The notes below the pieces were generated by a model. That model made no database searches. It was not told the DNA's origin and saw only the letters and a list, made by a program, of their open reading frames with translations. Below, piece after piece: positions 1-37,343 of a stretch of DNA of 37,343 bases (positions within the stretch are counted from its first letter, which is position 1; every line of letters begins with the position of its first letter). The position numbers and the translations under genes are program-made. Source of the DNA: Sphaerotilus natans (GTDB lineage: Bacteria > Pseudomonadota > Gammaproteobacteria > Burkholderiales > Burkholderiaceae_C); the NCBI RefSeq assembly GCF_900156335.1, contig NZ_FTMZ01000025.1:1-37343 (forward strand), in the 5' to 3' direction.

Positions 1-254
1 TCGAGCAGGCTGAAGACGCGCCCGAAGGTGTCGTGCGAGGCGATGCCGTTGGCGTACGGCAGATGCTGGCGCAGCCAGTCGATCTGCAGCTCGGCCCAGT
101 CGGTGACCGAGACCCAGCTGTCGGCGCCACTGCTGACGCCGCACAGCGCCGCGAACATCAGCTCGTCCAGCGGAAACGGACACGACCGCGAGCGCGGATC
201 GTCCAGTTCGGCCAGCGCCTCGATGAAGTGGGGGAGCAGCGGCGCAGTGGTCAT
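1..254 (-). CDS. ISAs1-family transposase, N-terminal 84 residues
   Basis: The reading frame opens at the ATG at 254 and runs off the window, so only the N-terminus is visible. It matches the transposase-associated N-terminal domain of ISAs1 elements: the frame carries FAALCGVSSGADSW, then DWAELQIDWLRQHLPY and the hallmark NGIASHDTFGRVF. The DDE catalytic domain would lie beyond the left edge. The frame stays open for at least 20 codons upstream of this ATG without a better start. Whether the transposase is intact cannot be judged here. Confidence 0.8.
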   Translation of the reverse strand, partial: MTTAPLLPHFIEALAELDDPRSRSCPFPLDELMFAALCGVSSGADSWVSVTDWAELQIDWLRQHLPYANGIASHDTFGRVFSLL

Positions 255-345
255 CGGGGCGGGCGCCGCTTCGAGCTGCGGCGGTTGGGTCAGCGGGGCG
301 TGTTCATAACACGGAACCGACCAGGTTCTTCATACAATCGCCCTG
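1..345 (-). mobile_element. ISAs1-family insertion sequence, 5' end only
   Basis: The element enters from the left edge and ends near 345. Reading the minus strand inward from 345 gives CAGGGCGATTG; ISAs1-family terminal repeats characteristically begin with CAGGG. A transposase of that family starts 91 bases further in. To the right of 345 the aconitase-like homology begins at once, so this is the insertion boundary. The other end, and therefore the target-site duplication, lies outside the window. Family assignment rests on the transposase N-terminus and is fairly secure; the exact terminal base is inferred. Confidence 0.7.
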
Positions 346-1263
346 GAGCGCATGCCAGGTCGCGGTGGCTTCATCGGGCGCGAAGAACCCGGCCCGGGCA
401 CCATGGACCGCAGCCATGCCGGCCACGGTCGCCCGTTCGGGCAGGGACAGCGATTCGGCGCCATCGCCGAAGAACTCGACGAGCTGCCCCTGCACGCTGA
501 CCCTGCCGAGCCGTGCGCCCAGGCTCCGTCGCAGATCGTCGGCGCTCGCGGCCACGTCCATCCTGCCGTGCAGGTGCACGCCGATCACGTCAGGTACCGG
601 GATGCGCGCGGGCTGGCCGAACATCGCGGCTTCAGCCTCGAGATCGCTCACGATGCATCCGATCATGCCGAATGCGTTGACCAGGGCGAGGCGAGGCTCG
701 GTGCCGATCAGGGTTTCCGGGAAATGCACGCCCTGTCGCTCCAGCAGCGTCTGCTGCCCGGTGCAGACGCCTGCGGGCAGGACGCGCAACTGCTCGAAGG
801 CCTGTGCTGCCCATTCCATGAGATGTCGGAATTCGGGGTCGGTGCGGGTGGCGCGCCGCTCCTGGAGCGTCGCCGTCACGTCGACCGGAATCAGCGGCTC
901 GATCCGCTCAGGCGAGCGTCCGTTGCGGGCAGCGGCGTCACGTAGCGTCGCCAGGTCGCACAGCAGCGGTAGCACCGAGGTTTCCTGCAGCACGACACGC
1001 GAGGCGATGAGAGGAATGCTCTCACTGCGCCAGCCCCGGGGCTGCCAGTAGGCGAGTTGCAGCACATGGCGCTCGCTGACATGGGGGCCGTCCAGATGGC
1101 GCAGCAGCGATTCCAGGATCATGCGCAGGCAGACAGGCAGGCGAGAAACGCGACCGATTCCGTTCGCCTCCAGTGCCGGCAGCGAGTACAGATGCCCATG
1201 CCGTGTTTCCGCGCCATCGGTCAGCGCGAAGGCCCTCAGCAGATCTCTCGAATGCAGTCTCAT
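304..1263 (-). pseudogene. aconitase-like protein, diverged and truncated by an IS
   Basis: The product resembles the first third of AcnA-type aconitases. Recognisable blocks, in order, are YSLPALEANGIGRVSRLPV, RVVLQETSVLPLLCDLA, PLIPVDV, DLEAEAAMFGQP, VEFFGDG and ERATVAGMAAVHGARAGFF. Blocks that carry the active site have decayed: the family's DHSVxVD is ATLQER, the GTGICHQ loop is AGVCTGQ, and GTDSHT is GTEPRL. The Fe-S cysteines lie much further C-terminal in aconitases and are missing altogether. Homology stops at about 346; the final dozen residues come from the inserted IS. The ATG at 1263 places the N-terminus where AcnA begins. A GTG at 1374 overlaps the stop of the upstream regulator as GTGA and would add 37 unrelated residues. 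It cannot be a working aconitase and could be a decaying paralogue. Confidence 0.75.
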
Positions 1264-1370
1264 GGCGAATTCCGAGGAAGGTGGACTGGCCAGAATGCGG
1301 GGCATGTCGCATGCGGGTCTGTGCGGCAGCCGACAGACGGGCGTCGAGACGGGCGTTTCGAGCCTCCGCC

Positions 1371-2858
1371 TCACCTACAGGCTGACTGTGCTGATTCAGC
1401 TGGATTCGGACAGGCCGTGCCGCCTGCGGCGGCCAGCCGGCCCAGTGCGGCCAGCGCTGGCGCGATGCGTGCATCGCCCGGCGCATGGCCGAAGTTCAAG
1501 CGCAGGCTGCGTCTCAGCCGGCGGTCGGCATGGAAGGCGCTGAACAGCGCGCCCGGTGCCAAGCTGATGCCCAGGGCCGTGGCCTGGGCGTGCAGCGCCA
1601 GTGCGTCGCCGCCCTCGGGCAGCTCGACCCAGAGGAAATAGCCGCCCTGCGGCCGCGCCAGCCGGGTGCCGGCGGGGAAGTGCGCCTCGACCAGCGCATG
1701 CATCTGCGCCTGCTGCGTGGCGAGCTGGCGGCGCAGGCCGCGCAGGTGGCGGTCGAAGCCGCCTTGGGCCAGGTATTCGGCGATCGCCAGCTGCGAGGGC
1801 ACCGCGGTGGCCAGCGAGGTCAGCGTCTTGAGCCGCCGCAGCGCGGCGGCGTGCCGCCCGGCCGCGACCCAGCCGACGCGGTAGCCCGGCGCCAGGCATT
1901 TCGAGAACGAGGTGCAGTGCAGCACCTCGCCCGCGGTGTCGAAGGCCTTGGCCGGGAGCGGGCGGCGGCTGCCGTGGTGCAGCTCGCCGTAGACATCGTC
2001 CTCGATCAGCGGCACGCCGTGGCGCGCCAGCAGCGCCACCAGCGCGCGCTTGCGCTCCTCGGGCATCAGGCTGCCGAGCGGGTTCTGGAAATTGGGCATC
2101 AGCCAGCAGGCGGCGACGCGGTGGCGGCTCAGCACCTGCGCCAGCGTGTCCGGGTCGATGCCCTCGCGCGGATCGGTCGGCAGCTCGACCGCGCGCAGGC
2201 CGTGGCGCTCCAGCGCCTGCAGCGCCGCGTAGAAGGTCGGCGACTCGACGGCGACGATGTCGCCCGGCCGGGTCAGCAGCCGCAGCGACAGGTCCAGCGC
2301 CTCCATCGCGCCGTGGGTGATGACGATCTCGTCCGGGTCGACCGCGATGCCGGCCAGCGCCTGGCGCCGGGCGATCTGGTGGCGCAGGCGCTCGTTGCCG
2401 GCGCTCAGGTCTTCCAGCAGCCGCTCGGGGTCGAGCACCCGCAGCGCGCGTGCGCCGCAGCGCGCCAGCTCCCGCAGCGGAAACAGGTGCGGGCTGGGGA
2501 AGGCCGAGCCCAGCGGCACCACCTCGCGGTCGCGGGTCGAGCCCAGCACCTGCATCACCAGGTCGCCGATGCTGACTTCGGTGGCTTCGGTGGACTCGGG
2601 CGTGGCGGGTGCGGCCAGCGGTTCGGCGACGGCGCTGGCGCGGGCCGCGCGCACGAAGAAGCCCGAGCGCGGCCGCGACTCGATCAGCCCGCGCGATTCC
2701 AGCAGGTCATAGGCCTGGAAGACGGTCGCGGCGCTGACCTGGCGGCTGGCGCGCGCCTGGCGCACCGAGGGCAGGCGCTCGCCCGGTCGCAGCGCGCCGC
2801 GGCGGATCGCGTCGCTCAGCTCGTCGGCCAGATCGGTGTAGAGGGGCATGGCCGGCAT
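1371..2858 (-). CDS. MocR/PdxR-type transcriptional regulator (GntR HTH plus aminotransferase fold)
   Basis: A 495-residue fusion of two domains. Residues about 5-70 form a GntR-type winged helix (RPGERLPSVRQAR, then SAATVFQAYDLLESRGLIE). Residues about 110-480 form a fold-type I aminotransferase domain with the PLP-binding landmarks NFQNPLG (about 256), EDDVYGEL (about 286) and SFSK, whose lysine (about 320) should form the Schiff base. Such proteins are PLP-responsive DNA-binding regulators, not enzymes. It diverges from an EamA exporter with about 30 bp between start codons, so that exporter is the likely target. A second ATG at 2849 is equally possible as the start. No copy of the three-box operator found at the gabT locus is present here, so the two MocR proteins in the window probably read different sites. 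The effector is unknown. Confidence 0.85.
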   Translation of the reverse strand: MPAMPLYTDLADELSDAIRRGALRPGERLPSVRQARASRQVSAATVFQAYDLLESRGLIESRPRSGFFVRAARASAVAEPLAAPATPESTEATEVSIGDLVMQVLGSTRDREVVPLGSAFPSPHLFPLRELARCGARALRVLDPERLLEDLSAGNERLRHQIARRQALAGIAVDPDEIVITHGAMEALDLSLRLLTRPGDIVAVESPTFYAALQALERHGLRAVELPTDPREGIDPDTLAQVLSRHRVAACWLMPNFQNPLGSLMPEERKRALVALLARHGVPLIEDDVYGELHHGSRRPLPAKAFDTAGEVLHCTSFSKCLAPGYRVGWVAAGRHAAALRRLKTLTSLATAVPSQLAIAEYLAQGGFDRHLRGLRRQLATQQAQMHALVEAHFPAGTRLARPQGGYFLWVELPEGGDALALHAQATALGISLAPGALFSAFHADRRLRRSLRLNFGHAPGDARIAPALAALGRLAAAGGTACPNPAESAQSACR

Positions 2859-2887
2859 TGTGCGGGCCGGCCCCCGACAATCGCCCG

Positions 2888-3790
2888 ATGAACCGTTCCC
2901 TCTCTCCCCTCTCTCCCAACCTCCGGGGCATCCTGTGGATGACGCTGTCGATGGCCGCCTTCGCGCTGGAGGACCTGTTCGTCAAGCGTGTCGTCGGGCG
3001 GATGCCGCTGTCCGAGGTGCTGGTGCTGTCGGGGCTGGGCGGCGCGCTGGTGTTCGCGCTGCTGGCTCAGGGGCAGGGCGTGCGGCTGCTGCAGCCGGCG
3101 GCGTGTTCGCGGCTGATGGCGGGCCGCGCGGTGTTCGAGCTGGTCGGGCGGCTGTTCTACGCGCTGGCCATCGTGCTGACGCCGCTGTCGACGACCACCG
3201 CCATCCTGCAGGCCACGCCGGTGCTGGTGGTGCTGGGCGGCAGCCTCTTCTTCCATGAGCGGGTGGGCTGGCGGCGCTGGGCGGCTGTGGTGATCGGCCT
3301 GGGCGGCGTGCTGATCGTGCTGCGGCCGGGCTCGGGCGGCTTCTCGGCGCTGTCGCTGCTGGCGGTGGTGGGCATGATCGGCTTTGCCGGGCGCGATCTG
3401 GCCAGCCGGGCGGTGCCGCCGGCGCTGGGCACGCTGCATCTGGGCGTCTTCGGCTTCCTGACGCTGGCGCTGGCCGGGGGGCTCTATGGCCTGTGGCGGC
3501 CTGCGGCCTGGGTCGTGCCTGACGCCGGGCTGCTGGCGCTGCTGGCCGGTGCGGTCGGCGTGGGCACGCTGGCCTATGCGGCGCTGATGAAGGCGATGCG
3601 CACCGGCGACCTAGCCACCGTCACGCCGTTCCGCTACACCCGGCTGATCTTCGGCCTGACGGTGGGCGTGCTGGTCTTCGGCGAGCAGGTGGATGCGGCG
3701 ATGGTCGCCGGCTGCCTGGTCATCGTCGCCGCCGGGCTGCTGATCGCCTGGGACAACGCGCTGGCGCGGCGGCGGCTGCGCCTGGTCTGA
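2888..3790 (+). CDS. DMT-superfamily transporter (EamA family)
   Basis: A 300-residue, very hydrophobic inner-membrane protein with about ten membrane segments arranged as two EamA repeats (roughly residues 10-145 and 155-290). Features of the family include the conserved end of the first repeat, TTTAILQATPVLVVLGG followed by HERVGWRRWAAVVIGL, and a matching FTPFRYTRLIFGL-like segment in the second half (read as VTPFRYTRLIFGL). EamA proteins usually export metabolites or amino acids; substrate cannot be read from sequence. The start is the ATG at 2888; a longer frame from 2858 would run into the divergent regulator. The paired MocR regulator suggests expression responds to an amine, amino acid or vitamin B6-related signal, which is an inference. 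Confidence 0.85.
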   Translation: MNRSLSPLSPNLRGILWMTLSMAAFALEDLFVKRVVGRMPLSEVLVLSGLGGALVFALLAQGQGVRLLQPAACSRLMAGRAVFELVGRLFYALAIVLTPLSTTTAILQATPVLVVLGGSLFFHERVGWRRWAAVVIGLGGVLIVLRPGSGGFSALSLLAVVGMIGFAGRDLASRAVPPALGTLHLGVFGFLTLALAGGLYGLWRPAAWVVPDAGLLALLAGAVGVGTLAYAALMKAMRTGDLATVTPFRYTRLIFGLTVGVLVFGEQVDAAMVAGCLVIVAAGLLIAWDNALARRRLRLV

Positions 3791-3804
3791 CCTCATGGAT
3801 TGCA

Positions 3805-3849
3805 TCTGATCCGGTCTGTTTTGACGAAATCTGAGTCTGTCGGATCAGA
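3805..3849. promoter_or_regulatory. 9-bp perfect inverted repeat upstream of ccoG
   Basis: TCTGATCCG at 3805-3813 is repeated in inverted form, CGGATCAGA, at 3841-3849, with a 27-base AT-richer spacer. It lies between the exporter stop (3790) and the ccoG start (3874). No T-run follows, so it is a poor intrinsic terminator; a protein-binding site or an RNA stem in the ccoG leader are alternatives. It does not match the FNR consensus that often precedes cco genes. Confidence 0.4.
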
Positions 3850-3873
3850 AGAGCGGCGCGCACAGTCGGCGCC

Positions 3874-5349
3874 ATGCCGACGACCTCTGTTTCCGTTTCT
3901 CCTGCTCCGCTGCGCCACCCTCCGCAGCACCTGAACCCGGCCATCCAGGGCGACCCTCCGCGCGTGATCCCGATCCAGCCGGTCATCGAGCCGGCCCGCC
4001 GCATCCAGCCCCGGGCCACGCAGGGGCGCCTCACGCGCTGGCGCTGGGCGATGGTGCTGCTGACGCAGGCCTTCTTCCTGGGCGTGCCGTGGCTGCAGAT
4101 CGATGGCCGCCAGGCGCTGCTCTTCCATCTGGAGCGCCAGCGCTTCGACGTCTTCGGTCTGGTGCTGTGGCCGCAGGACCTGATCTATCTGACCGGCGTG
4201 CTGGTGGCCTCGGCGCTGGCGCTCTTTCTGGCCACCGCGCTGGCCGGGCGGGTTTGGTGCGGCTTCAGCTGCCCGCAGACGGTCTACACCGAGATCTTCC
4301 TGTGGATCGAGCACCGCTTCGAGGGCGACCGCAGCGCGCGGCTGCGGCTGGATGCGGCGCCGTGGACGGCGGACAAGATCCTGCGCCGTGGCGGGCGCCA
4401 CCTGGCCTGGATCGTCTTCAGCCTGCTGACCGGCTTCACCTTCGTCGGCTACTTCACGCCGATGCGCGAGCTGGCGGCCTCGGTGCCGGCGGGCAGCACG
4501 GGGCCGTGGGAGATCTTCTGGGTGCTGTTCTACGGCCTGGCGACCTGGGGCAATGCCGGCTGGCTGCGCGAGAAGGTCTGCCTGCACATGTGCCCGTATG
4601 CGCGCTTCCAGGGCTCGTTGATGGATCCGCGCACGCGGGTGGTGAGCTACGACGCGCCGCGCGGCGAGCCGCGCCAGCCGGGCAAGGCGGGCAAGGAGAA
4701 GACCCCGGGCGCCGGCGACTGCATCGACTGCACGATGTGCGTGCAGGTCTGCCCGGTCGGCATCGACATCCGTGAGGGCATGCAGTACGAGTGCATCGGC
4801 TGCGGCGTGTGCATCGACGCCTGCGACCGGGTGATGGAGCGCCTGCAGCGCCCGACCGGCCTGATCCGCTTCGCCGCACGCGATGGTGTCCTGGCCGGCG
4901 GTCTGGCGGGGCTGCGCGGCCTGCTGGGGCGCACGCGGGTGGCGGTCTATGCCGGGCTGCTGGCGCTGACGCTGGTGGCGATGGCCTGGGGCTTGAGCGT
5001 GCGCGCGCCGCTGGGCTTCGACGTCCTGCGCGACCGCGGCGTCATGGCCCGCCCGGTCGAGGACGGCGCGGTCGAGAACGTCTACCGCCTGCGCCTGAGG
5101 AACAACACCGGCCAGCCGCTGGACGGGCAGATTGCGGTTCGCACCGACGACGGGCTGGCGCTGGGGGTGGAGCCAGCGCGCATCCCCCCGCTGCCTCAGG
5201 CGGGCACGGCCGACATGGCCTTGAGCGTGCGCCTGCCGGCCGAGGCCGCACTGGAGCGCGCCGGGCGCACGCTGCCGATCGCGCTGATCGTCACCACGCC
5301 GACCGGCGAGCGGGTGAGCGAGCGCAGCACCTTCATCGTGCCGCGGTAA
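3874..5349 (+). CDS. ccoG: cytochrome c oxidase accessory protein CcoG (FixG/RdxA)
   Basis: A 491-residue membrane-bound iron-sulfur protein needed for maturation of the cbb3-type oxidase; in the family it works in copper delivery to the binuclear centre. After a 50-residue soluble N-terminus come membrane helices (from about residue 55), the WCGFSCPQTVYTEIF block, and two ferredoxin-like [4Fe-4S] motifs, CIDCTMCVQVCP (about 283) and CIGCGVCIDACD (about 307). A last helix (about 355-375) leads to the C-terminal immunoglobulin-like FixG domain. Length and layout are typical. The ATG at 3874 is used because the N-terminal extension is normal for the family. No ccoNOPQ or ccoS genes are visible nearby, so the gene is separated from the oxidase operon here. 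Confidence 0.93.
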   Translation: MPTTSVSVSPAPLRHPPQHLNPAIQGDPPRVIPIQPVIEPARRIQPRATQGRLTRWRWAMVLLTQAFFLGVPWLQIDGRQALLFHLERQRFDVFGLVLWPQDLIYLTGVLVASALALFLATALAGRVWCGFSCPQTVYTEIFLWIEHRFEGDRSARLRLDAAPWTADKILRRGGRHLAWIVFSLLTGFTFVGYFTPMRELAASVPAGSTGPWEIFWVLFYGLATWGNAGWLREKVCLHMCPYARFQGSLMDPRTRVVSYDAPRGEPRQPGKAGKEKTPGAGDCIDCTMCVQVCPVGIDIREGMQYECIGCGVCIDACDRVMERLQRPTGLIRFAARDGVLAGGLAGLRGLLGRTRVAVYAGLLALTLVAMAWGLSVRAPLGFDVLRDRGVMARPVEDGAVENVYRLRLRNNTGQPLDGQIAVRTDDGLALGVEPARIPPLPQAGTADMALSVRLPAEAALERAGRTLPIALIVTTPTGERVSERSTFIVPR

Positions 5350-5394
5350 GTGCCCGGATAATCCCGGATTGAAAATATCCAGGGAGAATTGGCA

Positions 5395-5874
5395 ATGATG
5401 AAGGCAAAGGCGCTGCGGCTGATGCAGGCGACGGCCGTGATAGTGGGCCTGCTGGCGCTGCCGGCCGGGGCACAAACGATGTTCAAGTGCGTCGGCAGCG
5501 GCGGTCAGGTCAGCTACCAGCAGACGCCCTGTCCGGGCGCCGGACCGGCGCGCAGCCTGGAGCGCGACCGCGCCGAGGCCGAGAGCCGCCACCGCGACAC
5601 GCGCCCGGTGCTGCCGCCCCGTCCTGCGGTGGCCGCGTCTGCCGTGCCTGCTGGGCGTCCGCCCGCGACGGCCGCGGCCACCGCCACGGCCACCGCGTCT
5701 TCTTCGCTGCCGACCGCGCCCTCGCGTTGGCGCTGCGACGGCCGCCTCTACTGCTCGAAGATGACCTCCTGCGAGGAGGCGAAGTTCTTCCTTGCCAACT
5801 GCCCTGGCGTGAAGATGGATGGCGACCATGACGGCGTGCCGTGCGAGGAGCAGTGGTGCCGCAGCGGGTGGTGA
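5395..5874 (+). CDS. secreted DUF4124 / excalibur-domain protein
   Basis: A 159-residue exported protein. An N-terminal signal peptide (hydrophobic stretch ending in LPAGAQ, about residue 27) is followed by a short DUF4124 module (MFKCVGSGGQVSYQQTPCP). Next comes a low-complexity Pro/Ala/Thr linker (about residues 65-115) with alternating Ala-Thr, and then a cysteine-rich excalibur domain. The latter carries the calcium-binding signature DGDHDGVPCE, preceded by YCSKMTSCEEAKFFLANCP. The start follows a good ribosome site, AGGGAGA at 5381-5387. Two adjacent ATGs (5395, 5398) are both possible; TTG at 5389 is less likely. It probably acts in the periplasm. The biochemical role of this domain pair is not known to me. 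Confidence 0.8.
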   Translation: MMKAKALRLMQATAVIVGLLALPAGAQTMFKCVGSGGQVSYQQTPCPGAGPARSLERDRAEAESRHRDTRPVLPPRPAVAASAVPAGRPPATAAATATATASSSLPTAPSRWRCDGRLYCSKMTSCEEAKFFLANCPGVKMDGDHDGVPCEEQWCRSGW

Positions 5875-5908
5875 GTTGGCGGCGCTGAGGGCGGGGCGGT
5901 GTGGCGGG

Positions 5909-6056
5909 CGTGGGTCCTCGCCTTCGCGAGGATGACGAGATCGCGAGGATGACGAGAGACTGCGGTCGCAAAGCGATAACGGTTGCGAGGATGACGAGAA
6001 CGCTGTCTCCGTCCCGCTATCCGTCTCCGTCATGCCCGCGCAGGCGGGCACCCACG
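5909..6056. repeat. paired palindromic repeat, left flank of the hsd cassette
   Basis: Two inverted copies of a 29-bp unit. Arm A (5909-5937) contains the palindrome TCCTCGC-CTTC-GCGAGGA; arm B (6028-6056) contains TGCCCGC-GCA-GGCGGGCA-like pairing and reads as arm A on the other strand. Between them are two partial A copies, GCGAGGATGACGAGA at 5943-5957 and again at 5985-5999. The same A...B arrangement recurs at 14080 and 20253, and a related pair at 32816. This resembles a REP/BIME-type element. The interval 5875-6134 contains nothing else that I recognise. Confidence 0.8.
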
Positions 6057-6134
6057 AGGGGCAGGGGATCGCCGCCGCCCGCGGCTATCATCGCCCGGCC
6101 CTGAAGCCGACCGGTCCGAGCGCCGCTGCCCTGC

Positions 6135-7976
6135 ATGAATTCCCAAGCCCTCTCGTCCTTCCTCTGGTCGGTCGCCGACCTGCTGCGCGGTGACTACAAG
6201 CAGTCCGAATACGGCCGCGTCATCCTGCCCTTCACCATCCTGCGCCGGCTCGACTGCGTGCTGGCGGCGACCAAGCCGGCGGTGCTGGCCGAGCATGCGG
6301 CGCGCACCCAGGCCGGGCTGAACCCCGAGCCCTTCCTGCTGCGCAAGACCGGCGTGGGCTTCTTCAACACCAGCGCGCTGGACCTGCCCACGCTCCTGGG
6401 CGACCAGGACCACATCCGCCAGAACCTCTACGCCTATCTGCAGGACTTCTCGCCGTCGGCGCGCGACATCTTCGAGCGCTTCGACTTCCACGCCCAGGTC
6501 GAGCGGCTGGCCAAGGCGGACCTGCTCTATCTGGTCACCGAGAAGTTCGCCCGCATCGACCTGCACCCCGACACGGTGGACAACGCCACGATGGGCAGCG
6601 TCTTCGAGGAGCTGATCCGCAAGTTCGCCGAAATCTCCAACGAGACCGCCGGCGAGCACTTCACGCCCCGCGAGGTGATCCGGCTGATGGTGAACCTGCT
6701 GTTCATCGAGGACAGCGAGGTGCTGGCGCCCGGCCGCGCGGTGGTGCGCACCGTCTACGACCCGACCGCCGGCACCGGCGGCATGCTGAGCGTGGCGGCC
6801 GAGCACCTGACGGCGCACAACCCGCAGGCGCGCCTGACGATGTTCGGCCAGGAGCTCAACGACGAGTCCTACGCCATCTGCAAGGCCGACATGCTGATCA
6901 AGGGCCAGGACGTGGGCAACATCGTCTGCGGCAACACGCTCAGCGACGACGGCCACGCCGGGCGCCATTTCGACTACATGCTCTCCAACCCGCCCTTCGG
7001 CGTGGAGTGGAAGAAGGTCGAGCGCCAGGTGCGCCAGGAGCATGAGCTCAAAGGCTTCGACGGCCGCTTCGGCCCCGGCCTGCCGCGGGTGAGCGACGGC
7101 TCGATGCTGTTCCTGCTGCACCTGGTCAGCAAGATGCGCCCGGCGGTCGAGGGCGGCAGCCGCTTCGGCATCGTGCTCAATGGCTCGCCGCTGTTCACCG
7201 GCGGCGCCGGCTCGGGCGAGAGCGAGATCCGCCGCTACCTGCTGGAGAACGATCTGCTGGAGGCCATCGTCGGCCTGCCGACCGACATGTTCTACAACAC
7301 CGGCATCGCCACCTATGTGTGGATCGTCTCCAACCGCAAGCCCGAGGACCGGCGCGGCTTCGTGCAGCTGATCGACGCCAGCGGCTTCTGGCAGAAGATG
7401 CGCAAAAGCCTGGGCTCGAAGCGCCGGGAGATGAGCGAGGCGCACATTGCCACCGTGACGCGCCTGTTCGGCGACTTCACCGAGGCCGAGCAGGTGACGG
7501 TGCTCGACGCGCAGGGCCAGCCGGTGGGCGAGCCGCGCCTGGTCACCGGCACCGACACCGCGCCGCTGCCGCCCGAGGGCGGGCGCCTCAAGCGCGTGCC
7601 GATCGCGCGCATCTTCAGGAACGAGGACTTCGGCTACACCACCCTGACGGTCGAGCGGCCCTTGCGCGACGCCGCCGGCGCGGTGGTCCTGGGCCAGAAG
7701 GGCAAGCAGAAGGGCAAGCCCCAGCCCGACAGCGCGCTGCGCGACACCGAGAACGTGCCACTCTGCGAGGACATCGCCACCTACTTCGCCCGCGAGGTGC
7801 TGCCGCACGCGCCGGACGCCTGGATCGACGCCGAGAAAAGCAAGGTCGGCTACGAGATCGCCTTCAACCGCCACTTCTACGTCTTCGAGCCCCCGCGCAG
7901 CCTGCACGCCATCGACGAGGAGCTGAAGGCGGTGTCGGCCAACATCATGCGGATGCTCGGGGAGCTGGCGGAATGA
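6135..7976 (+). CDS. hsdM: type I restriction-modification methyltransferase subunit HsdM
   Basis: A 613-residue N6-adenine DNA methyltransferase, the modification subunit of a type I system. An N-terminal helical HsdM domain (about residues 5-150) precedes the catalytic domain. That domain has the AdoMet-binding motif DPTAGTGG (209-216) and the catalytic motif NPPF (285-288), preceded by [14 protein letters not shown]-like sequence (read as [14 protein letters not shown], about 172). Two HsdM plus one HsdS form the methylase; adding HsdR gives the restriction complex. The stop overlaps the hsdS start as ATGA, so the two are translationally coupled. No strong ribosome site precedes the ATG at 6135. 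All key motifs are present, so activity is expected. Confidence 0.95.
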
Positions 7977-9292
7977 GTTTGCCGAAGTATCCGCACTACA
8001 AGCCCAGCGGCGTCGAATGGCTGGGCGAAGTGCCGGCGCATTGGGATATGTTCCGAATGGGATCGTTATTCCGGGATGTCAATGAGCCAGGGAATGACGA
8101 ACTGCCGGTGCTGAGTGTCTCTATCCACGACGGGGTTTCCGACAAGGAGCTCGATGAGAACGAGATGGACCGGAAGGTGACGCGGAGCGATGATCGATCA
8201 AAATACAAATTGGTCATGCCGGGTGACTTGACATATAACATGATGCGCGCTTGGCAGGGAGGATTTGGAACTGTCGCCGCTCATGGCATGGTCAGCCCGG
8301 CATATGTGGTGGCGCGACCCGTGCGGCGCTTCATGACGTTCTTCGCTGAAATGATTTTGCGGACACCGAATGCCGTCGCGGAAATGAAGCGTCACTCCAG
8401 AGGTGTGACAGACTTCAGGTTGCGGCTCTATTGGGAGGATTTTAAGTGCATTGAAATCGCTCTGCCTCCTGCTGACGAGCAAGCAGAGATTGTGGATTTC
8501 ATAAAACATGAAACTTCCAAGATCGACGCCCTGATCGCCGAGCAGGCGAAGCTCATCGCCCTGCTGGCCGAGAAGCGCCAGGCCACCATCTCGCACGCCG
8601 TCACGCGCGGCCTCGACCCCGCGGCGCCGATGAAGGATTCCGGCGTGGCGTGGCTGGGGGAGGTGCCGGCGCATTGGGAGGTGAAGCGTGTGAAGGACTG
8701 TGGATGCGAAGTCGTGGACTGCAAGAACAGGACGCCAGAACCGCATGTCGAAGGTGACTATTTCGTCGTCAGAACGTCCTGTGTCAAGGATGGCCAGTTT
8801 AATCCGGAGCCAGGGTATTGGACCGATGAGGCGAACTTCATCGAGTGGACGGCGAAAGGCCGGCCTCAGGCTGGTGATGTTCTTTTCACGCGCGAAGCGC
8901 CCGCGGGTGAAGCGTGTCTAGCCCCGGAAGATCTCGATTTCTGTCTTGGGCAACGAATGATGTACATCCGACCGCCAAAAGATTTTTTGCTCAGCAAATT
9001 CTTGCTGTACTCAATTTACGGTGGTCTTGCGCGTGAGAAAATCAGCGAGAAGTCAAAGGGAAGCACCGTTGGCCATTTGAGAGTAGGCGAAGTCGGGGAG
9101 TTGCCACTACTCGTGCCACCTCTGGGCGAACAGCAGGAACTTGTGGATTTCATCGGCGATGAGTTGGAGAAGATTAAAAATCTAGCTGTTGCTTCCAATC
9201 GCGCCATCGCCCTGCTCAAGGAGCGCCGAGCGGCGCTCATCGCGGCGGCGGTGACCGGGCAGATCGATGTGCGGGGCTGGCGGGTGAACTGA
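7973..9292 (+). CDS. hsdS: type I restriction-modification specificity subunit HsdS
   Basis: A 439-residue specificity subunit with two target-recognition domains (about residues 12-180 and 225-405), each ending in a coiled-coil spacer ([20 protein letters not shown] and the matching [14 protein letters not shown]...). Each half opens with the same block, WLGEVPAHW, encoded by near-identical 38-bp stretches at 8009-8046 and 8642-8679. The two recognition domains (about 8047-8500 and 8685-9180) are visibly richer in A/T than the flanking conserved parts, as expected when recognition domains are exchanged between strains. The ATG at 7973 overlaps the hsdM stop. The bipartite target sequence cannot be predicted from sequence alone. 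Confidence 0.95.
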
Positions 9293-9373
9293 GAGAAAAG
9301 TGGCCACGCACGGCGGTTCTGGTAAAAAAGTAGGGCCACTGATGATTTTTCGAGCGAGAAGGCCTGATCTGAC

Positions 9374-10900
9374 ATGAGCAACGTCGGCTATGCGTGGATC
9401 CAGGACACGCTGGGCGCACCGGACTTTCTGGGGGCGCGGCGTGCGCGGCTGACCCCGGGCGTCAACCGCATCGTGCGCGTGGCGCACGGTGGGCTGTCGG
9501 TGCCGGACAAGCTCGCGCCCGGGCCGACGCTGCTGCAGCATGCGCTGTTCGCCCTCAAGCACGAGGGCGTGCATCTGGGGCTGCTGCTGAGCGCGCTGCG
9601 CCGCATGCCCCCCGAGGAGCTGGCTGCACAGGCGCGGGCTGCGCCCAACAGCGTGTACGCGCGCAAGCTGGGGCATCTGTGGGAGCGCCTGCAGGGTCGG
9701 CGTCTGCCCGGGCTGGACGATCTCCGGGTGGCCTCGGCCTATGCGCCCCTGTTCGACCCCGACGACTACTTTGTCGGCGTGGCCCGGCGTGATGCGCGCT
9801 GGCGCATCGAATTCAACGGCCTGGGCGAGCTGGACTTCTGCCCCGTGGTGCGCAGGACGCCCGCCATCCAGGCGCTCGTGGGCCGGGACATCCTGGCGCA
9901 GGCCCAGGCGTTCGCCCAATCAGTGGGCGCCGCCATGCTGGAGCGTGCCCTGAACTGGGCCTACCTGAGCGAGACCGAAGGCTCCTTCGCCATCGAGGGC
10001 GAAGCGCCCAGCCAGGACAAGACCGCTCGGTTCGCCGCCCTGCTGCGACGCGCGCATGAGCAGCGGCCGATCACCGAAGAGATGCTGGTGGAGCTGCAGA
10101 ACGCCACCCTGTCCAATCCGTACGACATGGCGGTGCAGTTCCGCACCGAACAGAACCGGCTGCAAAGGGACGTGCCGGGCGCCGTCGGCGTGACCTACGT
10201 GCCACCGGCACCGGAGCTGGCCGTGGCGCTGATGGAGGGCCTGATGCGTCTGGCCAACCAGCGCCCCGCCGGGCTGGACGCCCTGGTCCATGCGGCCGTG
10301 GTGTCCTTTGCCTTTGTGTTCATCCACCCCTTCATGGACGGCAACGGCCGCCTGTCGCGGTTTCTGATCCATCACTGCCTGGGACAGACGCGCCTGTTGC
10401 CGCCGCAGTTCCTGCTGCCGGTCTCGGTGGCGATGAAGAAGCACGAGGCGGCCTACCTGAGCGCGCTGACCGCCTTCAGCCAGCCTGCGCGCCAGTTGTG
10501 TCAGGTGACCTGGGCGGGCGACGAGCATTACGCCTATGACTGGACCGAGGGCGCCGACCTCTGGTTCCGGACCATGGACCTGACGGACGCGGCCGCCTTC
10601 ACGCTGAACATGGCCGAAGCTGCCCTGGACATCCACATGCGCCAGGAGGTGGAGTTCCTGACGCTGTTCGATCAGGTCAGACGCCACATCGACGCCCGCC
10701 ATGACCTGCGCGGCAGCGATCTGTCCACCCTCATCGTGACGATCCACCAGAACGGCGGCGTGCTGTCCAACAACCGCCGCAAGCGGTTTGCGGAGCGCGT
10801 GCAGCCCCAGGTGCTCGACGCGATCGAGGATGCGGTCAGGCGGTCCATGCAAGGCCTGCCCCTGGTGCCCGACATGACGGCGCCGGACGCGGCCGACTGA
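9374..10900 (+). CDS. Fic-domain AMP-transferase with built-in inhibitory motif, inside the hsd operon
   Basis: A 508-residue Fic protein. The catalytic loop HPFMDGNGRLSR (about 318) is a complete HPFxDGNGR motif, so nucleotidyl transfer (usually AMP) to a hydroxyl side chain of a target protein is expected. About 115 residues earlier, SFAIEGE (about 203) fits the (S/T)xxxE(G/N) inhibitory-helix motif, with its glutamate positioned to block ATP gamma-phosphate. This places it among self-inhibited Fic proteins with an N-terminal inhibitory helix. The C-terminal 100 residues look helical and may include a winged helix (LSTLIVTIHQNGGVLSNNRRKR). It sits between hsdS and hsdR on the same strand, 81 bp after hsdS and 50 bp before hsdR, and so is probably co-transcribed. 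GAGAAGG at 9355-9361 is a weak ribosome site. Target and role in restriction are unknown. Confidence 0.9.
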   Translation: MSNVGYAWIQDTLGAPDFLGARRARLTPGVNRIVRVAHGGLSVPDKLAPGPTLLQHALFALKHEGVHLGLLLSALRRMPPEELAAQARAAPNSVYARKLGHLWERLQGRRLPGLDDLRVASAYAPLFDPDDYFVGVARRDARWRIEFNGLGELDFCPVVRRTPAIQALVGRDILAQAQAFAQSVGAAMLERALNWAYLSETEGSFAIEGEAPSQDKTARFAALLRRAHEQRPITEEMLVELQNATLSNPYDMAVQFRTEQNRLQRDVPGAVGVTYVPPAPELAVALMEGLMRLANQRPAGLDALVHAAVVSFAFVFIHPFMDGNGRLSRFLIHHCLGQTRLLPPQFLLPVSVAMKKHEAAYLSALTAFSQPARQLCQVTWAGDEHYAYDWTEGADLWFRTMDLTDAAAFTLNMAEAALDIHMRQEVEFLTLFDQVRRHIDARHDLRGSDLSTLIVTIHQNGGVLSNNRRKRFAERVQPQVLDAIEDAVRRSMQGLPLVPDMTAPDAAD

Positions 10901-10950
10901 ACACCACACGACACCAGACACCCAACCAGACGACACACCAGGGAGAGACC

Positions 10951-13900
10951 GTGTCATCGCTGCACCGCGAAATCCACTTCGAGGCCGAGATCTGCCAGCA
11001 CCTCGGCGCGCATGGCTGGCTGAACGAGGACGGCGCCGCGCGCGAGTTCGATACCGCGCGCGGGCTCTACCTGCCTGATCTGCGGGCCTGGATCGAGGCC
11101 AGCCAGCCCGAGGCGTGGCAGCGCCTGTGCAAGACCCACGGCGAGCCGGGCGCGCTCGCCGTGCTGGCCGACCGGCTGCGCAAGGGCCTGAACGAGCGCG
11201 GCACGCTGGAGCTGCTGCGCCGCGGCCTGGAGCTGCTGGGCTTGAAGGAGCCGCTGGCGCTGGCGCAGTTCAAGCCCGCGCTGGACCTGAACCCGGCCAC
11301 GCAGGCGCGCTACGCCGCCAACCGCCTGCGCGTGCTGCGCCAGGTGCACCACTCGCCCAACCAGCCCAGGGATGCGCTGGACCTGGTGCTGTGCCTCAAC
11401 GGCCTGCCGGTGGCGACCGCCGAGCTCAAGAGCAACTTCACGCAGAGCGTGCACGACGCGGTCGATCAGTACCGCCATGACCGCCTGCCGCACCCGAAGG
11501 GGGGCGTGCCCGAGCCGGTGCTGGCCTTTCCCGGCGGCGCGCTGGTGCACTTCGCCGTCAGCCAGAGCGAGGTGATGATGAGTACCCGGCTGGCGGGCAC
11601 CTCGACCCGCTTCCTGCCCTTCAACCGCGGCCACGACGGTGCGGCCGGCAACGCGCCCAACCCCGAGGGCTACGCCACCGCCTACCTGTGGGAAGAGGTG
11701 TGGGCGCGCGAGAGCTGGCTGGAGATCCTGCACCGCTACCTCGTCGGCAAGCGCGACGACAAGGGGCAGCTCCAGGCGGTGATCTTTCCGCGCTACCACC
11801 AGCTCGACGCCACGCGCAAGCTCGTGGCCGATGTGCTGGCCAACGGTGCCGGTGAACGCTACCTGATCCAGCACTCGGCCGGCTCGGGCAAGACCAACTC
11901 CATCGCCTGGACGGCCCACTTCCTGGCCGACCTGCACGATGCGCAGAACGCCAAGGTCTTCGACAGCGTGCTGGTGGTCAGCGACCGCAACGTGCTGGAC
12001 GCGCAGCTGCAGGAGGCGCTGTTCGACTTCGCGCGCACCACCGGCGTGGTGGCCCGCATCAGCAACGAGGCCGGCAGCAAGAGCGCGCAGCTCTCGCAGG
12101 CGCTGAAGGACGGCAAGAAGATCATCGTCTGCACCCTCCAGACCTTCCCGTTCGCGCTGCAGGCGGTGCAGGCGCTGGCCGCCACCGAGGGCAAGCGCTT
12201 CGCCGTCATCGCCGACGAGGCGCACAGCTCGCAGACCGGCGAGGCGGCGGCCAAGCTCAAGCAACTGCTGTCGGCCGAGGAGTGGGCCGCTGTTTCCAGG
12301 GATCTGCAGGACGGCGGCGAGCTGGACACCGAGGCGCTGCTGGCCGCGCAGATGGAGGCCAAGGCCAGCGCAGGCGCGGCGGCCAAGGGGCTGACCTACA
12401 TCGCCTTCACCGCCACCCCCAAGGCCAAGACGCTGGAGCTGTTCGGCCGGCCGGGCGAGGACGGGTTGCCGCAGCCCTTCCACGTCTATTCGATGCGCCA
12501 AGCCATCGAGGAGGGCTTCATCCTCGACGTGCTGAAGAACTACACCAGCTACAAGCTGGCCTTCAAGCTCGCGCACGACGGCCAGGAGCTCGGCGAAGAG
12601 CAGGTCGAACGCAGCGCCGCGATGAAGGGGATCATGCAGTGGGTGCGGCTGCACCCCTACAACATCGCGCAGAAGGTGCAGATCGTCGTCGAGCACTACC
12701 GCGAGAACGTGCAGCCGCTGCTGGAGGGCCGCGCCAAGGCCATGGTGGTGGTGGCCAGCCGCAAGGAGGCCGTGCGCTGGCAGAAGGCGGTGCGCGCCTA
12801 CATCGCCCGGCAGGGCTACGAGCTGGGCGTGCTGACCGCCTTCTCCGGCGAGGTCGACGACGCCGAGAGCTACCCGGCGCCGGTCAGCGAGAGCAGCAAG
12901 GACATCAATCCGGCGCTCAAGGGGCGCGACATCCGCGAGGCTTTCAAGGAGCCTCAGAACCACCTGCTGCTGGTGGCCAACAAGTTCCAGACCGGCTTCG
13001 ACCAGCCGCTGCTGTGCGGCATGTACGTGGACAAGATGCTGGGCGGCATCCAGGCGGTGCAGACGCTGTCGCGCCTGAACCGCGCCCACCCCGGCAAGGA
13101 CACCACCTACATCCTCGACTTCGTCAACGACCCGGCCCAGGTGCTGGCGGCCTTCCAGACCTACTACCAGACCGCCGAGCTGGAGGCGACGACCGACCCC
13201 CACCTCGTCTACGACCTGCGCGCCAAGCTCGACGCGGCGGGCCACTACGACGAGTTCGAGGTGGACCGGGTCGCCAAGGTCGACCTCGACCCGAACGGCA
13301 CGCAAAAGCAGCTCGACGGGACAATAGCCCCCGTGGCCGACCGCCTGCTCAAGCGCTACAAGGCCGCCCAGGCCGAGAAGCTGCACGCCGAGCGCCTCGG
13401 TGACGACAAGGCGGCCCAGGCCGCCCGGGACACGCTGGACGCGCTGCTGCTCTTCAAGGGCGACATGGGGGCCTACGTGCGCCTCTACGCCTTCCTGAGC
13501 CAGATCTTCGACTACGGCAACACGGCCATCGAGAAGCGCTTCCTGTTCTTCAAGCGGCTCATCCCGCTGCTGGACTTCGGCCGCGAGCGCGACACGGTCG
13601 ACCTGAGCCGGGTGGTGCTGACCCACCACAACCTGAAGAACCGCGGCGCCCAGCCCCTGGGCCTGACGCCGACCGGCACCTATCCCCTGGCACCCATGGA
13701 GGGCGCGGGCACCGGCGGCGTGCAGGAGAAGCAGAAGGACTATCTGGCCGAGATCATCGAGAAGGTGAACGGCCTGTTCGAAGGCGAGCTTTCGGACACC
13801 GACCAGCTGGTCTACGTGAACGGCGCACTGAAGGGCAAGCTGCTGGAGAACGAACTGTTGGTGCAGCAGGCCGCCAGCAACAGCAAGGAGCAGTTCGCCA

Positions 13901-14106
13901 GCTCGCCCGACCTCGGTCAGGCGCTGCTCGACGCCATCATGGACGCCTTCGACGCGCACCAGAAGATGAGCACCCAGGCGCTGGGCTCCGAGCGCCTGCG
14001 CGGCGGGCTGCTGGACGCGCTGCTCGGGCCGGGGCAGCTCTGGGAGATGCTGCGCGAGCGGGCGGGGGCGGGGGCGGGGCGTGGGTCCTCGCCTTCGCGA
14101 GGATGA
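10951..14106 (+). CDS. hsdR: type I restriction endonuclease subunit HsdR
   Basis: A 1051-residue motor and nuclease subunit. The N-terminal nuclease domain shows the PD-(D/E)xK core ending in ATAELKSNF (about 155). The SF2 translocase has Walker A SAGSGKT (about 308), the DEAH-type box ADEAHSS (about 420) and motif III FTATPK (about 486). Later come GFDQPLLCGMYVDKMLGG and the QTLSRLNRAHPGK motif VI region. A C-terminal helical region follows for complex assembly. The start is a GTG at 10951, chosen because GGGAGAGA at 10941-10948 is a good ribosome site. The extreme C-terminus, RGSSPSRG, is encoded by the repeat arm at 14080-14108, which also supplies the stop codon. The protein otherwise looks complete and functional. 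Confidence 0.95.
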   Translation: MSSLHREIHFEAEICQHLGAHGWLNEDGAAREFDTARGLYLPDLRAWIEASQPEAWQRLCKTHGEPGALAVLADRLRKGLNERGTLELLRRGLELLGLKEPLALAQFKPALDLNPATQARYAANRLRVLRQVHHSPNQPRDALDLVLCLNGLPVATAELKSNFTQSVHDAVDQYRHDRLPHPKGGVPEPVLAFPGGALVHFAVSQSEVMMSTRLAGTSTRFLPFNRGHDGAAGNAPNPEGYATAYLWEEVWARESWLEILHRYLVGKRDDKGQLQAVIFPRYHQLDATRKLVADVLANGAGERYLIQHSAGSGKTNSIAWTAHFLADLHDAQNAKVFDSVLVVSDRNVLDAQLQEALFDFARTTGVVARISNEAGSKSAQLSQALKDGKKIIVCTLQTFPFALQAVQALAATEGKRFAVIADEAHSSQTGEAAAKLKQLLSAEEWAAVSRDLQDGGELDTEALLAAQMEAKASAGAAAKGLTYIAFTATPKAKTLELFGRPGEDGLPQPFHVYSMRQAIEEGFILDVLKNYTSYKLAFKLAHDGQELGEEQVERSAAMKGIMQWVRLHPYNIAQKVQIVVEHYRENVQPLLEGRAKAMVVVASRKEAVRWQKAVRAYIARQGYELGVLTAFSGEVDDAESYPAPVSESSKDINPALKGRDIREAFKEPQNHLLLVANKFQTGFDQPLLCGMYVDKMLGGIQAVQTLSRLNRAHPGKDTTYILDFVNDPAQVLAAFQTYYQTAELEATTDPHLVYDLRAKLDAAGHYDEFEVDRVAKVDLDPNGTQKQLDGTIAPVADRLLKRYKAAQAEKLHAERLGDDKAAQAARDTLDALLLFKGDMGAYVRLYAFLSQIFDYGNTAIEKRFLFFKRLIPLLDFGRERDTVDLSRVVLTHHNLKNRGAQPLGLTPTGTYPLAPMEGAGTGGVQEKQKDYLAEIIEKVNGLFEGELSDTDQLVYVNGALKGKLLENELLVQQAASNSKEQFASSPDLGQALLDAIMDAFDAHQKMSTQALGSERLRGGLLDALLGPGQLWEMLRERAGAGAGRGSSPSRG

Positions 14107-14211
14107 CGAAACCGCTGTCTCCGTCGGATGACGAGAGCACCGTTTCCGCCATGCACACCGTTTCCGCCATGCACACCGTCTCCGTCATGCCCGCGCAGGC
14201 GGGCACCCACG
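14080..14211. repeat. paired palindromic repeat, right flank of the hsd cassette
   Basis: Arm A (14080-14108) and arm B (14183-14211) repeat the left-flank element in the same orientation. A 33-bp stretch around arm A (14077-14109) equals 5906-5938, and a 42-bp stretch around arm B (14176-14217) equals 6021-6062, both without mismatch. Between the arms is an exact 18-bp tandem duplication, 14139-14156 and 14157-14174, with a third partial copy running into arm B. Arm A overlaps the 3' end of hsdR. Confidence 0.85.
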
Positions 14212-14266
14212 AGGGGCTTCGGGCGGTGATGACGGGGCGGTGCTGGCGCTGGGCGCGCCCGGCGCC

Positions 14267-15232
14267 TCAGCGCACCGGCACCCCCGGCAGCACGCACAGC
14301 ATCTCGTACAGCAGGTTCGCGCCCAGCAGCGCGGTGTTGCCGCTGGCGTCGTACGGCGGCGAGACCTCGACCAGATCGGCGCCCACCAGGTTCAGGCCGC
14401 GGCAGCCGCGGATGATCTCCAGCGCCTGCGGCACGTTCAAGCCGCCGATCTCGGGCGTGCCGGTGCCGCCGGCGTAGGCCGGGTCGATGCCGTCGATGTC
14501 GAAGCTGAGGTAGCAGGGCGCATCGCCGATGACCGCGCGCACCTTGTCCATGATGGGCGCCAGCGACTGCCACCAGACCTCGTGCGCCGGGATGATCGTG
14601 AAGCCCTGGCGGCGCGGCCAGTCGAAGTCGTCGGCGGCGTAGCCCGAGCCGCGCAGGCCGATCTGCCAGACCTTGTTCGTCTGCAGCAGGCCTTCCTCCA
14701 CCGCGCGGCGGAAGGGCGTGCCGTGCGCGATGCGCTCGCCGAACATCTCCTCGTTGACGTCGGCGTGGGCGTCGACATGGATCAGCGCGACCGGGCCGTG
14801 GCGCTCGGCCACCGCGCGCAGGATCGGCAGCGCGATGGTGTGGTCGCCGCCCAGCGTCAGCGGCACGCAGCCGTGGCCGAGCACCTCGCGGTAGAAGTCA
14901 GTGATGATGTCGACCGACTTTTCCAGCGAGTAGGTGTTGATCGGCACGTCGCCCAGGTCGGCGACCTGCAGCGCGTCGAAGGGCGCGGCGCCCGTGGCCA
15001 TGTTGTAGGGCCGGATCAGGCTGGACTCGGCGCGGATCTGGCGCGGGCCGAAGCGCGCGCCGGCCCGGTTGGAGGCGCCGATGTCCAGCGGCACGCCGAT
15101 GAAGGCGGCGTCCAGGCCGGCGGCCGAAGTGGCCACCGGCAGGCGCATCATCGAGGCCAGGCCGCCGAAGCGCGGCATCTCGTTGCCGCCGAGCGGCTGG
15201 TTCAGCGACCGGGGGGGCAGTGGGGTGCTCAT
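14267..15232 (-). CDS. SpeB-family ureohydrolase (agmatinase or guanidinobutyrase)
   Basis: A 321-residue dimanganese hydrolase of the arginase/agmatinase family, which splits guanidino compounds into an amine and urea. Metal-binding motifs are complete: GGDHTI, HVDAHADVNE and SFDIDGIDPAYAGGTGTPE. The start ATG overlaps the stop of the upstream permease as ATGA, so it is the fifth gene of the transporter operon. Substrate is ambiguous between agmatine, 4-guanidinobutyrate and related guanidino acids. The shared regulation with a GABA-type aminotransferase (20359-21663) favours 4-guanidinobutyrate, whose hydrolysis yields 4-aminobutyrate directly. Agmatine would give putrescine and need further enzymes not seen here. 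That preference is inference. Confidence 0.88.
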   Translation of the reverse strand: MSTPLPPRSLNQPLGGNEMPRFGGLASMMRLPVATSAAGLDAAFIGVPLDIGASNRAGARFGPRQIRAESSLIRPYNMATGAAPFDALQVADLGDVPINTYSLEKSVDIITDFYREVLGHGCVPLTLGGDHTIALPILRAVAERHGPVALIHVDAHADVNEEMFGERIAHGTPFRRAVEEGLLQTNKVWQIGLRGSGYAADDFDWPRRQGFTIIPAHEVWWQSLAPIMDKVRAVIGDAPCYLSFDIDGIDPAYAGGTGTPEIGGLNVPQALEIIRGCRGLNLVGADLVEVSPPYDASGNTALLGANLLYEMLCVLPGVPVR

Positions 15233-16062
15233 GCGCGGCGGCCCCGGATCCACTCGAGCGCCAGCATCAGGCCGGTGGTGAAGATCGTCAGCAGCGTGGC
15301 CACCGCGGCGATGGTCGGGCTGATGTTCTCGCGGATGCCGGTGAACATCTGGCGCGGCAGCGTCACCTGCTCCGGGCCGGCCACGAACAGCGTCACCACG
15401 ACCTCGTCGAAGGAGGTCGCGAAGGCGAACAGCGCGCCCGAGATCACGCCCGGCGCGATCACCGGCAGCGTGATGCGGAAGAAGGTCTCGACCGGGCCGG
15501 CGCCCAGGCTGAGCGAGGCGCGCACCAGGTTGTGGTTGAAGCCCTGCAGCGTCGCCAGCACGGTGGTCAGCACGAAGGGCGCGCCCAGCGCGGCGTGCAC
15601 CACGATCAGGCCGAGGTAGCTGTCGGCGAAGCCCAGCTTGGCGAAGAACAGGTAGCAGGCCACGCCCACCACCACGATCGGCACCACCATCGGCGCGATC
15701 AGGATGCTCATCAGGAGGCCCTTGCCGGGAAAGTCGGTGCGCGACAGGCCCACCGCTGCCAGCGTGCCCAGCACGGTGGCCAGCACCGTGGCCGCCGGCG
15801 CCACGATGAAGCTGTTGCGTGCGGCGCGGCCCCACTCCGGCGCGTTGAACAGGTTCTCGTACCACTGCAGCGACCAGCCCGGCATCGGATACGCCAGGAA
15901 GGAGCTCGACGAGAAGGACAGCGGCACGATCACCAGGATCGGCAGCAGCAGGAACACCAGCATCCCGATGCAGAACAGGCGCATCAGCCACCAGCCGAGC
16001 TTGTCGGCCAGCGTGGCGTACGCCGGGAACTGCGGGTTCATCGCGGACAGGATCGCGTTCAT
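15229..16062 (-). CDS. polyamine-type ABC transporter permease (PotC-like)
   Basis: A 277-residue inner-membrane permease with six predicted helices and the BPD_transp_1 cytoplasmic loop (SLSLGAGPVETFFRITLPVI), which docks on the ATPase. It resembles PotC/PotI of the spermidine/putrescine family: WSLQWYENLF after the first helix and ATSFDEVVVTLFVAGPE before the last pair are typical. It follows the PotB-like permease with 37 bp between, and overlaps the ureohydrolase start by ATGA. Substrate is expected to be a polyamine or guanidino compound, by context. Confidence 0.9.
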   Translation of the reverse strand: MNAILSAMNPQFPAYATLADKLGWWLMRLFCIGMLVFLLLPILVIVPLSFSSSSFLAYPMPGWSLQWYENLFNAPEWGRAARNSFIVAPAATVLATVLGTLAAVGLSRTDFPGKGLLMSILIAPMVVPIVVVGVACYLFFAKLGFADSYLGLIVVHAALGAPFVLTTVLATLQGFNHNLVRASLSLGAGPVETFFRITLPVIAPGVISGALFAFATSFDEVVVTLFVAGPEQVTLPRQMFTGIRENISPTIAAVATLLTIFTTGLMLALEWIRGRRA

Positions 16063-16099
16063 CGGTCGTCTTCCTTCTTCTTGCTTCTTGGGCCGGTGC

Positions 16100-17362
16100 T
16101 CAGCCCAGGCTCAGCTCGGACTTGACCATGCGGCGGTAGACGCCATACAGGATCAGCGTGGCCGTCAGCAGCACCGCGCCCAGCGCGCAGGCCATGCCCC
16201 AGTTGATCTCGACGTTGGTGTACTGGGCGATGTAGTACGACAGCATCTGGTCGTCGGCGCCGCCCAGCAGCGCCGGCGTCACGTAGTAGCCGATGCTCAG
16301 GATGAAGACCAGCAGCGCGCCGGCCCCCACGCCCGACCAGGTCTGCGGCACATAGACGCGGAAGAAGGCCGCCAGCGGCGAGCTGCCCAGGCTGATGGCC
16401 GCGCGCAGATAGGTCGGCGGCACCGACTTCATCACGCTGTACAGCGGCAGGATCATGAAGGGCAGCAGGATGTGCACCATCGCGATGACCACGCCGGTGC
16501 GGTTGAACAGCAGCGCGAGCGGCTCGTCGATCAGGCCGGTGCCGACCAGCGCCGAGTTGACCAGGCCCTCGCGCTGCAGCAGCACGATCCAGGCCGCGAC
16601 CCGCACCAGGATCGAGGTCCAGAACGGCACCAGCACCAGGATCATCAGCAGGTTGGCGCGGCGCGCCTCCATCGTCGAGAGCCAGTAGGCCAGCGGATAG
16701 GCCAGCAGCAGGCACAGCACCGTGACCACCGCCGAGATGTTGAAGGTGCGCAGCAGGATCTTGCCGAAGACCGCCTGCTCGGTCGGCATGGCCTCGATGT
16801 GGCCGGCGGCGTCGCGGTGCAGGTCGACCGCGGCGAGCAGGTAGTCGGGCGTCCAGCGGCTGGCGTTCTTGGCGATCGCCTGCCAGTAGAGCGCCTCGCC
16901 CCAGCGCGCATCGACCTCGATCAGGCGGTCGCGCGTCTGCTCGGGGCTCAGGCCCTCGCCCAGCGGCAGCGCCCGGTAGGTCTTCATGACCAGCGAGCGC
17001 GCGCCCGGCACCTCGGAGTTCAGGCGCCGCGCCAGCGTGCCGGCCTGCGCGCTGTCGGGCAGCGCACCCAGGTCCTTCGCCAGACCGGCGAAGGCCGCCG
17101 CCGGCGGCAGGTCCTGGCGGTTCCAGCCCGAGAGCGCCCCGCCGGTGTGCACCAGCACGTCGGCCACCTCCGGGTTCTCGACCGCACGCTTGAGCAGCGC
17201 GCCGATCGGCACCAGGAAGGTCAGCAGCAGGAAGACCAGCAGCGGCAGGGTCAGGCTGACGGCCGTCAGCTTGCGGCGGCGCTCGGCGCGCTGGAGGGCA
17301 CGGGCGAGGTCCTGGCCGCGCGGGGCGGCGGCGGCCTGATCGTCGAGGGCGAGGCTGTGCAT
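16100..17362 (-). CDS. polyamine-type ABC transporter permease (PotB-like, long N-terminal insert)
   Basis: A 420-residue permease paired with the PotC-like subunit. One helix lies near residues 38-60. It is followed by about 130 residues of mostly soluble sequence, probably periplasmic, and then five further helices. The ATPase-docking loop is AISLGSSPLAAFFRVYVPQ, followed by SIGYYVTPALLGG. PotB itself is near 280 residues, so the insert between helices 1 and 2 is the main difference. Enlarged first periplasmic loops of this kind do occur in putrescine/opine-type permeases. The upstream binding-protein gene ends 49 bp before it. Confidence 0.88.
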   Translation of the reverse strand: MHSLALDDQAAAAPRGQDLARALQRAERRRKLTAVSLTLPLLVFLLLTFLVPIGALLKRAVENPEVADVLVHTGGALSGWNRQDLPPAAAFAGLAKDLGALPDSAQAGTLARRLNSEVPGARSLVMKTYRALPLGEGLSPEQTRDRLIEVDARWGEALYWQAIAKNASRWTPDYLLAAVDLHRDAAGHIEAMPTEQAVFGKILLRTFNISAVVTVLCLLLAYPLAYWLSTMEARRANLLMILVLVPFWTSILVRVAAWIVLLQREGLVNSALVGTGLIDEPLALLFNRTGVVIAMVHILLPFMILPLYSVMKSVPPTYLRAAISLGSSPLAAFFRVYVPQTWSGVGAGALLVFILSIGYYVTPALLGGADDQMLSYYIAQYTNVEINWGMACALGAVLLTATLILYGVYRRMVKSELSLG

Positions 17363-17411
17363 GGTCGAGGCAGGCGTCAGTCGGGCAGGAGGCGAGGCGC
17401 GTTCGGCGGAC

Positions 17412-18452
17412 TTACTGGGCGGCCCAGGCGGCGAAGCGCTTCTCCAGCGCCTCGCCCTGGTCGGCCCAGAAGGTGATGTCGAACTTCAGCGCGTCCTTCG
17501 AGTTGGCCGGCGAGGTCGGCAGCAGCGCCAGGGTCTTGGCATCCAGGTTGCCCAGGGCCTTGTTGTTGGTCGGGCCGTAGGAGATCAGCTTGGCGTATTC
17601 GGCCTGGGCGGCCGGCTGCGAGGCCGAGGCGATGAACTTCATCGCCAGGTCCTTGTTCGGCGTGCCCTTCGGGATGACCCAGTAGTCCAGGTCATAGATG
17701 CCGCCGGTCCAGCTGATCTGCAGGTTCTTGCCTTCGCGCTGCGCGGCGTCGATGCGGCCGTTGTAGGCGGTGGTCATGACCACGTCACCGGCGACCAGGA
17801 ACTGCGGCGGCTGCGCGCCGGCTTCCCACCACTGGATCGAGGGCTTGAGCTCGGTCATCTTCTTGAACGCGCGCTCGGCGCCGGCCGGCGTGCCCAGCAC
17901 CTTGTAGACGTCCTTCGACGGCACGCCGTCGGCCATCAGCGCGAACTCGAGGTTGTAGCGCGCGCCCTTGCGCATGCCGCGCTTGCCGGCGAACTTCCTG
18001 GTGTCCCAGAAATCGGCCCAGGTCTTGGGGCCGTCCTTCAGCTTGTCGCCGTTGTAGGCCATGACGGTCGACCAGATGAAGATGCCGACGCCGCACTCCT
18101 GCACCGCCGCCGGCTGGAAGTCGGCCTTGTTGCCGACCTTGGCCCAGTCGATCTTCTCGAACAGGCCCTCGTCGCAGCCGCGTGCCGCGTCCGGGCTCTC
18201 GACCTCGACGACGTCCCAGGTCACCTTCTTCGTCTCGACCATGGCCTTGATCTTGGCCTGTTCGCCGTTGTATTCGACGCCGACGATCTTGGTGCCGGTG
18301 GCCTTCTCGAAGGGCTCGACATAGGCCTTCTTCTGCGCGTTGCCATTGGCCCCGCCGAAGTTGACGACGGTCAGCTGGCTCTGCGCGAGCGCCGAGCCGG
18401 CCAGCAGCGAGGCCGCGGCGGCCACGACCAGGGAAACGGTAGCGTTCTTCAT
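17412..18452 (-). CDS. periplasmic substrate-binding protein of the polyamine/guanidino ABC transporter
   Basis: A 346-residue exported binding protein (SBP_bac family, PotD/PotF-like). A cleavable signal peptide ends at GSALAQ (about residue 24), followed by LTVVNFGGANGNAQKKAYVE. Interior landmarks include WDVVEVESPDAARGCDEG and TWADFWDTRKF. GAGGAA eight bases before the ATG at 18452 is a good ribosome site. It is the second gene of the five-gene operon, between the ATPase and the permeases. The family binds polyamines, iron or related cations; ligand choice here is inferred from the neighbouring ureohydrolase and aminotransferase. Confidence 0.9.
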   Translation of the reverse strand: MKNATVSLVVAAAASLLAGSALAQSQLTVVNFGGANGNAQKKAYVEPFEKATGTKIVGVEYNGEQAKIKAMVETKKVTWDVVEVESPDAARGCDEGLFEKIDWAKVGNKADFQPAAVQECGVGIFIWSTVMAYNGDKLKDGPKTWADFWDTRKFAGKRGMRKGARYNLEFALMADGVPSKDVYKVLGTPAGAERAFKKMTELKPSIQWWEAGAQPPQFLVAGDVVMTTAYNGRIDAAQREGKNLQISWTGGIYDLDYWVIPKGTPNKDLAMKFIASASQPAAQAEYAKLISYGPTNNKALGNLDAKTLALLPTSPANSKDALKFDITFWADQGEALEKRFAAWAAQ

Positions 18453-18515
18453 GACGAGGGTTCCTCTGTGAGAGCGGAAGGGGCGGGGGAAAAAAGGAAG
18501 GAAAGGGCGGACGGC

Positions 18516-19601
18516 TCAGGCGTAGACGCGCAGGAACTGCGGCGCGATGCGCAGCCACACCGGCTGGCCGGCCTGCGGCGCCTGGTCGCCCAGCGGCACC
18601 TTGACGGTGGCCTGGGCCTGGCCGGCCACCGCGCAGCGCAGGCGCAGGTGGTCGCCGAAGTAGATGACGTCGTTGATCGCGGCCTGGATGATGTTGCTGT
18701 CGTTGGCCGCCGGCTGGGTCAGCATCGCCTCGATGCGCTCCGGGCGCACCGAGGCGGTCACGCGGCTGCCGGGCTGGACCTGGTTGACGTTGACGCCGGC
18801 CAGGCGCTCGCCGGTGGGCAGCACCAGCTCGCAGCGGCCGTGGTGGTCGTCGGCGCCCAGCGTGCCCTCCAGCACCGTGCTGTCGCCGACGAAGCCGGCG
18901 ACGAAGCGGTTCGAGGGCGTCTCGTAGAGGCGGTCGACGATGTCGATCTGCTGGATCAGGCCGTCGTTGAAGACGGCAACGCGGTCGCTCATCGTCAGCG
19001 CCTCGCCCTGGTCGTGCGTGACGTAGACGAAGGTCACGCCGAGCTGGCGGTGCAGCTCCTTCAGCTCGATCTGCATGTGCTCGCGCAGCTGCTTGTCGAG
19101 TGCGCCCAGCGGCTCGTCCATCAGCACCAGCTGCGGCTCGAACACCAGCGCACGCGCCAGCGCCACGCGCTGCTGCTGGCCGCCGGAGAGCTGCGAGGGA
19201 AAACGGTCACCCTTGCCGCCGAGCTGCACCATGTCGAGCGCGCGCGCCACGCGCTTGTCGATGTCCACCTTGGGCACCTTGCGCACCGTCAGCGGATAGG
19301 CCACGTTGGCCGCCACCGTCATGTGCGGGAACAGCGCGTAGTTCTGGAACACCATGCCGAAGTTGCGCTTGTGCGGCGGCGTGCGGGTGATGGGCTTGCC
19401 GTCGAGCAGGATCTCGCCGGCGGTGGGCGACTCGAAGCCGGCCAGCATCATCAGCGTGGTGGTCTTGCCCGAACCCGACGGGCCCAGCAGCGACAGGAAC
19501 TCGCCGCGGCGGATGTCCAGATCGAGATTGCGCACCACCAGACTCAGACCGTCATAGGTCTTCTGGACGCCTTTGAATTGAACCAGGGCAGGGTTGCTCA
19601 T
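18516..19601 (-). CDS. ABC transporter ATP-binding protein (PotA-like)
   Basis: A 361-residue ATPase with Walker A GPSGSGKTT (about 40-48), Q-loop MVFQNYALFPHM, signature LSGGQQQRVALARAL, Walker B LVLMDEPLGALD and the H-loop histidine in VTHDQGEA. The C-terminal third is a TOBE domain. The start at 19601 (MSNPALVQFKG) fits the family; an open frame continues to 19715 but that part is unlike any ATPase and covers the promoter. It is the first gene of the operon running leftward. The three-box operator lies about 113 bp upstream, giving an untranslated leader of roughly 80 bases. Confidence 0.93.
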   Translation of the reverse strand: MSNPALVQFKGVQKTYDGLSLVVRNLDLDIRRGEFLSLLGPSGSGKTTTLMMLAGFESPTAGEILLDGKPITRTPPHKRNFGMVFQNYALFPHMTVAANVAYPLTVRKVPKVDIDKRVARALDMVQLGGKGDRFPSQLSGGQQQRVALARALVFEPQLVLMDEPLGALDKQLREHMQIELKELHRQLGVTFVYVTHDQGEALTMSDRVAVFNDGLIQQIDIVDRLYETPSNRFVAGFVGDSTVLEGTLGADDHHGRCELVLPTGERLAGVNVNQVQPGSRVTASVRPERIEAMLTQPAANDSNIIQAAINDVIYFGDHLRLRCAVAGQAQATVKVPLGDQAPQAGQPVWLRIAPQFLRVYA

Positions 19602-19685
19602 CGTCTTCGGGTGCTCGGGAGTGGATCGGGGAAAGGCTCGACGCGGGGCGCGGCGGACAAGGGGTCCGTGCTGCAGGACGCCCGG

Positions 19686-19768
19686 ACTGTAGGAGGGGGC
19701 TTGTCGCGACAACATGCACAGACAGGGCCCGACGCCGACGCACTGTGCAGGCGGTACTGCCTGTACAG
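19686..19768 (-). promoter_or_regulatory. MocR-type three-box operator and promoter of the ABC/ureohydrolase operon
   Basis: Three related boxes occur on the + strand: ATGCACAG (19714-19721), CTGTGCAG (19743-19750, inside CACTGTGCAGG) and the palindrome CTGTACAG (19761-19768). On the minus strand a -10-like TACAGT (19691-19686) lies 22 bases beyond the first box, which would therefore overlap the poorly conserved -35 region. The same boxes, spacings and -10 position recur at 21713-21795. This is what an activator-dependent MocR promoter looks like. The regulator encoded at 21841 is the obvious candidate. Confidence 0.75.
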
Positions 19769-20252
19769 ACTTGCCCTCTGTTCAAGAGCGGTGCGGCATG
19801 TCTGGCACTGGTGCGGTGCATGCCCCGAAAAGAGGCTTGGGTACCGCAAAGCCCTGCTGAAATCGTTTTCGATGCGGTGGAAACGCACAAAATTCGCCCC
19901 AATGCGCGCCATCAGGCCCGGGCGATGGACAGAAAAATTTTTCCGGCTCACGCGCCATGTTGCAGAAAGTTGACAGCGTGCCGAAGGGGAGTCGCCGCTG
20001 CTCCGGCTTGGAGCAGGTCCGGATTTCAGGCCTTCCTGTCATTTTAAATACTAACAGCTACGCGATTTGCAAACCGCTAAACGCAGAACCCGGCTGTACA
20101 GGTTCAAGCTGCTAATTCGCTTCAGAGCCTTCCGGCTTCGCCGGCAGTCTTGAAAAATAAAGGCGCTTTTGGCCGGCCTCGTGGTCGTCGAGGCGGAGGA
20201 CGAGAGGAGACGAGAGGAGGGATGAAGCGGGGATGGGGGCGGGGTGGTCGTG

Positions 20253-20343
20253 CGTGGGTCCTCGCCTTCGCGAGGATGACGGGAAACTCGTCTCCGTCAT
20301 GCCCATCCCTTCATCGTCATGCCCGCGAAGGCGGGCACCCACG
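20253..20343. repeat. paired palindromic repeat downstream of gabT
   Basis: Arm A (20253-20281) is identical to the arm A copies at 5909 and 14080. Arm B (20315-20343) differs from the others by GAA in place of GCA in the loop. The pair sits just past the stop of the minus-strand aminotransferase gene, where a folded RNA could terminate or protect its transcript. GTCTCCGTCATGCCC at about 20290-20304 is a further partial B copy. Confidence 0.8.
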
Positions 20344-20358
20344 CCACCCCCCGGACCG

Positions 20359-21663
20359 TCAGGCCGTCGCGTCGAAGCAGTCCGACAGCAGCGCCAGGCC
20401 TTCGTCGAGCACCGCGTCGGAGGCGGTCAGCGGCACCAGGATGCGGATGACGTTGGCGTACACGCCGCACGACAGCAGGATCAGGCCCCGGCGCAGGGCT
20501 TCCGCGACGATGCGGCGGGTGCGGTCGGCGTCCGGGCGGGCCAGATCACCGTCGGTGAACAGCTCGATGGCGATCATCGCGCCGGGGCCGCGGATGTCGC
20601 CAATCGCGCTGTGACGCTCGGCGATCTGCTTCAGGCCGGCCTTCAGGCGCTCGCCCACCGCCTGGCTGCGCTCCAGCAGCTTTTCCTTCTCGAAGGTCTC
20701 GATCACCGCCAGCGCCGCGGCGCAGGCCAGCGGGTTGCCCGAGTAGGTGCCGCCCAGGCCGCCCGGGGCCGGCGCGTCCATCACCTCGGCGCGGCCGATG
20801 ATCGCCGACAGCGGGAAGCCACCGCCCAGCGACTTGGCCATCGTGATGATGTCCGGCGCCACGCCCGCCTGCTCGAACCAGCTTTCGCAGGCCAGCCAGC
20901 GGCCGGTGCGGCCGGCGCCGGTCTGGACCTCGTCGGCGATCAGCAGGATGCCGTGGCGGTCGCACAGCTCGCGCAGCGCCTTGACGAAGTCGATCGGGGC
21001 CTCGTAGAAGCCACCTTCGCCCTGCACCGGTTCCAGGATGATCGCGGCCACGCGCGAAGGCTCGACGTCGTACTTGAACAGCGCCTCGATCGAGGCCATC
21101 GCGTCGGCGGTGCTCACGCCGTGCAGCGCGCAGGGGAACTTGGCGTGGTAGACCTCGGCCGGGAAGGGGCCGAAGCCGACCTTGTACGGCACGACCTTGC
21201 CGGTCAGTGCCATGCCCATCATCGTGCGGCCGTGGAAGCCGCCGCCGAAGGCGATGACCGCCGAGCGCTTGGTGTAGGCCCGCGCGACCTTGACCGCGTT
21301 CTCGACCGCCTCGGCGCCGGTGGTCATGAAGAAGCTCTTCTTTGCGAAGGCGCCCGGGGCCATCGTGTTCAGGCGCTCGGCCAGCTCGACGTAGGGCTCG
21401 TAGGCCAGCACCTGGAAGCAGGTGTGCGTGACGCGGTCGAGCTGCGCCTTGACCGCCTCGACCAGCGCCGGGTGGCGGTGGCCGGTGTTCAGCACCGCGA
21501 TGCCACCGGCGAAGTCGATCAGGCGACGGCCCTCGACGTCCCAGACCTCGGCGTTCTCGGCCCGGTCGACGAAGACTTCGTGGGCCTGGCCCAGCCCGGC
21601 GGGCAGGGCGGCGCGGCGGCGGGCCATCAGGGCGGCGTTGGTCAGGTTCGGTTCGCGTTGCAT
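20359..21663 (-). CDS. gabT: 4-aminobutyrate aminotransferase (GabT family, class III)
   Basis: A 434-residue PLP enzyme that moves the amino group of 4-aminobutyrate (or a close omega-amino acid) to 2-oxoglutarate, giving succinic semialdehyde. Class III landmarks are present: TTGAEAVENAVKVARA, FHGRTMMGMALTGK, EPVQGEGGF, the cofactor-contacting IADEVQTGAGRTG and the Schiff-base lysine in MAKSLGGG (about 277). The start ATG at 21663 (MQREPNLTN) matches the usual N-terminus. It is divergent from a MocR regulator, and the shared 178-bp gap carries the three-box operator. A succinic-semialdehyde dehydrogenase is not in the window. Related omega-aminotransferases for 5-aminovalerate share these motifs, so substrate is likely but not certain. 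Confidence 0.9.
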   Translation of the reverse strand: MQREPNLTNAALMARRRAALPAGLGQAHEVFVDRAENAEVWDVEGRRLIDFAGGIAVLNTGHRHPALVEAVKAQLDRVTHTCFQVLAYEPYVELAERLNTMAPGAFAKKSFFMTTGAEAVENAVKVARAYTKRSAVIAFGGGFHGRTMMGMALTGKVVPYKVGFGPFPAEVYHAKFPCALHGVSTADAMASIEALFKYDVEPSRVAAIILEPVQGEGGFYEAPIDFVKALRELCDRHGILLIADEVQTGAGRTGRWLACESWFEQAGVAPDIITMAKSLGGGFPLSAIIGRAEVMDAPAPGGLGGTYSGNPLACAAALAVIETFEKEKLLERSQAVGERLKAGLKQIAERHSAIGDIRGPGAMIAIELFTDGDLARPDADRTRRIVAEALRRGLILLSCGVYANVIRILVPLTASDAVLDEGLALLSDCFDATA

Positions 21664-21712
21664 CGGGGAGGGTCCTGGCAGGGTGAGTCGGGGTCGGGAA
21701 TCGAAGGCTTCG

Positions 21713-21795
21713 ACTCTAGGGGCGGGCCCGGGCACGGACCATGTACAGCGCGCGCGATCGGCTTGCGCACTGTGCAGGTTCCGGCACCGGTACAG
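21713..21795. promoter_or_regulatory. MocR-type three-box operator between gabT and mocR
   Basis: Boxes ATGTACAG (21741-21748), CTGTGCAG (21770-21777, inside CACTGTGCAGG) and CGGTACAG (21788-21795) repeat those at 19714-19768 with the same gaps (21 bases between boxes 1 and 2, 10 between boxes 2 and 3). For the minus-strand gabT, a -10-like TAGAGT (21718-21713) again lies 22 bases beyond box 1. On the + strand a candidate -10 TAGACT (21824-21829) for the regulator gene lies downstream of box 3, which would allow autoregulation. Confidence 0.75.
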
Positions 21796-21840
21796 CCGCG
21801 GCGAGCGGGGGCCGGCACGGCGCTAGACTTGTCGCCAGCC

Positions 21841-23295
21841 ATGTTCACTCTCCAGCCCCAGTCCTCCATCCCGCTGGTCACCCAGATCGTCGACGGCCTG
21901 CGCCGCCTGATCGACGACGGGTCCCTGCGTGCCGGCACCAAGGTGCCTTCGATCCGCCAGTTCGCCCATGCGCACGAGGTCAGCGTCTTTACCGTCGTCG
22001 AGGCCTACGACCGCCTGGTCGCGCTCGGCTACCTGGTGTCGCGGCCGCATTCCGGCTTCTTCGTGCGCAAGCGCGCGGCGGTCGAGAACCGCGAATCCGG
22101 CCCGCCCGGCGTGCCCGGCGGCGGCTACAGCTTCGATTCGGCCTGGTACCTGCGCAAGATCTTCGAGAACCGCCATCTGTCGATGAAGGCCGGCTGCGGC
22201 TGGCTGCCGCACGAGTGGCTGTTCGAGGACGGCGTGCGCCGCAGCCTGCGTGCGCTGGCGGCCGACAGCATCGACCTGGGCGGCTACGGCGATCCCAAGG
22301 GCTTCCCGTCGCTGCGCGAGTTCATCCGCGACGCGATGGCCGAGCAGGAGATCGCCATCGCGCCCGAGCAGGTGCTGCTCACGCAGGGCTCCAGCCAGGC
22401 GCTCGATCTGGCCGCGCGCCGCCTGGTGCGCGCAGGCGACGCGGTGCTGGTCGACGACCCCGGCTACGCCAACCTGCTGTTCTCGCTGCGCTTCGCCGGC
22501 GCCAAGCTGGTGGGCGTGCCGCGCACGCCGCACGGCTATGACCTGCCCACGCTCGAGAAGCTCATCGTCGAGCACCGCCCGAAGGTCTTCTTCACCCAGC
22601 CGCGCCTGCAGAGCCCGACCGGCTCGACCGCGCAGCTCGCGCACCTGCACCGGGTGCTGCAGCTGGCCGAGAAGCATGACTTCCTCGTCGTCGAGAACGA
22701 CATCTACGTCGACCTGGACCCGGAGCCGCGCCCGTCGCTGGCCAGCCTGGACCAGCTCTCGCGGGTGATCTATGTCGGCAGCTATTCCAAGACCATCTCG
22801 CCGAACCTGCGCGTGGGCTATCTGGTGGCGCACCCGGACCTGATCGAGGACCTGGCGCAGCTGAAGATGATCTCGGGCCTGACCTCGTCGGAGTTCAGCG
22901 AGCGGCTGGTCTATGGCGCGCTGACCGAGGGGCGCTGGCGCAAGCACCTGAAGGCGCTGCGCGACCGCCTGGCCGAGGCGCACCAGCGGGTCGCGGGACG
23001 GCTGGCGCGCCTCGGCTTCGAGATCTTCTCCGAGCCGAAGGCCGGCATGTTCCTGTGGGCGCGCCATCCGCAGCTGCCCGACGCCGGCGCGCTCTCCAAC
23101 CAGGCCGCCGAGAGCGACATCATGCTCGGCCCCGGCCACCTGTTCACCGCCACGATGCAGCCCACCGCCTGGATCCGCTTCAACGTCGCCTTCTGCGGCG
23201 AGGAGCGCCTGTTCGACTTCCTCGCCGAGCGCATCCGCGCCGGAGGGCGCGACAGCGGCGACTCGGGCGACCGCCCCGAGGGCGAACTTCTATAA
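21841..23295 (+). CDS. MocR-family regulator (GabR-like) of the guanidino/GABA locus
   Basis: A 484-residue fusion of a GntR-type winged helix (about residues 8-75; SLRAGTKVPSIRQFA, SVFTVVEAYDRLVALGYLV) with an aminotransferase-like effector domain. PLP landmarks include GSSQALDLAARRL (about 183), ENDIYVDL (about 286) and SYSK with the Schiff-base lysine near 317. In GabR, PLP and GABA bind this domain and switch on gabT; that mechanism fits the divergent gabT here. The start ATG at 21841 has no clear ribosome site and lies only about a dozen bases past a -10-like TAGACT, so the message may be nearly leaderless. The frame is open far upstream, but that part is antisense to gabT. The -10 of alaS overlaps its stop codon. 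Confidence 0.88.
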   Translation: MFTLQPQSSIPLVTQIVDGLRRLIDDGSLRAGTKVPSIRQFAHAHEVSVFTVVEAYDRLVALGYLVSRPHSGFFVRKRAAVENRESGPPGVPGGGYSFDSAWYLRKIFENRHLSMKAGCGWLPHEWLFEDGVRRSLRALAADSIDLGGYGDPKGFPSLREFIRDAMAEQEIAIAPEQVLLTQGSSQALDLAARRLVRAGDAVLVDDPGYANLLFSLRFAGAKLVGVPRTPHGYDLPTLEKLIVEHRPKVFFTQPRLQSPTGSTAQLAHLHRVLQLAEKHDFLVVENDIYVDLDPEPRPSLASLDQLSRVIYVGSYSKTISPNLRVGYLVAHPDLIEDLAQLKMISGLTSSEFSERLVYGALTEGRWRKHLKALRDRLAEAHQRVAGRLARLGFEIFSEPKAGMFLWARHPQLPDAGALSNQAAESDIMLGPGHLFTATMQPTAWIRFNVAFCGEERLFDFLAERIRAGGRDSGDSGDRPEGELL

Positions 23296-23296
23296 T
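23291..23296 (+). promoter_or_regulatory. consensus -10 element for alaS
   Basis: TATAAT matches the sigma-70 consensus exactly and overlaps the stop codon of the upstream regulator gene. A transcript would start near 23303, leaving a leader of about 50 bases before the alaS ATG at 23353. No good -35 hexamer is visible 16-18 bases upstream, so the assignment rests on the -10 alone. Confidence 0.5.
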
Positions 23297-23352
23297 CGAA
23301 AACTTTGCTCCGCTCACCCCAGGCCACCCGGCCAGCCGTCGAAAGCCCAAGG

Positions 23353-25995
<2,643 letters not shown>

Positions 25996-26014
25996 CGACA
26001 CACCCTTGAAGCAC

Positions 26015-26049
26015 AAGGCCCCGGTCGCTCACGCGGCCGGGGCCTTTTT
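26015..26049 (+). terminator. intrinsic terminator of alaS
   Basis: A 10-bp perfect stem, AAGGCCCCGG (26015-26024) with CCGGGGCCTT (26037-26046), closes a 12-base loop and is followed by a T-run to 26049. It lies 20 bases after the alaS stop. The opposite strand has only a short T-run, so it probably stops ppiC transcription less well. Confidence 0.85.
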
Positions 26050-26070
26050 GCCGGGGATCTCAGTCGTGGA

Positions 26071-26877
26071 TCACTGAGCGCCGAACTTGTAGTCGGTGCG
26101 GGCCTTGTTCTTCAGGTCGTCGCGGTACTTGGCCAGCTTCTGCTGCTGGGCGCGCTGCGCCAGCTGCGGCTTGACTTCGTCGAAGGACGGGAAGGCGGCG
26201 GTGCGGCTGTCTTCCAGCAGGATGACGTGGTAGCCGAACTGGCTCTTCACAGGCTCTTCGGTGAACTTGCCCTTGGCGAGCTTGGTCATGGCCTGCGAGA
26301 ACTCGGGCACGAAGTTGCCCGGCGAGGCCCAGTCGAGGTCGCCGCCGTTCGGTGCCGAGCCCGGATCCTTCGAGTTGGCCTTGGCCAGCTCGATGAAGCT
26401 CGCGCCGCCCTTGAGCTGGGCGATCAGCGCCTTGGCCTCGTCTTCCTTCTCGACCAGGATGTGGCGGGCGCGGTACTCGCTGCCGCTGTTGGCCGACTTG
26501 ATCTGCTCGTACTCGGCCTTCAGGTCGTCGTCGCTGACCGGGCTGGTCTTCTGGTAGTTGTTGAACAGCTCGCGGATCAGCAGGCTCTGACGGGCGACTT
26601 CCATCTGCGCGCGGAATTCCGGATCGCGCTGCAGGCCGCGACGCTCGGCTTCCTGGACGAAGATCTCGCGCAGCACGATCTCGTCACGAACCTGCTGCTC
26701 CAGCTCCGGCGTGCGTTCCTGGCCACCCTGCTTGGTGATCTGGGTCATGAACGATTCGAAGCGCGCCTTCGGCACGGCCTTGCCGTTGACGATGGCGATG
26801 TTCTGGGCCGAGGCCAGGGCCGGCAGCAGCGCCGCGGCGAGGGCGACGGCGGAAACAGCGATCGAGAGCTTCTTCAT
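26071..26877 (-). CDS. periplasmic parvulin-type peptidyl-prolyl isomerase
   Basis: A 268-residue exported PpiC-type foldase. A signal peptide ends at ALASAQ (about residue 25). An N-terminal helical SurA-like segment (about 30-130) is followed by the parvulin domain (about 135-230), with the typical ARHILVEKEDEAKALI, GGDLDWASPGNFVPEF and SQFGYHVILLED blocks. It should assist folding of envelope proteins. It lies third in a yciB-bolA-ppiC block that is familiar from Burkholderiales genomes. No strong ribosome site precedes the ATG. The C-terminus is basic and charged. Confidence 0.9.
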   Translation of the reverse strand: MKKLSIAVSAVALAAALLPALASAQNIAIVNGKAVPKARFESFMTQITKQGGQERTPELEQQVRDEIVLREIFVQEAERRGLQRDPEFRAQMEVARQSLLIRELFNNYQKTSPVSDDDLKAEYEQIKSANSGSEYRARHILVEKEDEAKALIAQLKGGASFIELAKANSKDPGSAPNGGDLDWASPGNFVPEFSQAMTKLAKGKFTEEPVKSQFGYHVILLEDSRTAAFPSFDEVKPQLAQRAQQQKLAKYRDDLKNKARTDYKFGAQ

Positions 26878-26918
26878 GGAGTGGGAGAGCCTTTGCTTTG
26901 TTCAGCGTTCGGTGTCGC

Positions 26919-27185
26919 TCAGGCTGCATCGGCCTCGATGGCCAGGGCGTGGATGCCCAGGGGGATCAGCCCGGCGAGGGCATCATACACGAGGCGATGT
27001 CGGGCAATCCGGCTCGATCCGGCAAAGCGCGCGCTGCGGATCAGCACCCGGTAATGTCCTCCGGAGGCGGCGCCGGCGTGGCCGGCATGCAAATGGCTTT
27101 CGTCGATGACCTGCAGGGATTCGGGCGCCAGCGCGTCGCGCAGCGCCTGCTCGATGGCGGAGACGGAGACTCTCGGTGCGTTCAT
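26919..27185 (-). CDS. BolA-family protein
   Basis: An 88-residue BolA/IbaG-type protein, a class that works with monothiol glutaredoxins in iron-sulfur handling. The fold is recognisable from the N-terminal helix (SAIEQALRDAL), the ESHLHAGHAG segment containing the conserved histidine, GHYRVLIRSARFAG, and the helix-turn RIARHRLVYDALAGLI near the C-terminus, followed by GIHALAI. The gene lies 37 bp downstream of yciB and 41 bp upstream of ppiC on the same strand, so the three are likely co-transcribed. Whether it is BolA proper or an IbaG-like paralogue I cannot decide. Confidence 0.88.
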   Translation of the reverse strand: MNAPRVSVSAIEQALRDALAPESLQVIDESHLHAGHAGAASGGHYRVLIRSARFAGSSRIARHRLVYDALAGLIPLGIHALAIEADAA

Positions 27186-27222
27186 GTCAGTGGGTCCTGG
27201 AGCGTGCCGGATCAGCGGCGGA

Positions 27223-27858
27223 TCAGCGGGATTCGTCGCCTTCGGCCGGCTTCATGTGGCGGCTCATGTAGATGCCCTGCGCGATCATGAAGACCAGCAT
27301 CAGGCCCATGCCGCCGAAGGACTTGAAGGTGACCCAGGTGCTGGTGTCGTAGCTGTAGGCGATCCAGAGGTTGAGCACGCCCATCAGGCTGAAGAAGCCG
27401 ATCCAGGCCAGGTTCAGGTTGCGCCAGACGAAGCCGGGCAGCTCCACCTGCTCGCCCATCATCATCTTCAGCAGGTTGCGGCCCGACAGGATCGGGCTGA
27501 GCCAGAAGGCCGCGGCCATCACCCAGTACAGCACGCTGGGCTTCCACTTGATGAAGGTCTCGCTGTGGAAGTAGATGGTGGCGCCGCCCATCACCGTCAC
27601 CAGGCCGAGGCTGACCCACAGCATCGTGTCGATCTTCTGGCCGCGCAGCTTCAGGTAGACGACCTGCAGCACGGTGGCCAGGATGACCACCACGGTGGCG
27701 AGCAGCACCGGCGCCTCCTTGGCGCCGACCACGCCGCCGGAGACCATGAAGCCGAACCAGTCGGTGGCCAGCGCGGCGGCCTCGTCCGGGCGTTTCTCGG
27801 CCTGGTTGAAGGTCAGGAAGAAGAGGACGATCGGCAGGAAGTCGAGAAGGATCTTCAT
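27223..27858 (-). CDS. yciB: inner-membrane septation/spanning protein YciB
   Basis: A 211-residue membrane protein of the YciB/IspZ family, linked in enterobacteria to cell-envelope integrity and division. It begins with the characteristic MKILLDFLPIVLFFLTF. Later landmarks are TLQVVYL-like helix sequence (read as TVLQVVYLKLRG), FIKWKPSVLYW and NLNLAWIGFFSLMGVLNLW. Five to six helices are expected. It is about 30 residues longer than the E. coli protein. The extra sequence lies between the first helix and the second (a segment ending KEAPVLLATVVV) and at the C-terminus. It is the first gene of the yciB-bolA-ppiC block; AGTCTA at 27910-27915, read as TAGACT on its strand, is a possible -10. 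Confidence 0.9.
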   Translation of the reverse strand: MKILLDFLPIVLFFLTFNQAEKRPDEAAALATDWFGFMVSGGVVGAKEAPVLLATVVVILATVLQVVYLKLRGQKIDTMLWVSLGLVTVMGGATIYFHSETFIKWKPSVLYWVMAAAFWLSPILSGRNLLKMMMGEQVELPGFVWRNLNLAWIGFFSLMGVLNLWIAYSYDTSTWVTFKSFGGMGLMLVFMIAQGIYMSRHMKPAEGDESR

Positions 27859-27971
27859 CAGGCGGTTTTCTTAGATCTTGAAGGGCCGGAGCCAGCCGGG
27901 GCAGGGCGGAGTCTAGCGAAGCTCGCGGCCGGTGCCGCCGCCTGTTCCCGGGATCGGGGCGTCTCGGCCGC

Positions 27972-29486
<1,515 letters not shown>

Positions 29487-29674
29487 GCGCGGCAGTGTAG
29501 GCGAGGGGCCGCTGGGGTCGCCGGCCGGGGGAATTCGGCGCGCGGATCGCGCCGCGATCGTCCGAAGATCGACGCCAGGCCGTCACCAAGACGACATTTC
29601 ACCCGGGAAAACCGCGTCCCGTCCGCCGGGGGGGATTCCTAGACTGAGACGACCGATCCCCCTGATGGTGCCCC

Positions 29675-31342
29675 ATGACCGACATCGACACGACCCCCAC
29701 TGCACTGAGCGCGCGCATGATGACCATGCCGCTGACCATCTCCTCGCTGCTGGTCCATGCGGCCCGCCACAGCGGCGACACCGAGATCGTCTCGAAGCGC
29801 GTCGAGGGCGACCTTCACCGCTACACCTACCGCGACGCGGAGCGGCGCAGCCGCCAGCTGGCGCAGGCGCTGGCCCGCCTGGGCACGCAGCCCGGCGATC
29901 GCATCGGCACGCTGGCCTGGAACGGCTACCGGCACTTCGAGCTGTACTACGGCAGCTCCGGCTCGCGCCGGGTGCTGCACACCATCAACCCGCGGCTGTT
30001 CCCGGAGCAGATCGCCTGGATCATCAACGACGCGCAGGACCGGGTGCTGTGCTTCGACCTGAACTTCCTGCCGCTGATCGAGAAGCTCGCGCCCCACCTG
30101 CCCGGCGTGCGCCATTTCGTGCTGATGACCGACCAGGCCAACATGCCGGCCAGCACGACGATCCCGGACCTGCTGTGCTACGAGGCGCTGGTCGAGGCCG
30201 AGAACGGCGCCTGGGCCTGGCCGGAGTTCGACGAGAACGAGGCCGCCTGCATCTGCTACACCTCCGGCACCACTGGCCACCCGAAGGGCGCCGTCTACAG
30301 CCACCGCTCGACGGTGCTGCACGCCTTTGCCTCGGCGCTGCCGGACGCGATGGCCTGCTCCTCGTCCGACACCATCCTGCCGGTGGTGCCGATGTTCCAT
30401 GTCAACGCCTGGGGCCTGCCCTACAGCGGCCCGCTGGTCGGCGCCCGGCTGGTGTTTCCCGGGCCTCATCTGGACGGCAAGTCGCTGCATGCGCTGTTCG
30501 AGTCCGAGCGCGTCACCTTCAGCGCCGGCGTGCCGACCATCTGGCTGGGCGTCATCAACCACATGAAGCAGAACGGCCTGCAGCTCTCGACCTTGCGGCG
30601 CACCGTCATCGGCGGCTCGGCCTGTCCGCCGGCGATGATGCGCACGCTCGAGGACGACTTCGGCGTCGAGGTGCTGCACGCCTGGGGGATGACCGAGCTG
30701 TCGCCGCTGGGTACGCTGTCCCGGCTCAAGGCCAAGCACCGCGACCTGCCCCCTGAGCAGCGCCACCGCCTGCTGGAAAAGCAGGGCCGGGCGATCTACG
30801 GCATCGACATGGAGATCATCGGCGCCAGCGGCCAGCGCCAGCCCTGGGATGGCCGCAGCACCGGCGACCTGGTGGTGCGCGGCCACTGGGTGGTCAGCGG
30901 CTACCTGAACCGCGAGGAGTCGCCGCTGCAGCAGCTCGACGGCCAGGCCTGGTTCCCGACCGGCGACGTGGCCTCGATCGACGCCGACGGCTTCATGCAG
31001 ATCACCGACCGCAGCAAGGACGTGATCAAGTCCGGCGGCGAGTGGATCAGCTCGATCGAGCTGGAGAACGTCGCGATGGCGCATCCCGACGTGCTGGAGG
31101 CCGCCGCGATCGCCTGCCATCACCCGAAATGGGACGAGCGTCCGCTGCTGGTGGTGGTGCGCAAGCCCGGCCGCGAGCTCTCGCGCGAGCAGCTGCTGGC
31201 TTTCTATGAAGGTCGCATCGCCAAGTGGCAGATCCCCGACGACGTGGTCTTCGTCGACGAGATCCCGCACACGGCCACCGGCAAGATGCTCAAGGCCCGG
31301 CTGCGCGAGATGTTCCGCGAGCACCGGCTGCCGGGGGTCTGA
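29675..31342 (+). CDS. fatty-acid (acyl)-CoA ligase, AMP-binding family
   Basis: A 555-residue ANL-superfamily enzyme that activates a carboxylic acid to acyl-AMP and then acyl-CoA. The phosphate loop [11 protein letters not shown] (about 195) is complete. Later come [28 protein letters not shown], the ATP-ribose aspartate in [14 protein letters not shown], the hinge [16 protein letters not shown] and the catalytic lysine in [10 protein letters not shown]. Overall similarity is to medium/long-chain ligases of the AlkK/FadD3 type. Chain length is not predictable. No ribosome site is evident before the ATG at 29675. It precedes the LIV transporter but is separated from it by a stem-loop, so co-regulation is uncertain. 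Confidence 0.9.
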
Positions 31343-31347
31343 GACGG

Positions 31348-31380
31348 GGCTGTCGCGGTCTTGTCCCGGCCGCGACAGCC
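31348..31380 (+). terminator. stem-loop after the acyl-CoA ligase gene
   Basis: A perfect 11-bp stem, GGCTGTCGCGG (31348-31358) with CCGCGACAGCC (31370-31380), encloses an 11-base loop directly after the stop codon. No T-run follows, so it may work as a Rho-assisted end or an mRNA-stabilising stem instead of a classical intrinsic terminator. Confidence 0.55.
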
Positions 31381-31478
31381 GCTAATGGACATCCCTGACG
31401 CGGTGATGACGACGCGGGGCCACCATCCTTTCCACATCCAGACCGGCCTGCCCGGCGACATGAAAAGGAGACGACGAG

Positions 31479-32798
31479 ATGGTTCGCAGCCCCGCTTCCG
31501 CTTCTTCCCATTCCTCTGTTCCTCAGGTCACCCAGGTGCCCCAGGTTGCCCAGGCCGGATCCGGCGCCCTGGCGCGTGCGGTCACGCTGCTTGCGCTGCT
31601 GACCGGTGCCAGCTCGGGCGCGCTGGCCCAGAAGGGCGAGACGGTGAAGATCGCCTGGATCGATCCGCTGTCGGGCCTGATGGCGCCGGTCGGCCAGAAC
31701 CAGGTCAACAGCTTTCGCTTCTTCGCCGAGAAGTTCAGCGGCGCGGGCAATGCGGCCGGCGTGAAGTTCGAGGTCGTGCCTTTCGACAACAAGCTCAGCC
31801 CGGCCGAGTCGCTGACCGCGCTGAAGGCCGCCATCGACCAGGGCATCCGCTATGTCACCCAGGGCAACGGCTCGGGCGCGGCGGCCGCGCTGATCGACGC
31901 GATCAACAAGCACAACGAGCGCAACCCCGGCAAGGAGGTCGTCTACCTGAACCACTCGGCGGTGGACCCCGACCTGACCAACAGCAAGTGCAGCTACTGG
32001 CACTTCCGCATGGACGCCGACACCTCGATGAAGATGGAGGCGCTGACCAGTTTCATGAAGGACCAGAAGGACATCCAGAAGGTCTTCCTGCTGAACCAGA
32101 ACTATGCGCACGGCCACCAGGTCGCCAAGTACGCCAAGGAGATCCTGGGCCGCAAGCGCCCGGACGTGCAGTTCGTCGGCGAGGACCTGCATCCGCTGGC
32201 GCAGGTGCGTGACTTCGCGCCCTATGTGGCCAAGATCCGCGCCAGCGGCGCCGACACCGTCATCACCGGCAACTGGGGCTCGGACCTGTCGCTGCTGCTG
32301 AAGGCCGCCAACGAGGCGGGCCTCACCGCCAAGTTCTACACCTACTACACCGGCGTGACCGGCACGCCCACCGCGCTGGGCGGGCAGGGCGACGGCCGCG
32401 TCTTCCAAGTCTCCTACAACCACTATCACTTGCCCGGCCAGATGGCGGCCTGGCGCGACGAGTTCCAGAAGAAGTTCAACGCCGACTTCTACACCGGCAG
32501 CGTCATCCACATCTACACGCTGCTGGGCGAGGCGATGGCCAAGGCGAAGTCGACCGACCCGGTGAAGGTGGCCGCCGCGCTGGAAGGCCTGAAGACGAGG
32601 AGCTTCAACGGCGAGGTCGAGATGCGCCGCACCGACCACCAGCTGCAGCAAACGCTCTACATCACCCGCTGGCAGAAGGCCGACGCGAAGTTCCCGTACT
32701 CGCCGGAGAACACCGGCTACACGCTCGCCCCGGTGGCCACCTACGAGGCCTATGTGGCCAGCACGCCGACCTCGTGCCAGATGAAGCGGCCGGGGTGA
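31479..32798 (+). CDS. livJ: LIV-type ABC transporter substrate-binding protein
   Basis: A 439-residue exported binding protein of the type 1 periplasmic (Peripla_BP_6) family. The N-terminus is long for a signal peptide: 28 Ser/Val/Gln-rich residues (with VPQVTQVPQVAQ) precede the hydrophobic core, and cleavage is likely at GALAQ (about residue 50). AAGGAG lies 15 bases before the ATG, so a start a little downstream cannot be excluded. The mature domain begins VKIAWIDPLSGLMAPVGQNQ. Ligands in this family include branched-chain amino acids, amides, urea and aromatic acids; none can be chosen here. It heads the J-H-M-G-F operon; a palindromic repeat pair separates it from livH. Confidence 0.88.
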   Translation: MVRSPASASSHSSVPQVTQVPQVAQAGSGALARAVTLLALLTGASSGALAQKGETVKIAWIDPLSGLMAPVGQNQVNSFRFFAEKFSGAGNAAGVKFEVVPFDNKLSPAESLTALKAAIDQGIRYVTQGNGSGAAAALIDAINKHNERNPGKEVVYLNHSAVDPDLTNSKCSYWHFRMDADTSMKMEALTSFMKDQKDIQKVFLLNQNYAHGHQVAKYAKEILGRKRPDVQFVGEDLHPLAQVRDFAPYVAKIRASGADTVITGNWGSDLSLLLKAANEAGLTAKFYTYYTGVTGTPTALGGQGDGRVFQVSYNHYHLPGQMAAWRDEFQKKFNADFYTGSVIHIYTLLGEAMAKAKSTDPVKVAAALEGLKTRSFNGEVEMRRTDHQLQQTLYITRWQKADAKFPYSPENTGYTLAPVATYEAYVASTPTSCQMKRPG

Positions 32799-32815
32799 AC
32801 GCCGGCGGTGCCCTG

Positions 32816-32905
32816 CGTGGATCCCCGCCTGCGCGGGGATGACGGAGAAGGGCGCCATCGCCCTCGCGTCCCATGCCGTCACCCTCGCGGATGCGAGGGC
32901 CCACG
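32816..32905. repeat. paired palindromic repeat between livJ and livH
   Basis: Arm A (32816-32844) contains ATCCCCGC-CTGC-GCGGGGAT; arm B (32877-32905) contains ACCCTCGC-GGAT-GCGAGGG in inverted sense. Both keep the unit's outer CGTGG/GATGACG and CGTCA/CCCACG ends but have compensating stem changes relative to the copies at 5909, 14080 and 20253. The pair fills most of the 160-bp livJ-livH gap. Confidence 0.75.
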
Positions 32906-32958
32906 CCGCGCCTGCGCGATGATTCCAGCACGCAACCCCCTCGCACCGTGGATCCACC

Positions 32959-33993
32959 GTGGACCAGATCCTCATCAACCTCCTGAACGGCCTGAGCTCC
33001 GGCCTGCTGCTGTTCATGCTCAGCTCGGGCCTGACGCTGATCTTCAGCATGATGGGCGTGCTGAACTTCGCCCACGCCAGCTTCTACATGCTCGGCGCCT
33101 ACATCGCCTTCATGATCTCCGGCGCGGTCGGCTTCTGGCCGGCGCTGGTGCTCGCGCCGCTGGCGGTGGGCGTGCTGGGCGCGCTGTTCGAGCGCAGCGT
33201 GCTGCGCCGGGTGCACCACCACGGCCATGTGCCGGAGCTGCTGATCACCTTCGGGCTGTCCTACGTGATCCTGGAGCTGGTGCAGCTGGTGTGGGGCCGC
33301 AGCTCGGTGCCGTTCACGCCGCCGCCGGCGCTGCAGGGGCCGGCCTTCACGCTGGTGCAGTCCTCGCGCGACGGGCTCGCGCTGGTCTGGGGCGCCGCGC
33401 CCGAGGCGATGTGCCGCGCTGCCGAGGGCGTGCAGGTCGCCTGCTCGCGCTTCCCGATGACGCGCGCCTTCATGATGCTGGTGGCGCTGCTGATGCTGCT
33501 GGCCTTGTGGCTGCTGCTGACGCGCACCCGCATCGGCCTGATCATCCAGGCCGCGCTGACGCACCCCGAAATGGCCGAGGCGCTCGGCCATGACGTGCCG
33601 CGCGTCTTCATGCTGGTCTTCGGCAGCGGCTGTGCGCTGGCTGGCCTGGCCGGGGTGATCGGCGGCGTGACCTTCGTGACCGAGCCGTCGATGGCGGCGG
33701 TCGTCGGCTCGATCATCTTCGTGGTGGTGGTGGTCGGCGGCATCGGCTCGCTGGCGGGGGCCTTTGCCGGGTCGATCCTGGTCGGGCTGCTGCAGACCCT
33801 GCCGCTGACGGTCGACGCCTCGCTGGCGACGCTGCTCAACCGGCTGCTGGATGCCGGCATCGGGCCGGAGTCGCCGGGCTGGCCGCTGCTGCGCATCACG
33901 CTGGCGCAGGCCGCGCCGATCCTGCCCTATCTGCTGCTGGTGCTGATGCTGATCCTGCGCCCGCGCGGTCTGCTGGGCACCCGGGAGGGCTGA
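32959..33993 (+). CDS. livH: LIV-type ABC transporter permease (LivH)
   Basis: A 344-residue inner-membrane permease with about eight helices. The N-terminus is family-typical: LINLLNGLSSGLLLFMLSSG then MMGVLNFAHASFYMLGAY. The conserved end GGIGSLAGAFAGSILVGLLQ is also present. Between helices lies a somewhat long soluble stretch (about 110-160). The start is a GTG at 32959 with no strong ribosome site, so translation may depend on events after the upstream repeat. It should pair with LivM to form the membrane channel. The gap to livM is only four bases. Confidence 0.92.
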   Translation: MDQILINLLNGLSSGLLLFMLSSGLTLIFSMMGVLNFAHASFYMLGAYIAFMISGAVGFWPALVLAPLAVGVLGALFERSVLRRVHHHGHVPELLITFGLSYVILELVQLVWGRSSVPFTPPPALQGPAFTLVQSSRDGLALVWGAAPEAMCRAAEGVQVACSRFPMTRAFMMLVALLMLLALWLLLTRTRIGLIIQAALTHPEMAEALGHDVPRVFMLVFGSGCALAGLAGVIGGVTFVTEPSMAAVVGSIIFVVVVVGGIGSLAGAFAGSILVGLLQTLPLTVDASLATLLNRLLDAGIGPESPGWPLLRITLAQAAPILPYLLLVLMLILRPRGLLGTREG

Positions 33994-33997
33994 AGAC

Positions 33998-35374
33998 ATG
34001 GCCGCGACCTCCCTGACCTTCGCCCGTTCCGAGGCCATGCCGATGACAACAACGACGACGACGCAGAAGAAGACGCCCGCCACGCGCCGGCGCAGCTACC
34101 GCTTCCAGCCCTGGAACGTCGGGCGCTGGCTGGTCTGGGGGGGATTCGCGCTGCTGCTGGTGCTGGCGCCGCTGCTGTGGCGCAGCAGCTTCGCGCTGAC
34201 GATGCTGTCGCAGATGGGCATCGCCATCATCGTCTGCCTGTCCTACAACCTGCTGCTCGGCCAGGGCGGCATGCTCAGCTTCGGCCATGCGGTCTACAGC
34301 GGCCTGGGCGCCTATCTGGCGATCCACACCCTCAACCAGGTCGGCGCCGGCACTCTGGCGCTGCCGGTCAGCCTGGTGCCGCTGGTGGGCGGCCTGGGCG
34401 GCGGGCTGTTCGCGCTGCTGCTCGGGCATGTGAGCACCCGCAAGTCGGGCACCACCTTCGCGATGATCACGCTGGGCGTGGGCGAGCTGGTCTGGTCGAT
34501 GTCGCTGATGCTGCCGGAGTTCTTCGGCGGCGAGGGCGGCATCTCGTCGAACCGCGTCGTCGGCCCGCCGGTGCTGGGCATCACCTTCGGGCCGCAGATC
34601 CAGGTCTATTACCTGATCGCGCTGTACTGCTTCGTCTGCACCGCGCTGATGTTCGCCTTCACCCGCACGCCGCTGGGGCGCATGCTCAACGCGGTGCGCG
34701 ACAACGCCGAGCGGGTCGAGTTCATCGGCTACAACGCCAGCCGCATCCGCTGGATCGCCTTCACCATCGCCGGCTTCTTCGCCGGCATCGGCGGCGGTCT
34801 GGCGGCGCTGAACTTCGAGATCGTCACCGCCGAGGTGGTCAGCGCGCACCGCTCGGGCGCCTATCTGCTGTTCGTCTTCCTGGGCGGCGCGATCTTCTTC
34901 TTCGGGCCGATCCTGGGCGCCATCCTGATGGTGATCGCGCTGGTGCTGCTGTCGGAGCTGACGATGGCCTGGCTGCTCTACCTGGGCCTGATCTTCCTGT
35001 TCATGGTGGTCTATGCGCCCGGCGGACTGGCCAGCCTGATCATGATGAACCTGCGGGTGGCGGCCTTCGGGCGGCTGCGCACGCTGTGGTGCGCCTGGCT
35101 GGGCCTTGCCGGCACCGCGCTGGCGGCGCTGGCCGGTCTGGGCGTGATGGTGGAAATGGTCTACCACCGCCAGCTCGATGCCGCGCTGGGCGACCAGATG
35201 CGCTTCCTGGGCGCCTCGATCGACGTGCGCAGCCCCGATGCCTGGATCGGCGCGCTGCTGCTGCTGCTGACCGGTGCGGGCCTGTTCGAGCTGGCGCGGC
35301 GCCAGTTCAGCCGCGAATGGGACGAGACGCAGGAAGCGATCGAGAAGGAAATCAAGCGTCGGGAGAGCCTGTGA
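33998..35374 (+). CDS. livM: LIV-type ABC transporter permease (LivM), C-terminally extended
   Basis: A 458-residue permease. About 30 polar residues (including a run of six Thr) precede the first helix. The core resembles LivM: NLLLGQGGMLSFGHAVYSGL and LGRMLNAVRDNAERVEFIGY are standard motifs. After the usual end (VVYAPGGLASLI, about 345) there are roughly 100 further residues with two extra predicted helices (about 360-385 and 415-435) and a charged tail. LivM of E. coli is about 425 residues but its extra length is N-terminal, so this C-terminal extension is worth noting. GGAGGG at 33983-33988 supports the ATG at 33998. Its stop overlaps the livG start as TGATG. Confidence 0.9.
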   Translation: MAATSLTFARSEAMPMTTTTTTQKKTPATRRRSYRFQPWNVGRWLVWGGFALLLVLAPLLWRSSFALTMLSQMGIAIIVCLSYNLLLGQGGMLSFGHAVYSGLGAYLAIHTLNQVGAGTLALPVSLVPLVGGLGGGLFALLLGHVSTRKSGTTFAMITLGVGELVWSMSLMLPEFFGGEGGISSNRVVGPPVLGITFGPQIQVYYLIALYCFVCTALMFAFTRTPLGRMLNAVRDNAERVEFIGYNASRIRWIAFTIAGFFAGIGGGLAALNFEIVTAEVVSAHRSGAYLLFVFLGGAIFFFGPILGAILMVIALVLLSELTMAWLLYLGLIFLFMVVYAPGGLASLIMMNLRVAAFGRLRTLWCAWLGLAGTALAALAGLGVMVEMVYHRQLDAALGDQMRFLGASIDVRSPDAWIGALLLLLTGAGLFELARRQFSREWDETQEAIEKEIKRRESL

Positions 35375-36147
35375 TGAACGCCGTCACCATGAATCTGGCC
35401 GTCGAGCTCGACGCGGTGCGCAAGTCCTTCGGCCGCACCGAGATCATCCGGGGCGCCAGCCTGCAGGTGCGCGCCGGCGAGCGGGTGGCCATCATCGGCC
35501 CCAACGGTGCCGGCAAGTCGACGCTGTTCAACCTGATCAGCGGGCGGCTGGCGCCCTCGGCCGGGCAGATCCGCCTGTTCGGCGAGCGCATCGACGGCCG
35601 CGCGCCGCACGAGATCAACCGCCGCGGCCTGGCGCGCAGCTTCCAGGTCAGCAATCTGTTCCCGAAGCTGAGCGTGTTCGAGAACCTGCGCTGCGCGATG
35701 CTCTGGACCGAGGGCCACCGCTACGCCTTCTGGAAGTTCCTCGCCGATCTGGACGAGACCAACGCCCGCGCCGAGGCGCTGCTCGAGCGCCTGCATCTGG
35801 ACCGCCGCCGCGACGTGCTGGCGATGAACCTGACCTACGCCGAGCAGCGCGCGCTCGAGATCGGCCTGACCATCGCCGGCGGCGCGCGCGTGATCCTGCT
35901 CGACGAGCCCACCGCCGGCATGAGCCGCAGCGAGACCACGCGCTTCATCGGCCTGATCCGCGAGGTCACCGAAGGCCGCACGCTGCTGACCGTCGAGCAC
36001 GACATGGGCGTGGTCTTCGGCCTGGCCGACCGCATCGCGGTGCTGGTCTACGGCGAGGTCATCGCCTTCGACACGCCCGAGCGCGTGCGCGCCGACCCGC
36101 GGGTGCAGGAAGCCTACCTCGGCTCCGTCCTCGCCCAGGGCCACTGA
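35374..36147 (+). CDS. livG: LIV-type ABC transporter ATPase (LivG) with altered signature motif
   Basis: A 257-residue ATPase. Walker A GPNGAGKST (about 42) and Walker B VILLDEPTAGMS are intact, as is the H-loop TVEHDMG. The signature, usually LSYGQ or LSGGQ in this family, reads LTYAE (in MNLTYAEQRALEIG, about 149), so the conserved glycine that contacts ATP in the partner subunit is alanine. The BCA_ABC_TP_C-type tail ADPRVQEAYLG is typical of LivG. The ATG overlaps the livM stop. It works as a heterodimer with LivF, and the altered signature faces the altered Walker A of LivF. Confidence 0.93.
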   Translation: MNAVTMNLAVELDAVRKSFGRTEIIRGASLQVRAGERVAIIGPNGAGKSTLFNLISGRLAPSAGQIRLFGERIDGRAPHEINRRGLARSFQVSNLFPKLSVFENLRCAMLWTEGHRYAFWKFLADLDETNARAEALLERLHLDRRRDVLAMNLTYAEQRALEIGLTIAGGARVILLDEPTAGMSRSETTRFIGLIREVTEGRTLLTVEHDMGVVFGLADRIAVLVYGEVIAFDTPERVRADPRVQEAYLGSVLAQGH

Positions 36148-36155
36148 CCACCTGC

Positions 36156-36204
36156 CGTCATTCCCGCCCCCTGCCCGTCATTCCCGCGAAGGCGGGAACC
36201 CACC
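36156..36204. repeat. palindromic repeat between livG and livF
   Basis: One full B-type arm (36176-36204; ATTCCCGC-GAA-GGCGGGAA core) is preceded by a partial copy beginning CGTCATTCCCGCC at 36156. It has the AT variant of the stem in place of the GC form elsewhere in the window. It fills most of the 75-bp gap between the two ATPase genes of the operon. Confidence 0.75.
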
Positions 36205-36222
36205 CCCCGCTCATCCCCCCCC

Positions 36223-36924
36223 ATGCTGGAAATCGACAACCTCCACGCCTACTACGGCAAGAGCCACGTCCTTCACGGCGTGACGATGCGCATCGCGCCC
36301 GGCGAGATCGTCGCGCTGCTCGGGCGCAACGGCTCGGGGCGCTCCACCACCGTCAAGGCCGTCATGGGCCTGGTCGAGGGCAGCGGCTCGGTGCGCTGGG
36401 GCGGCCGCGAGCTGCTCGGGCTGAAGGCGCACCAGATCGCGCACCACGGCCTGGGCTACGTGCCCGAGAGCCGCGACATCTTCCCCCGGCTCACCGTGCA
36501 CCAGAACCTGCTGCTCGGCCAGAAGAAGGCCGGCGGCACGCCCGGCGCGCGCTGGCAGCTCGACGACATGTACGCGATGTTCCCGCGGCTGAAGGAGCGC
36601 CAGCACACCGAGGCCGGCGTGCTCTCCGGCGGCGAGCAGCAGATGCTGACGCTGTGCCGCACGCTGATGGGCGACCCCGACCTGATCATGATCGACGAGC
36701 CCACCGAGGGCCTGGCGCCCAAGATCGTCGAGCTGGTGGCCGACTACCTGCGCGAGCTGCAGCGCCGCGGCATCGCCGTGCTGCTGGTCGAGCAGAAGCT
36801 CACCATCGCGCTGGAAGTCTCGCAGCGCTGCCTGCTGATGGGCCACGGCTGCATCGTCTTCGAGGGCACGCCGGCGGAGCTGCGCGCCAATGCGGGGGTG
36901 CGGCGGGAGTGGCTGGAGGTGTGA
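36223..36924 (+). CDS. livF: LIV-type ABC transporter ATPase (LivF) with Lys-to-Arg Walker A
   Basis: A 233-residue ATPase, typical LivF length. The Walker A reads GRNGSGRST (about 33-41): the phosphate-binding lysine of GxxGxGK(S/T) is arginine, encoded by CGC. The signature LSGGEQQ (about 128), Walker B LIMIDEPTEGLAP and the H-loop position (replaced by Q in LLVEQKL, usual for LivF) follow the family. YGKSHVLHGVTM and GLGYVPESRDIFPRLTV are characteristic. It closes the J-H-M-G-F operon. The start ATG at 36223 lacks a good ribosome site; the short gap from livG contains a palindromic repeat. Confidence 0.92.
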   Translation: MLEIDNLHAYYGKSHVLHGVTMRIAPGEIVALLGRNGSGRSTTVKAVMGLVEGSGSVRWGGRELLGLKAHQIAHHGLGYVPESRDIFPRLTVHQNLLLGQKKAGGTPGARWQLDDMYAMFPRLKERQHTEAGVLSGGEQQMLTLCRTLMGDPDLIMIDEPTEGLAPKIVELVADYLRELQRRGIAVLLVEQKLTIALEVSQRCLLMGHGCIVFEGTPAELRANAGVRREWLEV

Positions 36925-37002
36925 GGTGGTCGCTGCGGTTCGCAGCTCACGGTTTTCATCAATCGATTACTGGGGCGCGCCGTTTCTGGATTGCAGAAAT
37001 TC

Positions 37003-37125
37003 ATGGTGGCCGTGGTCGAGCGAAAGCTGGCTGAGTCCAGGTTCGTGCAGCCGACCAGTCTGATGATGCAAAGAGTGGCCAAGGCCAGTCGAGATTATGG
37101 TGAAGCATTCAAATCCATCTGGTAG
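37003..37125 (+). CDS. small ORF or gene remnant of unknown function
   Basis: A 40-codon frame starting at an ATG and ending TAG, in the same phase as livF and open back to the livF stop (about 26 more codons without a better start). Codon use is mixed, less G/C-biased at the third position than the neighbours. I recognise no family. There is no ribosome site. The continued open frame and native-looking composition suggest either the 3' end of a gene cut by rearrangement or chance. It lies in the A/T-richer transition between the LIV operon and the CRISPR array. Confidence 0.25.
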   Translation: MVAVVERKLAESRFVQPTSLMMQRVAKASRDYGEAFKSIW

Positions 37126-37145
37126 CTGAGCGAACAACCAGCAAA

Positions 37146-37172
37146 AAGAAGCCCCGCACTGCGGGGCTTCTT
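37146..37172 (-). terminator. strong intrinsic terminator at the CRISPR array end
   Basis: A perfect 12-bp stem, AAGAAGCCCCGC (37146-37157) with GCGGGGCTTCTT (37161-37172), has a three-base loop. On the minus strand it is followed by a five-base T-run (the A-run at 37143-37147), giving a textbook terminator for transcripts coming from the right, that is from the array. On the + strand the tail is GCTTTT, so it may also work for livF. Confidence 0.8.
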
Positions 37173-37182
37173 GCTTTTGTGA

Positions 37183-37343
37183 CTGCAATCTCAGCCGCAC
37201 TCCGGACCGACGGCTGACAAGGCTGTGGTGTTCACGTTGTCTTAACCGGCTGCAATCTCAGCCGCACTCCGGACACTTGCTGCCGTCCTTCTTGCTCTTT
37301 CTGCTGGGTCTTAACCGGCTGCAATCTCAGCCGCACTCCAGAC
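37183..37343 (-). CRISPR. CRISPR array, leader-distal end, truncated by the window edge
   Basis: Three repeat copies are visible: a terminal partial copy (25 bases conserved, 37183-37207), a full 36-bp copy (37239-37274) and another (37308-37343, one mismatch) ending on the last base of the window. Spacers are 37208-37238 (31 bp) and 37275-37307 (33 bp) and are unlike each other. Read on the minus strand the repeat has 10 bases, a 6-bp stem (CGGCTG and CAGCCG) around the loop AGATTG, and then exactly eight bases, GTTAAGAC. That is the layout of Cas6-type processed repeats, whose cleavage leaves an 8-base 5' handle. The degenerate copy is missing its 3' end in this orientation, as expected for the last repeat. 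Type I or III is therefore likelier than type II, but no cas gene is in view. Confidence 0.8.

Follow-up and report, generated by a model that had tools for sequence, protein, structure and literature searches.

Three copies of a short repeat stand at the right edge of the window, by which we mean the whole analysed stretch of 37,343 nt from Sphaerotilus natans, and they raise the question of whether they form a CRISPR array and, if so, which system that array serves. Our analysis reveals that a real CRISPR array lies here beside a rare type III-D2-like operon with CorA-like and SLATT proteins.

A CRISPR array at the window edge

Array 1 consists of three 36-nt repeats separated by mutually unrelated spacers of 31 and 33 nt. 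The preliminary description had proposed this layout, and our coordinates and alignment agree with it. The visible part contains the following features.

37146–37172, no strand assigned: hairpin formed by a perfect 13-bp inverted repeat, at which the leftward transcript of the array probably terminates
37172–37207, minus: degenerate, leader-distal repeat of array 1, diverged over its last 11 nt
37208–37238, minus: 31-nt spacer, without convincing target
37239–37274, minus: reference repeat of array 1 in the repeat comparison, GTCCGGAGTGCGGCTGAGATTGCAGCCGGTTAAGAC on the minus strand
37275–37307, minus: 33-nt spacer, without convincing target
37308–37343, minus: repeat of array 1 with 1 mismatch in the repeat comparison, the final bases ahead of the N gap

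With the copy at 37239–37274 as the reference for mismatch counts, the copy at 37308–37343 differs at 1 position and the leftmost copy at 7 of 36, all within the left 11 positions, whereas its 25 nt at 37183–37207 are identical. This bears out the earlier claim that the terminal copy, read on the minus strand, has a degenerate 3' end. Among exact direct repeats lying 40–100 nt apart in the window, the longest measures 32 nt, as compared with 10–14 nt in 12 order-2 Markov shuffles, which rules out a chance repeat. In addition, 13 exact 23-mers recur 40–100 nt apart in the whole window, every one of them inside array 1.

Identical spacers or coding continuity across the units had been named beforehand as marks of a tandem repeat outside CRISPR. 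The spacers show no evident likeness in global alignment. Stops within the array close five of the six reading frames. The remaining one, on the plus strand, runs uninterrupted across the three copies from a stop at ~37130 up to the gap (~70 codons), which we attribute to chance in GC-rich DNA. This single open frame and the presence of only three visible copies would suit another kind of short repeat, for example a repetitive coding stretch. However, the spacers are unrelated, the end copy is degenerate, the start-to-start spacings of 67 and 69 nt mean that the copies are not all in one frame, and cas genes including a Cas6 gene lie across the gap; we regard such a repeat as barely conceivable here. 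Near-identical repeats of a few dozen nucleotides, unrelated spacers of similar length, a leader-like stretch at one end (its junction with the first repeat falls within N) and cas genes nearby are all found, and the repeats at the window edge are confirmed as a real CRISPR array.

The array is probably read leftward, toward a strong hairpin. The diverged part of the end copy lies 3' on the minus strand, as expected leader-distally, and the hairpin at 37,146–37,172 comes after it; the cas genes and a leader-like stretch lie to the right of the array on the same (minus) strand. On this strand the repeat contains the stem CGGCTG/CAGCCG followed by exactly 8 nt, GTTAAGAC, in line with the perfect 6-bp stem and eight bases noted before. 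The minus-strand repeat folds with z –0.97 (26 of 200 shuffles equally good) and the plus-strand repeat with z –2.53 (3 of 200), so folding does not fix the orientation of array 1. As for the strong terminator proposed beyond the array, the 13-bp perfect hairpin is present and, by reading, T-rich bases lie beyond it on both strands, but a formal scan for terminators gave it a score for the plus strand and none for the minus strand.

The window covers bases 1–37,343 of a contig (C25) that runs to 63,898 bp, and its edge is not the contig end; contig coordinates to the right continue the window numbering. Immediately right of the third repeat lies a stretch of 753 N (37344–38096), and further units of array 1 are not visible because these bases are N. 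A gap beginning exactly at a repeat end fits assembly failure within a repeat array, and we infer that more units lie within it. The preliminary description was correct in calling the array cut off, although the cause is the run of N and not a contig end. Extension to the right, which it had recommended, recovered a leader-like stretch and a cas operon but no additional unit beyond the gap: the minus strand at contig positions 36,000–55,999 contains no further array 1 repeat at up to 10 mismatches, and the 25-nt part of the repeat occurs nowhere else in the genome at up to 3 mismatches.

The leader-like stretch lies between the gap and the operon and holds two marks.

38269–38279, minus: perfect boxA, GCTCTTTAACA, past the triple-Cas7 stop codon and before the gap
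38257–38274: leader motif

The boxA runs into TTAACAATTCAAGCACTT and is the sole perfect copy in the window, in contig positions 36,000–55,999 and in two regions of other contigs (C22 1–20000 and C7 67000–86000). A passage of PMC7862264 that cites Stringer et al. reports boxA elements ahead of natural arrays. The leader motif, TTAAnAAT(0-2)CAAGCACTT, was drawn from the array 1 leader and the genome's own I-F leader; it has 6 matches across 120 genomes, as compared with none for a reversed control. Two of the six matches are the source leaders, so independent support amounts to two of four: two matches lie upstream of I-F arrays in same-genus genomes and two have no array within 1.5 kb. The genome's two compared array leaders are weakly alike overall (58 of 1000 shuffles as good), and both hold TCAAGCACTTGC. 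The expectation that a leader and probably cas genes would lie to the right is thus supported by the boxA stretch and by a minus-strand operon with a Cas6 gene.

The operon beyond the gap

Six genes follow on one strand, overlapping or ~30 nt apart at most.

Contig 38294–41833, minus: triple Cas7, 1179 aa (TIGR03986, RAMPs, PDB 9wxh chain D)
Contig 41857–43707, minus: Cas7-Cas5, 616 aa (RAMPs, PDB 9wxh chain C)
Contig 43704–45209, minus: Cas10, 501 aa, GGDE (PADLOC, PDB 9wxh chain B)
Contig 45230–46927, minus: CorA-like protein, 565 aa (PADLOC CorA)
Contig 46924–47769, minus: Cas6, 281 aa (PF10040)
Contig 47800–48345, minus: SLATT protein, 181 aa (SLATT_4)

Gene starts were picked by eye, and those of CorA, Cas6 and a Csb2-like gene farther right are guesses; ribosome-binding-like sequence is seen by eye ahead of the starts of triple Cas7, Cas7-Cas5, Cas10 and SLATT. 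Genes were assigned with PADLOC, Pfam and NCBIfam, and curated cut-offs are exceeded for TIGR03986, RAMPs (two proteins), CRISPR_Cas6, SLATT_4 and Csb2. The triple Cas7 protein scores 234.3 bits against TIGR03986 (cut-off 161.35) and 111.7 against RAMPs (cut-off 22.1), Cas7-Cas5 scores 28.4 against RAMPs (cut-off 22.1), Cas6 43.7 bits against PF10040 (cut-off 25) and the SLATT protein 127.5 bits against SLATT_4 (cut-off 55). The CorA-like protein is below the Pfam CorA cut-off (22.4 vs 27) and is assigned by PADLOC (CorA, E 1.3e-61, run on a longer 690-aa frame). Cas10, below the cut-off of the Pfam palm model (21.4 vs 27), is assigned by PADLOC and PDB 9wxh.

A search of all PDB chain sequences gave a chain of 9wxh as the best match of each of the three effector proteins: chain D for triple Cas7 (E 2e-122), chain C for Cas7-Cas5 (E 1.4e-44) and chain B for Cas10 (E 3.9e-44). 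No other PDB entry matches Cas7-Cas5 (E up to 0.01) or Cas10 (E up to 0.1). Cas10 contains no HD dipeptide within its first 150 residues, and GGDE replaces GGDD. No Cas1 is found in the locus, the genome's only PF01867 matches at E 0.001 being on contigs C7 and C22. Among the seven locus proteins, all otherwise assigned, no SAM-AMP-degrading enzyme (NrN, DEDD or SAM-AMP lyase) is recognised. Relatives of the CorA-like protein on Vitreoscilla and Azospirillum plasmids (L022 and L023, two of nine plasmid matches opened) have no annotated cas genes nearby, and these are possible non-CRISPR relatives of the effector.

Subtype and nearest relatives

With its triple Cas7, Cas10 and Cas6, the locus fits variant III-D2 by its protein families. 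One protein carries three fused Cas7 domains, Cas10 is retained, and so is Cas6, well above its family cut-off. The text of PMC8730458 that bears on this variant describes it as keeping Cas10 and Cas6 and having a triple-fused Cas7 protein, and PMC12669027 is a further source for this variant. The solved complex of PDB 9wxh, 9wxi and 9wxj shares with our locus the triple Cas7, the Cas7-Cas5 and a GGDE Cas10 (9wxh chains D, C and B), and Cas6 is present here. No publication naming 9wxh was found among the papers searched, and the comparison is of its chains, not of its locus. Unlike that complex, the locus in Sphaerotilus has CorA-like and SLATT proteins, a lone Csb2-like gene and two unrelated arrays, and the slicing Asp of the 9wxh Cas7-Cas5 is His.

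The nearest annotated relative found is the III-D locus on Tistrella mobilis plasmid pTM1 (NC_017957.2), with 32% identity in Cas10 (with GGDE), 35% in Cas7-Cas5 and 32% in the tandem Cas7. It likewise has a TIGR03986 protein, Cas6, a CorA-like protein and arrays with ~31-nt spacers, but its Cas7-2x and insertion Cas7 are separate genes, and it has RT-Cas1 and Cas2. Its CorA-like protein, of 1115 aa, is weakly similar to the one described here. That protein (L013:16359–19703) lies between two arrays; CorA profiles match its residues 723–993, the full-length sequence finds no Pfam family at E 0.1, and it may be a CorA effector whose sensor part is new.

The III-Dv system of Synechocystis (PDB 8s9t) shares fused Cas7 domains, the insertion Cas7 and Cas10; as set out in the relevant part of PMC11026444, its Cas7-2x and Cas7-insertion are separate, it has a Csx19 subunit, and its Cas10 carries GGDD. 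Our locus does not belong there: the Cas7 parts are fused, and no Csx19 turned up among the seven proteins. The Cas7 domains are also weakly similar to the single-protein effectors Cas7-11e of III-E (105.5 bits) and Cas7-11i of III-I (50.1 bits), far below the model cut-offs of 700 and 800 bits. Unlike these, the locus keeps a recognisable Cas10 and a separate Cas5. The presence of Cas10 and Cas7-Cas5 sets it apart from III-E, and a Cas10 found by sequence sets it apart from III-I, in which Cas10 lacks detectable sequence similarity.

Few relatives were found. The triple Cas7 was found in its own genome alone, both in the order (1 of 399 genomes) and in the phylum (1 of 398), with at most two candidates scored per listed genome and misses therefore possible; under the same scoring, the Cas7-Cas5 model matched 1 of 397 genomes and its controls 0 of 14. 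IMG/VR contains no triple-Cas7 relative, GTDB contigs yield one distant Poribacteria locus, and two plasmid records cover 53% and 7% of the query. The Cas10 motif is GGDE in 9wxh and Tistrella, and GGDD in the Poribacteria locus. The locus stands between the multi-protein and the single-protein type III effectors, a rare intermediate, and it brings its arrays and its likely membrane effectors together.

Array usage, proposed mechanism and genomic setting

A second array and one further gene lie to the right of the operon.

Contig 48449–49720, minus: array 2, 18 repeats and 17 spacers, with a 37-nt repeat that differs from that of array 1
Contig 49868–51130, minus: Csb2-like protein, 420 aa (type I-G Cas5-Cas6; Csb2 83.8 vs 45 bits)

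The array 2 repeat is GGCGATATTCCCGGCGAGAGCTGGGTTGGATTGAAAC, changed in some copies, and its spacers are 34–39 nt. The repeat ends in GATTGAAAC, and the final ATTGAAAC is what we take to be the usual type III handle. No convincing likeness is seen between the array 1 repeat and that of array 2, of Tistrella or of III-Dv; the lowest shuffle fractions in seven repeat comparisons belong to the array 2 repeat against that of Tistrella (0.0035), whose direction is ambiguous, and against that of III-Dv (0.044). The lone Csb2-like gene adjoins the leader end of array 2, and no other I-G gene is recognised beside it. The locus contains two possible repeat-cutting enzymes, Cas6 and the Csb2-like protein, together with two arrays. 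In this regard, the Cas6-type repeat proposed earlier has gained a Cas6 gene nearby, while the Csb2-like protein is a candidate cutter as well.

We consider it likely that the visible repeats form the leader-distal part of an array serving the type III-D2-like system just right of them, although the N bases leave no unit to be seen from the third repeat to the operon. Array 2 is likewise close to the operon, and with its ATTGAAAC end it may supply the effector in place of array 1 or alongside it. Array 1 could then be a relic, an old or orphan array kept downstream: array 2 is long, adjoins the SLATT and Cas6 genes and has the repeat end described above, the locus is without a Cas1 match, and the third repeat of array 1 has a mismatch. 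Against this, the array 1 repeats are near-identical, the boxA-bearing leader-like stretch lies directly downstream of the operon, and the hairpin ends the array. Furthermore, the array 1 spacers fall within the range of the Tistrella relative (29–34 nt, mean 31, n = 12) and suit it better than most of array 2 does, a weak point with n = 2. We hold the relic to be unlikely. Still less probable, and by a clear step, is that array 1 belongs to a type I-G system of which Csb2 remains at the far end, the III-D2 effector borrowing the array. Of the type I-G set (Csb1, Csb2, Csx17 and Cas3), a Csb2-like protein above its cut-off is found, and no Csx17 was detected in the genome by a search whose control matched nowhere. 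However, this gene is ~12 kb from array 1, and array 2 is the nearer candidate; because Csb2 adjoins it, array 2 may be what remains of an I-G unit.

The preferred reading, in which array 1 serves the III-D2-like system, builds on what is directly seen: repeats and spacers, the gap, gene content and order, the boxA stretch, and three effector proteins matching one solved complex. Transcription of array 1 would run leftward from the leader near 38,280 and stop at the hairpin (37,146–37,172), with boxA keeping the polymerase processive along the long untranslated array. Cas6 would cut below the CGGCTG/CAGCCG stem to leave the 8-nt GTTAAGAC handle, and the crRNA would be threaded along triple Cas7 and Cas7-Cas5, Cas10 forming the base. 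A matching foreign transcript, once bound, would switch on the Cas10 palm (GGDE) to make a nucleotide messenger. This messenger would trigger the CorA-like protein, and perhaps SLATT too, and halt the infected cell. We infer putative Cas6 processing, RNA-guided recognition, Cas10 messenger synthesis and membrane effectors from protein families, and the system probably senses RNA and acts through cell-membrane proteins.

Whether the complex also cuts RNA can be approached through the slicing Asp, which we scored by its position ahead of the conserved proline of an IPxxS-like loop; the loop alignments are uncertain. In III-Dv, D26, D33 and D246 are needed for cutting, according to the part of PMC11026444 that deals with them. 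An Asp is missing from –20 to –12 in both the second Cas7 and the Cas7 of Cas7-Cas5, the latter with His at –14; in the first Cas7, –13/–14 is without Asp and the only one is at –19. By comparison, 9wxh and the Poribacteria locus have an Asp in –20 to –12 of both Cas7-Cas5 and the second Cas7, and Tistrella in neither; the first Cas7 has it at –20 only in 9wxh, and at –19 and –15 in Tistrella. Because two of the three Cas7 sites are without Asp in the expected loop, the complex may signal an alarm to CorA and not be an RNA cutter. It is a tentative idea, and on balance doubtful, that the III-D complex has lost slicing and become an RNA-triggered alarm in which a messenger from the GGDE Cas10 gates the CorA-like and SLATT proteins together; loss of slicing may serve as a lead. 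The CorA messenger in III-D is described as unclear in a section of PMC12669027. A portion of PMC11229360 counts 53 CorA-bearing loci in its dataset and considers that activators may differ between CorA families. With CorA beside a GGDE Cas10 and no SAM-AMP-degrading enzyme among the seven proteins, the CorA messenger question is directly testable in this locus.

The array 1 repeat occurs in none of 148 other related genomes (149 including its own), its exact cores match nothing in GTDB contigs or IMG/VR, and Rfam has no match at 36900–37343; the earlier remark that the repeat was not recognised agrees with this. Matching the spacers to phages and plasmids, as had been suggested, gave no convincing protospacer for either of the two (phages and plasmids by BLAST, exact cores in IMG/VR). 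The 33-nt spacer has no phage match and four weak plasmid matches, the best over 28 of 33 nt at 89% (E 0.3). The 31-nt spacer has no plasmid match and hits 18 Streptomyces phage records, all with the same 18-nt match (E 0.8) among the 15 listed. Exact 20- and 21-nt spacer cores have no match in IMG/VR, and 4 of the 17 array 2 spacers, those searched, have none in phages at E 0.1. To our knowledge, most spacers have no known target.

Two other regions of the genome carry Cas1 matches. Contig C7 (67000–86000, L010) contains a CRISPR locus with a Cas1 match and a 28-nt repeat, GTGAACTGCCGGGTAGGCAGCTCAGAAA, at a 60-nt period, which we take from its repeat to be type I-F; this different 28-mer excludes it as an array of the same type as array 1, and its leader motif recurs at arrays that carry this 28-mer in two genomes of the genus. 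On contig C22 (1–20000, L009), Cas1 pieces in shifting frames lie at ~8900–10300, with a plasmid replication-like gene (by eye) and a WYL/WCX regulator. This Cas1 was rejected as an adaptation partner: its pieces are in several frames, the first 20 kb of the contig hold no array, and nothing links it to the locus.

The site is flanked by an ABC transporter-like gene (window 36223–36924) and a FadJ-like gene (from ~51270), both read by eye. The distance from flank to flank is ~10.7 kb in one relative (G009), with other genes between, and ~200 nt in another family of the order (G091); in two further relatives (G001 and G006) the contigs break near the site with IS-like or RT-like pieces, by eye. 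The comparison suggests that the site between window position 36924 and ~51270 is an insertion hotspot.

A second defence cluster, resembling type I restriction-modification, was recognised by eye from translations at window positions 6135–14106.

6135–7976: HsdM-like gene
Inside the frame ending at 9292: HsdS-like gene
9374–10900: Fic-like gene inside the hsd cluster
10951–14106: HsdR-like gene
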